Source: Lentisphaerota bacterium
GTDB taxonomy: Bacteria; Verrucomicrobiota; Lentisphaeria; Victivallales; Victivallaceae
Assembly: GCA_015061775.1 (NCBI GenBank)
Contig: SUVY01000011.1
Location: forward strand, 1 to 58,607
Length of the DNA: 58,607 nt
Direction of reading: 5' to 3'
Shown here: one piece after another, positions 1 through 58,607 of the stretch
Numbering within the stretch: position 1 is the stretch's first letter
Layout of the letters: each line of letters opens with the position of its first letter
Program-made: the position numbers and the translations under genes
Notes under the pieces: generated by a model
What the model saw: the letters and a program-made list of their open reading frames with translations, nothing else
What the model was told of the DNA's origin: nothing
The model's database searches: none

Positions 1-445
1 CCTGCTACCGTATGTCGCACGCAGTTCTTTGCGGCGATACGGGGCGTTTTTTTATTGGTATTTCTATGCGTATGCGGCGAAGCAGGTATATTTTTTGCGC
101 TTCCGCGCAAACTCACGCGGTTGTTTGCGCCGTAGCTTGATGCTTTGGTATGCCGCACGCAGAGTGTTCGCGGCGTAATGCACGGCTAAGTTACGCCGCA
201 GACAATGGCGGGCGGAATACTTCTCCACATACATGATTTCCGTTCACTCCGTTCAACTCCGTTCCTCTCCGTTCGGGAGCCTTCCGTTTTCTCAAGCCGG
301 ACTGCGTGGCTTGGCTTGTTTTCCGCTATTCTTATATTCAAACAATAGAAAAAGGCTGTTGCACACCTCTTTCTAAGGTTTTGCAACAGCCTCATTTTTC
401 TTCATGACAAGAGTTATCTAAACTGTTTTTTCGAATATTGAGTAT
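1..445. other. gene-free left edge with hairpins and short repeats
   Basis: No credible gene is visible here. A 69-codon frame on the minus strand (186-395) has no family resemblance and crosses a terminator. The DNA holds two clear hairpins: 94-111 (stem TTTGCGC/GCGCAAA) and 171-198 (stem CGGCGTAA/TTACGCCG, 12-nt loop). A 14-bp near-copy (TATGTCGCACGCAG at 11-24, TATGCCGCACGCAG at 149-162) is followed in both places by a GCGGCG element. Four closely spaced TCCGTTC units lie near 240-282. The stretch may be the end of a repeat region that continues to the left of the window. Confidence 0.5.
353..392 (-). terminator. rho-independent terminator of the M24 peptidase gene
   Basis: Perfect 11-bp stem (AGGCTGTTGCA at 353-363 with its complement at 382-392) and an 18-nt loop. 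On the minus strand it is followed by a run of T (about 346-353). It lies about 55 bp past the peptidase stop codon. Confidence 0.8.
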
Positions 446-1549
446 TTACAGCTCAAGAAAAGTCTCTATTTCTGTAAGTATCTTCACATCGTCGGATATA
501 TATGCCATATCCTCAAGACGTATGCCGCCCCATTCGGGATAATAAAGTCCGGGCTCAATAGTCACAACTTCTCCTCCCTTTAACGGAGCTGAGTTGCGCA
601 GAGACAGACGGGGATTTTCATGGATATCGAGTCCGACTCCGTGGCCGAGACCATGGAAAAAACCGAAATTTCCGCTATCGGTTACTCCGGTATAAAATCC
701 CCGCTTTTCCATTGCCTGAGCTGCTGAACTGTGGATTTCTGCAGGACACGCTCCGATTTTCAACATACTCTTGGCAAGCTCCCTTGCTTCAAAAACAGCA
801 TCGAATGCTTTTTTTACCACATCAGACGCCCTGCCCTTGACCACGGTGCGGGTGAGGTCTCCCCAATAACCTGTTATGGATGAACGCGGAAAAATATCCA
901 TAACTATCGGCTTATCTGCATACAGCGCTCCGCTTCCGGCATTGTGCGGTTGAGCTCCCTGAGCTCCTCCGGCACAGATAGTTCCGGTCGCAAGACATCC
1001 GAGCTTCAGCATGGTACAGTCGATCTCACTGCGGAGTATCTCGCTGGTCAAAACATTTCCGTTCCACACCAGGCGTTTCTGACTGTCGATATCGGCTTCG
1101 CGCAGGACGTCGAACGCCCTCCGGCAGCCTGCTTCTGCTGCGCGCAAAGTGGAAGTTATCTTTTCCACTTCAAAATCCTGCTTGAATTCACGCTCAGGAA
1201 AAAATCCCTCTTCGGCAGGCTCAATTATCAAACCGGTACTTCTCAATTTATCAGCAAGACCGAGCGGAAAATCTTTAGGAACGCTGAATCCCTCAAGGTG
1301 ATACCTTTCGGCAATATTTTTTACTATATCGACGTATCCCGGACCTCCGAACTCCTCTTCGGTAAACACGGCTACTCCGCGGCGGCACTCTTCGCGCACC
1401 CTGTCGAACTCCAGCTTGGAAGCGACAAGACCGCAAATGGCTCCTGCTGAAAACCAGAGTATATCGTCCGGAGTGGCGACCTGAGAGGCATAACGCATAT
1501 CAGAATTGCTCTCTCCGGGAGAAATCATCAATTTTCCTGCTCTTAACAT
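446..1549 (-). CDS. M24 family metallopeptidase (Xaa-Pro aminopeptidase-like)
   Basis: Predicted cytosolic aminopeptidase of the pita-bread fold, 367 aa, probably cutting N-terminal residues in front of proline. The N-terminal third is a creatinase-type domain and the C-terminal ~230 residues are the M24 catalytic domain. The five metal ligands of the family can be placed: Asp in MDIFPR, Asp in GDLTRT, His in HGLGHGVG, Glu in TIEPGLYY and Glu in IRLED. The ATG has a good AAGGAG eight bases upstream. It is a single-gene unit, divergent from plsY, with its own promoter (1605-1633) and a hairpin terminator (353-392). Family membership is firm; the exact substrate (Xaa-Pro dipeptide, longer peptide or creatine-like) is not resolved. 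Confidence 0.88.
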   Translation of the reverse strand: MLRAGKLMISPGESNSDMRYASQVATPDDILWFSAGAICGLVASKLEFDRVREECRRGVAVFTEEEFGGPGYVDIVKNIAERYHLEGFSVPKDFPLGLADKLRSTGLIIEPAEEGFFPEREFKQDFEVEKITSTLRAAEAGCRRAFDVLREADIDSQKRLVWNGNVLTSEILRSEIDCTMLKLGCLATGTICAGGAQGAQPHNAGSGALYADKPIVMDIFPRSSITGYWGDLTRTVVKGRASDVVKKAFDAVFEARELAKSMLKIGACPAEIHSSAAQAMEKRGFYTGVTDSGNFGFFHGLGHGVGLDIHENPRLSLRNSAPLKGGEVVTIEPGLYYPEWGGIRLEDMAYISDDVKILTEIETFLEL

Positions 1550-1561
1550 ATCCTTTTCTCC

Positions 1562-1590
1562 TTGAAATAACGCATTTGGCGGGGCATATT
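1562..1590 (+). promoter_or_regulatory. candidate promoter of plsY
   Basis: TTGAAA (1562-1567), 17-bp spacer, CATATT (1585-1590), about 70 bp before the plsY ATG. Its -35 overlaps the ribosome-binding region of the divergent peptidase gene, so the assignment is tentative. Confidence 0.4.
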
Positions 1591-1604
1591 ATATTCATGG
1601 ACAA

Positions 1605-1633
1605 AATATAGCGTCTTTTTAGCATTTAAGCAA
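1605..1633 (-). promoter_or_regulatory. promoter of the M24 peptidase gene
   Basis: On the minus strand TTGCTT (1633-1628), a 17-bp spacer and TATATT (1610-1605), giving a leader of about 50 nt. It matches the promoter pattern seen across the window. Confidence 0.6.
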
Positions 1634-1661
1634 ATACAATTATATCTTTTTGGAGGATTTT

Positions 1662-2312
1662 ATGAATATCATCTGTCAAATTTCCATTGCGGCTTTCGTC
1701 TCTTATCTTATCGGAGCTATTCCCTGCGGTCTGCTCATCGGTCTCTCTAAAGGTATTGACATCCGCAAAGTCGGCAGCGGAAACATCGGAGCAACCAATG
1801 TCACCCGTTCCGTCAGTCCCATCGCCGGAAAAATCTGCTTTTTCTGCGACTTCCTCAAAGGAATGCTCCCTACACTTCTGGTGCAATATATCATCAAAGG
1901 AGCTCCTATCGCGGCTATCATCTGCGGAATGGCTGCTGTACTCGGACACATGTTTCCGGTCTATCTCAAGTTTAAAGGAGGCAAAGGAATCTCTACCGCG
2001 GCAGGAGTTGCAATCGCACTTGCGCCTCTTCCGCTCCTGACCGCCCTCGCCATCTGGGGAGCAGTTTTCTTCGCATTCAGGTATGTTTCGCTTGCCAGTA
2101 TCATCGCAGCAACAATGCTTCCGGTATCGGCTTTCGTTTACGCATACTTCAATGTCGGAGGCTCGGTTGCAAAATCCAAGCAGACACTTATTTTCTTTAT
2201 CATTATCGCCGTCCTTGCAGTCGTTAAACATACTTCAAATATAAAACGGCTGCTCAATGGAACAGAGAGCCGCTTTGAAAAGAAAGGCTCTGTTCCCGAC
2301 AAAGGTAGGTAA
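1662..2312 (+). CDS. plsY: glycerol-3-phosphate acyltransferase PlsY
   Basis: Integral inner-membrane enzyme that transfers an acyl group from acyl phosphate to glycerol-3-phosphate, the first step of phospholipid synthesis. The 216-aa product has the usual family length and several hydrophobic segments. Signature loops are GSGNIGATNVTR near residues 38-49, GHMFPVYLKFKGGKG near residues 90-104 and a third polar stretch after the last helices. The start is the ATG at 1662, with GGAGG five bases upstream; a TTG twelve bases earlier lies before that site and is rejected. The lysine-rich C-terminal tail after the last helix is typical. The gene runs convergently toward the operon ending at 2471, with a long palindrome between them. 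Confidence 0.95.
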   Translation: MNIICQISIAAFVSYLIGAIPCGLLIGLSKGIDIRKVGSGNIGATNVTRSVSPIAGKICFFCDFLKGMLPTLLVQYIIKGAPIAAIICGMAAVLGHMFPVYLKFKGGKGISTAAGVAIALAPLPLLTALAIWGAVFFAFRYVSLASIIAATMLPVSAFVYAYFNVGGSVAKSKQTLIFFIIIAVLAVVKHTSNIKRLLNGTESRFEKKGSVPDKGR

Positions 2313-2332
2313 AAATAAATAAAAAAGTTTTT

Positions 2333-2418
2333 TCGCTTTTCTTGAAAGGGTGAGAGGGGCGCGGGGAGAGCGGGAAAACTTCTTTTCTCGCGAAAAGAAG
2401 TTTTCCCGCTTTCCCCGC
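2333..2418 (+). repeat. long palindromic intergenic repeat, copy 1
   Basis: Copy 1 of a two-copy family. The core is a 58-bp near-palindrome (2361-2418) with 27-bp arms: inner 18-bp arms (2370-2387 and 2392-2409) pair perfectly around a TCGC loop, and the outer nine pairs have one mismatch. A shared non-palindromic flank (2333-2360, containing CGCTTTTCTTGAA) precedes the core. Copy 2, at 48652-48737, lies in the opposite orientation. Both copies sit between convergent genes, here plsY and the membrane-protein gene ending at 2471, so the element could end transcription from both sides. Confidence 0.85.
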
Positions 2419-2470
2419 CTCATCTCCCCATATCGGGAACAAAGCTAAAAGAAAAAGAAGAGCGAATAAA

Positions 2471-3850
2471 TCAATCTTTCGGGTATTTGATCGGAATTCC
2501 TCCGAACTCCCATCCGCGCAGTTTGCCCCGGAACGCATCAACGAGTTTCCACGCTGAATAGGGCATAAGAACGCTGCGCGGATTTATTTTTTCGTCGTTC
2601 AGGGTCTCCAATATTCTCCGGGAAGAGTGCCGATGCAGTCGGTTATGCTCCGGATCGGCATCCCCGAATACTGTTACTGCGGTCTGACTGGCGACCACGC
2701 AGAAACAAATAATGAAAATCATCTTTTTCCACTCAAAAGCTTCAGCAAGCAGCGCGATCAGCATAAGCAGTACCGCAGCAAACGGCATAAAGTATGCTGA
2801 GTGATTGACTCCCTCGAGGATCAATAAACGGTGACGGAACATCATCAAATTTGCCATTACAGATAAAACGGCAAAGCAGTAAAGCAGCAGGAGCAGGATA
2901 TCATAACGTTTTTTCTTGCAAAGCTGCCAGATAATCACGCCGAGTCCGCCGAAGATAAGAACTCCACCGTTATTGAAACCGAAAAACCAGAATCCTATAT
3001 TGTCGAACAGGAAATAAACCGTTCCGTAAAAATCAAATGCCGCCCAGACAGGCATTTTCTGATACTCAAAGGACGGAGTATAGCCATTGAGAGCATTGAT
3101 TATTGCAGGAGTGATCACAATATTGAACAGAGTCTGGACAGCTATACTGCCAGCTCCGGCAACCGAAGCATATTTGAGAAAACGCTTCTTATCCTCATCT
3201 TCCGTGACCATTCTTAAAATTGCAGCAAACGCAGTAGCTCCGGCAAGAAGAAATATTCCCTGACGATCAAAATGCGGAAGCAGAAATGCGGCAGTAAAAA
3301 AGAGTATTTCAGCAAGTCGGAGTGTCCTTTTTTCCCGGTTTACCCAGATGACTCTGAACGAAAACAGCAGCATCGTTATCAAGAGTGAAGTTACAGGCTT
3401 TCCGCAACGGAAAAAGTGATGGATGAAATTGCACGGAGTCCATTGCCACAACAATGACAATCCGAGAGCGCACCAGCAGTTCATCTTAGGAAAGCCTTTG
3501 GCAAATCCCCATTGCTGAACTATCAGTATTCCTATTGCAGATAATATTGCTGACATACTGTAAAAGTGCGCCATCTTATTCCGGATGCACCAACCGATGA
3601 ACCTTGCGTCAAGCATATCAATAACGTAACTGAGTTCCCGGGATTGGTACAAGTTCCAGTCTGTGTGCAGGGGATCGAAAATGGTTTTCAGCAAATTTTC
3701 TGAGAAATTGTACAATATCAGAAAACAGTTTGCCTCTACGTGACTGTCTGCTCCGCGCTGAAGTACAAGCTGCATGATCAATGTGCCCCCAAGCAGGAGA
3801 GCGCAGAGCCAATAGAAAATGCGTGGACGCGTATTGACCGATTCACTCAT
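2471..3850 (-). CDS. polytopic membrane protein, possible GT-C-type glycosyltransferase
   Basis: I do not recognise the family with certainty. The 459-aa product starts with a hydrophobic helix and holds roughly ten membrane segments. A large loop after the first helix contains SRELSYVIDMLDARF, which resembles the acidic first loop of GtrII-like or other GT-C polyprenol-sugar transferases. A short soluble tail follows the last helix. Its ATG overlaps the stop codon of the upstream small gene by four bases (ATGA), so translation is probably coupled. It is the last gene of the V-ATPase transcription unit, in the place where subunits I and K are expected, but it matches neither. The glycosyltransferase role is inference. 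Confidence 0.6.
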   Translation of the reverse strand: MSESVNTRPRIFYWLCALLLGGTLIMQLVLQRGADSHVEANCFLILYNFSENLLKTIFDPLHTDWNLYQSRELSYVIDMLDARFIGWCIRNKMAHFYSMSAILSAIGILIVQQWGFAKGFPKMNCWCALGLSLLWQWTPCNFIHHFFRCGKPVTSLLITMLLFSFRVIWVNREKRTLRLAEILFFTAAFLLPHFDRQGIFLLAGATAFAAILRMVTEDEDKKRFLKYASVAGAGSIAVQTLFNIVITPAIINALNGYTPSFEYQKMPVWAAFDFYGTVYFLFDNIGFWFFGFNNGGVLIFGGLGVIIWQLCKKKRYDILLLLLYCFAVLSVMANLMMFRHRLLILEGVNHSAYFMPFAAVLLMLIALLAEAFEWKKMIFIICFCVVASQTAVTVFGDADPEHNRLHRHSSRRILETLNDEKINPRSVLMPYSAWKLVDAFRGKLRGWEFGGIPIKYPKD

Positions 3851-4137
3851 ATTCCATATTTCCTGTGTATGAAATCCGTCCAGAATTTTATTCCGGAAAA
3901 ATCTTTATCAAGCCGCAAGGATTTCATGACAACCATTTCAGCATGCTCATTGTAGTTCCAATAAATTTCATCTGTGCATTTGCTGATAGCGACGATTGCG
4001 TTCATTGCACTTTGTCCGGGACTTGTTCCTTGTTTACCAGCCGCAGACGGCAGCAGCAAAAAAGCTGCTATCAATAAAATGACCACTGCTGTAAAAACGA
4101 CGTCCTTTTTATTGATCTTTTTGAAATTTATCTGCAT
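3847..4137 (-). CDS. small single-span membrane protein, unknown
   Basis: Unrecognised 96-aa protein. A basic N-terminus (MQINFKKINKK) is followed by one hydrophobic helix at about residues 14-33 and a polar C-terminal part of about 60 residues. I chose the ATG at 4137 because it overlaps the GNAT stop codon (TAATG) and has AGGAG about nine bases upstream; a possible start 18 bases earlier lies before that site. Its own stop overlaps the next start by four bases. The tight coupling with the downstream polytopic protein suggests that the two act together at the membrane. It lacks the two-helix glycine-rich pattern of a V-ATPase proteolipid. Confidence 0.6.
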   Translation of the reverse strand: MQINFKKINKKDVVFTAVVILLIAAFLLLPSAAGKQGTSPGQSAMNAIVAISKCTDEIYWNYNEHAEMVVMKSLRLDKDFSGIKFWTDFIHRKYGI

Positions 4138-4571
4138 TATTTTCTCCTGAGCCAAAGAGTATGCCCTCCTTGAGCATCGAACCCCAGAGAAGAGTAAAAG
4201 TGTTCTGTTCCCGGAACTCCAACGAGCCCGATCCAGTCGATGCCCCGGGAAGAGAGCTCTTCGGACAAAACGGTTACGAGCCTGCCTCCGATCCCGCGTC
4301 CACGAAAATCTTCTGAAACGGTGACATCCTGAATGTAAGCATCTGATACTCCATCGGATAAGGCACGGGCGATCCCTATGAGTTTACCGTCACAGAAGGC
4401 TCCGGCAACAGCACAGCTTCCCGGAAGGGCTTTGCAGAGAAAGCCGCCTTCCTCAACCGAGTCTATCCATCCGGCAGCAGCAAACAAAATCGCTGCGTCA
4501 TGGCATAAGTCATCAGAAAACTCTGTTACTGTTTTTACAATAACTTTGTCCTCATGCGACATCTTCGCCAT
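4137..4571 (-). CDS. GNAT family N-acetyltransferase
   Basis: Predicted acetyl-CoA-dependent N-acetyltransferase of 144 aa. The acetyl-CoA pyrophosphate-binding loop is clear (DVTVSEDFRGRGIGGRLV, the R-G-x-G-x-G/A motif), and a C-terminal FYSSLGF segment is typical of the fold. The start is the ATG at 4571, with GGGAG seven bases upstream; it overlaps the 3' end of the V-ATPase subunit D gene by about 20 bases. An open frame reaching further upstream lies inside subunit D and is not used. The substrate (small molecule or protein N-terminus) cannot be read from sequence. Its place inside the V1 operon looks like a gene insertion at the usual I/K position. Confidence 0.85.
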   Translation of the reverse strand: MAKMSHEDKVIVKTVTEFSDDLCHDAAILFAAAGWIDSVEEGGFLCKALPGSCAVAGAFCDGKLIGIARALSDGVSDAYIQDVTVSEDFRGRGIGGRLVTVLSEELSSRGIDWIGLVGVPGTEHFYSSLGFDAQGGHTLWLRRK

Positions 4572-5172
4572 GAGCGGCTCCCTTGCCTTTGGCGATCTTG
4601 CTGCGGGCAACTGCCGCAGTATCCATGTCTCCGAGCATGATGCGTATCTTGCGGATATTTTCCTTGCACTCCGGAATCTTGACCTTCTCAAAAAGATTCA
4701 CCCTCTGACTCGTGGTACGCAGTTCCTCGGAAAGCAGACGGTGCTGCTCTTCGATAATGCGATACGCTTCGCGCAGAGAGACTGCACTTTTGAGAGCATT
4801 TATTGCATCATCAACAAACCATCCGGTTTCAAAGAGATTCCAACTGCTCTCTTCAAACTCCACATGGTCGAAGGTGGGAATGTTGATTCCAGCGATGTTC
4901 GCAAAGCCTGCCACAACGCGCTTTACCCGCACCTTGGAGGCTATGAAATCAGCATCTTCGCTTCTGCCGAAAAATGCAATGCAGCTCGCAAGCTCCTTCT
5001 CAAGCACCTTCTGAGCTGCGAGATTTGCCTCAAGCGCCTCGATACTCAGACGGACTTCAGCCTGGAGCTGCTGCTTTTTCAGCTGCAATGTCGGCAGAAA
5101 ACGCTGGAACTGCTTGAGCTGATCCTGCTGATTTTTCTGCTCGGTTTTGGTAAATTTCAGCTTAGCCATCAT
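4552..5172 (-). CDS. atpD: V-type ATP synthase subunit D
   Basis: Central-stalk (rotor) subunit of the V1 sector, 206 aa, the usual length for NtpD/AtpD. The sequence opens with [20 protein letters not shown], and the N- and C-terminal helices form the predicted antiparallel coiled coil, with a variable middle portion. The ATG at 5172 overlaps the subunit B stop codon by four bases, so translation is probably coupled. It follows E, DUF2764, A and B in the order seen in chlamydial and Bacteroidetes V-ATPase operons. In those operons I and K normally come next; here the GNAT gene does. The symbol follows V-ATPase usage and does not refer to F1 beta. Confidence 0.9.
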
Positions 5173-6467
5173 TCACCTTTCGGCCAATACTCTTCAATAA
5201 GTTCCGTCTTGACACCGATTTCAGTGGGCTCGAAACAGTCGGCAAGGATCTTCCAGCCGAGATCCAGGGCGTCCTCGAGCGGAATATTCACAGAAAGCGA
5301 CATCATCTCTTTCTCGAAACGGCGTCCGTATTTCAACAACTTGTTGTCCCATCCGGACATCTTGAATCCCATAGACTGTTTTTCAAGAGTGCTTTTGAAC
5401 TCGGAGTAGAGACGGATCATCGCGTCCATGATAGCGCGGTGGTCGCTTCTCGTTCTGCCGTTGACGTTCTGCTTGAGTCGGGAAAGTGAACCGAACGGCT
5501 CAATTCGTCCGTTGCGCAGATAGAACTGTCCCTCAGTGATGTAACCGGTGTTGTCCGGAACGGGATGGGTCACATCGTCTCCGGGCATGGTGGTCACAGC
5601 GAGAATGGTGATAGAGCCTGCTCCATCAAAGTCAACAGCCTTCTCGTAACGGGCGGCGAGCTGACTGTAAAGGTCTCCCGGATATCCGCGGTTCGCCGGA
5701 ATCTGTTCCATAGTGATGGCGATCTCTTTGAGTGCGTTGGCATAGTTGGTCATATCACTCAGCAGACAGAGTACGCGCTTTCCGGCAAGAGCATAAGCCT
5801 CGGCAACGGCAAGCGACATATCGGGAACCATCAGACACTCCACTACCGGGTCGGCAGCGGTGTGGACGAACATGACTGTTCTGGAAAGTGCTCCGTGCTC
5901 ATCGAGCGTGCGTTTCAAAATAAGATAATCGTCGTGCTTGAGTCCCATTCCTCCGAGGATGATGACATCGACCTCAGCCTGCAGCGCGATGCGGGCGAGC
6001 AGCTCGTTGTATGGCTCTCCGGCAATGGAGAAGATCGGAAGCTTCTGGGATTCAACCAGAGTATTGAACACGTCGATCATCGGAATGTTGGTACGGATCA
6101 TATTACGCGGAATAACACGCTTTGCCGGGTTGACCGACGGAGTTCCGATATCAGTCATCGAATCGGTGATATCCGGTTTGCGGTCACGGGCTGCGCCACG
6201 TCCATTGAAAACACGTCCAAGCAGAGCTTCTGACTTGGAAACCTGCATTTCACGTCCGAGAAAACGAACCTGATCCTGGGTACTGACTCCGCGGCTACCG
6301 GCAAAGACCTGAAGAGCGACTTTGCCGCGGTCGAGACGGATGACCTGGGCGAGAGATGTTCCGCGGCTTCCGGTAACTTCAGCGAGCTCGTTATAGGCTA
6401 CGTTGTCGGCCTCGACGGTGATGACGTTTCCGGCGATATGGATGATATTGTGATATACTTTTCTCAT
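5169..6467 (-). CDS. atpB: V-type ATP synthase subunit B
   Basis: Non-catalytic nucleotide-binding subunit of the V1 head, 432 aa. It opens with a beta-barrel domain and continues into the RecA-like domain. [20 protein letters not shown] sits where the P-loop would be and lacks a Walker A lysine, as expected for a B subunit. A further family segment reads [23 protein letters not shown]. The ATG is preceded by GGAG at seven bases, and only two bases separate it from the subunit A stop. Together with A it forms the hexameric head; whether the complex makes or uses ATP cannot be read from this gene. Confidence 0.95.
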
Positions 6468-6469
6468 AA

Positions 6470-8215
6470 TCAGGCTCCAATGGCGCGTTCAGCGATCTTC
6501 TTGTCGATCGCTTTTTCCTGCGATTTGAATTCTTTGCTGTCAATGGCAAGATAGTTGGCATCGACAAAGAGCTGGCGGAGCTCGAGGAAATAGGTTCGGG
6601 CGGCATCTTTGTCGCCGTTGAACTCAAAATCCGTCTCAAGCACACCTACAACTTTGCCGAACATATATTTCTGACGATCAGCGCTGGTCGCTCCATCGAT
6701 CTCATCGAAGGTATTCTGCTGGAGAAACACGTAGTCGAGAAATTCACTCTTCAGATAGACGATGAAGTCTTCTATCGCGGTACCTTCCTCACCGATGACC
6801 TTCATCATCTGGTTGACCTCGCTGCCGTGACGGAGAACTCCGCGCGCAACATCAAGCTGCTCCTTTGAGGCAAGACTCGGATATTTGCTCCAGCTGTCAA
6901 GCGGGTGAATGGCAGGATAACGGCGGGCGTCGGAGCGCTCGCGTGAGAGTCCGAGGAATGCACCCACGACTTTGAGTGTCGCCTGAGTCACGGGCTCTTC
7001 AAAGTTTCCTCCGGCGGGTGAAACTGAACCGCAGATGGTCACAGAACCGGTCTCTCCGGTACGGAGTTCGACCAATCCGGCGCGCTCATAGAACGATGCA
7101 ATAAGCGACTCAAGGTACGCGGGGAACGCCTCTTCGCCCGGAATCTCTTCCAGACGTCCGGACATCTCACGGAGAGCCTGTGCCCAGCGGGAAGTTGAAT
7201 CTGCGAGCAGCAGTGTATTCAATCCCATCTGACGGTAGTACTCAGCCAGAGTCACGGCGGTATAAACAGATGCTTCACGGGCGGCGACAGGCATACTGCT
7301 GGTGTTGCATATAATTATAGAACGGTCCATGAGGGAGCGTCCGGTGCGAGGATCTTCAAGCTCAGGATATTCGCGGAGGATCTCCACGACCTCTCCGGCA
7401 CGCTCACCGCAAGCTGCGATCACAACAACGTCAGCCTGAGCATGGCGGCTGATGGCGTGCTGAAGAACAGTTTTGCCCGCTCCGAACGGTCCGGGAGTAC
7501 AGAATGTACCGCCGACCGCAACCGGAAAGAATGTATCGATCGTGCGCTGACAGGTAACGAGAGTTTTTTCCGGAAGGATCTTCTCGCGGTAATCAGAAAT
7601 CGGGATCTTAACCGGCCAGAACTGGGTCATCGTAACGTTGCGCTCCTCACCCTGATCGTTCACGGCGACTGCCATGACATCATCAATGGTGTAGGAACCG
7701 GCGGGGGCAACTGATTTCAAAGTCCAAGTGCCGCTCCAGGCAAACGGAATCATGATGTAATGCTTAACAGTTCCCTCAGGAACAAATCCGATACGGTCTC
7801 CGGCAACGAGAGCGTCTCCTGCCGCCGCCATCGGAGTAAAATCCCATTTTGCTTCGCGGTCGAGCGCGCGCAGATAGATTCCGCGCTGGAGGAAAAATCC
7901 TGAGTGCTCGGCAAGAAGCTTCAGCGGATTCTGCAATCCGTCATAGACCTGAGCCAGCAAACCCGGTCCGAGCTCGATGCTCAAAAGCTCACCGGTAAAC
8001 TCAACTTCATCGCCGACTTTAAGTCCGTTGGTGCTCTCAAACACCTGAAGATCGGCATATTTTCCGCGGACACGGATGACTTCACATTTAAGTTCAGCAT
8101 CGCCGACACGGGCAAAAGCAACCTCATTCTGCATGATTTTGCCGCGGTATTCAACGGTGATCATGTTTCCGTTGACTCCGACGATCTTTTCTACTGTACG
8201 TACGACATCAGCCAT
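6470..8215 (-). CDS. atpA: V-type ATP synthase subunit A (catalytic)
   Basis: Catalytic subunit of the V1 head, 581 aa, the normal length. It has the N-terminal beta-barrel, the non-homologous insert typical of A subunits, and the nucleotide-binding domain with P-loop GPFGAGKT around residue 237. The catalytic region continues with ACGERAGEV and [20 protein letters not shown]. The start ATG at 8215 has AGGAG eight bases upstream. It lies between the DUF2764 gene and subunit B in an uninterrupted operon read from the promoter at 9497-9525. Confidence 0.97.
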
Positions 8216-8236
8216 AAAATAAACTCCTGTATAGGA

Positions 8237-8791
8237 TTACTGTTTTGCTTCGCGTCCTGCGCTGAGGATCATCTCAAGCGCACGCTCAAAATGCGGAACG
8301 CCCTCTTCGGGAGTACGTCCGCGGTACGCCTCAAGAATCTGAAGTTTGAGGCGGTAGATACAAAGTCCGTCAAAATCCAGCATGTGGCCCATCTCCATAT
8401 TTTCGAGATACGCCCAGCGGACACGGTCGATCATAAGTTCGCGCTCGCAGGGGTCGTCACATATTGCGGCAGAGTTGAGGATATACTCTATTTCAGAGAA
8501 GAATTCCTCCGGCTCTGCGACTGTTTCTGCGACTTCAAGTTTCTCCGCTCTGATCGCGGCAATACGCAAACGCAGCACGCGCTCAAAGGAACGCATATCG
8601 CTCCAGATGCGGTGCACGCTGACAAACTTTTCGGGGTCATGTTCCGGAACGGGAAAATTCAACTCCGCAAGGCAGGCACATTTTTTCTCATCGAGGTACT
8701 CACGCGCCATGCTGTCAAATTCGGCAACCGTGATCGGAGACGGCTTGCCGAATTCCAGCGTGGGCAGAGATGCGGAAAAAAAGCACACCAT
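8237..8791 (-). CDS. DUF2764 family protein of the V-ATPase operon
   Basis: A 184-aa soluble, mostly helical protein found between subunits E and A in chlamydial, Bacteroidetes and related V-ATPase operons; its biochemical role is not established. The family-like N-terminus MVCFFSASLPTLEFG identifies the real start at 8791, four bases after the subunit E stop. An open frame extending to 8971 overlaps the E gene and is rejected. GGGAG lies within the end of the E gene, about ten bases upstream. By position it may stand in for the peripheral-stalk or C-like component that is not otherwise visible here, which is inference. Confidence 0.8.
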   Translation of the reverse strand: MVCFFSASLPTLEFGKPSPITVAEFDSMAREYLDEKKCACLAELNFPVPEHDPEKFVSVHRIWSDMRSFERVLRLRIAAIRAEKLEVAETVAEPEEFFSEIEYILNSAAICDDPCERELMIDRVRWAYLENMEMGHMLDFDGLCIYRLKLQILEAYRGRTPEEGVPHFERALEMILSAGREAKQ

Positions 8792-8795
8792 GTTG

Positions 8796-9398
8796 TCAGC
8801 ACTCCCGAACGATATCTTCGACCATCTTTCCTGCGTATGCAGAGAAGAGATCATTGACAGCATCGGTGGTGAAATCGATGTAGAACGCTCCGTCGTTGAC
8901 TGAGAGCTCAAGTCCTCCGCGGAGAGCTCCGTCTCCGAGGATCTTCGGAGCCTTGACCAGACTGTCGGCAAGCGCGGCTTTCAGCGCAGTATTGAGCGCA
9001 TCGACATCCTTGACAGCACAAACCACTGACAACTCCTCGTCAGGAGAAGTGATGAACTTGTCAGCAGCAGCCTTGATAAGCTGCGCCATAAACTCAGGAG
9101 TAAGTGCCGCTGCGGCAGCTCCGGAAACGGATTTGTTTATGCGCGCTTCAAGCTCTCCCTTGAGAGCGATCTTAATATCACGGGCAGCCTGACGCAGAGC
9201 ATTATCCGCGCGTTTTTCAAACGCTTCAGCTTCACTCTGGGCATTTTTTACGATTTCAGCAGCTTCGCCTTTGGCATCTGAAACGATTTTTGCCGCCTCA
9301 GCTTTTGCCTTTTCGATTATAGCATTGCGCTCTGCGTCTGCCTTGGCGATGCCGTCGGCATTGATTCTGTTGAGAATTCCCTGAAGTTCCTCTGCCAT
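8796..9398 (-). CDS. atpE: V-type ATP synthase subunit E
   Basis: Peripheral-stalk subunit, 200 aa. The N-terminal half is a long alanine- and charge-rich helix with heptad character (residues about 15-85), typical of the E/NtpE stator. The C-terminal half is the globular domain that contacts the A3B3 head. The ATG has GAGAGAGG close upstream. It is the first gene of the operon, with a 90-nt leader from the promoter at 9497-9525. Confidence 0.85.
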   Translation of the reverse strand: MAEELQGILNRINADGIAKADAERNAIIEKAKAEAAKIVSDAKGEAAEIVKNAQSEAEAFEKRADNALRQAARDIKIALKGELEARINKSVSGAAAAALTPEFMAQLIKAAADKFITSPDEELSVVCAVKDVDALNTALKAALADSLVKAPKILGDGALRGGLELSVNDGAFYIDFTTDAVNDLFSAYAGKMVEDIVREC

Positions 9399-9496
9399 AT
9401 ATTACCTCTCTCTGGTGTTTATTCCGGAGCACTGCACCTTTTGATTTCATAAAAACGGCACACTACCCCTATAATTTATTGTAATAGCATAGGCTT

Positions 9497-9525
9497 AATA
9501 TACCATATTCCTTCGGAATTTACAA
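9497..9525 (-). promoter_or_regulatory. promoter of the V-ATPase operon
   Basis: On the minus strand TTGTAA (9525-9520), a 17-bp spacer and TATATT (9502-9497). The leader to the subunit E start would be about 90 nt. Confidence 0.6.
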
Positions 9526-9597
9526 CCGTATGCACAAAAAAAATAGCTCACATTTACAAAATTTTTCCAGTTTAAAGAGCAAATAGCAAGTTTGGTA

Positions 9598-9625
9598 TTG
9601 AAAAATCAAAAAAAGATGATATCTT
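9598..9625 (+). promoter_or_regulatory. promoter of tRNA-Gln
   Basis: TTGAAA (9598-9603), a 16-bp spacer and TATCTT (9620-9625), ending 11 bp before the mature tRNA 5' end, as expected for a tRNA transcribed with a very short leader. Confidence 0.5.
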
Positions 9626-9636
9626 ATGAAGCAGAC

Positions 9637-9710
9637 AACCCCGTGGTGTAACGGTAGCACAACTGGTTTTGGTCCAGTTAGTCTTGGTTCGAATCCAGGC
9701 GGGGTTGCCA
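9637..9710 (+). tRNA. tRNA-Gln (anticodon TTG)
   Basis: A complete 74-nt cloverleaf can be drawn. The acceptor stem is AACCCCG/CGGGGTT with discriminator G and an encoded CCA (9708-9710). The anticodon stem ACTGG/CCAGT carries the seven-base loop TTTTGGT, giving anticodon TTG. The T arm contains GGTTCGAATCC. A hairpin with T/A arms follows directly (9711-9735). Confidence 0.95.
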
Positions 9711-9735
9711 TTTTTTTGCCCTGATGGCAAAAAAA
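9711..9735 (+). terminator. hairpin directly after tRNA-Gln
   Basis: TTTTTTTGCC (9711-9720) pairs with GGCAAAAAAA (9726-9735) around a CTGAT loop. The structure is symmetric in base type, so it could act in both directions or as a 3'-processing barrier for the tRNA precursor. Confidence 0.55.
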
Positions 9736-9739
9736 TAAC

Positions 9740-9818
9740 GAAGCCACACGGCTTCTCTTCACTGTTCCGAAGGAACAACTTCACTCAAAAGTCGCAGACT
9801 TTTCTTCACTCCTTCACC
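9740..9818. repeat. array of three small hairpins with CTTCAC spacers
   Basis: Three short perfect hairpins stand in a row: GAAGCC-acac-GGCTTC (9740-9755), TGTTCC-gaa-GGAACA (9763-9777) and AAAAGTC-gca-GACTTTT (9787-9803). Each is followed by a CTTCAC(T/C) spacer (9757, 9779, 9804 and again 9812). No coding potential is seen. The function is unknown. Confidence 0.5.
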
Positions 9819-9865
9819 AAACTTCAGCTGCACCTGCCCCAAAAAAGCGAACACACCATACATAC

Positions 9866-9909
9866 AAAAAAAAGCACCCACAAGCTGCTTTCAGCTTCAT
9901 GGGTGGGCT
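9866..9909 (-). terminator. terminator of uvrB
   Basis: On the minus strand a two-part stem (CCACCCA/TGGGTG outer, AAGCTG/CAGCTT inner, AAAG loop; 9873-9909) runs into an eight-T tract (9873-9866), about 40 bp past the uvrB stop. Confidence 0.75.
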
Positions 9910-9951
9910 TCCAGAAACACTTTGAACGCATACTCTCTTCAACGTGTCACA

Positions 9952-11970
9952 TCAATCCTTTTTCAACTCTTTGATGCGGTCACGCAGCTCGGCAGCACGT
10001 TCAAATTCAAGAGCTTCGGCGGCGGCGAGCATTTCACCGGTAAGCTCGGATATCAGATCTTCGCGTTCCTTGGAACTGAACATACCTCCGTCAAGATCGA
10101 GAATTCCGTCTCCATTGATGGTGTTAGTCGAGAAATCAGGAAGCTCACGCTTGCTCTTTTTGCGGTTTGAACTTCCAATTATTTCAGCTATCGTCTGACG
10201 CGGCTCCTTACGGATGGTCACAGGGGTAATGTTATGTTCAAGATTGTACGCTATCTGCTTCTTGCGGCGGGCTTCAGTCTGCGCGATCAGCCCTTTTATC
10301 GCCGGAGTCATATCGTCGGCATACAAAATGACCCTTCCGTTACTGTTGCGCGCCGCCCTGCCCGCAGTCTGTATGAGAGAACGCTCCGACCGGAGAAATC
10401 CGACCTTATCGGCGTCAAGAATGGCAACAAGGGCGACTTCAGGAAGGTCAATACCTTCGCGTAAAAGATTTATTCCGATAACGCAATCATATTCACCGTT
10501 GCGCAGCTTGCTCAGCACGCGCACCCGCTCAAGTGCATCAAGCTCAGAGTGCAGATAACACGCCTTGACTCCAAGTTCAGAGAGATACTCCGCAAGCCGT
10601 TCGCTGCTCTTTTTGGTAAGGGTGGTGATGAACGCCCGCTCTCCTTTGGAAGTTGCCTGCCGTATCTCTTCGAGCACATCATCAAGCTGCCCCTCCAGCG
10701 GACGGACTTCAACCGGAGGATCAAGCAATCCTGTCGGACGGACAACCAGTTCAATGGGTTTTCCGCTCTCGTTCAGTTCATATTCGCCCGGAGTAGCTGA
10801 CACATAAACTGTCCTGTCGGTACAATCGCAGAATTCCTCAAATTGAAGCGGACGGTTTTCAAGCGCACTCGGCAGACGGAACCCATGTTCGATAAGGATC
10901 TCTTTACGGTGACGGTCTGCCTTGTACATCGCCTGAAGTTGCGGAAGTGTCACATGCGACTCATCTATGACGGTCACAAAATCATCCGGAAAAAAGTCAA
11001 AAAGACAGTAGGGACGGCTTCCGGGACGGCGGCAGGACAGATACATGGAGTAATTCTCGATTCCGCTGCAATACCCCAGCTCTTTCATCATTTCAAGATC
11101 ATAGTTCACCCTCTGATGGATACGCTGAGCCTCCACAAGAAGATTGCGTTCCTCAAAATAGGCGATGCGTTCCGCGAGATCCTCGCGGATAAGATGGGCG
11201 GCGGCGTCTATTCTATCCTGTGGCATAACGAACTGCTTGCAGGGAAAGAGCGTAGCGTTTTCAAGCTTTATTATCACCTTGCCGGTCAGAGAATTGCGGC
11301 GCTCGATACTCTCCACCTCATCTCCCCAGAAACTTATCCGGACAAAATCGTCGCGCTGGGGCTCAAAGACATCGACGATATCTCCCCGCACCCGGAACAT
11401 TCCGCGCTCGGGAGCAGCGTCATTTCTCACATACTGGATATCAACAAGACGGCTCAACAGTTCGTTTCTTCCCAGAGTGTCTCCGACGGAAAAGCGCACA
11501 CACATCTCAGTAAACTCTTCCGGAGCTCCGAGGCTGTATATACATGATACACTCGCCACAACGATAACGTCTCTGCGCTCAACAAGACTGGTCGTTGTGG
11601 ACAGGCGCAGACGCTCGATCTCGGAGTTTATAGAAGAGTCCTTGGCAATATAGGTGTCAGTCTGGGGAATATATGACTCCGGCATATAGTAGTCATAGTA
11701 ACTTACAAAATACTCCACGGCGTTTTCCGGAAAAAAACTCTTGAACTCGCTGTACAGCTGTGCGGCAAGCGTCTTGTTATGAGAGAGTACCAATACTGGA
11801 CAGTCAAGTTTTGCGATAGCATTGGCGAGCGTAAATGTTTTTCCGGAGCCGGTAACTCCGAGCAGAGTCTGGGCACGTTTGCCCTGGAGCAATCCACCAG
11901 CAAGGGCAGATATTGCCGCAGGCTGATCTCCTGCCGGAGCGTAGGGTGCGTGAAGTTTGTATATTCCCAT
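9952..11970 (-). CDS. uvrB: excinuclease ABC subunit B
   Basis: Damage-verifying helicase-like subunit of nucleotide excision repair, 672 aa. The N-terminus MGIYKLHAPYAPAGDQP is diagnostic and fixes the start at 11970, with GGAGG nine bases upstream; a frame open to 12012 is not needed. The P-loop GVTGSGKT lies near residue 39, the beta-hairpin region contains YYDYYMPESYIP, helicase motif II reads TVIDESHV, motif VI contains QTAGRAARN, and the C-terminal UVR domain (residues about 630-672) is the UvrA/UvrC contact. It is a single-gene unit, divergent from the GH2 gene, with its own promoter and terminator. Confidence 0.98.
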   Translation of the reverse strand: MGIYKLHAPYAPAGDQPAAISALAGGLLQGKRAQTLLGVTGSGKTFTLANAIAKLDCPVLVLSHNKTLAAQLYSEFKSFFPENAVEYFVSYYDYYMPESYIPQTDTYIAKDSSINSEIERLRLSTTTSLVERRDVIVVASVSCIYSLGAPEEFTEMCVRFSVGDTLGRNELLSRLVDIQYVRNDAAPERGMFRVRGDIVDVFEPQRDDFVRISFWGDEVESIERRNSLTGKVIIKLENATLFPCKQFVMPQDRIDAAAHLIREDLAERIAYFEERNLLVEAQRIHQRVNYDLEMMKELGYCSGIENYSMYLSCRRPGSRPYCLFDFFPDDFVTVIDESHVTLPQLQAMYKADRHRKEILIEHGFRLPSALENRPLQFEEFCDCTDRTVYVSATPGEYELNESGKPIELVVRPTGLLDPPVEVRPLEGQLDDVLEEIRQATSKGERAFITTLTKKSSERLAEYLSELGVKACYLHSELDALERVRVLSKLRNGEYDCVIGINLLREGIDLPEVALVAILDADKVGFLRSERSLIQTAGRAARNSNGRVILYADDMTPAIKGLIAQTEARRKKQIAYNLEHNITPVTIRKEPRQTIAEIIGSSNRKKSKRELPDFSTNTINGDGILDLDGGMFSSKEREDLISELTGEMLAAAEALEFERAAELRDRIKELKKD

Positions 11971-11990
11971 CGTAAAAATCCTCCGGACAT

Positions 11991-12019
11991 AAAATAATGC
12001 AGCAACCGGCAATTTTCAA
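11991..12019 (-). promoter_or_regulatory. promoter of uvrB
   Basis: On the minus strand TTGAAA (12019-12014), a 17-bp spacer and TATTTT (11996-11991). The leader is about 15 nt, just long enough to carry the GGAGG site. No LexA-type inverted repeat was recognised. Confidence 0.55.
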
Positions 12020-12030
12020 GCAACTGCGGC

Positions 12031-12059
12031 TTGCCTTACTCAACATTGGGGGATATATT
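12031..12059 (+). promoter_or_regulatory. promoter of the GH2 gene
   Basis: TTGCCT (12031-12036), a 17-bp spacer and TATATT (12054-12059), about 40 bp before the ATG at 12100. It is back to back with the uvrB promoter. Confidence 0.6.
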
Positions 12060-12099
12060 ATAGCAAACCTAAACAAATCATAAAACAGGAATCAGAAAA

Positions 12100-13740
12100 A
12101 TGACTCTCGACGGAATTTGGGATTTTCAATTTATCAAAGGCGGAAAAATCAGCGATTACACCCCGGAAATCTGCTGTTTCAATGAATTCGCGGCTGTTCC
12201 GGGATGTTTTGATGTCACCATCAGACACCGCTTTCAGCGCGGACTTGCGATTTACCGCAAGTTTGTGGAGGCGTGCGGACAGCAGAAACTTGTCATCGGC
12301 GCAGTCGGACTGCGGGCAAGAGTGTTCTGGGACGGAAAAGAGCTCGGCACATGCGATGTTCCGTTCTGCAAGGAAGAGTTCCGCTTTGATGCCGGATGCT
12401 GCGGCAGACATGAGCTCATCATCGCAATCGACAACCACGTTGATAACGGAGTTGATTCAATGTGGAGAGAGTATTATGATTTCTACCCCTATGGAGGAAT
12501 CTACCGCTCGGTCTCCATCGAGGAAATCAAAGATATCGAAATCAACAGCTGCCAAGTCATCACCAAAAATATCGAAACTCCCGAAGTGGAAGTATCCGCC
12601 GAACTTGCCGGCTCCCTGGCAGGAAAAGAAGCCGTCATCAGCGTTGACGGAAACGAAATGGCAAAACTCGAAGCCAAAGAGAATATCTGCACCTCTATCA
12701 AACTCCCGGGTGCAGAACTCTGGGATACGGAAAACCCCGTGCTGCACACTCTCGAATTGAAAGTTGGAGAGGTCTCAATGACCGTAAACTTCGGAATCCG
12801 CGAAATCAGCTGCAAAGACGGAAAAATGCTGCTCAACGGTAAACCCTTCAAAATATTCGGAGTCAACCGTCACGACTGCCACCCGCAGTTCGGATATGCT
12901 GTTCCGGAAACCATCGTTCTCGATGACATCCAGGCGATCAAAGCCCAGGGGTTCAACTGCATCCGCGGTTCACACTACCCGCAGTCCCAGATCGTTCTCG
13001 ATGTTTGCGACAGAGTAGGCATGCTGGTCTGGAACGAGTCTCTCGGCTGGCAGAACAGCCCGGCTTCACTGAACTCCCCCGGTTTCCAGAAACTCTTTCT
13101 GCATCAAACCGATGCTCTGGTCAAAAATGCGATCAACCACCCCTGCATCATCATGTGGGGCTTCCTCAATGAGACCTGCAGCCACAAACCGGAATCATAC
13201 CCCTTCATGAAAGTTCTTTCAGACCGGGTAAAGGAGCTCGATCCCTCGCGTCCAGTGACTTTCGCATCAAACCACATGGATGAAGACCTCTGCATGGATC
13301 TCTGCGATATCATGTCATTCAACACATATCCTGCCTGGTATAATATCGCCGGCAGCGATCCGAACCAGGAAGAATTTTCACGCGACGCCGTGGAGCGTTC
13401 CTTCAAAATCATCAAAGACTTCGCAAGTCAGGAAAAATTCAACAAACGCCCCGTCCTCGTCAGCGAGATCGGAGCAGAAGCCCTTCCGGGAGACCACAGC
13501 GGTCTGCGCTGGAGCGAAGATTATCAGGCTGATCTCATAACCACCGTCCTTGAGATGATCGAAAAAGATGAGATCCTGCAAGGAGTGTTCCTCTGGATGT
13601 ACTGCGACTCAAAAACCTACTCAAACCCCGGAGGTCAAGCCCGCGCAAGGGGATACAACAACAAGGGTCTGCTCGATGAATACCGCCGTCCCAAACTCTC
13701 CTGGCAGCGCGCCGGAAAACTTCTGAAAAAACAGTCCTGA
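12100..13740 (+). CDS. glycoside hydrolase family 2, beta-glucuronidase-like
   Basis: Predicted retaining exo-glycosidase of 546 aa. The order is jelly-roll sugar-binding domain, immunoglobulin-like domain, then TIM barrel from about residue 245. The barrel has NRHDCHPQFG, the acid/base Glu358 in WGFLNET and the nucleophile Glu456 in LVSEIGAEA. The similarity to UidA/GusA-type enzymes rests on the CIRGSHYPQ and LVWNE motifs. No signal peptide is seen, so it should act in the cytoplasm on imported glucuronides or related sugars; beta-galactosidase activity is a less likely alternative. AGGAA precedes the ATG by nine bases. A strong terminator follows, so the gene is monocistronic. Confidence 0.88.
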   Translation: MTLDGIWDFQFIKGGKISDYTPEICCFNEFAAVPGCFDVTIRHRFQRGLAIYRKFVEACGQQKLVIGAVGLRARVFWDGKELGTCDVPFCKEEFRFDAGCCGRHELIIAIDNHVDNGVDSMWREYYDFYPYGGIYRSVSIEEIKDIEINSCQVITKNIETPEVEVSAELAGSLAGKEAVISVDGNEMAKLEAKENICTSIKLPGAELWDTENPVLHTLELKVGEVSMTVNFGIREISCKDGKMLLNGKPFKIFGVNRHDCHPQFGYAVPETIVLDDIQAIKAQGFNCIRGSHYPQSQIVLDVCDRVGMLVWNESLGWQNSPASLNSPGFQKLFLHQTDALVKNAINHPCIIMWGFLNETCSHKPESYPFMKVLSDRVKELDPSRPVTFASNHMDEDLCMDLCDIMSFNTYPAWYNIAGSDPNQEEFSRDAVERSFKIIKDFASQEKFNKRPVLVSEIGAEALPGDHSGLRWSEDYQADLITTVLEMIEKDEILQGVFLWMYCDSKTYSNPGGQARARGYNNKGLLDEYRRPKLSWQRAGKLLKKQS

Positions 13741-13771
13741 GTCAAACAAAACTGATTATTTTTCCCGCAAG

Positions 13772-13803
13772 GAGCAAACTTTGAGTGAAGTTTGCTCTTT
13801 TTT
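13772..13803 (+). terminator. terminator of the GH2 gene
   Basis: GAGCAAACTT (13772-13781) pairs with AAGTTTGCTC (13788-13797) around TGAGTG, followed by a T tract, 30 bp past the stop codon. Confidence 0.88.
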
Positions 13804-13816
13804 CATGTTTTTTGTC

Positions 13817-13845
13817 TTGAACTCATGCCGCTTTGAAGGTATATT
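13817..13845 (+). promoter_or_regulatory. promoter of the ffh-mla operon
   Basis: TTGAAC (13817-13822), a 17-bp spacer and TATATT (13840-13845), 52 bp before the ffh ATG and directly after the preceding terminator. Confidence 0.6.
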
Positions 13846-13897
13846 AAATGTATGTATGTTCACAGTATAGTAATAACATAAGGATTAAAAAAACACA

Positions 13898-15346
<1,449 letters not shown>

Positions 15347-15352
15347 TCCATC

Positions 15353-16153
15353 ATGTTGACTCTCTTTATATCATTTTGCCTCGGCTCACTCTGCGCCTGG
15401 GCGGTCGGTCGGGATCACGGCACTTTCGCCGGAGTAGTTTCAGGTCTCGGAGCTATGCTGGTGTTCCAGATCATTGCAGGACTTATTCTCCGCAGTATCA
15501 TCAACAAGCGTCAGATGGAAATTCAAAATATCCTTGCCGACGCGCAGAACCGTATCCAGAAACAGATAAATCTCTTCCAGAAGCGTCCGCCGTCGAGCCA
15601 GAACGCTGCACGTCAGGCTCTCGAGAAGATCCAGAACGATGCGGCAAGAAAGGCGCTTGAGGCCACAGACATCTTCAAGCCCTACTACATCTGGAACCTT
15701 ATGCTCAAAAAGCAGATCAACACCATGAAAATGCAGTTGTTGTTCCAGCTGGGAGAGTACAAGAAGGTCGATGAGATACTTCCAAAGTGCTTCATAGTCG
15801 ATCACCAGAGTCTTGCGATCAAAATGACCCGCATGTACCGCAACAATGATGCTGAGCTTGATAAATTCTTCAACAAACGCTGCGCCAAAACCAAAGGCGA
15901 AGCAAGAGCATTCCTTGCTGCCGTCTATGCGTGGATGAAGCTTAAGCAGGATGAGCCTCAGAAGGCTCTTGAGGCTCTCAACAATGCAAGAAAAGTGAGC
16001 GATCTTCCGGTGATCGTCGATAATATCGAGCACATCGCTAACGGACGCTACCGCCACTATTCAAACAGCAGTCTGGGAGACGCCTGGTACGCGCTCGGAT
16101 TGGAAGAACCCAAGGTCAAACCCCAGCGTCAGGCACGCAACCGGATGTTCTGA
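15353..16153 (+). CDS. membrane-anchored TPR-like protein, unknown
   Basis: Unrecognised 266-aa protein. Two hydrophobic helices (residues about 2-20 and 25-46) anchor the N-terminus; a basic Q/N-rich helical stretch follows, with coiled-coil character near residues 50-105. The rest is helical, with TPR-like helix pairs (for example QLGEYKKVDEILP and KQDEPQKALEALNNARKV). It begins six bases after the ffh stop with a weak ribosome-binding site. The position between SRP and lipid-transport genes suggests an envelope scaffolding role, which is inference only. Confidence 0.6.
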   Translation: MLTLFISFCLGSLCAWAVGRDHGTFAGVVSGLGAMLVFQIIAGLILRSIINKRQMEIQNILADAQNRIQKQINLFQKRPPSSQNAARQALEKIQNDAARKALEATDIFKPYYIWNLMLKKQINTMKMQLLFQLGEYKKVDEILPKCFIVDHQSLAIKMTRMYRNNDAELDKFFNKRCAKTKGEARAFLAAVYAWMKLKQDEPQKALEALNNARKVSDLPVIVDNIEHIANGRYRHYSNSSLGDAWYALGLEEPKVKPQRQARNRMF

Positions 16154-16191
16154 GCTCTTCCGCCAACAAAAAGAAGTCGAGGGGCTAAGGA

Positions 16192-16959
16192 ATGAATTTC
16201 GAAAAGTTTTTGACAGAAATTTTTGCCAAAGCAATATATATTGTCACTTTTATTGGAGAAGTTTTTTCCTGCCCTCCCCGGCTCTCACGCCGCAAACGCG
16301 AATTTCTTTATTACCTTGATCTCTGCGGCGTAAAATCCTTGCCTATCGTTATCGTCATCTCTCTTCTCATGGGTTCCATCGTAGCCATACAGGGAGCCCT
16401 GCAAATGCAGAAGGTCGGTGCAGAAATATTTATCGTCGATCTGGTCGGGCTTGCCGTACTGAAAGAGTTCGGTCCGCTGATGGTCGCAATGATCTCCACA
16501 GGCCGGGCCGGAAGCGCTTTCGCCGCAGAAATCGGCACCATGAAGGTCAACGAAGAGATAAGCGCACTTGAAACAATGGGAGTAAATCCTTTTGAATATC
16601 TTGTGCATCCCAAACTTGCCGCCATGCTTATTGCGATTCCGGTGTTGACCATTTTCGGCGACGCATTCAGCATTCTCGGAGGAATGCTCCTCAGTACAAG
16701 CTCCCTCGATATTACCCTCACCGCTTACTGGACAAGAACTCTCGCTGTGCTCGACGGCGTGACTTTCATGCTGGGTATTCTCAAGTCAGCCGTTTTCGGA
16801 ATACTCATCACCTTTGCAGGCTGCTGCTGCGGCTTCGCCTCCCCGGGTGACGCTCAGGGAGTCGGTCGCAGCGCAACTCAAGCCGTTGTAAGTTCGATTT
16901 TCCTCGTCGTTGTCGCTGATGCGGTCATAACTTTACTTTACTCTTTTATCGGATACTGA
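16192..16959 (+). CDS. mlaE: ABC transporter permease MlaE
   Basis: Inner-membrane permease of an MCE-type lipid transporter, 255 aa. Five to six membrane helices are visible and the family segments are intact: LCGVKSLPIVIVISLLMGS, TGRAGSAFAAEIGTMKVNEE and the following SALETMGVNPFEYLV, which forms the coupling region to the ATPase. Start codon ATG at 16192, with GAGGGG upstream. It is followed seven bases later by the ATPase gene and then the MCE-domain gene, a canonical E-F-D order. Direction of transport (retrograde phospholipid import or other) cannot be read from sequence. Confidence 0.94.
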   Translation: MNFEKFLTEIFAKAIYIVTFIGEVFSCPPRLSRRKREFLYYLDLCGVKSLPIVIVISLLMGSIVAIQGALQMQKVGAEIFIVDLVGLAVLKEFGPLMVAMISTGRAGSAFAAEIGTMKVNEEISALETMGVNPFEYLVHPKLAAMLIAIPVLTIFGDAFSILGGMLLSTSSLDITLTAYWTRTLAVLDGVTFMLGILKSAVFGILITFAGCCCGFASPGDAQGVGRSATQAVVSSIFLVVVADAVITLLYSFIGY

Positions 16960-16965
16960 CCTCTT

Positions 16966-17724
16966 ATGGATAAATCAGAAACAATTATCGAAGTCAATGA
17001 TCTTGATATCGGATACGACAACAGAACAGTCCTTGAAAACATCAACTTCAAGGTCAACAAAGGAGAAATCCTGTTCATTCTCGGAAACTCAGGCTGCGGA
17101 AAATCCACTCTGCTCAAACATCTTATCGGCCTCTATCAGCCGATCAGAGGTGATATAAAACTCCGGGGCAAAAGCATCGTCAACGCCTCGGAAGCAGAAA
17201 AAAAAGAGTTGTGCAAGGGGTTCGGAGTAACCTATCAGGGAGGTGCTCTCTTCGGTTCAATGACCGTAGCCGAAAACGTAGCCTTTCCGCTGGAAGAACA
17301 CACAAACCTTCATCCGGATGTGATAAGAGCCATCGTCGAAGAAAAATTATCTCTCGTCGATCTCGCAGGATTCGGAGCCTTTATGCCCGCCGAACTGTCC
17401 GGAGGTATGAAAAAACGCGCAGGCCTCGCCCGTGCACTCGCACTCTCTCCGGATCTGCTCTTTTTTGATGAACCGTCTGCCGGACTTGATCCGCTGGCAT
17501 CGGCATCTCTCGACAAGCTCATTCTTGAGCTGCGGGAAAAAATCAACGCCACCATCGTTGTGGTATCGCATGAGCTCGACAGTATTTTCAGTACCGCCGA
17601 CAGGATCATCATGCTCGACAAAGAACGCAAAACCATCGTAGCCGAAGGAGATCCGCGGAAACTGCTCTCTGATGCAAAAGATCCGTGGGTCAAAAAATTT
17701 CTCGGCAGAAACAATATGAGATAA
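16966..17724 (+). CDS. mlaF: ABC transporter ATP-binding protein MlaF
   Basis: ATPase subunit of the MCE lipid transporter, 252 aa. Walker A is GNSGCGKST (residues about 41-49), the signature motif LSGGMKKRAGLARAL, Walker B LLFFDEPSAGLDP and the H-loop VVSHEL. The M-K-K-R variant after the signature is characteristic of MlaF/MKL proteins. It works with MlaE as a dimer beneath the MlaD ring. The ribosome-binding site is poor, so translation is probably coupled to mlaE. No MlaB (STAS) gene is present in the operon. Confidence 0.95.
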   Translation: MDKSETIIEVNDLDIGYDNRTVLENINFKVNKGEILFILGNSGCGKSTLLKHLIGLYQPIRGDIKLRGKSIVNASEAEKKELCKGFGVTYQGGALFGSMTVAENVAFPLEEHTNLHPDVIRAIVEEKLSLVDLAGFGAFMPAELSGGMKKRAGLARALALSPDLLFFDEPSAGLDPLASASLDKLILELREKINATIVVVSHELDSIFSTADRIIMLDKERKTIVAEGDPRKLLSDAKDPWVKKFLGRNNMR

Positions 17725-17734
17725 GGTGCACGCT

Positions 17735-18700
17735 ATGACAGACAAAAAACAAAAGTTGAGGATAGGCATTTTCCTGCTCTCAGGAGTTCTGCTTATGGTC
17801 GCAATATTGTTCTTCCTCGGTCTCTCGGATATATTCAAAGACAAAGTAGTCATCATGACCCATTTTCAGGAGTCTGTTCAGGGATTGACCGTCGGTTCTC
17901 CGGTAAAATTCCGGGGAGTTCAGGTCGGTGCAGTTTCAGATATATCTGTCATGCTCAACGAAAAACACGTTTGGGTAACCATGGAAGTCGATCCGGACTA
18001 CTTTAAAAACCTCAACCGTTCCAGCTTTATCAAAGCTATGAAAAACGAGCGGAAGAACGGTCTCGCCTGCCGTCTCGAATTCGCGGGAATCACCGGAATG
18101 AAATTCATTGATTTTGACTATTTCAGAAATGGAGATACCCCTGTTGACACTCCGAAAAGTTTTCCGGGAGACGATTCTGTGCTCTATATTCCGAGCGTAC
18201 CGTCAGCGTTCCGCGACTTCAGTTCCGCAGTGGTAAACGCTATGGACAGGCTTTCAAAGATCAGGTTTGAAGAGATCAGCAACGAGCTTGAACGCTCACT
18301 TACAGCAGTAACCACGCTGCTTACTGACCCCACGATCAAATCAACTCTTGTAAAGATAAACGAAGCAGCCGATAATCTCGAATCAAGCACATCTGCCATC
18401 AATCAGGCTGTCAATGAGGAGAGATTGGTCTCCCTGCTCAACGATGTTGAAGAAAACTTGAAGGCTCTCCACAACCTTACCACAACTCTCACAGAACAGT
18501 CGCGCCAGATGAAGCTTCCGGAAAGCAGCAAGTCTATACGCAAAGCCGCGGGAAGCGTCGTGGAAAGCAGTCAGGACATCAACGCTACTCTGCAAAAATT
18601 CAACCGCACGCTTGAATCGCTCCGCACCTTCCTCGATTATATCGGAAGCGATCCAGCAGCATTCATTCAAGGCAAAAAACAAAAGAAAATATTAAAATGA
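17735..18700 (+). CDS. mlaD: MCE-domain lipid-binding protein MlaD
   Basis: Periplasmic substrate-binding component anchored by one N-terminal helix (residues about 8-30), 321 aa. The MCE domain follows (residues about 38-115) with the hallmark TVGSPVKFRGVQVGAVSDI. The long C-terminal half is helical with heptad patterns, as in proteins that extend across the periplasm. The ATG at 17735 has AAGG nine bases upstream; a GTG nine bases earlier is rejected. The gene ends in an ATGA overlap with the next gene. No MlaC or MlaA homologue is seen nearby, so the long helical tail may itself bridge to the outer membrane (inference). Confidence 0.9.
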   Translation: MTDKKQKLRIGIFLLSGVLLMVAILFFLGLSDIFKDKVVIMTHFQESVQGLTVGSPVKFRGVQVGAVSDISVMLNEKHVWVTMEVDPDYFKNLNRSSFIKAMKNERKNGLACRLEFAGITGMKFIDFDYFRNGDTPVDTPKSFPGDDSVLYIPSVPSAFRDFSSAVVNAMDRLSKIRFEEISNELERSLTAVTTLLTDPTIKSTLVKINEAADNLESSTSAINQAVNEERLVSLLNDVEENLKALHNLTTTLTEQSRQMKLPESSKSIRKAAGSVVESSQDINATLQKFNRTLESLRTFLDYIGSDPAAFIQGKKQKKILK

Positions 18701-19062
18701 GCGAACGCGATTACAAAGAAGCAATAAAAGATCTTGTCAAACGGGACAAACGCTACACAGAAGAGGCATACAACTTCGTTTCAGAAGCTGTCAACTACAC
18801 CGTGGCAAAGCTCGACGCACATCGCCATGTTTCGGCGCTGGAACTGCTCAAGGGAGCAAGGGAACTCGCGTACAGTCAATACGGAGTAGTATCCGGACTC
18901 GTCCTCAACAAATGGGGACTCCGCCGCGCCAATGATCTCGGAAATGTGGTGTATCTGCTTATCGGAGAAAATATTTTGAGCGCGTCAAATGATGACCGTC
19001 CGGAAGACTTTGATATAGAGTTTTCTTTTGAACCGCTCGCTTCTAAAACCAACAAAAAATAA
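18697..19062 (+). CDS. Minf_1886 family protein
   Basis: A 121-aa soluble protein matching the family named after Methylacidiphilum Minf_1886, which I know mainly from PVC and related phyla; its function is unknown. Recognisable parts are the helical N-terminus with Y-x-E-A-Y-x-F and ALDY-like patterns, then VVSGLVLNKWGLRRANDLG, IGENILSASNDD and the acidic end DFDIEFSFE. The start overlaps the mlaD stop by four bases, so it is co-translated with the lipid transporter. The coupling makes a link to envelope lipid transport plausible but not shown. Confidence 0.82.
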   Translation: MSERDYKEAIKDLVKRDKRYTEEAYNFVSEAVNYTVAKLDAHRHVSALELLKGARELAYSQYGVVSGLVLNKWGLRRANDLGNVVYLLIGENILSASNDDRPEDFDIEFSFEPLASKTNKK

Positions 19063-19081
19063 CCCGAAGTTTTAATAATCA

Positions 19082-21595
19082 ATGTTCCGTCCTCCTCCAA
19101 TTTATTCCCGCCGTTTTTCAAACGGATTCTCCGCTTATGCTGTTTCCTCCCCCGGAGTGGCGGCTCAAGTTGAGCTTTGTATCAAAACCGGAAGCATCCA
19201 TGAGGGAGAACATCTCGGATGCGGTCTCGCTCACTTTCTTGAACACATGCTGTTTCAGGGATGCCGTAATTACCCGGGCAGAACTGTAAGTCAGGAGGTC
19301 AGCAGGCTGGGAGGAAATATAAATGCCTATACCAGTTTCGACCGCACCTGTTTCTACATCAACCTTCCGGGAAGACATACGGAAAAAGCAGTCGAAATAC
19401 TGAGCTCAATGGTTCGTTATCCGGAGCTTCCGGAAGATATCTGCAAAAGTGAAAAAGAGGTTATTTTAAGGGAGTGCGATCTCTCTCTCGACAAACCGGG
19501 AACTCAGGTCATCAATCAGCTGCTCTCGCTCGTATATCAAAGCCATCCGGTCCGGGTGCCTGTGATAGGATACAAAGAGAGGATTTCGGAAGTTACCCGC
19601 TCCCAGCTCGCAGAATTTCACGCGAAACGCTACACTCCTGAACGGGCGTTTTTCGTCGTTGCCGGAAACATTGATCCTGACCGGATATTGGACAAAATCG
19701 AAGCGTGTATATCCGACTGGCAGCGCGGCTGTCCCGCCGGAATACAGATAGCTCCCGAACCGGAACAGTTGTGGAAAAGAGAGAGCGAATTCTTTTTTGC
19801 AGACAACCTCTCGCGCATCGCGGTCGGAACGTCTCCGGGAACTGCGGCAAAAGATACTGCGGCTCACAATATCCTCTGGGGTGCGCTCGGTATGGGAAGC
19901 GCAGGAATCCTTCCGGTGAAGTTCATGGTCGATAATCCCATCGCACTCGACATCAGAATTTTCGACAGCAATCTCCCGGGCGGAGGAATCAGCGCTGTAT
20001 CAGCAGTCGCCAAAGAGGCCGATATCAGCAAACTGCGCTCAGGAATCCTGAAAGAGCTTGAAAAAGCCGCCAAGGGAAACATTTCGCAGAGCGCAGTCAG
20101 GCAGGAAAAAACTCAGCAGTATGCAGAACAGCTGAGACGCGCGAATGATATTGAAAATATCGCTTCCGAAATCGTTGACTGCATCGTCCAGAATGGTTCT
20201 CCTGATCTTGAAAACTCCATGTTCAGGGAAATAGAAAAAGTCACCTGCGACGACGTCATCCGCCTTGCCGCCGAGGAACTTGACGCAAAAAAACTGTCTG
20301 TTGTCATCCAGCACTCGGAAAAAACTGTAAAAAACAAAAGCAAAACGCGTCATCAGGAAAAACGGGTGCAGCAGGGCTCCGTATCAGCTGGATGCGAAGT
20401 CATATCCATCAGCGACAACTCAGTACCGCAAATAAGCGTGGGGCTGCTCATGCCGGCGGGTCCATTGTTCGATCCGCACGGAAAAACCGGAGCTTCTTCG
20501 CTCGCAGTCTGCATGCTTAGCACCGGAACCAAAAAACTCAACGAAGCCAAACTGCTCACCGAGCTTGACAAGTGCGGAGCAGACTTCTACGCCCAATGTT
20601 ACGCAAACTCCGCAATGTGCCAGTTGACAGCTCCGGCAAAATATTTCAAGCGCGCGTTCTCGATATTCTTGCAGCAGTTCAGCGAAACTGAATTTGCTCC
20701 GGAGCTCTTTGAGCGCGACAAACAGAAGATCATTGAAGGAGTGAAGCACAAAAACCTCACTCCGCTTCCGGCGGCGACCCGTCGCGCACTCGGGCTCCTG
20801 ACCAACAACCACCCGTTTTCTCTGGGAAGAAACGGTTCTGCTGAAACGCTTGCAAATATCTCGGCTGATGATGCAAAAAATCACCTCGCATCCATGCTCA
20901 ACGCTTCAGGAGTAAAAATAGGTTTTGCCGGAAGCTTGAATTTTGATGACGCAATGGAGTATGCAAATATGTTTGCAGATACCTGCTGCACCTCAAAATC
21001 TCCGCTTGTAATGTCAAATGGACCGCAATTCATAAAGGAACAGATACATGACAGTATCGTTCTCCCCAAAGAACAAAATGCAGTGGTAATGGCGTTCAAG
21101 GGAATAAGTTCTGTAACCCAGAAGGAACAAACTGCGATATCCATACTCAAGCAGCTTGAAAACGGACTTAACTCCAAGCTTTTTGAACTTGTCAGAGAAG
21201 ATAACAGTCTCGCATACTCAGTAGGAATGGCGATCCAGAGCGGACTTGTCAGGGGCAGCATGATGTTTCACGCCAAAACCGCAAAAGGCAAAGGCGATAA
21301 AGTCATATCCCTCTTCAACCAGGAACTCGACCGCCTGCGCCGCCGCATGATTTCCGCCGAAGAGTTTGCCAACGCCAAAGAACAGGCTGCATTCGCCCTG
21401 TGCGGAAACTTGCACACCCCCTCGTATCTGCTGCCTGAAGTGCTGCTTGATCTGTACTACAAAAACACTCCGCAGACAGAGCCGCAGGAGATCGAAAAAC
21501 AATTTCTCAACTTCTCTGCCGACGACTTTTACGAAGTGTTTCAGGAAGTCTTTGACAATGCTGTTCCGGTAACAGTCGAAGCAGGAAACATCTGA
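19082..21595 (+). CDS. M16 family zinc peptidase (two-lobed, insulinase-like)
   Basis: 837-aa protein with two related halves. The N-terminal lobe has the inverted zinc motif HFLEH (His51, Glu54, His55) and the downstream Glu in EVILRECDL as third ligand; the C-terminal lobe, from about residue 440, lacks a zinc site and presumably closes the chamber. No signal peptide is evident, so it is probably cytosolic or peripheral. It is the last gene of the ffh-mla run, 20 bases after Minf_1886. Its stop codon abuts the miaA stop on the other strand with no base between. Substrates of such enzymes are short peptides; the specific role is unknown. Confidence 0.9.
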   Translation: MFRPPPIYSRRFSNGFSAYAVSSPGVAAQVELCIKTGSIHEGEHLGCGLAHFLEHMLFQGCRNYPGRTVSQEVSRLGGNINAYTSFDRTCFYINLPGRHTEKAVEILSSMVRYPELPEDICKSEKEVILRECDLSLDKPGTQVINQLLSLVYQSHPVRVPVIGYKERISEVTRSQLAEFHAKRYTPERAFFVVAGNIDPDRILDKIEACISDWQRGCPAGIQIAPEPEQLWKRESEFFFADNLSRIAVGTSPGTAAKDTAAHNILWGALGMGSAGILPVKFMVDNPIALDIRIFDSNLPGGGISAVSAVAKEADISKLRSGILKELEKAAKGNISQSAVRQEKTQQYAEQLRRANDIENIASEIVDCIVQNGSPDLENSMFREIEKVTCDDVIRLAAEELDAKKLSVVIQHSEKTVKNKSKTRHQEKRVQQGSVSAGCEVISISDNSVPQISVGLLMPAGPLFDPHGKTGASSLAVCMLSTGTKKLNEAKLLTELDKCGADFYAQCYANSAMCQLTAPAKYFKRAFSIFLQQFSETEFAPELFERDKQKIIEGVKHKNLTPLPAATRRALGLLTNNHPFSLGRNGSAETLANISADDAKNHLASMLNASGVKIGFAGSLNFDDAMEYANMFADTCCTSKSPLVMSNGPQFIKEQIHDSIVLPKEQNAVVMAFKGISSVTQKEQTAISILKQLENGLNSKLFELVREDNSLAYSVGMAIQSGLVRGSMMFHAKTAKGKGDKVISLFNQELDRLRRRMISAEEFANAKEQAAFALCGNLHTPSYLLPEVLLDLYYKNTPQTEPQEIEKQFLNFSADDFYEVFQEVFDNAVPVTVEAGNI

Positions 21596-22495
21596 TTATT
21601 TTTCCGCCAGATATGACGGAGCGTTTTTATGTTCAGATAATCTGAACTGCGGTTCAGGTATTTCCTTGCCGTCGAGATACGCAGACACAAGATCGCACGC
21701 TTCTGTAAAATCGCCGCGCTCTATCCAATGGATGTCTATGCCCTCACGCTCAAGTTTCCGGAAAAATATATCCTGACGCTTGGCAAACTGCCGTATGCGG
21801 TTGAGCAGATTGGTACGCATATCCTCAAATGACACCTTTCCCTGAAGATATGCAGATATCTCTCTGTACTCAAGACCATAGAATTCGAGCTGCTCAAAAC
21901 TTACTCCGTCGCGGTTGAGCTGCGCTATTTCATCGACCATTCCGGCGGCGAATCGGGCATCGAGCCTCTGCTCGATTCGGGAACGCACCTCGAGGCGGGG
22001 ATAATATACTCCAAGCACCAGAGCGTCGAGTTTGAACGGAGGAGTGAACCTGCCCTCTGCTCCGGAGTCTTCTCTGCGGGTACGCGGAACGCCTTTTTCA
22101 CGCATGGGCAGCTGCTCTCCGGGAAGGGTGAAACTTCTCAGCAGAGCCTCAAGGTAGAGTGCAGTGCCTCCACACAGCAGCGGAGTCTTGCCGCGGCGCG
22201 TTATATCGTCCACAGCGGAAAAAGCGTCATGGCAGAATTTCCACAAATTGTAGTCTCCTGCCGCGGGATCTGCAATATCAATGAGGTGGTACGGAACATC
22301 GCCATACTCCTCAAGATCCTTGCCTGTGCCGATATCCATTTTTCGATATACCTGCCGCGAGTCGATACTGATTATTTCACAGTCAAAACGGCGGGCAAGT
22401 TTTACCGCCAATCCGGTCTTTCCGGTGGCAGTAGGTCCAGTTACAACGATGGCTTTACGGACGTCAGAATAGGCATTTTTACATTCGATATCCAA
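21596..22495 (-). CDS. miaA: tRNA dimethylallyltransferase
   Basis: Transfers an isopentenyl group to A37 of tRNAs reading UNN codons, 299 aa. The P-loop is GPTATGKT (near residue 19), followed by ISIDSRQVYRKMDIGTGK and PYHLIDIADP, which bind DMAPP and tRNA; LCGGTALYLEALL and EIAQLNRDGV are further family segments. The initiator is TTG at 22495, preceded by GGAG at six bases; no ATG lies near the conserved start. The gene is divergent from lpxC and converges on the M16 gene with zero spacing. Confidence 0.95.
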   Translation of the reverse strand: MDIECKNAYSDVRKAIVVTGPTATGKTGLAVKLARRFDCEIISIDSRQVYRKMDIGTGKDLEEYGDVPYHLIDIADPAAGDYNLWKFCHDAFSAVDDITRRGKTPLLCGGTALYLEALLRSFTLPGEQLPMREKGVPRTRREDSGAEGRFTPPFKLDALVLGVYYPRLEVRSRIEQRLDARFAAGMVDEIAQLNRDGVSFEQLEFYGLEYREISAYLQGKVSFEDMRTNLLNRIRQFAKRQDIFFRKLEREGIDIHWIERGDFTEACDLVSAYLDGKEIPEPQFRLSEHKNAPSYLAEK

Positions 22496-22533
22496 AATTC
22501 ACTCCATTTATTCAATATTTCTGTCAAAAAAAT

Positions 22534-22562
22534 TTTACATTTCACGTTGCACGTATTATATT
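22534..22562 (+). promoter_or_regulatory. promoter of the lpxC operon
   Basis: TTTACA (22534-22539), a 17-bp spacer and TATATT (22557-22562), about 45 bp before the lpxC ATG. Confidence 0.55.
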
Positions 22563-22607
22563 ATGGAGTGTGAATGGAGTTTTTTCAAATCAGATTGGAT
22601 ATTTTTT

Positions 22608-23450
22608 ATGGAAAAACAGCAAACTTTGGCTAAACCAGAGCAAATTTCAGGAATTGCTCTGCATACCGGAGTCAGAGCAACGTTGTGTCTCAACCCTGCT
22701 CCGGAAAATACCGGAATCGTTTTCCGCCGCATCGATATGCCGGGAAAACCGGAAATTCCTGCGTCCGCCAAGAACGTCATTGACGTACAGCGCGGAACCA
22801 CCATCGGTTGCGGAAACGCCGCAGTTTATACCATCGAACACATCATGTCCGCGCTCCACGCCTGGAAGATCGACAACTGCATCGTCGATATGGACGGAGC
22901 AGAGCCTCCGATCTGCGACGGCAGCTCAAGAGAGTTTTCCGCCATGGTCGAGAGATCCGGAGTCGTAGAACAGAACGCCGAGGCAAAGATCTGGACTCCG
23001 ACAAAACCGCTTCACTACAAAAACGGTTCGACCCAGGTGGCAATATTTCCGGACATCGAAAAGCTCTCAGTATCCTGTGTAACAAGCTTCAAGGGATGCC
23101 CCTTCGACCCGCAGTATTTTGAATACGAACTTGACCGCGACACCTACAAAGACGAGATCGCTCCGGGAAGAACTTTCGTCGATTACCGCGACCTGCGTGC
23201 TCTTATGAGCTACGGTCTCTGCAAAGGAGGAACCCTCGACGCCGCCGCGATCATCTGCGACGGAGCGGTCATCTGCAAAGATGAACTCAGGTTCAACAAC
23301 GAAATCGTAAGGCACAAGATCCTCGATCTGCTCGGCGATATATATTTGTGCGGAGTGCGGATCAAAGGCAATGTCATCGCCGTCAAACCCGGACATCCCG
23401 CTAACGTCGCCCTGACCAAAATGATCATCGATGATATGAATAACAATTGA
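22608..23450 (+). CDS. lpxC: UDP-3-O-acyl-N-acetylglucosamine deacetylase
   Basis: Zinc amidase that commits UDP-3-O-acyl-GlcNAc to lipid A synthesis, 280 aa. Zinc and catalytic motifs are present: EHIMSALHAW, RHKILDLLGDIYLCG (second His and Asp) and KPGHPANVAL (catalytic His). CDGSSREF and GLCKGGTLDAA are further family segments. I place the start at the ATG at 22608; the open frame to 22563 lies over the promoter. It shows that the organism makes lipid A and so has an outer membrane. In some phyla LpxC is fused to FabZ; here the dehydratase gene follows separately 18 bases later. Confidence 0.96.
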   Translation: MEKQQTLAKPEQISGIALHTGVRATLCLNPAPENTGIVFRRIDMPGKPEIPASAKNVIDVQRGTTIGCGNAAVYTIEHIMSALHAWKIDNCIVDMDGAEPPICDGSSREFSAMVERSGVVEQNAEAKIWTPTKPLHYKNGSTQVAIFPDIEKLSVSCVTSFKGCPFDPQYFEYELDRDTYKDEIAPGRTFVDYRDLRALMSYGLCKGGTLDAAAIICDGAVICKDELRFNNEIVRHKILDLLGDIYLCGVRIKGNVIAVKPGHPANVALTKMIIDDMNNN

Positions 23451-23468
23451 TATAAAGGATATTTTATT

Positions 23469-24383
23469 ATGAAAAAATTCTGCGAAATCAACGAAATCAA
23501 AGCATTTTTCAAAAACCGTGTTCCGTACCAGCTCCTCGACCGTGCATGGCAGACCGGTGACAATACCTGGGAAGCTGTCAAGTGTGTGACCATCAATGAA
23601 GATTTTTTCATCGGACATTTTCCCGGACACCCCATCATGCCCGGAGTTCTTCAGCTCGAAGCGATGAAGCAGCTCGCTGAACTTGCGGTCAGAGAGAGCA
23701 TCATCACTCCCGAAGCAGACAGAGTGCGCATCGTCAAGATTGCAAAGGTGAGATTCCGCCGCCCTGCCCTTCCCGGAGACCGCCTCAAGATCAGCGTTGA
23801 GGTCACTTCCATCGAAGGCAATACCGCAGAAATTTCCGCCAAAGTCGAGAGCGCGGGAGGCATGGTGAGCGATTCCAAATTCACCTTGCAGGCGTGTGCT
23901 TACGAAAAAACTGACGCTGTTCCCGAACTGTTCAATGACTATGACCTCAATGACAATGTCGATATGAACAACGACAAAATCATGGAAGTCATGCCTCACC
24001 GTTTCCCCTTCCTGCTCATCGACTATATTCCCGAAAACCGCGGAGAGAACGTTCTTGCCATCAAAAACATCTCTGCCAACGAAGCGTTTTTCGATAATAT
24101 GAGCGAAGACATGGTCGTTCCGGTCTCCCTGCTCTGCGAAATCGGCGCCCAGGCTGGATGTGCAAGCATCCTCGCCCGTCCTGAAAACGCCAACAAACTC
24201 GGATACTTCATGTCCATCGACGGAGCAGAGAGTTTCGCTCCCGTCCGCCCCGGAGACCAGTTGGTCATCCGCTTCAACCTTCCCGCCGGAAAATCACGCT
24301 TCGGAAAAGGCAGCGGCGAGATGCTGGTCAACGGCAAAGTCGTTTTCAAAGTCACCCTGATGTTTGCTCTTGTTGATAAATAA
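23469..24383 (+). CDS. fabZ: tandem hotdog-domain FabZ-like dehydratase
   Basis: 304-aa protein of two FabZ-type hotdog domains, about twice the normal FabZ length. Domain 1 (residues about 1-145) has the catalytic loop GHFPGHPIMPGV with His50 and the acid Glu64, but lacks the usual PHR at its start (reads KNRVPY). Domain 2 (residues about 165-304) has MPHRFPFLLID but has lost the catalytic histidine loop (reads FFDNMSEDMVVP), while Glu224 stays at the acid position. In FabZ dimers the His and the Glu come from different subunits, so His50 with Glu224 could still make one full site. It is predicted to dehydrate 3-hydroxyacyl-ACP, in an operon with lpxC. Confidence 0.88.
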   Translation: MKKFCEINEIKAFFKNRVPYQLLDRAWQTGDNTWEAVKCVTINEDFFIGHFPGHPIMPGVLQLEAMKQLAELAVRESIITPEADRVRIVKIAKVRFRRPALPGDRLKISVEVTSIEGNTAEISAKVESAGGMVSDSKFTLQACAYEKTDAVPELFNDYDLNDNVDMNNDKIMEVMPHRFPFLLIDYIPENRGENVLAIKNISANEAFFDNMSEDMVVPVSLLCEIGAQAGCASILARPENANKLGYFMSIDGAESFAPVRPGDQLVIRFNLPAGKSRFGKGSGEMLVNGKVVFKVTLMFALVDK

Positions 24384-24398
24384 GGATTTTTCTGCACA

Positions 24399-25262
24399 AT
24401 GAAAGAGTCTCTCAACATCCTCACCATCGGAAACAGTTTCGCAGACAGCGCGGTCAGAGCTATCGTTCCTCTGGTCAACGCGGTCGGTAAAAAACTGCAC
24501 ATCTCCAAAGCTAATTTCGGAGGTTGTGAACTGCGCCGCCACTGGGGCTATATCAGCGCGGAGATCAACGATCCCGTGAACTGCCGCATCTATCCCGGCA
24601 CCCAGCTCTCCAATATCCTTTCCGGAACACCGTGGGATATCGTCACCATACAGCAAGCGAGCCACGAAAGCTGGAGAAGAGAGACTTTTCAGCCCTACGC
24701 GCAAAACATCGTTGACTTCATCAAAAAGCATGCCCCAAAAGCAGAGGTAGTCATCCAGCAGACATGGGCGTACAGAGCTGACCATCCGAAATTCCAGAAG
24801 GATAGCGAATGGGGCATCTCCCAGGAGGAGATGTATAAACTCCTGACCGGAAACTACAAAAATCTCTCTTCCGAACTCGGAAATCTCAGAATCCTGCCGA
24901 CCGGCTATGCCGTGCAGCTGGCCCGGAAAGAGCAGAGCGTCAAATTCAAACCGATGACTCCGGAAGATACCGCAAAACTCACGTATCCTGATATACCTCC
25001 GCAGTCCGGCGCGCTGGTCGGCAGAGATTACTACGAAAAAGATTTGGATTCCGGAGAGTTCGTCTTGAAGACCGACCGCATACATCTCAATGGCCGCGGC
25101 GAGTATCTTCAGGCAATGGTCTGGTTCGGTATGCTCTATGAATGCGATGTTCGGAATATCAACTATGTTCCGGAAAATATCGGAAAAGCTGACGCCGCGT
25201 TTTTGAGAGATATCGCCGCCCGCGCCATCGAAAAAGCACAAAATATTCCCGATTTTTGCTGA
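24399..25262 (+). CDS. DUF4886 protein, SGNH-hydrolase-like
   Basis: 287-aa soluble protein resembling the DUF4886 family, which has an SGNH hydrolase-like layout. The N-terminus LTIGNSFADSA gives the block I GNS(F) element and DRIHLNGRGEYLQ near the C-terminus gives the D-x-x-H pair. In between, WDIVTIQQASHESW and VVIQQTWAYRADHP fit the family. There is no signal peptide, although many relatives are secreted. It is third in the lpxC-fabZ unit, 15 bases after fabZ; a role as a carbohydrate or lipid deacylase is possible but not shown. Confidence 0.75.
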   Translation: MKESLNILTIGNSFADSAVRAIVPLVNAVGKKLHISKANFGGCELRRHWGYISAEINDPVNCRIYPGTQLSNILSGTPWDIVTIQQASHESWRRETFQPYAQNIVDFIKKHAPKAEVVIQQTWAYRADHPKFQKDSEWGISQEEMYKLLTGNYKNLSSELGNLRILPTGYAVQLARKEQSVKFKPMTPEDTAKLTYPDIPPQSGALVGRDYYEKDLDSGEFVLKTDRIHLNGRGEYLQAMVWFGMLYECDVRNINYVPENIGKADAAFLRDIAARAIEKAQNIPDFC

Positions 25263-25299
25263 AACTTGAAAAAAAATTCAATTTTTTATCCAAAATCAT

Positions 25300-25327
25300 T
25301 TGACAAACCGGATTTTTATAATATAGT
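25300..25327 (+). promoter_or_regulatory. promoter of the acidic zinc-ribbon gene
   Basis: TTGACA (25300-25305, perfect -35), a 16-bp spacer and TATAGT (25322-25327), 50 bp before the ATG. One of the best -35 boxes in the window. Confidence 0.6.
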
Positions 25328-25379
25328 AGTCCTGATTTGATAAACATTTAAATATACCATATCAAGGAGATAACAATTT

Positions 25380-25679
25380 ATGGCAACCACCTGTCCCTAT
25401 TGCAACACCGACGTTAAAGAGTCTTTGATCGAGGCCGAAGACGGATGTTGTCCTGAGTGCGGCGCTCTTATCGGAGCCAACAACTCGTTTTTCGATGATG
25501 ATGACGAAGGATTCGACGATTACGAAGACGACGATACCCAGGATGTCTTCAACGATTTCGATGATGATGACGGCGATGATGCCTTCGCCAACGATGACTA
25601 TGATGACGACGACATCTTCAGCGATGACGACATCGGCGACGAGTTCGATGAAGATTACGACGATGACGATGTAATGTGA
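25380..25679 (+). CDS. small acidic zinc-ribbon protein, unknown
   Basis: 99 aa. The first 32 residues form a zinc ribbon (Cys5 and Cys8 in CPYC, Cys24 and Cys27 in CPEC). The remaining two thirds are almost only aspartate, glutamate, phenylalanine and tyrosine, with repeated runs of three or four Asp. The calculated charge must be extremely negative. A strong AAGGAGA lies about nine bases upstream of the ATG, and the promoter has a perfect TTGACA, so high expression is likely. I know no named family. It is followed by a hairpin terminator and then argS. The tail looks like a nucleic-acid mimic or a flexible acidic docking tail; both are guesses. Confidence 0.75.
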   Translation: MATTCPYCNTDVKESLIEAEDGCCPECGALIGANNSFFDDDDEGFDDYEDDDTQDVFNDFDDDDGDDAFANDDYDDDDIFSDDDIGDEFDEDYDDDDVM

Positions 25680-25700
25680 TCTCTGATGTTTTATAACTTC

Positions 25701-25738
25701 GGCTCCGGGTGGCAGTTTTGACTGTCCGGAGTCTTTTT
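25701..25738 (+). terminator. hairpin between the zinc-ribbon gene and argS
   Basis: GGCTCCGG (25701-25708) pairs with CCGGAGTC (25726-25733), with inner CAG/CTG pairs and a five-T run after it. It lies 22 bp past the stop and only 28 bp before the argS ATG, so argS is either read through this hairpin or has a promoter I cannot see. Confidence 0.7.
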
Positions 25739-25765
25739 GCGTATTATTTATCAAGGAAAACACAA

Positions 25766-27547
25766 ATGAATTTTGTTGCTGATCTCGAAAATCACCTGCG
25801 TTCAGAATTTCCGTCTTATCCCGGAGTTCCGACCCTCAACCCCGAAGCCTGCCCCCAAGGACAGAGCGGAGATTTTACCCTCAACTGTTTTAAAATCGCC
25901 AAATTCTGCGGTAATCCCATGGCTGCTGCCAAGGCTGCCGGAGATTATCTTGCCGGACACGCCGACGTCGAAAAAGTCCAAGTTATCAAGGCCTTTGTCA
26001 ATGTGACTCTCAAACCCGCAGCACTCTACCGCGATACCATTGCCGATGAGGCAGCCCTGCTGGAAAGAGGAAAACTTCCGCCGGAGGAACGCAAACGCAT
26101 ACTCATCGAGTTTTCTGCTCCCAACACCAACAAACCTCAGCACCTCGGACACGTCAGAAACAACACCCTCGGAATGTCTCTCGCATCTCTGCTCAAACGC
26201 GTCGGACATGAGGTCATCGAAATAAATCTGGTCAACGACCGCGGAATCCATATCTGCAAATCCATGCTCGCATACAAACTTTTCGGCAACGGTATCACTC
26301 CGGAAACCGCCGGAAAGAAGGGCGATCATCTGGTCGGAGACTTCTACGTCAAGTATAATCAGGCTCTTTCTGAGGAAATCAAAGCTCTGCGTGAAGCCCA
26401 TCCGGAGTATGCCGACCGCGACAACGACGACCTCTTCCTCGAAACCAAAATCGGCAGAGAGGCTCAGGATATGCTGCGCGACTGGGAAAACGGCAAAGAG
26501 GATGTCCGCGAACTCTGGAACCTTATGAACTCCTGGGTTTTCGAGGGCTTCGACCAGACCTACAAGCGCATGGGAATCGACTTCGATCACACCTATCTTG
26601 AGAGCCAGACCTATCTGCTCGGAAAAGATATCGTCAAGGACGGCCTCGAAAAAGGAGTGTTTTCAAAACGCGACGACGGTGCAATCATCTGCGACCTCGG
26701 CAAAATGGGCAGCAAAGTCCTGCTCCGCAAAGACGGTACCAGCGTTTATATCACTCAGGATATCGGAACCACTCTGCTCAAATACAATGACTATCAGCCC
26801 GATTCAATGATCTGGGTGGTGGGCGATGAACAGAATCTGCACTTTCAGATGCTCTTCGAGATCATCAAACGTCTCGGATATGCCTGGAGCGAAAAACTTT
26901 ATCACCTCTCATACGGCATGGTCAACCTTCCCTCAGGAAGAATGAAGAGCCGCGAAGGTACTGTTGTGGATGCGGATGATCTCTTTGATGAGATGGCAAA
27001 ACTCGCATCAGACGCCTGTCGTGAACGCGATGCTGAACTCTCAGAAGAGGAACTCGCCAAACGCGGTGAACTCATCGGTCTCGGAGCTCTCAAATTCATG
27101 CTCCTCAAGTTCAACGCAAAGACCACTATAACATTCGATCCGGCTGCAAGTTTGAGATTTGAGGGTGATACCGGTCCCTATATCCAGTATGTTGCCGCAC
27201 GCATCAACTCCATTTTGAGAAAAGCTGCCGAAAAAGGAATTTGTGTCTCTCAAAACGATACCAACTGGAGTCTGCTCTCGAGCGAATACGAAAAATCGCT
27301 CGCTGTAAAACTCTTCTTCTACGCATCCATCCTCAAGAGCTGCGCCGAAAAACGCGACTGTTCCGGACTTGCGGACTATCTGCTCGATCTCGCAAAAGCG
27401 TTCAACCGCTTCTACCGTGAGTGCCCGGTGATGACTGCGGAAACTGAAGAGCTGGTCAAAGCACGTCTTGCTCTCGCCTCCATCGTTAAAAACGTTATCG
27501 CTGACGGTCTTGGAACTATGACTATCGGCGTTCCCGAGGCGATGTGA
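25766..27547 (+). CDS. argS: arginyl-tRNA synthetase
   Basis: Class I synthetase charging tRNA-Arg, 593 aa. The N-terminal Add-1 domain recognises the tRNA D loop. The HIGH box appears as HLGH in NKPQHLGHVRN near residue 125, and the KMSKS region is the degenerate GRMKSREGTVVD typical of ArgRS. The C-terminal anticodon-binding helices end in CPVMTAE and GLGTMTIGVPEAM. The start is the ATG at 25766 with AAGGA upstream; the frame open to 25709 runs through the terminator and is rejected. The thioesterase gene begins one base after its stop. Confidence 0.96.
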   Translation: MNFVADLENHLRSEFPSYPGVPTLNPEACPQGQSGDFTLNCFKIAKFCGNPMAAAKAAGDYLAGHADVEKVQVIKAFVNVTLKPAALYRDTIADEAALLERGKLPPEERKRILIEFSAPNTNKPQHLGHVRNNTLGMSLASLLKRVGHEVIEINLVNDRGIHICKSMLAYKLFGNGITPETAGKKGDHLVGDFYVKYNQALSEEIKALREAHPEYADRDNDDLFLETKIGREAQDMLRDWENGKEDVRELWNLMNSWVFEGFDQTYKRMGIDFDHTYLESQTYLLGKDIVKDGLEKGVFSKRDDGAIICDLGKMGSKVLLRKDGTSVYITQDIGTTLLKYNDYQPDSMIWVVGDEQNLHFQMLFEIIKRLGYAWSEKLYHLSYGMVNLPSGRMKSREGTVVDADDLFDEMAKLASDACRERDAELSEEELAKRGELIGLGALKFMLLKFNAKTTITFDPAASLRFEGDTGPYIQYVAARINSILRKAAEKGICVSQNDTNWSLLSSEYEKSLAVKLFFYASILKSCAEKRDCSGLADYLLDLAKAFNRFYRECPVMTAETEELVKARLALASIVKNVIADGLGTMTIGVPEAM

Positions 27548-27548
27548 T

Positions 27549-28271
27549 ATGAACATCTACCGCGAACAACTGCGTCTGCGCCATCACCAATGCGGCGCAG
27601 ACTGCAAACTGAAACTCAAGAGCATCTTCGATATCTTCCAGGATGCCGCAGCCGACCATGCTGATATTCTCGGCTGCGGTATGGAAAACATGCTTGAAAA
27701 CCGAACTCTCTGGGTGCTTTCGCGGCAGAAAATCGAGATCATACGGCTTCCGGAAGTCAAAGAAAACGTGACCATCGAAACTTATCCGTGCGGAGTTGAC
27801 CGCCTCTTCGCCCTGAGAGAATACCGTCTCTACGATAAAGACAACCAACTTATCGTCAGAGGAACTGCGGCATGGCTGGTGCTTGACTCGGATAACATGC
27901 GTCCCAAGCGTCTTTCGGGAGAAACGTTGAATATTCTTCCGGACAACAGCGGACTTCCGGTAAGCTTCACTTCGCTTGGAAAGATTTCCTCCTGCTCCGG
28001 AAATGCCATGTTTGATCTCAAAGTAAGACCCAGCGATATCGACATGAACCGGCACCTGAACAATGCCAATTATGCTGCAATGGTTCAGGATGCGGTCTAT
28101 TCATGCAATGCTGCAATGGAAGATATCAGCTCCGTTGAAATCAATTATCTGCACTCAGGTCAAATAGATGACCAGATATCCGTCTTGCTCTGCGCTGAAG
28201 GAAAAAATATATCTGTCAGCGGTTCCTGCGCTGAAAAACCAGCCTTTACCGCATCTGTCACTTTAAAGTGA
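27549..28271 (+). CDS. acyl-ACP thioesterase (FatA/FatB-like)
   Basis: Predicted hydrolase releasing free fatty acids from acyl carrier protein, 240 aa, cytosolic. It consists of two hotdog domains: the N-terminal one carries DIFQDAAADHADILG and LWVLSRQKIEI, the C-terminal one carries DIDMNRHLNNANY, which holds the catalytic Asn/His region of the family. The start lies one base after argS, so the two are co-translated. Its last 14 bases overlap the 3' end of the convergent phosphoesterase gene. Confidence 0.85.
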   Translation: MNIYREQLRLRHHQCGADCKLKLKSIFDIFQDAAADHADILGCGMENMLENRTLWVLSRQKIEIIRLPEVKENVTIETYPCGVDRLFALREYRLYDKDNQLIVRGTAAWLVLDSDNMRPKRLSGETLNILPDNSGLPVSFTSLGKISSCSGNAMFDLKVRPSDIDMNRHLNNANYAAMVQDAVYSCNAAMEDISSVEINYLHSGQIDDQISVLLCAEGKNISVSGSCAEKPAFTASVTLK

Positions 28272-29370
28272 CTACAATGATCTCTGCCGGCACACAAAGC
28301 CGCACGGGAAAACCATTCCAGATACCACTGCCGTTGGAAACAATGAGCACGGTATCTTTTATTTTATAGAGACCGGAAACAAATCCTTCATTCATATTGG
28401 CAACTATCTGTTTGAGGAACGGAGCCATTCCCCCGTGAGTATGACCGGACAACTGCAAAACCACTCCTTTTTTGTACGCCGCCTGATTCGCAACATCTGG
28501 ACGATGAGCGAGCAGCACTACCGGAGTCTTTTCGGGAATTCCCTTCAACGCCTCATTCAAACTCGGAGTCGGAGGCACACGGCGGCGCGCCGCCCTGTCA
28601 GGAACTCCGGCGATAGCTACGCCGCAATCGAGAACGACGTTTTTATTGTCGAGCATATTCAACCCGAGACGCTGGAACTCTTTTCGCCATTTATCATAAC
28701 CGGAGTAATATTCGTGATTTCCGGAGACAGCATACACTCCGTATTTGGCTTTCAAATCTTTCAGCGGAGCCACTGATGGTCCCGTGCGCTCCACGCTGCC
28801 GTCAACCATATCTCCGACAATGGCGATAACATCAGCATTCTGCTCCATAGTGCGGCGCACCATTCCGGCAATGCGTTTTTCTCCAGTAAGCGGATCGGCG
28901 TGGAGATCTGCCAACACCGCTATCCGTAATCCAGACGCCTGTGGGGGAAGATCCTTTACCCTTACTGTATAATTGGTTATTTTCGGAATTGGTATCGTAT
29001 TGTAAACTCCGATTGAGACAATCACGGTAACCACGGAAAGTATTCCGAGGTGGCTCCACATATCATACTTGCGGTGTTTCTCTTTTGATATTTTTTTGAA
29101 CGCAAAATAGCGGACCAGCTCATAGACAAGCAATAAAAAAAAGAAAAACATCATAGCGGCATACAACCAACCTCCGCCAAGAATCACCCAGCCGGGAACT
29201 GTGGGAGCAAAGAGTTTGGGTCCTCCAATAACTCTTATTATCGGAAACTTCAGCGCAGCAAGGGCAAGCGGAACCGCTGCCGCCCATTTCCATTTGCTCT
29301 TGATCGGTAATATAACCCTGAGAAAAATCAAACAGCCTATAAAAAAACTCAGAATCATCAATTTATACAT
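28258..29370 (-). CDS. membrane-bound calcineurin-like metallophosphoesterase (YkuE-type)
   Basis: 370-aa protein with an N-terminal membrane part of about four helices (residues 1-125) and a C-terminal metallophosphoesterase domain. Metal-binding motifs are present in order: VLADLHADPL (D-x-H), VGDMVDGS (G-D-x-x-D), SGNHEYYSG (G-N-H-E), LLAHRPDV and LSGHTHGG (G-H-x-H). The start at 29370 has GAGGA ten bases upstream; an upstream extension of 29 codons overlaps the promoter and is rejected. The active site probably faces the outside. Some relatives act on UDP-diacylglucosamine or phosphodiesters, but the substrate here is unknown. Confidence 0.88.
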   Translation of the reverse strand: MYKLMILSFFIGCLIFLRVILPIKSKWKWAAAVPLALAALKFPIIRVIGGPKLFAPTVPGWVILGGGWLYAAMMFFFFLLLVYELVRYFAFKKISKEKHRKYDMWSHLGILSVVTVIVSIGVYNTIPIPKITNYTVRVKDLPPQASGLRIAVLADLHADPLTGEKRIAGMVRRTMEQNADVIAIVGDMVDGSVERTGPSVAPLKDLKAKYGVYAVSGNHEYYSGYDKWRKEFQRLGLNMLDNKNVVLDCGVAIAGVPDRAARRRVPPTPSLNEALKGIPEKTPVVLLAHRPDVANQAAYKKGVVLQLSGHTHGGMAPFLKQIVANMNEGFVSGLYKIKDTVLIVSNGSGIWNGFPVRLCVPAEIIVVTLK

Positions 29371-29405
29371 ATAATATCCATCCTCGTTATTCTGCAATAC
29401 GATAT

Positions 29406-29434
29406 AAAATACTTCAATAAACAGCCTATTACAA
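29406..29434 (-). promoter_or_regulatory. promoter of the metallophosphoesterase gene
   Basis: On the minus strand TTGTAA (29434-29429), a 17-bp spacer and TATTTT (29411-29406), leaving a short leader of about 30 nt. Confidence 0.5.
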
Positions 29435-29464
29435 GCAGTATTTGATATTTCAAACAAAAGTGAC

Positions 29465-29493
29465 TTGAAAAAAACGTGTTCAGATGCTAAATT
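29465..29493 (+). promoter_or_regulatory. promoter of nhaC
   Basis: TTGAAA (29465-29470), a 17-bp spacer and TAAATT (29488-29493), about 40 bp before the chosen start. Confidence 0.5.
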
Positions 29494-29536
29494 CTTTTGA
29501 TTGATTTTTTACTATTTTATGAATACAGGAAACAAC

Positions 29537-30847
29537 ATGAATATTACAACTGAAAAAGGCAGATTTTCCGCCCTCATCCCCTTTATCGTTTTTGCAGCGT
29601 TCTATCTCGGACTCTCTCTCTGGACAGGAGACTTTTACCGCGTTCCCATGACAGTTGCCTTTCTTGTAGCTTCCGCAGTAGCTCTCACCATGAGACCGCG
29701 CGACATCGCAAAAAACATAAATGTCTATGCGCGCGGAATGGGTGAACCCGATATCATGATCATGTCGCTGATCTTCATTCTCGCAGGAGCTTTTGCCGCC
29801 ATCGCCAAAGGTATGGGAGCGGTCGACTCCACTGTGGCTATCGCACAAAATATACTTCCGGAATCCCTGCTGCTGCCCGGAATGTTTATAGTCGCCTGTT
29901 TTCTCTCGCTCGCCATCGGAACAAGCTGCGGAACCATTGCGGCACTCACTCCTATCGCAATATCCATGACCTCCAGTATGAATGCCGCCCCGGCGGTCAT
30001 GGTCGGAGCGGTCATCGGAGGCGCGATGTTCGGAGACAATATATCTATGATATCCGATACCACCATCGCCGCGACCCGCACAATGAATATCTCAATGAAG
30101 GACAAATTCTTTTCCAACATATCCTTTGCCCTGCCCGCCGCAGCGGTCACTCTGGCTATTTATATATTCTGCAGCAGAGACCTTCAGGGGGCTTCCTCGG
30201 TAAAACCGCTTATCGGATTAACGGATTTCATCCGCATCACTCCATATATCCTCATTCTCGCGCTCGCAGTCTATGGAATAAATGTATTAGTCCTTCTCTT
30301 CGGAGCAAGTGTTTTTGCCGCCATCATCGGCATCACTCTCAAAACCTTCGACTTCTGGGGCGCGCTCGATCTGCTGGGAAAAGGATGTCTCAATATGTCA
30401 GAAACACTCTTTGTCGCGCTGCTCGCCGGAGGTTTGCTCTCCATCGTAAAACATCTCGGAGGCGTGGCGTTTATCATGCAGAAAATCGAACAATGCGTCA
30501 AAAGCAAAACAGGCTGTGAACTCGGAACCGCCCTTCTCGTGTCGGCAGTCAACCTCTTCACAGCCAATAATACGGTGGCTATCGTAATAACAGGCCCCAT
30601 TGCAAGAGAGCTGGCGGAGCGCTACAAATGCTCACCCAAACGCATCGCCAGCATACTTGATGCCTCAAGCTGTATCATACAGGGAGTCATTCCTTACGGA
30701 GCTCAGCTCCTGATTGCAACCGGAATCGCTCACGGCGCAAATGTAAAACTCTCAGCCGCGGAGCTTGTGATAAGCTGCCGCTATCAGCAACTGCTGCTTA
30801 TCGCACTCATTATCTGGATATTTTTCAGACGCAATAAAAATTGTTAA
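29537..30847 (+). CDS. nhaC: Na+/H+ antiporter, NhaC family
   Basis: Inner-membrane secondary transporter of 436 aa with about twelve helices, exchanging sodium for protons or, in some relatives, malate/lactate or amino acids. Family segments include LSLAIGTSCGTIAALTPI, GAMFGDNISMISDTTIAA (with the conserved G-D-N) and LFTANNTVAIVITGPIA. The ATG at 29537 has ACAGGA six bases upstream; another ATG at 29519 is possible. It is a single-gene unit that ends 285 bp before the convergent kinase gene, with a structured GC-rich intergenic region between. Confidence 0.85.
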   Translation: MNITTEKGRFSALIPFIVFAAFYLGLSLWTGDFYRVPMTVAFLVASAVALTMRPRDIAKNINVYARGMGEPDIMIMSLIFILAGAFAAIAKGMGAVDSTVAIAQNILPESLLLPGMFIVACFLSLAIGTSCGTIAALTPIAISMTSSMNAAPAVMVGAVIGGAMFGDNISMISDTTIAATRTMNISMKDKFFSNISFALPAAAVTLAIYIFCSRDLQGASSVKPLIGLTDFIRITPYILILALAVYGINVLVLLFGASVFAAIIGITLKTFDFWGALDLLGKGCLNMSETLFVALLAGGLLSIVKHLGGVAFIMQKIEQCVKSKTGCELGTALLVSAVNLFTANNTVAIVITGPIARELAERYKCSPKRIASILDASSCIIQGVIPYGAQLLIATGIAHGANVKLSAAELVISCRYQQLLLIALIIWIFFRRNKNC

Positions 30848-30871
30848 TGTCTCAAATGTTGTGAAGAAAAA

Positions 30872-30974
30872 TGACCGGCGGCGGTGCCCCGCGGTCAATC
30901 TCGCGCCTTGCATCTGCGTCGCGGCGGTCGTGTACAAAAGTACACTCCCTTGCTGTGCTCGATGCAAAACGCGA
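30872..30974. repeat. GC-rich nested inverted repeats between nhaC and the kinase gene
   Basis: Three nested or adjacent hairpins: TGACCG/CGGTCA-type arms (30872-30897), a perfect GTGTAC-aaaa-GTACAC hairpin (30930-30945), and outer arms TCGCGCCTTGCATC (30901-30914) with GATGCAAAACGCGA (30961-30974, two mismatched pairs) enclosing it. It is much richer in G+C than the flanking DNA. It could be a two-way terminator, a small structured RNA or a short palindromic element. Confidence 0.5.
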
Positions 30975-31023
30975 CATTGTCTCACGGATGCATCCACCGA
31001 GGCAAACAAGCGTGTGGCGTATG

Positions 31024-31052
31024 TTGACAAAATACAACGAATGTGCTATATT
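31024..31052 (+). promoter_or_regulatory. orphan consensus promoter facing the 3' end of the kinase gene
   Basis: TTGACA (31024-31029), exactly 17 bp, TATATT (31047-31052). No plus-strand gene follows; the next gene (31132-33681) lies on the other strand, so a transcript from here would be antisense to its 3' end. Confidence 0.5.
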
Positions 31053-31131
31053 TAAGCACATATCAAATAACGTTTGTCATCAATTTAAAAAAATTTTTCA
31101 CAAAAATTGGGACAATACCTAAAAATTCGGC

Positions 31132-33681
31132 TCAAAGCTGATTACTGCAGGCGGTCACAAACTCTTTCCAGTCGTCAGGAGCTCTTTCCACCAGAGTTTT
31201 TCCGTCAGCACCGCTCATTATAAGCAGATGGAATTTAATATTGGAAATTCCTTTGAACTTTGACTCCACTGCTTTAACAAACTTGGGTCTTCTGATCTGC
31301 TTTTTGAGCGTTGTCTTACCCGTCTCTGTCATGTCATCAACCGCAATGCTATAGGTATAGGTGGCTGTTCCATCCAAGAAAATACCGGTGATATGAACAT
31401 ATTTATCCCTGCGCTCTCCTGAAATAAGTATCGGTGCAAGAAAATCTGTTTGGGCAGAAGCCTTGACGAATTCATTGAAACTGTACACACAATCGCGCGC
31501 GTTTTTCACAAACGATCTGAAATCCTGAATTTGTTTTTCTTTACTGTTTTTATTGTTCGCGATATACTCATTGCACTTGCGCAATGCGTTATTGAATACC
31601 GTCATATCACCGCGGCGGAAAGCATCTGCTGCTCCGGAAACAAGCGGATTTTTCAGTGCAGTGATCGCATTCTTCAATGCGGTATTTTTTTGTCTTCTTG
31701 CTGCCTCTATTTCTTTGCGTTCCTGCTCAAGACGGGCGCGTTCTTCAGCTTTGCGTTTTTCCTCTTCGGCTTTACGCTTCTGTTCTGCGATGTGGGCGGC
31801 ACGTCTCTGCTCATCCTGTTTTTTTCGCAGGGCTGCAAACTTTTTCACCTCTTTTTCGCGGTATGGCGCAAACACAAGTATCTCATCGAGTCTGTGATAG
31901 ATCGACAGCAACGGTTTCAGGGTGCGACGCTCCTCGGTAGTCTGCGGTGACATAAGATAGCTCAAACGGAAGTTGATCTTATCGTACAACTCCTGTTTTT
32001 TATCCGGATTCTGGCGGTGAAACGAAAGCAACGCATTGACGCTGTCGATATACTCCTGCCGGGTGACCGGAACGACTTTTACCGGTTTGGGAGGAACTTT
32101 TTTAACTTCCTTGCGCTTCTTTTCAGCCTTCTTTTCAACAGTTTTTGCTCCATCTTTCTTTACCAGCGCATGCAGACCTTTTCCTGCATTCCGGGCAAAC
32201 TCAGGCATCCAGGACTCTTCATGACAGAAGAAAAGTACTGAAACCGCTCCGACGATAACTACCAGGAGTGCTCCAAGTGAAATCAGAGATATCACCAGAA
32301 CTTTTGAGCGTTTGGGAGCAGCTGACTCCACAAGTTCTTCTATCTCTTCAGAGTCGCTTTCCGCTCCGTCATTATGCTTGGCGATCAACGCTGAACGCAC
32401 AGAGGTCTGCTCGACGGATGCTTCCTGCGGTTTGACCTGCTCTGCAGCCGCGGTCTCCGGAGTCTCTGCCTTGTTTTCTGCGGAAGTCTCTTCAACAGCT
32501 TTTTTTTCTTCGGGTACGGTTGGTGCTGTTTCCGGTTTAGCTGCCACGGCAGGCTTCACCACAGATTCCGGAACCGACGCCTTGGAAACTCCAGCCGGTG
32601 GCATCGACGGCTTGAGAACCGCCGCCGGTCTTGCCGGTGCTGACGGTCTTTGCGGAGCCTCTGCTTTCGGTTTGCGCTTGATTCCAAGTCCTTTGAGCTT
32701 CAGACTGACAGCCGGAGCTCCTTTGCGTTTATTGAGTGGTCCCTTGAGCGCATTGTCGATATCTGCAATAAGATCAAGCGGATCCTGATAACGCTCCTCG
32801 ATATTGCGCGCCATCATCTTCATTATTATATCATTGACGCTGTCCGGAACATCGGGGTTCACGCTTTTCGGAGGCTCAAGATTTCCGTCAACGTGTTTGT
32901 GCGACATCTCTTCGACTGTGTCGGCGACATAGGCGTAGCGTCCTGTCACCATCTGGAAGAAGGTTGCTCCAAGACTGTAAATATCGCTTCTTACGTCAGT
33001 GGGAACTCCGGTAAGCTGTTCGGGGCTTATATACTGGGGAGTTCCCAGCACTTCGTCTCCTGCCTCAGCGTGTTCATCATTCACCCCTGCCCTGCGCGCC
33101 AATCCCAGATCGGCGAGTTTGGCAAAGCCGTTGGAGTCGAGCATGATGTTGTCTGGTTTGATATCCTGATGGACAAGACGCTGCTCCTTCCATGCGGCAT
33201 TGATCGCTCCTGCCACCTGACGGATAACTTGAAGAGCGCGCTCCGGAGCTATCACTTTTTCACGCTGGATGATCTGTTTGAATGTCTCGCCGCGGATAAG
33301 CTCCATGGCAAAATAATATACTCCCTCGTCTTCGCCGACGGCGTATGCCTGCACGATGTTGGGGTGATTTACTTTTGCCGCCGCCCGAGCTTCGCGGAAC
33401 AAGCCTTCGACATACTCTCGGTCATCGGTAAAACGCGCCTGAAGTATTTTGAGTGCCACCGGGCGGTCGAGGGATATCTGGCGGGCAAGATAAATTTCGC
33501 CCATTCCTCCCTTGCCGAGCTCAGACTCAATCAGAAAATCTCCAATAACAGTTCCGGGAGAACAGGAGGTTTCCGGAACATCATGCGCAACTCCGCAATC
33601 GGGACACGCTATCTTTCCATCCACGGCGTCTTCAGGAACAACTGAAAAAATCTTGTGGCATTTTTCACAATAAAGTTTCAT
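31132..33681 (-). CDS. zinc-ribbon Ser/Thr protein kinase, membrane-spanning
   Basis: 849-aa Hanks-type kinase. Domain order: zinc ribbon (CEKC at 5-8, CPDC at 26-29), kinase domain at about 47-310, a proline/alanine/glutamate-rich linker, one transmembrane helix near residue 460, a K/E/R-rich coiled-coil stretch, and a C-terminal globular part of about 150 residues that I do not recognise. Catalytic parts: glycine loop GKGGMG, Lys78, Asp173 in HQDIKPDN (HQD instead of HRD), and ADLGLA in place of DFG. The linker and coil place a sensor-like tail across the membrane. The parvulin gene precedes it by six bases, so envelope stress or folding may be its theme (inference). Confidence 0.92.
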   Translation of the reverse strand: MKLYCEKCHKIFSVVPEDAVDGKIACPDCGVAHDVPETSCSPGTVIGDFLIESELGKGGMGEIYLARQISLDRPVALKILQARFTDDREYVEGLFREARAAAKVNHPNIVQAYAVGEDEGVYYFAMELIRGETFKQIIQREKVIAPERALQVIRQVAGAINAAWKEQRLVHQDIKPDNIMLDSNGFAKLADLGLARRAGVNDEHAEAGDEVLGTPQYISPEQLTGVPTDVRSDIYSLGATFFQMVTGRYAYVADTVEEMSHKHVDGNLEPPKSVNPDVPDSVNDIIMKMMARNIEERYQDPLDLIADIDNALKGPLNKRKGAPAVSLKLKGLGIKRKPKAEAPQRPSAPARPAAVLKPSMPPAGVSKASVPESVVKPAVAAKPETAPTVPEEKKAVEETSAENKAETPETAAAEQVKPQEASVEQTSVRSALIAKHNDGAESDSEEIEELVESAAPKRSKVLVISLISLGALLVVIVGAVSVLFFCHEESWMPEFARNAGKGLHALVKKDGAKTVEKKAEKKRKEVKKVPPKPVKVVPVTRQEYIDSVNALLSFHRQNPDKKQELYDKINFRLSYLMSPQTTEERRTLKPLLSIYHRLDEILVFAPYREKEVKKFAALRKKQDEQRRAAHIAEQKRKAEEEKRKAEERARLEQERKEIEAARRQKNTALKNAITALKNPLVSGAADAFRRGDMTVFNNALRKCNEYIANNKNSKEKQIQDFRSFVKNARDCVYSFNEFVKASAQTDFLAPILISGERRDKYVHITGIFLDGTATYTYSIAVDDMTETGKTTLKKQIRRPKFVKAVESKFKGISNIKFHLLIMSGADGKTLVERAPDDWKEFVTACSNQL

Positions 33682-33687
33682 ATCACG

Positions 33688-34722
33688 TCACCTGCCTTCC
33701 TTCTTTGCAGGGTCTTTTGAAACACTCTTGTTCTCATCAATTTCCTGCTCAAAGAAATAACGCACCACCGCTTTTTCGCGGAGTGATATCTTGTATTTTT
33801 CACAGCTTTCAATCCTCTTCTGCTTCTCAAACTTTTCACGCAGACGGGGAAGTACACTGAAATAATCGTTTCCGCTGCCGGGAACAAACTTTATGACTTT
33901 GAGGAAATTTATTCCCTCTGCCGTCTTCACAGGTCCGAAAACGCTGCCCTCTTTGAATGATTTGACTGCTTCGGCAAACTCTGTACGCAGACGTTTTACT
34001 TCGATCGTGCCGAGACGGCCTCCATTATCTTTTCCGGGGCCCTCGGTAAACTTAGCGGCAAGATCGGCAAATGCTGCCGGATCAGCCTTGAGCTGCTGTG
34101 ATATCTTTTCCGCAACCTTGGAATCGGTGACCAGGATCATGGCAAGCTCTACGCGGTCAGGCTCGGAAAACTCGTCTTTGTGTTTCTCATAGTAACGGTA
34201 CAAATCCTCCGGAGTTGTAGTGTTTCCGGCAAGGCAGCAGCGGTGGAGCATAAGCTGTATCGCCATATACTCCTCAACGTCACGGCGCATCTTTGCGTAA
34301 TCGACTCCATTGCTCCGCAGTTTTGCCATAAAGTCCGAGCGTGAACGAGCTCCCATCGCAGTCGCAAGACGGTCGATCTCGGAATCGATATCCTGTGCCG
34401 GAATACGGAAACTGCCCGCATGGTAATCGGCGGCAATAAGCTTGCGGTCGATCATGTCATCCACCGCCTTGCGGCGTATCGCAAGTATCGCTCGCGGAAG
34501 CTCGCTTGCAGGAAGCGAAAGATAAGCAATATGCTCCGGCTCGCGGGTATGCGCCAATACATCGCGTAAACTGATGGCTTCACCGTTCACAGATGCGATT
34601 ATGGAATTGCTCTCCCAGCCGTCATTCGATGCCGGCTTGAGTATAACGCGGCCGCCCTCTCCGGCGGCAACGGCAGCCGAAAGCATGACAGCAAACAGAC
34701 TCAGTAAAAAAGACTTGCTCAA
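33688..34722 (-). CDS. parvulin-type peptidyl-prolyl isomerase (SurA/PrsA-like)
   Basis: 344 aa with an N-terminal signal sequence (residues 1-20, cleavage after AVAA or nearby), so exported. A SurA-like helical N-domain follows (residues about 35-170, including the RRKAVDDMIDRKLI segment), then one parvulin domain (about 185-290) with GPGKDNGGRLGTIEV and FKEGSVFGPVKTAEGINFLKV. It assists folding of exported or outer-membrane proteins. The start codon is TTG at 34722, with AAGGAG eleven bases upstream. It is the first gene of a two-gene unit with the kinase, from the promoter at 34767-34795. Confidence 0.9.
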   Translation of the reverse strand: MSKSFLLSLFAVMLSAAVAAGEGGRVILKPASNDGWESNSIIASVNGEAISLRDVLAHTREPEHIAYLSLPASELPRAILAIRRKAVDDMIDRKLIAADYHAGSFRIPAQDIDSEIDRLATAMGARSRSDFMAKLRSNGVDYAKMRRDVEEYMAIQLMLHRCCLAGNTTTPEDLYRYYEKHKDEFSEPDRVELAMILVTDSKVAEKISQQLKADPAAFADLAAKFTEGPGKDNGGRLGTIEVKRLRTEFAEAVKSFKEGSVFGPVKTAEGINFLKVIKFVPGSGNDYFSVLPRLREKFEKQKRIESCEKYKISLREKAVVRYFFEQEIDENKSVSKDPAKKEGR

Positions 34723-34766
34723 AATATTCGGAACTCCTTAATAATCAATCCTCAATGACACAAGAT

Positions 34767-34795
34767 AATATAGACGCAAAACCGTGTTATTTCAA
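34767..34795 (-). promoter_or_regulatory. promoter of the parvulin-kinase operon
   Basis: On the minus strand TTGAAA (34795-34790), a 17-bp spacer and TATATT (34772-34767), about 45 bp before the TTG start codon. Confidence 0.6.
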
Positions 34796-34834
34796 GCTTA
34801 AACACACATTTTACGCACTAAAAACGGGGAGTTT

Positions 34835-35416
34835 TCAGAACTTGACGGCAAGTTTGCCCTGTCGGATTATTTGAGGAGGTATGACTGTGGTATTTACGAT
34901 CGTTGATCCGGCTGCTCCGGCTGGCAGATCTTCGCCCTCAAAATACACATCCGGCTCTCCGTCGAGCTGGCTCAGCGCCTGACTGCAACTGAGGGCATCC
35001 GGCATTCCGGAAGCATTCGCGCTGGTCTGAACGAGAGGCTCATCAAAATATTTGAGCAGCTCAAATATAAGCGGATGCTCTGGAACTCTCACCGCCTGAG
35101 TTCCGCCCTGCGCGGTATTGACTATCAATGTCAACGCTCCGGGAAAGTAACACTCAGCAAGCTTTTTTGCCGCATCTGAATAGACAAGACCGTACTTTTC
35201 CGGAGTCATATAATCTCGGATAAACCATCCGAAAAACTTGGATGGATCACGATGTTTCAAATTCCGTATCTTTTCGACGGCTGCCGCATCCGAGGCTCGG
35301 CAGATCAAACCGTACACCGTCTCGGTCGGAACAAGTGCAACAGCTCCGGGCTGCCGCAGGACATCAGCTATCCTGCGGGCTGCAGACTGGATGTTTTCAC
35401 TCGTTGCAATCGTCAT
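34835..35416 (-). CDS. L-threonylcarbamoyladenylate synthase (YrdC/Sua5 family)
   Basis: Makes threonylcarbamoyl-AMP for the t6A modification of tRNAs, 193 aa. The family core is present: GAVALVPTETVYGLICRA, then KHRDPSKFFGWFI (usually K-x-R-x-x-x-x-P), YFPGALTLIV and VQTSANASG. It is a short YrdC form without the C-terminal Sua5 domain. The start is uncertain: the ATG at 35416 overlaps the symporter gene by 20 bases and has no clear ribosome-binding site, and an in-frame ATG at 35458 is the alternative. It is translated from the end of the esterase-symporter unit. Confidence 0.9.
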   Translation of the reverse strand: MTIATSENIQSAARRIADVLRQPGAVALVPTETVYGLICRASDAAAVEKIRNLKHRDPSKFFGWFIRDYMTPEKYGLVYSDAAKKLAECYFPGALTLIVNTAQGGTQAVRVPEHPLIFELLKYFDEPLVQTSANASGMPDALSCSQALSQLDGEPDVYFEGEDLPAGAAGSTIVNTTVIPPQIIRQGKLAVKF

Positions 35417-36962
35417 CGTTACAATCGGCAAAACGCTTTGTAAAACGCTCTCCGGCATAGCAGAGGATGAAACAGATTATTCCGGAAGCAAATCCGTAAA
35501 CCGCTCCGCAAGTCTGGGCGCGCTCAAAAGCATCGCTCTGAAGCATGGCTGTGAAGCTGAGGTTGCTTCCGCACATGCAGACAAACGTATAGAACAGCCA
35601 GACTGTTGTCGAAACAAACATGACTGCCCACGCGGTCGAACGGCTCGCCTTGGGAACATAGAGCGCAATGAAAACAGGAAGAAACACCACCACCATCTGA
35701 CTCGTCCAGCAGTTGACCATAAGAGAATAAATGCTCTTTGAAATAAACGCTATCACTGTCGCCACGATCAACAGCACGATAGTCGCAACACGGGTGCGTC
35801 TGAGAGTCGTCTTGGGATCGCCGGACGGAACAAGCGCGTCGATAACATTACGCACAAGAAGAGAACTTCCCGCAAGCAGAGAACTGTCTGCACTGCTCAT
35901 GATCGCAGAGACCAATGCAGCAAGGAATATCGTCATGATCAGCGGATGGATGGATCCGAGGATCAAAATAGCCATACGCGGCATGACCTGATTTTCAAGA
36001 TCGCTGCCCATGCTTTCGGCAGTAACTCCGTATTTGGCGAGCACTATACGGGCAGAGAAACCGATCATGATCGGAATTACCGCAATAAGCAGGTAGAGAA
36101 ATCCGGATATCACCGAGCTTGAAACCGCAACTTTAGCACTGCGGCTCGAAAGTGATCTCTGGATAAGATCCTGTCCGACCATGCAGCCGATTCCCATGAT
36201 TATCCAGCTGCCGATATAGTAAGTCACATCGTTGACACAGGTGATTTTGCCGGGACCGATGGAGAGATCGGTTGCGCTCAGCGAAGAAATTATACGCTCC
36301 ATGCCTCCAGCCTCATTGACTGCAAATGGCATGATTATAACAAGACCGATGGCAAGCAGAGAGACCTGTACCACATCGGTAAGGGTGACTGCCCACATTC
36401 CTCCGGAAACTGTATAGACAAGCACGACAACTGCTCCGATAAGAGTACCTTTCAGAACAGAGATACCGGTGATGACGTGCAGGATCGTACCCATTCCGAG
36501 CAGCTGCGCCGAGATCCAGCCGATATAGACCGGAATCATCCAGAGTGAAGCATAAATTCCGGCACCGCGTCCGAAACGCTCGGTAATGATATCGGTGACA
36601 GTAAGGTGTTTTTTCTTTCTGAGAAGTCCGACAATGAAAACTCCGGCGAGCATGAGACTTATACTCGCGCCGAACGGATCAGCGAGAACTCCGCTCAAGC
36701 CGTCGCTGTAAACAGTAGCAGCAACTCCCATGCTGGAGCCTGCACCGAACCATGTCGCAAGCAAGGTTGCAGTCGCCATCCACAAAGGCAATCGTCGTCC
36801 GGCAACCAGAAAGTCTTTCATGCTGTTGACTTTTTTGCCGGAGTAGAGACCGATAAGCAGCAATACGCCCATATAGACCGCAATGCCGATCCAAAGCATC
36901 ATCTTTGTGCTGTGGTCAAGCCCCATCGAGTCTGCAACGCTGTTGAAAATAATGTTGTTCAC
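35397..36962 (-). CDS. sodium:solute symporter (SSS family)
   Basis: Inner-membrane Na+-driven importer of 521 aa with about 13 helices of the LeuT-type fold. Recognisable are the N-terminal LLIGLYSGKKVNSMKDFLVAG, the helix-1 break ATLLATWFGAGSSMGVA, and AALVSAIMSSADSSLLAGSS, which contributes to the sodium site. The start is GTG at 36962, with a TAGGA about eleven bases upstream. The gene lies 34 bases after the esterase gene. The neighbours make a sugar or uronate the likely cargo; amino acids or proline-like solutes are alternatives. Confidence 0.88.
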   Translation of the reverse strand: MNNIIFNSVADSMGLDHSTKMMLWIGIAVYMGVLLLIGLYSGKKVNSMKDFLVAGRRLPLWMATATLLATWFGAGSSMGVAATVYSDGLSGVLADPFGASISLMLAGVFIVGLLRKKKHLTVTDIITERFGRGAGIYASLWMIPVYIGWISAQLLGMGTILHVITGISVLKGTLIGAVVVLVYTVSGGMWAVTLTDVVQVSLLAIGLVIIMPFAVNEAGGMERIISSLSATDLSIGPGKITCVNDVTYYIGSWIIMGIGCMVGQDLIQRSLSSRSAKVAVSSSVISGFLYLLIAVIPIMIGFSARIVLAKYGVTAESMGSDLENQVMPRMAILILGSIHPLIMTIFLAALVSAIMSSADSSLLAGSSLLVRNVIDALVPSGDPKTTLRRTRVATIVLLIVATVIAFISKSIYSLMVNCWTSQMVVVFLPVFIALYVPKASRSTAWAVMFVSTTVWLFYTFVCMCGSNLSFTAMLQSDAFERAQTCGAVYGFASGIICFILCYAGERFTKRFADCNDDDCNE

Positions 36963-36996
36963 TGTCGTTTTGTTCCTACTTGGTTATGATTATTTT

Positions 36997-38274
36997 TTAT
37001 TTGCCTTTGTTGTAATATTGCGGAGTAGAACTCACAAATACAGGAAGCGTGTTGTATTTGCGCGCAAGTCCAAACTCTTTACGGTAATTGTTTTTCACGT
37101 TGACGGTAAAATATCCGATGGCAGCATCTTCCGGAACCTTTTGCTCGACTCTGACTTTGCCGCTGCCTGACACCTTCAGCTTCACACTCGTCCATTTGCG
37201 TTTCGGAGACGAGACCGCCGACTGTGAATAGTGGTATTCTGCGGAGATAACAGGCTCTTTGGATTCAAATTCCGCGTAAGCTACTCTATCTTTGACTCCC
37301 TCTGAGACCAGCTTCGGCAACGGAGCTCCTCCCTTGCAGACCATGTCCGCGAACGCGCGCACAACAGGAACGTCTGCCTGCGCGTGGGAGTGTCCCATTT
37401 TTACCCGCAGCGCCATATAGGCGTTTGAAGGGATAGACGCTGTCTTTACCCATGAGTCAAGGTAGAAAAAGTGATCATCAGGACCGTTTGCAAAGAGAAC
37501 CGGAATCTTAGCGTTGGAAAGAAACAGATCCGCATCCCAGTTTTTGCACCATGTCTCAAACTGCTCAGGAGTGCGTTTGCGTTTTGCCATCGCTTTTTTG
37601 AAGTAGGTTCCATCGAAGAAACCGCATCCGTAAACAGGAATCGAAAAGGCAAAACGGTCATCGACTCCGGTAACGAGAGTGGTGAGGTAGCCTCCCCAGG
37701 AGACTCCGGTCACTCCGACTTTGCTTTTATCCACCCCTTCAAGAGAACGCAGGAAACTGTGGGCGAGCATTATCTCTGCGACTGCCTGGTAGCTCCACTG
37801 ATCCTCTTTGGGAATATTTACACGGTATTTCTCTGCCTCGGTCGCTCCATTCTCAGGATTGCGTACCGGCTTCTTCTTTTTGTTCGACCAGCTGTCCTGC
37901 GGAATATTGCCGCATGTATCAAGTGCGATGGCAGCGTATCCTCTGGAGTTCCAGAGCTCGACCCATTTTGCAAAAGCAAAACCACCTCCGCCGTGAACGA
38001 GGACTATTCCGGGAACGGTCTCGCCTTTCTTGACGGCAGGAACTCCGTACCAGCAGAAAAATTTAGACGGTTTTCCGTTGAAGTCAACTCCTTTGATCTG
38101 CACTGCTTTGATGTGGTCTGCCACCTTGAAGGGAAGCGTTGCCTTATCGAATGGATAAACAACAGGCTTGCTCCAGTCGGTGCCATCCCACCACGTTGCC
38201 TTGCGTTTCTCTCCGGCAAGGCTTATTGACAAAAGGCAGATAACTGCCGCTGCTGCACATAAAAACTTATTCAT
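36997..38274 (-). CDS. secreted alpha/beta-hydrolase, acetylxylan-esterase-like
   Basis: 425 aa with a clear signal peptide (residues 1-20, ending LAGEK). The alpha/beta-hydrolase domain has the oxyanion loop HGGGGFA, nucleophile Ser in GVSWGG, Asp in NGPDDHFF and His in MGHSHAQ; a beta-sandwich tail of about 90 residues follows. It most resembles AXE1-type or related carbohydrate esterases and should act in the periplasm or outside. The ATG has GGGGA upstream, and the promoter lies at 38325-38352. It precedes the sodium symporter, which suggests that it deacylates a substrate whose product is then imported. Confidence 0.82.
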   Translation of the reverse strand: MNKFLCAAAAVICLLSISLAGEKRKATWWDGTDWSKPVVYPFDKATLPFKVADHIKAVQIKGVDFNGKPSKFFCWYGVPAVKKGETVPGIVLVHGGGGFAFAKWVELWNSRGYAAIALDTCGNIPQDSWSNKKKKPVRNPENGATEAEKYRVNIPKEDQWSYQAVAEIMLAHSFLRSLEGVDKSKVGVTGVSWGGYLTTLVTGVDDRFAFSIPVYGCGFFDGTYFKKAMAKRKRTPEQFETWCKNWDADLFLSNAKIPVLFANGPDDHFFYLDSWVKTASIPSNAYMALRVKMGHSHAQADVPVVRAFADMVCKGGAPLPKLVSEGVKDRVAYAEFESKEPVISAEYHYSQSAVSSPKRKWTSVKLKVSGSGKVRVEQKVPEDAAIGYFTVNVKNNYRKEFGLARKYNTLPVFVSSTPQYYNKGK

Positions 38275-38324
38275 TTTTAGTAAAATCCCCTAAAAAAATA
38301 AACTGGTTCGCTAAAATCAGGCAT

Positions 38325-38352
38325 AATATATACGGATTTTTCAAAATTACAA
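38325..38352 (-). promoter_or_regulatory. promoter of the esterase-symporter unit
   Basis: On the minus strand TTGTAA (38352-38347), a 16-bp spacer and TATATT (38330-38325), about 50 bp before the esterase ATG. Confidence 0.55.
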
Positions 38353-38419
38353 TGGTATAAGCTGTTTATTTACGCATATTTTACTGCCCTGTATTTCCGA
38401 AAAACACCGTCAAAGGATA

Positions 38420-39841
38420 TCATAAGGTTTTGATGAACTCAAGCAGGAAACGGTAGATCCTGTCGGTCGAACCGATGCTCAGGTGTTCGTTTGAGCTGTG
38501 GATCGCAAACATATCCGGGCCGAAACTTATCAACTCAAGTTCAGGATTTATTTTGCTTATGATACCTGCCTCAAGTCCTGCATGGATGACTTTGAAAACG
38601 GGTTTGTTTCCAAAGAGCTTCTCCCAGACTTCTCCGGCAACGCTGTTGACATGAGCGTCAGCAACAGGTTTCCATCCGGAATACTCTGATGAAACGCTGA
38701 CGTTTGCTCCGAGAGCAGAAAAGGCTCCGCCGATAAGTTCTGTCGCTTCAGCACGCAAAGCGTTTTCGAGACTGCGCTGGCTGAAACGCAGCTTGAGCAT
38801 ACCTTTTTCAACCACAGCTGACGCAAAATTGCTGCTGGTGCGAGGAACGTTGAATTCAGGAGCAAACTCAAGCACTCCGTTGGGAACGTTTGCCATTGCG
38901 CTGATGACCGCCTTGCGCCAGGAACTCTCCCAAACGGTCTCAGAACCGGAAACCTCGGTCACGTTGACTTCGATATTTATGCCGGAAGCAAGCTCCTTCT
39001 TGAACTCCTCGACCATCGTGCAGAACAGATTTGCCAGAACCTCGGGAGGCTCAGATGATACGACCTGCGCACGCGCCGCACTCGGAATGACATTGTCGGC
39101 ATTCTTGCAGCAGATATCGGAAACATCAACTCCGGAAGCCTCGAGCATTTTCGACAAAATGACCAGAGCATTTCCGTGCTTTTTGTTTATACATTCGCCC
39201 GAGTGACCTCCGGGAAGACCGCTGACAGAGATATCTACACTGTATCCTTCAGGAACAGGAACATACGGAATATCAAAGTCCGCCTCAAGCCTTGCTCCTC
39301 CGGCGCATCCGATACAGAAACTGCCCTCTTTTCCGCAATCGAGATTGAGCAGATATTTTCCCTCGAGCATATCGCGGGTGAGTTTTCCTGCTCCGACAAG
39401 TCCGGTCTCCTCCTCAAGCGTGAACAGACCGCTGACCGCCCTGCCCTGATATTCAGGATCGAACAGAACAGAGAGAGCCATCGCGGCTCCGATGCCGTTG
39501 TCGGCTCCGAGAGTAGTTCCTGAAGCGTAGATGAAGCCGTCTTTGACCACGGCTTTTATCGGATCACGGTCAAAATCGAACTCCACACCTTCTGCCTTTT
39601 CACAGACCATATCAAGGTGTCCCTGCATGATGACAGCCGGAAGCTCCTCAAAGCCGGGTGCAGCCTTCCTGTCTATCCGCAAATTACCGTAAGAGTCAAA
39701 CTTGACCTCAAGTCCTTTTGCCCTCGCCATATCAGCAAGCACAGAAGCAAGCTGATGCTCTTTGCCGGAACGGTGAGGTACGGAAAGTATCGTTTTAAAA
39801 ATATCCCAGACCATACCTGTGGGAAAACTATTCTCACTCAT
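38420..39841 (-). CDS. pepD: aminoacyl-histidine dipeptidase (PepD, M20 family)
   Basis: Cytosolic di-zinc dipeptidase of 473 aa. Metal and catalytic residues are in place: MQGHLDMV (His and Asp), LGADNGIGAA (bridging Asp), LEEETGLVGA (catalytic Glu pair), NLDCGKEG and IHAGLEAGI near the C-terminus. The lid or dimer domain occupies the middle. I place the start at MSENS (39841), which has AGGA eight bases upstream; an in-frame ATG nine bases before it is too close to that site. It follows the secreted beta-rich protein gene by 31 bases and is probably co-transcribed with it. Confidence 0.93.
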   Translation of the reverse strand: MSENSFPTGMVWDIFKTILSVPHRSGKEHQLASVLADMARAKGLEVKFDSYGNLRIDRKAAPGFEELPAVIMQGHLDMVCEKAEGVEFDFDRDPIKAVVKDGFIYASGTTLGADNGIGAAMALSVLFDPEYQGRAVSGLFTLEEETGLVGAGKLTRDMLEGKYLLNLDCGKEGSFCIGCAGGARLEADFDIPYVPVPEGYSVDISVSGLPGGHSGECINKKHGNALVILSKMLEASGVDVSDICCKNADNVIPSAARAQVVSSEPPEVLANLFCTMVEEFKKELASGINIEVNVTEVSGSETVWESSWRKAVISAMANVPNGVLEFAPEFNVPRTSSNFASAVVEKGMLKLRFSQRSLENALRAEATELIGGAFSALGANVSVSSEYSGWKPVADAHVNSVAGEVWEKLFGNKPVFKVIHAGLEAGIISKINPELELISFGPDMFAIHSSNEHLSIGSTDRIYRFLLEFIKTL

Positions 39842-39872
39842 TTGTATCATCCTGTAAAACAGCCAAGTGTAA

Positions 39873-40748
39873 TCACTTGACCTCTTTAAATTTAAAATTG
39901 CTGAATACCGCCTTCTTGCCGACATATTTCGCTGCGGCTGGCACGCGGCACTGCAGGATGAGCTTGTCGCAGCCGTCGGTATTTACTTCTACGGAAAGTT
40001 TTCCGGAGGTACTGTCACTGTACGCCTGTTTGCGTTTCAGCTCTTTGCTGCCTTTATAGTATTTGACTTCAAGATAAGCCATTCTTGCAGCATCGCACTT
40101 GTAATCCGCTTCAAAAACGAACTTTTTTCCCGGTTCCACATTGCGGCTGATACCCATTGAGGAATGATATTTCTCCGCGCTGTCGATGGTAATGGTGAAA
40201 CTGTCATCGGTGATATCGCTCACTGAAAATCCTTTGCCTCCGCGTCTCCAGGTACCGAAGAGAGCACCTTCTTCAGCTATTTTGAGAACGGGATTGGAAA
40301 ATTTGAATTCTTTGCCTGCTCCGGCGTGATTCACACGCATTGCTACTTCAATAATCTCAGCATTGGGATGTGACGCGACAACAAAGAGGCGGCTCTTTCC
40401 CTGCACCGCCGCCGGAGATGACGCGCGCATAAGCTCCTTGTTTTTGGAAAACATCTTGATCTGCACAAATGCACTTTTGGCAACGGGAGCATCCACATCG
40501 ACAGAAAACACATACTGTGCATCAGAAGGAGTTATACGCTGTCCCTGAAAAATACTGTCCCAGAGTTTGGCTTTTACCGCAGTGATGGTAAGAACTCCGT
40601 TTTCGACTTTGACTTTTGATTTATTGACGTTTTTCCAGGCGGCAAGCACACCGTCTTTATTTTTGGCAAACGCCGGATCGTTCAGCTCCACCGCAAACAC
40701 CGGAAGCAGCGACACTGCCGCAAAAAACATAGCAAACTTTTTCATCAT
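39873..40748 (-). CDS. secreted two-domain beta-rich protein, CBM-like
   Basis: 291 aa with a signal peptide (residues 1-19, ending PVFAVE). Two similar beta-sandwich repeats follow (about 20-155 and 160-291): each has a K-V-x-N/D-G-x-L-type strand early and a V-x-V-D segment followed by a K-x-F-S-N-x-x-x-K ending (KEFKFSNPVLKI, KAVFSNFKFKEV). The layout resembles CBM4/9 or similar carbohydrate-binding modules, without an attached enzyme. Start at the ATG at 40748 or the next codon; AAGGA fits both. It is divergent from the GHL6-like hydrolase gene, so a polysaccharide-binding role is plausible but unproven. Confidence 0.65.
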   Translation of the reverse strand: MMKKFAMFFAAVSLLPVFAVELNDPAFAKNKDGVLAAWKNVNKSKVKVENGVLTITAVKAKLWDSIFQGQRITPSDAQYVFSVDVDAPVAKSAFVQIKMFSKNKELMRASSPAAVQGKSRLFVVASHPNAEIIEVAMRVNHAGAGKEFKFSNPVLKIAEEGALFGTWRRGGKGFSVSDITDDSFTITIDSAEKYHSSMGISRNVEPGKKFVFEADYKCDAARMAYLEVKYYKGSKELKRKQAYSDSTSGKLSVEVNTDGCDKLILQCRVPAAAKYVGKKAVFSNFKFKEVK

Positions 40749-40797
40749 ACTCTATCCTTTTATGTTTAGTTATTGTCTTTTTCGAGGACATAAAGAA

Positions 40798-40826
40798 AAA
40801 TTACTACTTGAAACCTGCATTGTCAA
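40798..40826 (-). promoter_or_regulatory. promoter of the secreted CBM-like protein gene
   Basis: On the minus strand TTGACA (40826-40821), a 17-bp spacer and TAATTT (40803-40798), 50 bp before the start. Confidence 0.55.
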
Positions 40827-40838
40827 GCGTTTTTGGTA

Positions 40839-40867
40839 TTGCAAGAATAAAAAATTTGCATTATATT
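40839..40867 (+). promoter_or_regulatory. promoter of the GHL6-like hydrolase and aldolase unit
   Basis: TTGCAA (40839-40844), a 17-bp spacer and TATATT (40862-40867), 32 bp before the ATG. It stands back to back with the promoter at 40798-40826, with only 12 bp between their -35 boxes, so both genes may share one regulator. Confidence 0.6.
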
Positions 40868-40899
40868 ATGTAAAAGTACCGAAACAGGAGAAAAATCTT

Positions 40900-42906
40900 A
40901 TGCGTTTCAGACAAGTACACCTTGATTTCCACACCTCAGAACTGATTCCGGGAATCGGAGAAAAGTTCGACAAAAAACAGTGGCAGGACACCCTGCGTGC
41001 CGCGGCAGTTGACTCCATAACCTGCTTCTCATGCTGCCATCACGGTTACAGCTATCACCCGACAAAAGTCGGAATGATGCACCCGCACCTCAAATTCAAT
41101 TTACTCAGAGAGCAGATCGACGCCTGCCATGAGATCGGAGTAAATGTTCCGATATACCTCACAGCCGGAATAAATCAGTACGCCTGCACAAAAAATCCCG
41201 CTTGGAGAGCGATCGACCGCAACGGTGTTTACACCAGCTGGAACGATAGTCCGCTCAAACCCGGATACTACAAAATATGTTTCAATGCTGACGGATATAT
41301 GGACTATCTCTGTGATCTTATCGAAGAGAGCGTCACAATGTTTCCGGATGCCGACGGAGTCTTTCTCGATATCACCAGCCAGCCCCAGTGCTGCTGCCCC
41401 GCCTGTATCCGGGATATGCTTGCCTGCGGTCTTGACCCGGAAAAAGAAAACGACCGGAAAAAGATGTCCCGCATGACCATGCTGAAATACTACCGCAGAA
41501 CTTTCGAGGCGGTACGCAAACACAGCGCGGATATGCCGGTGTTCCACAATGCCGGACACGTCACGATGGGAGATACCGAGATACTTCCCTATTTCTCACA
41601 CCTTGAACTTGAAAGCCTTCCGACCGGAGGCTGGGGATACGACCACTACCCCGTATCTGCCGCGTACACCAGAAAACTCGGAATGGAGTTTCTCGGCATG
41701 ACCGGAAAATTCCACACCAGCTGGGGAGAATTCGGTGGCTTCAAGCACCCCAACGCCCTGCGTTATGAGTGCTCCCTCATGCTCGCCAACGGTTCAAAAT
41801 GCAGTATCGGCGATCAGCTTCACCCCTCGGGTAAAATCGACGCTTCCACCTACGATATCATCGGTCAGGCGTACCGCGAGGTAAGAGAGAAGGAGCCGTT
41901 CTGCGATAATGTCACAAGTCCGGCAGATATCGCCATCGTCGCCGTTGAACCCTTCATGAGCGAAGATGAGAAACTTGCGATCACAACGACCCACCCGGAG
42001 CCCTCCACCGGAGCAAGCAGATTGCTGCTTGAACTGCACCAGTTCTTTGATTTTGTCACGCTCGATATGGATTTGTCTCAGTACAAAGTGCTGATACTTC
42101 CTGATGTCATCACGCTGAATGAAGCGGAGGAAAAAATCCTCAAATCCTTCCTTGAACGCGGAGGAAAACTGGTCCTCTCCGGAGACAGCGGATTTGACAA
42201 AGCAAGAAAAAATTTCCTGTTCGACATCGGTGCCGAAGTCGGAGAAAAGGGTCCGAGCAACCCCGATTACCTGCTGCCGGATAAAAAGTTTTCTCCGGAG
42301 TATCTCACTTCTCCCATGGTCATGTACGCTGCAAGCCGCAGGGTCAAGGCAGGAAAAGACTCATGTATCACAGGAGATATTTTCGACTCCTACTTCAACC
42401 GCACCTACACCCACTTCTGCAGCCACAAGCATACGCCGAATCAGCCCGAGGCTTCGGGATTTGCGTCAGGAGTACTCACAGGCAACATACTCTACTTCGC
42501 CCACCCGGTATTCGATCTCTACCGCAGATTCGGAAACACCGCCGTGAAAGAGTATTTTGCCAAGGCATTTTTCGCTCTGCTTGGAGGCGACCGCAAATTC
42601 GAGTGCAGCCTTCCGTCACAGGGAAGAGCCACTCTGCAGCACCAGCAGGAATTCAACCGCGATATACTTCACCTGCTTTTTGCAACTCCCGCCCTGCGCG
42701 GAGGCGGCACTGAACCTGCTATCGAAGTCATCGAAGAGCTGCTTCCCTGCCCTGCCGTCAGCGTTAAACTCAAAACGGCAAAAAAAGTAAAGAGCGTCAC
42801 CGTCGTTCCGGAAAACCGGGAACTTGCTTTTTCGCAGGATGCAGACACACTCGCGTTTGAGGCTCCCGCCTTCACCTGTCACCAGATGATATCAATACAG
42901 TATTGA
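40900..42906 (+). CDS. predicted glycoside hydrolase, GHL6/alpha-amylase-like TIM barrel
   Basis: 668-aa protein. The N-terminal part (residues about 1-390) is a TIM barrel opening with FRQVHLDFHTSE and containing a conserved Asp in GVFLDITSQPQCCCPAC; this matches the hypothetical glycosyl hydrolase 6 type. The middle part (about 410-600) looks like the beta-galactosidase trimerisation fold (VLILPDVITLNEAEEKIL). The C-terminal ~80 residues are a small beta domain. No signal peptide, so cytosolic. The start is the ATG at 40900, with ACAGGAG nine bases upstream; the longer open frame lies over the promoter. The cysteine cluster after the barrel Asp might bind a metal. The substrate is unknown. 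Confidence 0.8.
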   Translation: MRFRQVHLDFHTSELIPGIGEKFDKKQWQDTLRAAAVDSITCFSCCHHGYSYHPTKVGMMHPHLKFNLLREQIDACHEIGVNVPIYLTAGINQYACTKNPAWRAIDRNGVYTSWNDSPLKPGYYKICFNADGYMDYLCDLIEESVTMFPDADGVFLDITSQPQCCCPACIRDMLACGLDPEKENDRKKMSRMTMLKYYRRTFEAVRKHSADMPVFHNAGHVTMGDTEILPYFSHLELESLPTGGWGYDHYPVSAAYTRKLGMEFLGMTGKFHTSWGEFGGFKHPNALRYECSLMLANGSKCSIGDQLHPSGKIDASTYDIIGQAYREVREKEPFCDNVTSPADIAIVAVEPFMSEDEKLAITTTHPEPSTGASRLLLELHQFFDFVTLDMDLSQYKVLILPDVITLNEAEEKILKSFLERGGKLVLSGDSGFDKARKNFLFDIGAEVGEKGPSNPDYLLPDKKFSPEYLTSPMVMYAASRRVKAGKDSCITGDIFDSYFNRTYTHFCSHKHTPNQPEASGFASGVLTGNILYFAHPVFDLYRRFGNTAVKEYFAKAFFALLGGDRKFECSLPSQGRATLQHQQEFNRDILHLLFATPALRGGGTEPAIEVIEELLPCPAVSVKLKTAKKVKSVTVVPENRELAFSQDADTLAFEAPAFTCHQMISIQY

Positions 42907-42933
42907 TTCTATATAATATAAGGAGTAAATCTT

Positions 42934-44226
42934 ATGGAAACCATCACCACCCTTCATCCCAGCGATCAGATCGTGGAGTTCATGAACCGCATTTATCAGA
43001 ACTCCATGACCACCACCAGCGGCGGAAACCTCTCCATCCTCGACTCGGATGGAAATATGTGGATCAGCCCCGGAAGCGTTGACAAAGGAACTCTCAGAAG
43101 AGAAGACATCGTCTGCGTCAAAGCTGACGGCTCTATCGAAGGACGTCACAAACCCTCTTGCGAATATCCCTTCCACAGCGCGATCTACCGCAAACGTCCT
43201 GACGTGAGCGCGATCCTCCACGCCCACTCCCCCGCGCTGGTCTCTTACAGCATCATCGGAGGACTTCCTGACACCAACATCACTCCGCTGACCGCAAAAA
43301 TCTGTCAGGAGCCCGGTTTTGCTCCCTACGCAGTTCCCGGCAGCGAAGCTCTCGGTGAGAAAATCTCCTGCTGCTTCAGCAAAATGTATAACACCATCCT
43401 GCTCGAAAACCACGGAACCTGCAACGCAGGAGTCTCTCTCATGCAGGCTTACAAACGTTTTGAGACCATCGACTTCTGCGCGAGAATGCTGCTCGGTGCC
43501 AAACACCTCGGCAAAGTAAACTCACTCTCTGCCGAACAGCTCGCCGAAGCCGCAAAAGACCGCAACACCGAATTCAAAGCTGCTGAGTTCGAGGTCAAAT
43601 CAAGCTCTGAGCGCGAGATCCGCACCCAGATGGTCAAACTCATCCGCCGCTCTTACAGCCAGAAACTCTTTACCTCCGTTTGCGGAACTTACGCCGCCAG
43701 AGTCGATGCCGACAGCTTCCTCATCACTCCGGCGGACGTTGACCGCGCCACCATTGAAGAGTGCGATCTTATCATGGTCAAGGGCTTCGAGTATGAAGCA
43801 GGAAAATCACTCTCAAGCGATACCTGGCTCATCAAAAAGATCTTCGATGCCCGCAGTGAATTCAAATCGCTCATCATCGCTGCTCCTCCGAGCGTGATGG
43901 CTTACAACATCACCGATACCAAATTCGATCCCAGAGTCATTCCCGAGAGCTATCTGCTGCTCAGAGAGATGCCCTCTTTTGAGTTCGGAGCCTACTACAA
44001 TGACGGTGCTTTCTTCGACACCCTCTCGATGCGCAATCCGATAGTCATGGTCAAAAACGACTGCATCATCTCTTCAGGAAGAACTCTCCTTGAGTCCTTC
44101 GACCGCATGGAAGTCGCCGAATACAGCGCACGCGCTACCATCGCTGCTGTTCCCTTCGGAGGTATGAAACCCATGAATCAGGATCAGGTCGATGAAATCG
44201 TTGAGGCGTTCAACCTCATTCCCTGA
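42934..44226 (+). CDS. class II aldolase with a second degenerate aldolase domain
   Basis: 430-aa protein. Residues 1-200 form a class II aldolase/adducin domain with all three zinc histidines (His96 and His98 in LHAHSP, His160 in ENHGT) and the phosphate-binding SGGNLS and SPGSVDKG stretches, as in L-fuculose- or L-rhamnulose-type aldolases. Residues about 225-430 are a second copy of the same fold: SGRTLLESFDRMEVAEYSA aligns with the first copy's AGVSLMQAYKRFETIDFCA, but the zinc histidines are replaced (Ala316, Pro318, Asp376). The second half is thus probably structural or regulatory. It follows the GHL6-like gene by 27 bases and ends in a strong terminator. Confidence 0.88.
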   Translation: METITTLHPSDQIVEFMNRIYQNSMTTTSGGNLSILDSDGNMWISPGSVDKGTLRREDIVCVKADGSIEGRHKPSCEYPFHSAIYRKRPDVSAILHAHSPALVSYSIIGGLPDTNITPLTAKICQEPGFAPYAVPGSEALGEKISCCFSKMYNTILLENHGTCNAGVSLMQAYKRFETIDFCARMLLGAKHLGKVNSLSAEQLAEAAKDRNTEFKAAEFEVKSSSEREIRTQMVKLIRRSYSQKLFTSVCGTYAARVDADSFLITPADVDRATIEECDLIMVKGFEYEAGKSLSSDTWLIKKIFDARSEFKSLIIAAPPSVMAYNITDTKFDPRVIPESYLLLREMPSFEFGAYYNDGAFFDTLSMRNPIVMVKNDCIISSGRTLLESFDRMEVAEYSARATIAAVPFGGMKPMNQDQVDEIVEAFNLIP

Positions 44227-44250
44227 CGCATAGTTTTGCCTCAGATTTAC

Positions 44251-44288
44251 AGTGCGGAAAAATTCAAGTGATTTTCCGCACTTTTTTT
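44251..44288 (+). terminator. terminator of the GHL6-aldolase unit
   Basis: AGTGCGGAAAA (44251-44261) pairs with TTTTCCGCACT (44272-44282) and is followed by a seven-T run, 25 bp past the aldolase stop. Confidence 0.9.
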
Positions 44289-44322
44289 GTAAAAAAATTT
44301 CCGTTTTTTTTGTGTTTTCGGG

Positions 44323-44351
44323 TTGATTTAAGAGAGTTGGGGGGCTACATT
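44323..44351 (+). promoter_or_regulatory. promoter of the nrdG-nrdD-trxB operon
   Basis: TTGATT (44323-44328), a 17-bp spacer and TACATT (44346-44351). The predicted start site, near 44358, falls inside the first NrdR box. Confidence 0.6.
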
Positions 44352-44355
44352 AAAC

Positions 44356-44371
44356 ATACAACATATTGTGT
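44356..44371 (+). promoter_or_regulatory. NrdR box 1
   Basis: Core CAACATATTG (44359-44368) with flanks ATA/TGT; it differs from the NrdR consensus (acaCwATATaTwGtgt) at two of sixteen positions. It covers the predicted transcription start. Confidence 0.7.
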
Positions 44372-44388
44372 CTTGCAACCCGCAAGAC
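44370..44388 (+). other. hairpin between the two NrdR boxes
   Basis: GTCTTGC (44370-44376) and GCAAGAC (44382-44388) form a perfect 7-bp stem with the loop AACCC. It lies exactly between the boxes and would be at the 5' end of the leader RNA. Confidence 0.5.
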
Positions 44389-44403
44389 AACTATATATAG
44401 TAT
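44388..44403 (+). promoter_or_regulatory. NrdR box 2
   Basis: Core CTATATATAG (44391-44400) matches the NrdR core consensus fully; the flanks are weaker. Core-to-core distance to box 1 is 32 bp, about three DNA turns, the usual spacing of paired NrdR boxes. Confidence 0.7.
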
Positions 44404-44481
44404 TTTGAGCTGAGAAAAATCGTTTTTAAGCTCACAACAAAAACATCTGGTTCAACAACATTGTAATGGGATAGGGTAATT

Positions 44482-45177
44482 ATGCGCTTTGGTCTGCAGA
44501 AACTCACTCTGCTGGATTATCCGGAACACGTTGCATGCACCGTTTTCACGGCAAAATGCAATCTCCGGTGTCCGTTCTGCCACAACGCCGATCTTGCGGT
44601 CGGCGGCGATGAGCATTTGCCCGAAACCAGGGAGTCACTGCTCGAATTTCTCAAGGCAAGAAAGAAGATACTTGACGGAGTATGCGTCACGGGCGGAGAA
44701 CCCCTGCTCCACAACGAAACTCTTGAACTGCTCACTGATATAAAAAGCCTCGGACTTGCAGTCAAACTCGATACCAATGGAACCTTTCCGGGCAGACTCA
44801 AGTGCGCAGTAAATGAGGGACTGGTCGATATGGTTGCGATGGATATCAAAAACTCTCCGCAGAAATATACTGCAACGTGCGGAAACATCGACCTGCTCGA
44901 CAAAGTAAAAGAGAGTGTGGAATTTCTGCTTTCCGGCAAGGTTCTTCACGAATTCAGGACGACAGTTGTCGGAACGCTGCACTCTCCGGATGATTTTGTT
45001 GATATCGGCACCTGGATCGCCGGAAACAGCAGATATTTTCTGCAAAAGTTTTCCAACTCCGGCAACGTGCTTGATTATAAACAGGGTATGGAAGCTGATG
45101 ACTCACTTATGGCAAGTTGTCTTGCCAATGCAAAACTCTTCCTTCCCAACGCCGCCATACGCGGTTCTGAGATGTAA
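44482..45177 (+). CDS. nrdG: anaerobic ribonucleotide reductase activating protein
   Basis: Radical-SAM enzyme of 231 aa that installs the glycyl radical on NrdD. The [4Fe-4S] cluster motif is CNLRCPFCHN (C-x3-C-x2-C), followed by the GGEPLL element (VTGGEPLLHNE) that binds S-adenosylmethionine. LTLLDYPEHVACTVF at the N-terminus is typical of the longer NrdG2-type activases. The ribosome-binding region (GGGATAGGG) is unusual but close to the ATG. It is the first gene of the operon, behind the paired NrdR boxes. It requires strict or facultative anaerobic life. Confidence 0.93.
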   Translation: MRFGLQKLTLLDYPEHVACTVFTAKCNLRCPFCHNADLAVGGDEHLPETRESLLEFLKARKKILDGVCVTGGEPLLHNETLELLTDIKSLGLAVKLDTNGTFPGRLKCAVNEGLVDMVAMDIKNSPQKYTATCGNIDLLDKVKESVEFLLSGKVLHEFRTTVVGTLHSPDDFVDIGTWIAGNSRYFLQKFSNSGNVLDYKQGMEADDSLMASCLANAKLFLPNAAIRGSEM

Positions 45178-45233
45178 ATAACTTTTTTTAACAATATAAC
45201 ATAATAACACAAGGAAAAGCAGAGGAAACAATC

Positions 45234-47696
45234 ATGTATCAGGTACAGAAAAGAAACGGGAAAAACATTGATTTCGATCTCCAGAAGATCTCTGACGCGA
45301 TCAAAATGGCGTTTGAGGCTCAGGAAAAACAATACAATCAGTCGATCATCGACTTTCTCGCGCTGAAAGTCACTGCCGATTTCGAGCCGAAGATCCAGGA
45401 AGGTCTCATTTCTGTTGAAGATATCCAGGACAGCGTCGAGTCTGTTCTCGTTCAGGCAGGTTACAGTGATGTTGCAAAAGCCTACATCCTCTATCGCCGC
45501 CAGAGAGAGAAACTGCGTAACGCCACATCCACCATTCTCGACTTCAAGAAAACCGTCAACGACTACGTCAAAATCAACGACTGGCGCGTCAAAGAAAACT
45601 CGACCGTCACCTACTCAGTCGGGGGTCTCATCCTTTCCAACTCCGGAGCCATCACCGCGAACTACTGGCTCAGTGAGATCTATGATGACGAAATCGCCAA
45701 CGCCCACCGCAACGCCGATATCCACCTGCACGATCTCTCCATGCTCACCGGATACTGCGCCGGATGGAGTCTCAAACAGCTTATCAAAGAGGGTCTCGGC
45801 GGAGTTTCCGGAAAAATCACTTCTGCCCCCGCTTCACACCTTGCCACCCTCTGCAATCAGATGGTGAACTTCCTCGGAATCATGCAGAACGAGTGGGCTG
45901 GTGCTCAGGCGTTCAGCAGTTTCGACACCTATCTCGCCCCCTTCGTCAAAAATGACAACCTCAGCTACGATCAGGTCAAAAAGTGCATCGAGTCCTTCAT
46001 CTTCGGAGTCAACACTCCCTCTCGCTGGGGTACTCAGGCTCCCTTCTCCAACATCACCCTTGACTGGACCGTTCCTCCGGACCTCGCCGAACTCAACTGC
46101 ATCATCGGCGGCAAAGAGGTCGATTTCAAGTACAAAGACTGCAAAAAAGAGATGGATATGATCAACCGCGCCTTCATCGAGACTATGATCGAGGGAGATG
46201 CCCAGGGACGCGGATTCCAGTATCCTATTCCCACCTACTCCATCACCCGCGACTTCGACTGGAGCGAGTCCGAGAACAACAAGCTGCTCTTTGAGATGAC
46301 CGCAAAATACGGAACTCCCTACTTCTCAAACTACGTCAACAGCGATATGGAGCCCAGTGATATCCGCTCCATGTGCTGCCGTCTGCGCCTCGACCTGCGC
46401 GAGCTGCGCAAGAAGTCCGGAGGTTACTTCGGCAGCGGTGAAAGCACCGGTTCCATCGGCGTCGTCACCATCAATATGCCCCGTATCGCCTATCTCGCAA
46501 CTGACGAAGCGGACTTCTATGAGAGACTTGATCACATGATGGATGTCTCTGCCCGCAGTCTTAAAATCAAACGTGAAGTTGTTTCCAAGCTTCTCGATGA
46601 GGGGCTCTATCCCTACACCAGACGCTACCTCGGCAAATTCGACAACCACTTCTCCACCATCGGTCTGCTCGGAATGAACGAGGCTGCTCTCAATGCCAAA
46701 TGGATCAGAGCTGACCTCACCAACGCCAAAGCCCAGAAGTTCACCGAAGAGGTCCTCAACCACATGCGCGAGCGTCTCTCTGACTATCAGGAGCAGTATG
46801 GTGATCTCTACAACCTCGAGGCTACTCCGGCGGAATCCACCAGTTACCGTCTCGCCAAGCACGACAAGAAACGCTTTGCCGACATCATCACCGCCGGTGA
46901 TATGAGCAATGTGCCGTACTACACCAACAGCTCTCACCTTCCGGTAGGATACACTGAGGATATCTTCACCGCTCTGGATATTCAGGATAATCTCCAGACT
47001 CTCTATACTTCAGGAACCGTTTTCCACGCCTTCCTCGGAGAGAAACTTCCTGATTGGAAAGCTGCGGCCAACCTCGTCCGCAAGATCGCGGCGAACTACC
47101 GTCTGCCCTACTACACGCTCTCTCCGACCTACTCGGTCTGCCCCGAGCACGGTTACATTTCCGGCGAAGCCTTCAAGTGTCCCAAGTGCGGAGAAAAGGC
47201 TGAAGTTTACAGCCGTATCACCGGTTACTACCGCCCCGTTCAGAACTGGAACGACGGCAAGTCTCAGGAGTACAAAGACAGAAGAGTTTACGATATCGCC
47301 AACTCAATGAAACGCCGCTTCGAGGATGATGCTCAGCAGCCTGCCGCCGCTCCCGCCGTCGAAGCAGCTCCGGAAATCGTCCCCGCTGCCGACAAAGCCA
47401 ACTCGGATGCACTCTTCGCCTTCGAGGAAAACAAGGCCCGTGAGGAGAACAAACTCATCCTCTTCACCACCCGCACCTGCCCCAACTGCCGCATGGCAAA
47501 AACCTTCCTCGACCGCGCCGGTCTCGTCTATGACGTCGTCGTCGCCGATGAGGATGTCGAAGCCACCAGAAGATATGGCGTCAAGCAGGCTCCGACCCTG
47601 GTCGTGATCTCAGGAAACAACGTCGAAAGAGTGGTCAATGTTTCAAACATCCGCCGCTTTACCGATGAGCAGGCAACCACTCCTGTTCTGAGCTGA
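45234..47696 (+). CDS. nrdD: anaerobic ribonucleoside-triphosphate reductase fused to a C-terminal redoxin
   Basis: 820 aa. Residues 1-90 are an ATP-cone (YQVQKRNGKNIDFDLQKI) for allosteric control; residues about 110-690 are the glycyl-radical barrel. Near its end lie a zinc site (CPEH at 636-639, CPKC at 649-652) and the glycyl-radical residue Gly664 in RITGYYRPVQNWN. An alanine/proline-rich linker (about 700-722) leads to a glutaredoxin/thioredoxin-like domain with active site CPNC (Cys749, Cys752) and the cis-proline segment VKQAPTLVV. A fused redoxin means that reducing power probably comes from a disulfide reductase instead of formate; trxB follows 23 bases downstream. No frameshift is visible across the junction. 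Confidence 0.95.
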   Translation: MYQVQKRNGKNIDFDLQKISDAIKMAFEAQEKQYNQSIIDFLALKVTADFEPKIQEGLISVEDIQDSVESVLVQAGYSDVAKAYILYRRQREKLRNATSTILDFKKTVNDYVKINDWRVKENSTVTYSVGGLILSNSGAITANYWLSEIYDDEIANAHRNADIHLHDLSMLTGYCAGWSLKQLIKEGLGGVSGKITSAPASHLATLCNQMVNFLGIMQNEWAGAQAFSSFDTYLAPFVKNDNLSYDQVKKCIESFIFGVNTPSRWGTQAPFSNITLDWTVPPDLAELNCIIGGKEVDFKYKDCKKEMDMINRAFIETMIEGDAQGRGFQYPIPTYSITRDFDWSESENNKLLFEMTAKYGTPYFSNYVNSDMEPSDIRSMCCRLRLDLRELRKKSGGYFGSGESTGSIGVVTINMPRIAYLATDEADFYERLDHMMDVSARSLKIKREVVSKLLDEGLYPYTRRYLGKFDNHFSTIGLLGMNEAALNAKWIRADLTNAKAQKFTEEVLNHMRERLSDYQEQYGDLYNLEATPAESTSYRLAKHDKKRFADIITAGDMSNVPYYTNSSHLPVGYTEDIFTALDIQDNLQTLYTSGTVFHAFLGEKLPDWKAAANLVRKIAANYRLPYYTLSPTYSVCPEHGYISGEAFKCPKCGEKAEVYSRITGYYRPVQNWNDGKSQEYKDRRVYDIANSMKRRFEDDAQQPAAAPAVEAAPEIVPAADKANSDALFAFEENKAREENKLILFTTRTCPNCRMAKTFLDRAGLVYDVVVADEDVEATRRYGVKQAPTLVVISGNNVERVVNVSNIRRFTDEQATTPVLS

Positions 47697-47719
47697 AAAC
47701 AATTCGAGAGACGTTTATC

Positions 47720-48631
47720 ATGCACGACATCGTCATCATCGGAGCCGGTCCTGCCGGACTCACAGCCGCCATCTATGCCCGCAGAGCAGGCAAGAGCGTT
47801 CTCGTTCTCGAAAAAGAGACCTTCGGAGGGCAGATAACCTACTCTCCCAAAGTCGAGAACTACCCTGGCTTCTGCGAGCTATCCGGCAGCGAACTCGGAG
47901 AAAAACTCGTCGAACAGGCCCTCTCTTTCGGAGCTGAAATCGAACTCGATATCGCGCTCGCTATCACCGATCACGGCAGCTACAAGACCGTCAAAGCTGA
48001 ATACGCCGACTATCCCGCCCGCGCCGTCATCATCGCCGCCGGAAGCCGCCACCGTCAGCTCGGTCTTCCGCGCGAAAACGAGCTCATCGGCAACGGAGTG
48101 TCTTACTGCGCTCTCTGCGACGGAGCTTTTATGAAAGGCAAGGAAGTCGCCGTCATTGGAGGAGGAAACACCGCCCTTCAGGACGCTGTTCTCCTCTCCG
48201 AAATATGCAGCAAAGTCACCATCATCCAGAACCTTGCGACCTGCACCGGTGAACAGGCTCTCGTCGATAAACTCAAGGCTAAGAAAAACGTCTCGTTTAT
48301 CTTTAACACTATCGTCGATGAACTCGTCGGAGATGACGAACTTACCGCCATCATGCTCGAAAATACCGTAACCAACACCAGGGAGCGCTTCAGCGTCAAC
48401 GGCATTTTCGTCGCAATCGGTCAAGTTCCCGAGAATGCTCCTTTCAAAGACGTGTGCACTCTCAGCGAACAGGGATACATCGAAGCCGCCGAAGATACTT
48501 TCACCCCCACCCCGGGAGTATTCGCCGCCGGAGACTGCCGCACCAAAAATATCCGTCAGGTCGTCACCGCCACCGGAGACGGCGCCTCAGCATCCCTCGC
48601 CGCCTGCCGCTACGTTGATTCGTTGCAGTAG
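47720..48631 (+). CDS. trxB: thioredoxin reductase
   Basis: FAD/NADPH-dependent disulfide reductase, 303 aa, standard low-Mr form. The FAD-binding GAGPAGLTAAIYARRAG is at the N-terminus, the redox-active pair is CALC in YCALCDGAF, the NADPH-binding loop GGGNTALQDAVLL and the C-terminal FAD loop GVFAAGDCR complete it. As the last gene of the nrdG-nrdD unit, its likely partner is the redoxin domain fused to NrdD. GAGAG lies ahead of the ATG. A 58-bp perfect palindrome follows the stop at 21 bp. Confidence 0.96.
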   Translation: MHDIVIIGAGPAGLTAAIYARRAGKSVLVLEKETFGGQITYSPKVENYPGFCELSGSELGEKLVEQALSFGAEIELDIALAITDHGSYKTVKAEYADYPARAVIIAAGSRHRQLGLPRENELIGNGVSYCALCDGAFMKGKEVAVIGGGNTALQDAVLLSEICSKVTIIQNLATCTGEQALVDKLKAKKNVSFIFNTIVDELVGDDELTAIMLENTVTNTRERFSVNGIFVAIGQVPENAPFKDVCTLSEQGYIEAAEDTFTPTPGVFAAGDCRTKNIRQVVTATGDGASASLAACRYVDSLQ

Positions 48632-48651
48632 GTTGAGTGGGGGTGGTTGAC

Positions 48652-48737
48652 GCGGGGAGAGAGGGGAAACTTCTTTTCACGTGAAAAGAAGTTTCCCCTC
48701 TCTCCCCGCACCCCTCTCTCCTCTTCAAGAAAAGCGG
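48652..48737 (-). repeat. long palindromic intergenic repeat, copy 2
   Basis: Perfect 58-bp palindrome (48652-48709): two 29-bp arms that are exact reverse complements and meet without a loop (...TTTTCAC|GTGAAAA...). The shared flank (48710-48737) matches the 2333-2360 flank of copy 1 in reverse, so the two copies are in opposite orientation. It lies between the convergent trxB and metH genes. As RNA, either strand would give a long hairpin, so two-way termination is likely. Translated frames on both strands give the same meaningless F-S-R-E-K-K peptide. Confidence 0.9.
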
Positions 48738-48894
48738 GGAACGTTGGGGCTTCCGTTGGTCGCCCCTGCGGGAGTTTTATGTATCTCGTCTGTTGCACTT
48801 TGTGCTCTGACGGGATTTTTTTTGATGGCTGCGCCGGATTTGGGCTGCGCTGTTTTTGGGGGCTGTGCCGGATTGTTTGGCTATAATTGCTCTT

Positions 48895-51297
48895 TCAGCG
48901 GGTAAATTCGAGCGCGAGTTTTACGGAATCCATGGGGGCTGCTCCGTAGTGGGCTCCTATTGATTTGGCGAAGGTGTCATCGACTACTGCTCCTCCGACG
49001 ATGAATTTGATATCTGCGCAGCCGCTTTGGCGGGCAAGTTCTACCACTTCGCGCATATTTCCCATGGTCGTCGTCATCAGAGCTGACAGCAGGACAGCTT
49101 TCACGTTGTACTCTTTGGCTTTGGCGATGATCGTCTCAGCAGGAACGTCTTTGCCGAGGTCGATCACTTCAAAGTCATAATTTTTCAGCATTACTGCCAC
49201 GATATTTTTGCCGATATCATGGATATCGCCTTTTACGGTCGCGATTATTACTGGAGTCTTTTTCTTTCCGGAATTTCCTCCGGTTGCCATCTCCTTCTCG
49301 AGGTGTGCCATTGCGGCTTGCATCGCCTCTGCGCTGCGAATCAGCTGCGGAAGAAAATACTCCTTGCGGCTGTATTTTTCCCCGACCTCTGTTATCGCTG
49401 ATATCAGTACCTTATCGACCAGATCCTGCAGCGGAAATCCCCCCGCCAGTGCCTCGTCGCACAACTTTGCCACCGCAGGAGAATTGCCAACCATAACTGC
49501 ACGGTAGAGTTTCTCTTCTGCTTTCAAAACCTCTCCGGAAACGGGGGGTGGAGACACAGATACTCCGGCGTATTTTGATATAAAATGCTCGAATCCGGTA
49601 TCGGCTCCGGTCAGGACATCTCTTGAATTTATCAGTTCAATTATCTCTTCAAAGAGCGGATTGGCGATCGCCATATTCAAGCCGCACCCCATAGCCATTC
49701 CGAGGAAAGTTTTGTTTACCAGGGGGCGGGAGGGCAAGCCGAAACTTACATTGGACAATCCGCAAATCGTATTGAGTCCTTCGGCATTGCACCGTTTTAT
49801 CACTTCAAGGGCGCACTTTGCCGCCTCCTGATCGGCGGACACAGCCATCACCAGAGCGTCCACGCAGATATCCTCTTTGCGGTAACCGTACTTCGCGGCC
49901 TCGGAAATTATATTTCCTACGACCTTCATACGCTCATCTGCCGTGGTTGGTATTCCCTCGTCTGTCAGCGGAAGCACCACCAGCATAGCTCCATACTTCG
50001 CGGCTATTGGGAGCGTCTTTTCTATGCGGTTTTTCTCGGCTGAAATTGAATTGAGCAACGCTCTTCCCGGATAGAGCCGCAGTGCCGCCTCTACTGTCGC
50101 AGGATCGGTCGAATCTATACAAAGTATCGATGACGTCGAACCGACCAGACGGTGCAGAGACTTTATCATCATCTCTTTTTCATCTATTCCTGAAAGCCCC
50201 ATGTTGACATCGAGGACAGACGCTCCTGCGGAACTCTGCTGAAGCGCGTATTCAAATACCATATCGGTACATCCTGAACGCAGTTCCGCCTGAAGAGCTT
50301 TTTTGCCGGTGGGATTTATCCGTTCTCCCACGAGGGTGAACGCTCCGTCCGGAGTTATGCGGCGAAACTCTGATACTGATGAGATAACTCCGCGCAGAGG
50401 TTCGGAAGAAGCAGGAAGTGTTACGTTTTCAAGATGATCCGCCTGGGCTTTGATGTGTTCAGGAGTCGTTCCGCAGCAGCCTCCAAGAATACGCGCTCCG
50501 CTTGATACAAGCTCTTCTGCGAATGAACCGAACTCTGCCGCCCCCATCGGAAATACCGTCCTTCCGTTTTCAAATTTCGGAATTCCGGCATTGGGCTTGG
50601 CGGCGAGCGGTATCTCGGCATAGGGAGCTATGCTGCGGAGCAATTTCGCCATCTCAGCGGGACCGGTCGAACAGTTGCAGCCGAATGCGTCCGCGCCCAG
50701 AGCCTGCAACGTGGTCAGAGCTGCAACCGGATGGCAGCCGGTGAGCGTGCGTCCGGAGTCCTCAAAAGTCATCGTGACCATTACAGGAAGCTCCGGAGCT
50801 GCCTCTTTGCAGCCAAGAAGCGCCGCTCGCGCCTCCTGGATATCCATCATGGTCTCGATGGCAAAACCGTCGGCACCGTTTTTGGCAAGTATCTCGGCGA
50901 GCTCCCGGAAGATAGCTACTGCCTCTTCAAACGGCAAGTCTCCGAACGGTTCTACAAATCTGCCGGTTGGTGCGATATCTCCGAAAACATAAGCTCCCTG
51001 TTTTGCGGCGTTCTCTTTGGATAGACGCATGAGTGAACCCACGATCTCCTCCTGACGGCAGGCAAGTCCGAACTCATCGAGTTTACAGCGGTTTCCTCCG
51101 AAAGTCGGAGCGTAAACTATACGGCTTCCAGCGGCGATATAAGCGTTGTGGACTTCGATTATTGAAGACGGATTTTCGTATATCCAAAGCTCAGGAGCAA
51201 CTCCTGAAGGCATACCTTTTTTGGCGAGCTCGGTTCCGGTCGCTCCATCGAGCAGAAACGGCTTGGAAGCGAGGAGAGCAAATTCACTTTTGGTCAT
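48895..51297 (-). CDS. metH: cobalamin-dependent methionine synthase, without activation domain
   Basis: 800 aa, against about 1200 for full MetH. Domain order: homocysteine-binding barrel (residues 1-290, with zinc cysteines in FGCNCS and LGGCCGTTPEH), pterin/methyltetrahydrofolate barrel (about 310-580, VGERINPTGKK and VLDVNMGL), helical cap, and cobalamin domain with D-x-H-x-x-G (GDIHDIGKN, axial His693). It ends right after the B12 domain; the S-adenosylmethionine-binding activation domain is absent but is encoded by the gene just upstream. The ATG overlaps that gene by 14 bases with GAGGAA ahead of it, so the two parts are made together. Confidence 0.95.
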   Translation of the reverse strand: MTKSEFALLASKPFLLDGATGTELAKKGMPSGVAPELWIYENPSSIIEVHNAYIAAGSRIVYAPTFGGNRCKLDEFGLACRQEEIVGSLMRLSKENAAKQGAYVFGDIAPTGRFVEPFGDLPFEEAVAIFRELAEILAKNGADGFAIETMMDIQEARAALLGCKEAAPELPVMVTMTFEDSGRTLTGCHPVAALTTLQALGADAFGCNCSTGPAEMAKLLRSIAPYAEIPLAAKPNAGIPKFENGRTVFPMGAAEFGSFAEELVSSGARILGGCCGTTPEHIKAQADHLENVTLPASSEPLRGVISSVSEFRRITPDGAFTLVGERINPTGKKALQAELRSGCTDMVFEYALQQSSAGASVLDVNMGLSGIDEKEMMIKSLHRLVGSTSSILCIDSTDPATVEAALRLYPGRALLNSISAEKNRIEKTLPIAAKYGAMLVVLPLTDEGIPTTADERMKVVGNIISEAAKYGYRKEDICVDALVMAVSADQEAAKCALEVIKRCNAEGLNTICGLSNVSFGLPSRPLVNKTFLGMAMGCGLNMAIANPLFEEIIELINSRDVLTGADTGFEHFISKYAGVSVSPPPVSGEVLKAEEKLYRAVMVGNSPAVAKLCDEALAGGFPLQDLVDKVLISAITEVGEKYSRKEYFLPQLIRSAEAMQAAMAHLEKEMATGGNSGKKKTPVIIATVKGDIHDIGKNIVAVMLKNYDFEVIDLGKDVPAETIIAKAKEYNVKAVLLSALMTTTMGNMREVVELARQSGCADIKFIVGGAVVDDTFAKSIGAHYGAAPMDSVKLALEFTR

Positions 51298-51931
51298 ATA
51301 TCATTTCCTCTGTTTCCGGAATACTGACTGCCGCAACGGCTGTTACACTTTTTTCCGGAGTTATATAGTATTTTTCTGTTAAGTAAAGTCCCATCTGAGA
51401 CAAATCAAGCAGTTTGAAAAAGAGTTTCTGAGTGTCGAGCGGCATATCTCCGTAGCCGGGAGAAAATCTGCGCGCAGAAAGCACTCCTCCGCAGCGGGCG
51501 AGCTCTGATGCGGCAAGCTGGTGCATGATATCCATTGCGGAATCAGTTACTTCACTTGCGGCGGCATCGTAAACCGCCTGCTGAAAAACATCAGGAGCGT
51601 TGTCCCGGGCACTCACCACTCCGGAGCCTGATGTCACAGCTCCGAACCAGATATGAGTGGCTCCTTCGGCAAGGCTGAGGAACGCTGTTCCCGAAAGCAC
51701 TTCGCTGCCTGCGAGCTCAATATGCGTTGCGGAAAACTTTTCTATCCTGACCAGACGCCACCTGCCCTGCGGTTCACATAAACTTGCAGCTTTCACCGCA
51801 ACCCGCTTGAATATCAGCTGCTCCTCATCTGTCAACCTGGTACGCGACACGTTTCCTCCAAGACGGAAAAATATCCTGCGTTCAGGATATGGAACGTTTA
51901 TCCGCGAAACAGTGTGAAGACGCTCAATCAT
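51284..51931 (-). CDS. separate methionine synthase activation protein
   Basis: 215-aa protein matching the reactivation domain of MetH. The signature near the C-terminus reads SARRFSPGYGDMPLDTQKL, followed by LTEKYYITPEKSVTAV, the S-adenosylmethionine-binding part. It should reductively re-methylate oxidised cob(II)alamin on the truncated MetH made by the next gene. The N-terminal ~70 residues carry no recognised motif. The start is the ATG at 51931; GTG and TTG codons up to 15 bases earlier are alternatives, because GAGGAG is 14 bases from the ATG. The activation part precedes the synthase, so this is not a simple frameshift of a full-length gene. Confidence 0.88.
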   Translation of the reverse strand: MIERLHTVSRINVPYPERRIFFRLGGNVSRTRLTDEEQLIFKRVAVKAASLCEPQGRWRLVRIEKFSATHIELAGSEVLSGTAFLSLAEGATHIWFGAVTSGSGVVSARDNAPDVFQQAVYDAAASEVTDSAMDIMHQLAASELARCGGVLSARRFSPGYGDMPLDTQKLFFKLLDLSQMGLYLTEKYYITPEKSVTAVAAVSIPETEEMIYDQK

Positions 51932-51933
51932 AT

Positions 51934-52386
51934 TCAATAACCGCACTCCTCGAGGATCCTCCGGCAGCCGGACAACACATCTTGGAGCGTGGCATCAAAG
52001 TCTCCGGTGTACCACGGATCAGCCACTTCGCGGTCAAGTCCGCAATAGCTCAATAGCATACGCACTTTGCCGTCTGGATCCCCTCCCCAGCAGTTTTTCA
52101 TGTTCCGGATATTTGCCCTGTCCATGCCGATAAGCAGATCATATTCCAGATAATCGGACTTCGTTATCTGGCGGGCACGTTTGGCTGAGCAGTCGATTCC
52201 GCGTGCTCCGAGCAGTCTTTTGACCGGAGGATAAACTCCGTTGCCCAGCTCCTCGGTGCTGGTCGCTGCGGAAGCTATCTCAAAGTCTCCGGCACAGCCG
52301 GCTTCGGCAACCAGCTCCTTCATTATAAATTCAGCCATCGGACTGCGGCAGATGTTTCCGTGGCAAACAAAGAGTATCTTTATCAT
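51934..52386 (-). CDS. low-molecular-weight protein-tyrosine phosphatase
   Basis: Cysteine phosphatase of 150 aa, usual length. The N-terminal P-loop is VCHGNICRSP (C-x5-R-S/T, Cys8 and Arg14), and the general acid is the Asp in VADPWYTGDF. The ATG at 52386 has AAAGGTG about eight bases upstream. The gene is tightly followed by the methionine synthase activation gene. Such enzymes often oppose tyrosine kinases of capsule synthesis or arsenate-type stress pathways; no tyrosine kinase is in this window, so its target is unknown. Confidence 0.92.
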   Translation of the reverse strand: MIKILFVCHGNICRSPMAEFIMKELVAEAGCAGDFEIASAATSTEELGNGVYPPVKRLLGARGIDCSAKRARQITKSDYLEYDLLIGMDRANIRNMKNCWGGDPDGKVRMLLSYCGLDREVADPWYTGDFDATLQDVLSGCRRILEECGY

Positions 52387-52430
52387 ACAAATCACCTTTG
52401 GTTACTGCATAATCTGGAAAAATCCCCCTG

Positions 52431-52844
52431 TCACTTTCCGGCAACGAGGCGGATATCTTTGAATACCCCTTCTCCGTAACGTTCAGCGAGCTTGGGAAGG
52501 ATGATGTCTGAAATGTTTTGAAGCTCTCTCAATAATGCACTGTGGCGGACGTTGAGAAGAAGGACTCCGTCTTTGACTCCACCGGGAGTTGCAAGTCTGG
52601 AAAACGCTCCGCCGAAACTGCTCCAGTTGGCTGCAAGGTCGATATATGCCGTGTTTTCGCGGGTTGACACTTCGGCAAGCAAGGCTGTCATATCATCTGC
52701 CAAGTCGTAAGCAGCAGTCGTATGAGCGGCGATTTCGGTACGGGCAAAATCTTCTCCGTACCAGTCAGACAACAGACCGAAACGTTTTCTCCGCTCGCGC
52801 AGCTCCTTGCGTCTGCTGTATGAGAGACGGTAGGTATCGCTCAT
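52431..52844 (-). CDS. DUF721/DciA-like protein
   Basis: 137 aa, basic N-terminus and a C-terminal fold of about 85 residues similar to DUF721, in which DciA proteins are found; DciA helps load the replicative helicase in bacteria without DnaC. The best match is the GVLLLNVRHSALLRELQN segment and the following LAERYG. The middle contains LAANWSSFGGAFSRLATPGG. It starts three bases after the upstream secreted-protein gene. The family call is reasonable but the sequence is divergent. Confidence 0.65.
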   Translation of the reverse strand: MSDTYRLSYSRRKELRERRKRFGLLSDWYGEDFARTEIAAHTTAAYDLADDMTALLAEVSTRENTAYIDLAANWSSFGGAFSRLATPGGVKDGVLLLNVRHSALLRELQNISDIILPKLAERYGEGVFKDIRLVAGK

Positions 52845-52847
52845 AGC

Positions 52848-53225
52848 TCAGGAGTTGTTGATCTGCAATCCAACCGTATAGAGAGGCAGCAGAATGGTGT
52901 GGAATATCATCTTGCACGGAGCTATCAAGCCGCGCATCGTATAAATCACTCCCGAACGGAATCCTCCCCAGGGCCATCCGAACATCATCTTGCCCAATCC
53001 GTAGGGAAGATAGACTATTCCGAATGCGCTTTTGAAGATTTTGACAAACCCCTTGCCCAGGTTGATCATACCCCGGATAACGTAGGGACGCGCAGCCTCT
53101 GCCGCCTTGATCGCGATCGGAGCGAGGATCGCGATCGTTACCGGATCCATCGCCTGCGCTTTCTGGGGCATGAAGGCTACTGTCAACGCAAGGACAAGAA
53201 ATAGTATGTTCAAATGTTTCATCAT
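52848..53225 (-). CDS. small secreted or membrane-associated protein, unknown
   Basis: 125 aa beginning with a signal peptide (residues 1-25, cleavage after AQA). The mature part holds hydrophobic, glycine- and tryptophan-containing stretches (FGWPWGGFRSG) and helices rich in Ile and Ala. I recognise no family. Its promoter (53232-53260) lies so close that transcription should begin at or within a few bases of the ATG, so the mRNA may have no leader. It heads the unit that leads to metH. Confidence 0.55.
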   Translation of the reverse strand: MMKHLNILFLVLALTVAFMPQKAQAMDPVTIAILAPIAIKAAEAARPYVIRGMINLGKGFVKIFKSAFGIVYLPYGLGKMMFGWPWGGFRSGVIYTMRGLIAPCKMIFHTILLPLYTVGLQINNS

Positions 53226-53231
53226 AAAGAT

Positions 53232-53260
53232 AATTTACCACACATTCATTGAAAAGTCAA
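53232..53260 (-). promoter_or_regulatory. promoter of the small secreted protein-metH unit
   Basis: On the minus strand TTGACT (53260-53255), a 17-bp spacer and TAAATT (53237-53232). The -10 box ends only seven bases from the ATG at 53225. Confidence 0.55.
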
Positions 53261-53272
53261 CTTCTCAAACGG

Positions 53273-54397
53273 TTATTTTTTTCCTGAAAGCTGTTTTTTA
53301 AGTTGATTGAGCTTTTTATAGTAATTTTTCAGCATGGCTGCAGTCTGCATATCACGCTGATCGGTAAAGAGTTTTTCCGCCTCCTCCGCTGCTTTCTCGG
53401 CTTTGCAGTTGAAGGAACAGATGTTCATCGCCTGAGCGTAGAGCAGAAGCATGACCGCCTGTTCGCGCTTGTTCAGAGTGCGGCGTGAGACGTTGAGAGC
53501 TTCCGACATATCATAGATGAAGCGCGGAGAACGTTGATCCTGCGAAAGCTTCATCTCGTTCTGGAGCATATCTGCCAGTACTTTAGGATATTTTTTCAGG
53601 CGCTCGATACTGTCCGCCGCTGCAGCGGATGCACGCTTCTCATCTTTGAAATAACTTCTCAGCACCATCTGGCGAAGCAGGTGGGGACCGATAAGTTCCG
53701 GATGAGACTCCACGGCTTTGTCGAGCATGGAAAGAGCTCCATCGGTATTTTTGCTCTCGAGCAGAAGCTGAAGATGCAGCGCAACAAGATCGGCAGAAAA
53801 TTTGATTTTCTGCTCCTGTTCAATAAGGGCAATCGCCTCTTTATATTTTTTTCCGCGCACCGCGCTGCCGAGCTTGATATTGAACTCTTCGCGGCGGGCG
53901 ATCTCTTTGATGTCAAGCTTTCCGGCAAGCAGACGCTTCAAGACAGCGGGCATACTGCGGACAGCACCTCTCCAGACCAGCAATCCGTCTTTGGATATGA
54001 TGGCGCATCCGGGATGCTTGAACTTGGACGGCATATATTTTTTGACCGTGCTTCCTGAATCGACCGCTACCGGGAAAGGCAGCGTGGAAGTCAGTTTGAA
54101 CTCACTTATTTTTTTCTCGTCTCCGTTAGCGATGCCGATCCATGCAACATCTTTGTCTCCGACCTTTCCGGTCAGGTCAGAGAGCGGACGGAACGCCATT
54201 ATGGAGGCATTGTCGATGCTCCAGAAAAACAGGACGACTGCCTTTTTTCCTTTATACTGGGCAAGCGAAACGGGGCTCATGTTCACCCATTTTTTTACTG
54301 ACAGCTCCGGAGCGGATTTTCCCAACGGAGCCATTTCAGAAGCACAGCAGACCGCAGAAACGGCGATCACAATCAGCGTTGAAAATATTTTTTTCAT
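53273..54397 (-). CDS. secreted thioredoxin-fold/TPR protein lacking the redox cysteines
   Basis: 374 aa with an N-terminal signal sequence (residues 1-19). A TlpA/AhpC-like thioredoxin fold follows (about 25-165): APELSVKKWVN, KGKKAVVLFFWSID, VAWIGIANGDEKK, FPVAVDSG, GCAIISKDGLLVWRG. Where TlpA proteins have W-C-x-x-C this one reads FWSIDNAS, with no cysteine, so disulfide chemistry is not expected. The rest is helical with TPR-like repeats (EAIALIEQEQ, GALSMLDKAVESHPE). The ATG overlaps the murB-ddl stop by four bases (ATGA), so the two are translated together. It may act as a binding scaffold at the cell wall (inference). Confidence 0.75.
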   Translation of the reverse strand: MKKIFSTLIVIAVSAVCCASEMAPLGKSAPELSVKKWVNMSPVSLAQYKGKKAVVLFFWSIDNASIMAFRPLSDLTGKVGDKDVAWIGIANGDEKKISEFKLTSTLPFPVAVDSGSTVKKYMPSKFKHPGCAIISKDGLLVWRGAVRSMPAVLKRLLAGKLDIKEIARREEFNIKLGSAVRGKKYKEAIALIEQEQKIKFSADLVALHLQLLLESKNTDGALSMLDKAVESHPELIGPHLLRQMVLRSYFKDEKRASAAAADSIERLKKYPKVLADMLQNEMKLSQDQRSPRFIYDMSEALNVSRRTLNKREQAVMLLLYAQAMNICSFNCKAEKAAEEAEKLFTDQRDMQTAAMLKNYYKKLNQLKKQLSGKK

Positions 54398-56478
54398 TTG
54401 GATTTTCCTGATTTTGAGTTGCGCTGCATTCTGTGAAGCCATTTGAACATGGGCTCAGCGGATATGATGAGAAATGCACCGAGCAGCAGCGGATATCCCG
54501 GCATATTATATTTGATATGGACTGCTCCGATGACCGCGAGGAACGCCGCACAACACCAGCAGCAGATCCTTATCATCCAGAGCGCAGTTGCAACCAGAGC
54601 CGAATTAGGAGCGACCTGCACGGCTCCGCTTCTTACTGCAGGACGGCGGAGCGCAGCATAGACAAGGTCGGTAGTCATCCGCTCAAAAGAGATTCCAGCC
54701 TCCTTCGCCGCCTTGGGGACAAGACTGGTCTCGGTACAACCGGGGATCGCATTGCCTTCGAGCATATAAGGAATATTGTCCTCTTTACTCACGATAAAGT
54801 CAACCCTGAGGATATCGCGGCAGCCCGCGGCACGGTAGAGAATGAGCGCGGCACGTTTTGCCTCGGCAAGCGCACTCTCATCGAGGCTCACCGGAGGACA
54901 GAAATACTCCGTATGACCGTTCTTATAGACGTATTTCGCGTCATAGTCGTAGAAACCGCCCGGAGAGCGTATCTCGATCGCATCAAGCACATTGCCCTGC
55001 ACAATGGGAACGGTTATCTCTATGCCGTCGATATACTCTTCGGCAAGAATCTCATCCGCCAGACGCAACTCCTCTTCGACGGCAGATTGCCATTCGTCAG
55101 GAGTGTTGACTTTGATTATTCCGACGGTAGAGCCCTCGTCCGGAACTTTCAATATCACGGGAAACTTCAGGTTTTCCGGAATCTCTCTGTTTTCTCTCGT
55201 CACTATCGTCCAGCGCGCTGTCGGCAGCATAAGACGGTCGAGCAGACGCTTGGTAAGAATCTTATCCATGATGAGATTGCAGGCGACAGAACCTGATCCA
55301 ACGAATGAGAGCTCTTCTTTTTCAAGCTGTTTCTGAAGCTCACCGTTCTCTCCGAAACCTCCGTGGAGCACGGGATACACAACATGGCTGCGCCGCATGG
55401 AGTTCGTCACCCGGCAGCTCTTGATGTCGCTCATTGTAACATCAAGTCCAGCCCGTTTCAGAGCGTTGTAAACTGCATTGGCACTGTTGAGGGATACTTC
55501 ACGTTCACTTGAAACACCTCCGGCAAGAACATTGACCTTCACCGCCGGAACAAAATTGTTCAATCGGTCACGGAATCCCGGGTCAATACAGCATTGCTCA
55601 AGCTGCAGATAAAAGCCGAACTTTTCAGCCACCGCACGGCGACAGGTCGAGACCAGAGCAAAATACTCTTCTTCGCTCGCGTTGCCGAGATTTATTATGT
55701 AGTTAGCGTGTTTGGCACTCAGAGCAAGGTTTCCGAAGTGGCAGTCGCGCAATCCGCATTTGTCGATGAGCATACCGGCAGGTTCCACAGCTGAAACGTT
55801 GCGGAAGACACATCCGGCTGTCCTGCCGAAGGGTTCGCGCTCGCGGCGGGCGGCAAGCTCTTTGGTGATGATCGCCTGTTCGATTTCCGGAGTGCTCTTT
55901 TCGAATTTGAACTCGACCTCGGTTATGACCGAGTCTTCCGGAATATCACAGCCGCGGTAACGCCACTCTATGTCGCTGCCGGATCGTTCCCAGGCTTTAC
56001 CGCTCCGGTCAAAACCCCTGACAAGGGAAACAAATCTGCCGATCTCGGTTCCGTTGGCTCCGGCATTCATCCGGACGGCACCGCCTATCGTTCCCGGAAT
56101 TCCGGCGAGCGGAGATAGTCCTCCGAGCCCGGCTTCTGCAAGATCAGCGGCAAGGCGAGGAAGGCGGGTGAACGCTCCGCAAGTCACGCTCTCTCCGTCG
56201 ATGGAGCAGCTTCCGAATGCTTTGCTGTCAAGGCGGATTCCCACGCCGGAGTATGGCTTATCCATTCCGACGACATTGCTTCCTGCGCCGAAAATAAACC
56301 ACGGAACGGATTTTTTGCAGAGTAATTCAAGCAGAGATGAAAGCTGTTCTGTACTGGATGGCTCAGCAAGAAGCGGAAGCGAAGAACCGACTCCGAGAGT
56401 AGTCAATTCACGGTACGGAACATTCGTCTTGAGCGCAAGCTGAGGAATCTTGCCGGATAAAAAATTATAGAGCTTCAT
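54394..56478 (-). CDS. murB-ddl: MurB-Ddl fusion with a C-terminal membrane tail
   Basis: 694 aa with two peptidoglycan enzymes in one chain. Residues about 1-305 are UDP-N-acetylenolpyruvoylglucosamine reductase (FAD loop FIFGAGSNVVGMD, GLSPLAGIPGTIGGAVRMNAG, and catalytic-site AGCVFRN with Cys instead of the usual Ser). Residues about 312-625 are D-alanine-D-alanine ligase (AGGVSSEREVSL, VLHGGFGENGELQ, KVPDEGSTVGI, MLEGNAIPGCTETSLVP). The last ~60 residues hold two hydrophobic helices, unusual for either enzyme, which should tether it to the inner membrane. The start at 56478 has AGGTG seven bases upstream. The frame is continuous. It lies between hisI and the TlpA-like gene. Confidence 0.95.
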   Translation of the reverse strand: MKLYNFLSGKIPQLALKTNVPYRELTTLGVGSSLPLLAEPSSTEQLSSLLELLCKKSVPWFIFGAGSNVVGMDKPYSGVGIRLDSKAFGSCSIDGESVTCGAFTRLPRLAADLAEAGLGGLSPLAGIPGTIGGAVRMNAGANGTEIGRFVSLVRGFDRSGKAWERSGSDIEWRYRGCDIPEDSVITEVEFKFEKSTPEIEQAIITKELAARREREPFGRTAGCVFRNVSAVEPAGMLIDKCGLRDCHFGNLALSAKHANYIINLGNASEEEYFALVSTCRRAVAEKFGFYLQLEQCCIDPGFRDRLNNFVPAVKVNVLAGGVSSEREVSLNSANAVYNALKRAGLDVTMSDIKSCRVTNSMRRSHVVYPVLHGGFGENGELQKQLEKEELSFVGSGSVACNLIMDKILTKRLLDRLMLPTARWTIVTRENREIPENLKFPVILKVPDEGSTVGIIKVNTPDEWQSAVEEELRLADEILAEEYIDGIEITVPIVQGNVLDAIEIRSPGGFYDYDAKYVYKNGHTEYFCPPVSLDESALAEAKRAALILYRAAGCRDILRVDFIVSKEDNIPYMLEGNAIPGCTETSLVPKAAKEAGISFERMTTDLVYAALRRPAVRSGAVQVAPNSALVATALWMIRICCWCCAAFLAVIGAVHIKYNMPGYPLLLGAFLIISAEPMFKWLHRMQRNSKSGKSK

Positions 56479-56482
56479 TTTA

Positions 56483-56869
56483 TCACCTATGAGCTTTACT
56501 GTAAACTTTTTCAGGATCAAACAGAGGCTCAGAGAGCTCCTTTGTGGAACCGTCTGGGTTTACTGCTGTATAGAAGCAGCTGCGGTGTCCGGTGTGGCAG
56601 GCTGCGCCTCCGATCTGTTCGACCATGAAGATCACCGTATCAAGATCGCAATCGACCCGGATCTCTTTTACCAGCTGGACGTTTCCGCTCTCTTCGCCTT
56701 TGCGCCAGAGTTTGTTGCGGCTGCGAGAGTAATACACGGCACGTCCGGAGGAGAGTGTCTCGTTCCACGCCTCTTCGTTTATATACGCCAGCATAAGCAC
56801 TTCTCCGGTAACATAATCCTGCGCGATAGCCGGAATAAGTCCGCCGCTCTTTTCAAAATCAAGCTTCAT
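56483..56869 (-). CDS. hisI: phosphoribosyl-AMP cyclohydrolase
   Basis: Third step of histidine synthesis (opens the adenine ring of PR-AMP), 128 aa, monofunctional with no fused HisE. The zinc-binding residues are clear: VDCDLDT with its Cys and Asp cluster and [14 protein letters not shown] with the other two cysteines. The ATG at 56869 has GAGG upstream; the longer frame reaches into the promoter and is rejected. No other his gene is nearby. It heads a unit with murB-ddl (4-base gap) and the TlpA-like gene. Confidence 0.96.
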
Positions 56870-56909
56870 AATATCAACCTCAAATAAGCACAAATATATG
56901 TCACGGTAC

Positions 56910-56938
56910 AATGTACAGATTTTACTGTGATTTTGCAA
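56910..56938 (-). promoter_or_regulatory. promoter of the hisI-murB-ddl unit
   Basis: On the minus strand TTGCAA (56938-56933), a 17-bp spacer and TACATT (56915-56910), about 40 bp before the hisI ATG. Confidence 0.6.
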
Positions 56939-57020
56939 GTCATTTTATCCATTTTCGAGCAGAAAAAGCAAAAAAAAACAGTATTGGCGCAATTTTTATG
57001 AAAAACTGCAGAAAAAACCC

Positions 57021-57049
57021 TTGCATTTCAAAATCATTTGTGTTATATT
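57021..57049 (+). promoter_or_regulatory. promoter of mscS
   Basis: TTGCAT (57021-57026), a 17-bp spacer and TATATT (57044-57049), 45 bp before the ATG. Confidence 0.65.
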
Positions 57050-57094
57050 CGCATAAAGTGAACCATCCACAAACAAACAGAAAGGAAAACAATC

Positions 57095-58024
57095 ATGGCA
57101 GCAGAAACAACCTCGAAAACTGCTCCGGCGGCGGAAACCGCAATCAAGGCATCAATCGACAAAATAGATGAAGCAGCAACTTGTCTTTCCCAGGGGAAAG
57201 CAGATGAGTTTTTCTCATCCCTCTGGCAGAATCACCAGGCGGCAGTCATCAACTTCGGAAAGACCGTTTTACTGGCGATCATCGTTCTTGTTATCGCATA
57301 CCTGCTGACCAAAGTGGTCAAAAAACTTATAATGAAGACCGCAGACAAAGTTGACAGCCTCGACAGCTCTATCGGAAAACTGCTCTTTGCGATCGCAAAA
57401 TTCGGAATATCTCTTCTGACTTTCCTCATCATCATCGACCTGTTCGGAGTCAATACGGCGAGCGTCATCACGGTACTCGGAGCGGCCGGTTTGGCAGTCG
57501 CACTTGCAATGAAAGACTCCCTGAGCAATATTGCCGCGGGACTTATGCTGCTTTTCATGCGTCCGTATAAGGTCGGAGACTTTGTCGATTGCGGAAGCGT
57601 CACCGGAACGATCAGCGAACTTGGATTGTTTTCTACGATCGTAACGACGCTTGACGGAATATTTATCTCTGTCCCCAACAGCACTATATTCGGAAGTCCC
57701 ATCAAAAACTATTCGCGCAACGCCAGACGCATGGCGAATATCACGGTCGGAATATCTTACAGTGATGATCTTCCGCAGGCTATCGACCTGTTTAAGAAAA
57801 TGATGGATGAAAACGAACAGATACTCAAAGACCCTGCTCCGATGGTGCTGGTGGATCTCGCGGACAGCTCAGTCAACCTCACGCTGCGTTTCTGGGCATC
57901 GAACGATGTCTATTGGGATGTCTATTGGGGAATCAAAGCGCAGCTCAAAGCGACTATCGAAGACGCAGGATTTTCGATTCCGTTTCCACAGAGAGTTATT
58001 ACGTTTGCCAATAAAGAGAGCTGA
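57095..58024 (+). CDS. mscS: small-conductance mechanosensitive channel MscS
   Basis: Inner-membrane channel that opens under membrane tension to release solutes, 309 aa. Three helices lie at about residues 55-80, 100-125 and 127-155; the pore-lining TM3 contains the alternating Gly/Ala pattern VLGAAGLAVALAMKDSLSN. The beta domain follows (YKVGDFVDCGSVTGTISELG and FISVPNSTIFGSPIKNYS), then the cytoplasmic alpha/beta part. The first 50 residues are Ala/Thr-rich and longer than in E. coli MscS. The gene has its own promoter (57021-57049) and is monocistronic. No hairpin terminator is visible before the tRNA promoter. Confidence 0.94.
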   Translation: MAAETTSKTAPAAETAIKASIDKIDEAATCLSQGKADEFFSSLWQNHQAAVINFGKTVLLAIIVLVIAYLLTKVVKKLIMKTADKVDSLDSSIGKLLFAIAKFGISLLTFLIIIDLFGVNTASVITVLGAAGLAVALAMKDSLSNIAAGLMLLFMRPYKVGDFVDCGSVTGTISELGLFSTIVTTLDGIFISVPNSTIFGSPIKNYSRNARRMANITVGISYSDDLPQAIDLFKKMMDENEQILKDPAPMVLVDLADSSVNLTLRFWASNDVYWDVYWGIKAQLKATIEDAGFSIPFPQRVITFANKES

Positions 58025-58062
58025 TTTTTTGACAATTTATCGCAAAAAAGCCAAAACAAAGC

Positions 58063-58090
58063 TTGCAAAAGCATGAAACGGTGTTATATT
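58063..58090 (+). promoter_or_regulatory. promoter of tRNA-Asn
   Basis: TTGCAA (58063-58068), a 16-bp spacer and TATATT (58085-58090), ending 13 bp before the mature tRNA 5' end. Confidence 0.6.
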
Positions 58091-58103
58091 ATGTAAACAA
58101 CGC

Positions 58104-58178
58104 TCCGGCATAGCTCAGCGGTAGAGTAGGTGGCTGTTAACCACTTGGTCCTTGGTTCGAATCCAAGTGCCGGAGCCA
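58104..58178 (+). tRNA. tRNA-Asn (anticodon GTT)
   Basis: A complete 75-nt cloverleaf. The acceptor stem TCCGGCA/TGCCGGA carries discriminator G and an encoded CCA (58176-58178). The anticodon loop CTGTTAA gives anticodon GTT. The T arm CTTGG/CCAAG encloses TTCGAAT. The CCA is part of a hairpin (CCATTTTTAT/ATAAAAATGG, 58176-58202) that begins the downstream repeats. Confidence 0.95.
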
Positions 58179-58607
58179 TTTTTATTGAAAAGATAAAAAT
58201 GGTGACAAGCGAAGGATTCGCGGGTTCGTGTAAACGAGCCCGCTTTTTTTGTGCAGCAAAAAAAGAACCAAGTTCCCTGTTAGGGTGGTTCGACGTCGCG
58301 AAGCGATGTGCGTGAGCGAAGCGAGGGCAATCCAAGTGCCGGCTTGTCCTCCGCAGCCTTGGCGAAGGAGGAAGCCATTTTTATTGGCAAATAAAAATGG
58401 TGACAAGCGAAGGATTCGCGGGTTCGTGTAAACGAGCCCGCTTTTTTTTGTGCAACAAAAAAATAACCAGATTCCCTGTCAGGGTGGTTCGACGTCGCGA
58501 AGCGATGTGCGTGAGCGAAGCGAGGGCAATCCAAGTGCCGGCTTGTCCTCCGCAGCCTTGGCGAAGGAGGAAGCCATTTTTATTGGCAAATAAAAATGGT
58601 GACAAGC
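58175..58607 (+). repeat. 199-bp tandem repeats containing split copies of the tRNA-Asn 3' end
   Basis: Two full units (58175-58373 and 58374-58572) and the first 35 bp of a third (58573-58607, cut by the window edge), each nearly identical. Every unit holds a CCATTTTTAT-type hairpin, a GCGGGTTCGT/ACGAGCCCGC hairpin, and near its end the tRNA T-arm/acceptor text in three pieces: GGTTCGA, then AATCCAAGTGCCGG, then AGCCA. The pieces are separated by two palindrome-like inserts, one built of GCGAAGCGA-type words and one with TCCTCC/GGAGGA arms. No protein gene is credible here; open frames on both strands merely read through the repeat. Confidence 0.85.

Follow-up and report, generated by a model that had tools for sequence, protein, structure and literature searches.

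Probable cassette-like units with an rtT-type layout behind tRNA-Asn and other tRNA genes of Lentisphaeria

The closest described counterpart of the repeats reported here is the tyrT locus of Escherichia coli, which in NZ_AP018488.1 contains tRNA-Tyr genes together with annotated RtT sRNAs. Its 178-bp units comprise an inverted T-arm (GGGGAAGGATGAGAAG), the T-stem with TTCGA, a hairpin-rich stretch and AATCCTTCCCCCACCACCA. The annotated RtT stops precisely where the tRNA-end copy reaches its CCA. RtT is present in 4584 of 5426 E. coli genomes, at 1 to 9 places per genome. According to a passage in PMC2965389, which cites Bosl and Kersten 1991, rtT RNA is linked to the stringent response. Partial covariation support has been described for RtT RNA (PMC7657543, PMC8250186). 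A Salmonella comparison lists rtT RNA as a 175-bp VNTR, and its table also holds a 220-bp VNTR of tRNA-Gly (PMC2658671), which may be another such case. For decades the tyrT repeats have stood as a single unexplained oddity, and no general description of such tRNA-end repeats was found in the literature searched.

Integron gene cassettes are another relevant system. They stand in serial order and their attC sites are imperfect palindromes, which is the basis of their comparison with the units described below. The mycobacteriophage Ms6 integrates at the T-loop of tRNA-Ala, with a core that reaches into the acceptor (PMC1762012).

The stretch of DNA analyzed here (the window, 58,607 nucleotides) is a contig of a gut bacterium of the Lentisphaerota (class Lentisphaeria). 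It contains an intact tRNA-Asn gene (GTT) at 58104..58178, identified with ARAGORN; this gene, its promoter-like site and the parts of the array located below lie on the plus strand. The promoter-like site of the gene at 58063..58090 (TTGCAA, 16 nt, TATATT) is a match to the consensus only. Directly behind the tRNA, TRF detected a tandem repeat with a period of 199 (58174-58607, 2.2 copies, 96% matches, score 801). Combined with a comparison of the units, this result confirmed the two complete 199-bp units and the beginning of a third that had been described in the initial annotation: unit 1 at 58174..58372, unit 2 at 58373..58571 with 96% identity to unit 1, and the start of unit 3 at 58572..58607, which is cut by the contig end. 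A second contig end of the same genome (G000:C83) carries one more unit end followed by the same terminator. Thus, the array probably joins the contig of the window (G000:C48) to G000:C83, which would be its other end. Only short, overlapping open reading frames are found in the array. As first noted, the units are non-coding and none encodes an integrase; the integrases of these genomes lie elsewhere. The Rfam covariance search of the window returned only tRNA above threshold and no RtT even at E <= 10. Consequently, the window shows the rtT layout and is not a member of the RtT sequence family. Elsewhere in the window a 16-bp tandem repeat with 2.8 copies is located at 48827-48874.

The array is not a product of chance. 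Among 60 related genomes examined, at least 11 others of the genus carry it behind tRNA-Asn. Misassembly, for which a test had been set beforehand, is ruled out since congeners have complete arrays of one to three units in the interior of contigs. G001 has three units of 201 bp, G020 three of 165 bp, G031 one of 195 bp plus one of 165 bp, and G002 one of 159 bp. The tails of inner units match the resident tRNA, with ATCCAAG units behind ATCCAAG tRNAs and GCCCAGG units behind GCCCAGG tRNAs.

The units share a recurrent order. Trailer and terminator come first. Next are a copy of the tRNA end that is inverted and partly decayed, the 5' strand of the T-stem, a T-loop stretch with hairpins and, as the last part, the direct tRNA 3' end, which runs from the T-loop to CCA. 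In unit 1 a putative decayed inverted copy (ATAAAAATGG-11 nt-GGATTCG), recognized by sequence and spacing, occupies 58192..58220. The intrinsic terminator extends from 58220 to 58250 and consists of a 10-bp stem (58220-58243), conserved with compensatory changes, and seven T residues; from its sequence, unit 2 contains a corresponding terminator at 58418..58449 with its stem at 58418-58441 and eight T residues. The earlier statement that no terminator lies between the tRNA and the repeats was therefore wrong. A hairpin AACCA..TGGTT at 58266..58290 represents the inverted T-stem joined to the 5' strand of the direct T-stem. The T-loop insert (58294..58328 in unit 1, 58493..58527 in unit 2) measures 35 bp and not about 37 bp as originally estimated. 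In unit 1, where covariation adds to the sequence as evidence, it is composed of the hairpin CGTCGC-GAA-GCGATG and TGCGTGAGC-GAAGCGAGGGC. The copy of the T-arm 3' strand and acceptor of tRNA-Asn (AATCCAAGTGCCGG) follows at 58329..58342 and 58528..58541, and then the second insert, a dispersed palindrome whose proposed size of 30 bp was correct (58343..58372 and 58542..58571). As first described, GGTTCGA / insert / AATCCAAGTGCCGG / 30-bp insert / AGCCA follow one another in exactly this order in each of the two complete units.

We regard the array as the probable result of an rtT-type process, in which cassette-like, non-coding units were added at tRNA 3' ends and subsequently amplified in tandem. 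The layout, its recurrence at many tRNAs, exact presence or absence, mixed order, conserved hairpins and homogenized copies are the direct observations on which this reading builds. The duplicated tRNA 3' end, the composite unit and the tandem multiplication envisaged in the initial annotation are thereby supported. New with respect to it are the inverted copy of the tRNA end, the occurrence in eight tRNA families across the genus, the pairs of empty and filled loci and the E. coli rtT precedent.

The hairpins of the units are conserved. Over 12 genomes 84 of 84 cells of the terminator stem were paired, as were 44 of 48 cells of the first T-loop hairpin, in both cases with compensatory changes. 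None of 5000 shuffles of the arms among species was as good as the observed pairing, a result to be read with the reservation that selecting the arms visually, alongside RNAfold output, works in their favour and that related species are not independent. The fold of the 199-nt unit has a z-score of -4.1 and forms a train of hairpins. This conserved pairing indicates that a single strand matters, be it RNA or DNA.

One may ask whether the units are small structured RNA genes, as has been reported for E. coli rtT, freed from the tRNA transcript by 3'-end processing at CCA and acting as RNA. A decoy that draws off sRNAs or the enzymes of tRNA processing would be one such role. The stable fold and the compensatory changes favour such an RNA product, as does the E. 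coli annotation that stops at the CCA of the copy. However, each unit carries its intrinsic terminator shortly past the tRNA end, so that the palindromic part would be reached by read-through only. No promoter-like sites were found on the plus strand inside the units, and tandem hairpins may equally be DNA structures. Given the terminator, strong expression of an rtT-like RNA is less likely in the window than in E. coli. We consider the small-RNA reading rather doubtful. It concerns function, whereas rtT-type addition concerns origin, and both can hold together.

The distribution of the units over tRNA genes was surveyed in four genomes of the genus. Each fetched tRNA gene was compared with its own downstream 700 bp using its last 18 nt (13 nt where interrupted) as query, with the tails of other tRNAs as controls. 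An own-end copy, mostly matching at 18 of 18 positions, was detected 126-333 bp downstream of 18 of the 142 tRNA genes, in contrast to 27 of 20,716 control pairings (0.13%). A few of the surveyed loci had been chosen for their insert; with all tRNAs outside the fetched set counted as negative the proportion is still about 11%. Copies were found for Asn, Tyr, Thr, Leu-tag, Leu-taa, Arg-ccg, Arg-tct, Pro-cgg, Pro-tgg, His and three Ser tRNAs, which represent eight families (Asn, Tyr, Thr, Leu, Arg, Pro, Ser and His). Except at His, each copy begins sharply at TCRA of the T-loop. Ahead of it lie the T-stem 5' strand GG(G)TT and a stretch with hairpins, which has either of two orientations. In G009, three different tRNA-Ser genes are followed by one and the same unit. 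The tRNA-His copy of that genome (L245) has an uninterrupted T-arm. Here the T-stem is preceded by the hairpin-rich stretch, and the repeat includes 30 bp or more of the trailer.

An inverted tRNA-end copy is found upstream, most clearly at Leu-tag (TGGCACGCAACGCGGGAC), Arg-tct, Ser and Thr. With all units pooled the inverted tail scored above the control tails (p about 6e-6, for rows that are not independent); in the Asn units alone it is weak and shows no significant excess over control tails.

Outside the genus, own-end copies were present at 3 of 31 tRNAs of G038, which belongs to a second family of the order. In this genome the T-loop stretch differs in the copies of Met and Arg, and tRNA-Asn is followed by four copies of its tail. 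At its tRNA-Met (L326) and tRNA-Arg-acg (L333) genes we observed a second family of T-loop stretches, composed of CGCCAT-hairpin-ATGGCG or the like followed by YCGTATCGRATGATGC. None of the 49 tRNAs in the complete genome G036, from another family, was followed by an own-end copy. A GTDB-wide pattern scan for the T-loop insert gave convincing matches exclusively in Lentisphaeria MAGs, several of them named after ruminant gut samples. Its matches in other phyla (Streptomyces, Paraburkholderia and others) are probably due to chance, judged from lineage.

Orthologous loci with and without units were then compared. The tRNA-Leu/Gly/Tyr locus of G000:C36 is empty. Its orthologues in G015, G012 and G016 align with it over 1.5 kb, 1.5 kb and 0.3 kb, respectively, up to the tRNA end, and the alignment resumes 540, 317 and 144 bp further downstream. 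These insertions behind tRNA-Tyr are bounded by a 20-22-bp direct repeat, which is the tRNA end, and show exact presence or absence. In the filled loci the native terminator of the empty locus (AACCGACTGAAAAGTCGGTTTTTT) follows the last copy, which is decayed (CCCAGTGCCA in place of CCCACCACCA). The flank past the last copy, and not that past the first, matches the empty locus (84/107, 84/108 and 79/92). The same holds for tRNA-Asn: the last-copy flanks of G020 and G012 are identical to the empty G000:C89 flank at 127 of 158 positions, and the first-copy flank is unlike it. Exact loss by recombination between the flanking repeats would leave the same empty site; we thus infer the direction of change, which we take to be insertion and not loss. 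Contig ends G002:C4 and G002:C6 (L075, L076) represent tRNA-Asn loci with and without a unit, which have a common downstream sequence up to the contig end.

Behind tRNA-Tyr two unit types occur in the orders A, A-A, A-B-A (G015) and B-A (G033). Types A and B are only about 51-56% alike and hence unrelated. Such mixed order is cassette behaviour, which simple slippage does not give.

These data bear on the possibility that a single old duplication of tRNA end and trailer was amplified and lost purely by unequal recombination or slippage, through homologous recombination between the tRNA-end repeats and with no site-specific movement. The tandem copies are indeed homogenized, being 96-99% alike within but 67-86% between species, and unit number varies. 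The variable number of rtT places in E. coli and the 175-bp rtT VNTR of Salmonella (PMC2658671) also fit such a process. Nevertheless, unrelated unit types alternate behind one tRNA, and at least eight tRNA families are involved, whose copies, except that of His, share both the starting position in the T-loop and a stretch with hairpins, a pattern that one duplication event cannot give. As a complete account unequal recombination or slippage is thus unlikely, and it is likely to be true for the amplification step only.

The second insert is missing from every observed unit of G020, G025, G002 and G032, and G031 lacks it in its last unit. In these units the sequence runs straight through as GTGCCGGAGCCA or similar and represents the empty site. 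In relatives the 30-bp palindrome also occurs alone elsewhere in the genome; in the genome of the window near-exact copies are limited to the array and G000:C83. A tandem repeat of about 103 bp at G000:C87:21822-21960 (L006) holds a slightly changed version twice. Of the two inserts, this one is a separate, dispersed palindromic element. Of the 18 copies surveyed, 17 contain the T-loop insert, which takes two orientations, always sits at the T-loop and hence belongs to the unit; its late landing as a second element is not supported. According to the initial annotation, two independent palindromic elements, expected to occur outside the array as well, landed in a duplicated tRNA end. This model holds for the 30-bp insert with its empty sites and dispersed copies but is very unlikely overall, since the T-loop insert is confined, among convincing matches, to tRNA-end copies and is present in almost every one of them.

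Other repeats and tRNA fragments were noticed near these loci. A dispersed repeat CGGCGGCGCCT(T/C)GTG..CAATCTCGCGCCTTGCTG lies near tRNA-Asn fragments or genes and at intergenic sites of different species (L004, L006, L085). A lone 3' half of tRNA-Asn, starting from the anticodon loop, is located at G000:C107:7914-7966 (L004/L167), about 0.9 kb from an integrase gene (C107:6534-7040). Unlike the T-loop units, it is a classical attachment site of an integrative element.

A general family search for tyrosine recombinases gave a few per genome and none adjoining the arrays examined; some conserved ones are presumably XerC/D-like. The REP-type Y1 transposase was rejected as a mover, with one or no weak match per genome and none tied to the units. 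A phage origin of the units was likewise rejected: the viral pattern scans yielded 0 matches in one case and 1 chance match inside a coding region in the other, and no viral contig carrying a unit was found in them.

Under the favoured rtT-type reading, a short non-coding unit would enter the tRNA-Asn gene at its T-loop and 3' end, and a site-specific recombinase would act at the T-loop. The unit would bring its own copy of the tRNA from the T-loop to CCA, which keeps the tRNA whole, as well as its own terminator, whereby the old tRNA end and the old terminator would be displaced downstream. Its distal part would be an imperfect palindrome built from the inverted tRNA end, the T-stem, the hairpin-bearing T-loop stretch and the direct tRNA end. 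In cassette-like fashion different unit types could line up behind one tRNA, and identical units would multiply by recombination between the tRNA-end repeats. Later the dispersed 30-bp palindrome would have landed between GCCGG and AGCCA and been multiplied along with the unit. Against this reading stand the weak inverted end of the Asn units, the His copy with its uninterrupted T-arm and the finding that no recombinase is tied to the units.

The same layout behind many tRNAs and its likeness to rtT suggest that tRNA ends collect tiny cassette-like modules. In an extended form of this idea, tRNA genes of the lineage and, by the shared layout, also E. coli tyrT would collect very small non-coding cassettes. 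Folded as a single strand, the palindromic unit end would mimic T-arm and acceptor, and a recombinase of the host or of a resident element would act on it in trans. Integron-like arrays would result, for which the tRNA is the entry site. This proposal is speculative and, taken as a whole, improbable. If true, it would explain the old tyrT repeats. The occurrence of the layout, at His in a related form, in a distant phylum, with empty and filled loci and mixed order, turns the oddity into a class with a testable origin. Should the units be moved by site-specific recombination, they would rank with the smallest integrative units that target tRNAs; otherwise, they mark tRNA ends as hot spots where structured repeats of a defined kind accumulate.

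Among known systems, REP/BIME and Rickettsia palindromic elements resemble the 30-bp second insert in its behaviour, whereas the 199-bp unit itself is bound to tRNA ends. Phage sites of the Ms6 type share the direct repeat from the T-loop into the tRNA end, the rebuilding of the tRNA by the incoming copy and the T-loop as likely exchange point. In contrast, the units of roughly 90-340 bp are non-coding and without integrase, and their distal T-loop is broken by hairpins. By analogy, integron cassettes are comparable in their serial order and in a unit end that may be viewed as an imperfect palindrome of about 90-120 bp; they differ in that the units carry no genes and their palindrome copies a tRNA end. 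E. coli rtT shares tandem non-coding units of variable copy number behind a tRNA, each closing with its own tRNA 3' end (19 bp) through CCA. The T-stem 5' strand ending in TTCGA, the T-loop hairpins and the subsequent AATCC..CCA are found there as well, and so is an inverted T-arm, whose counterpart in the Asn units of the window is putative; the layout of the window is the same down to the break behind TTCGA. The window differs in giving no match to the Rfam RtT covariance model and in the intrinsic terminator of each unit, and here the layout stands behind at least eight tRNA families, also in mixed arrays.
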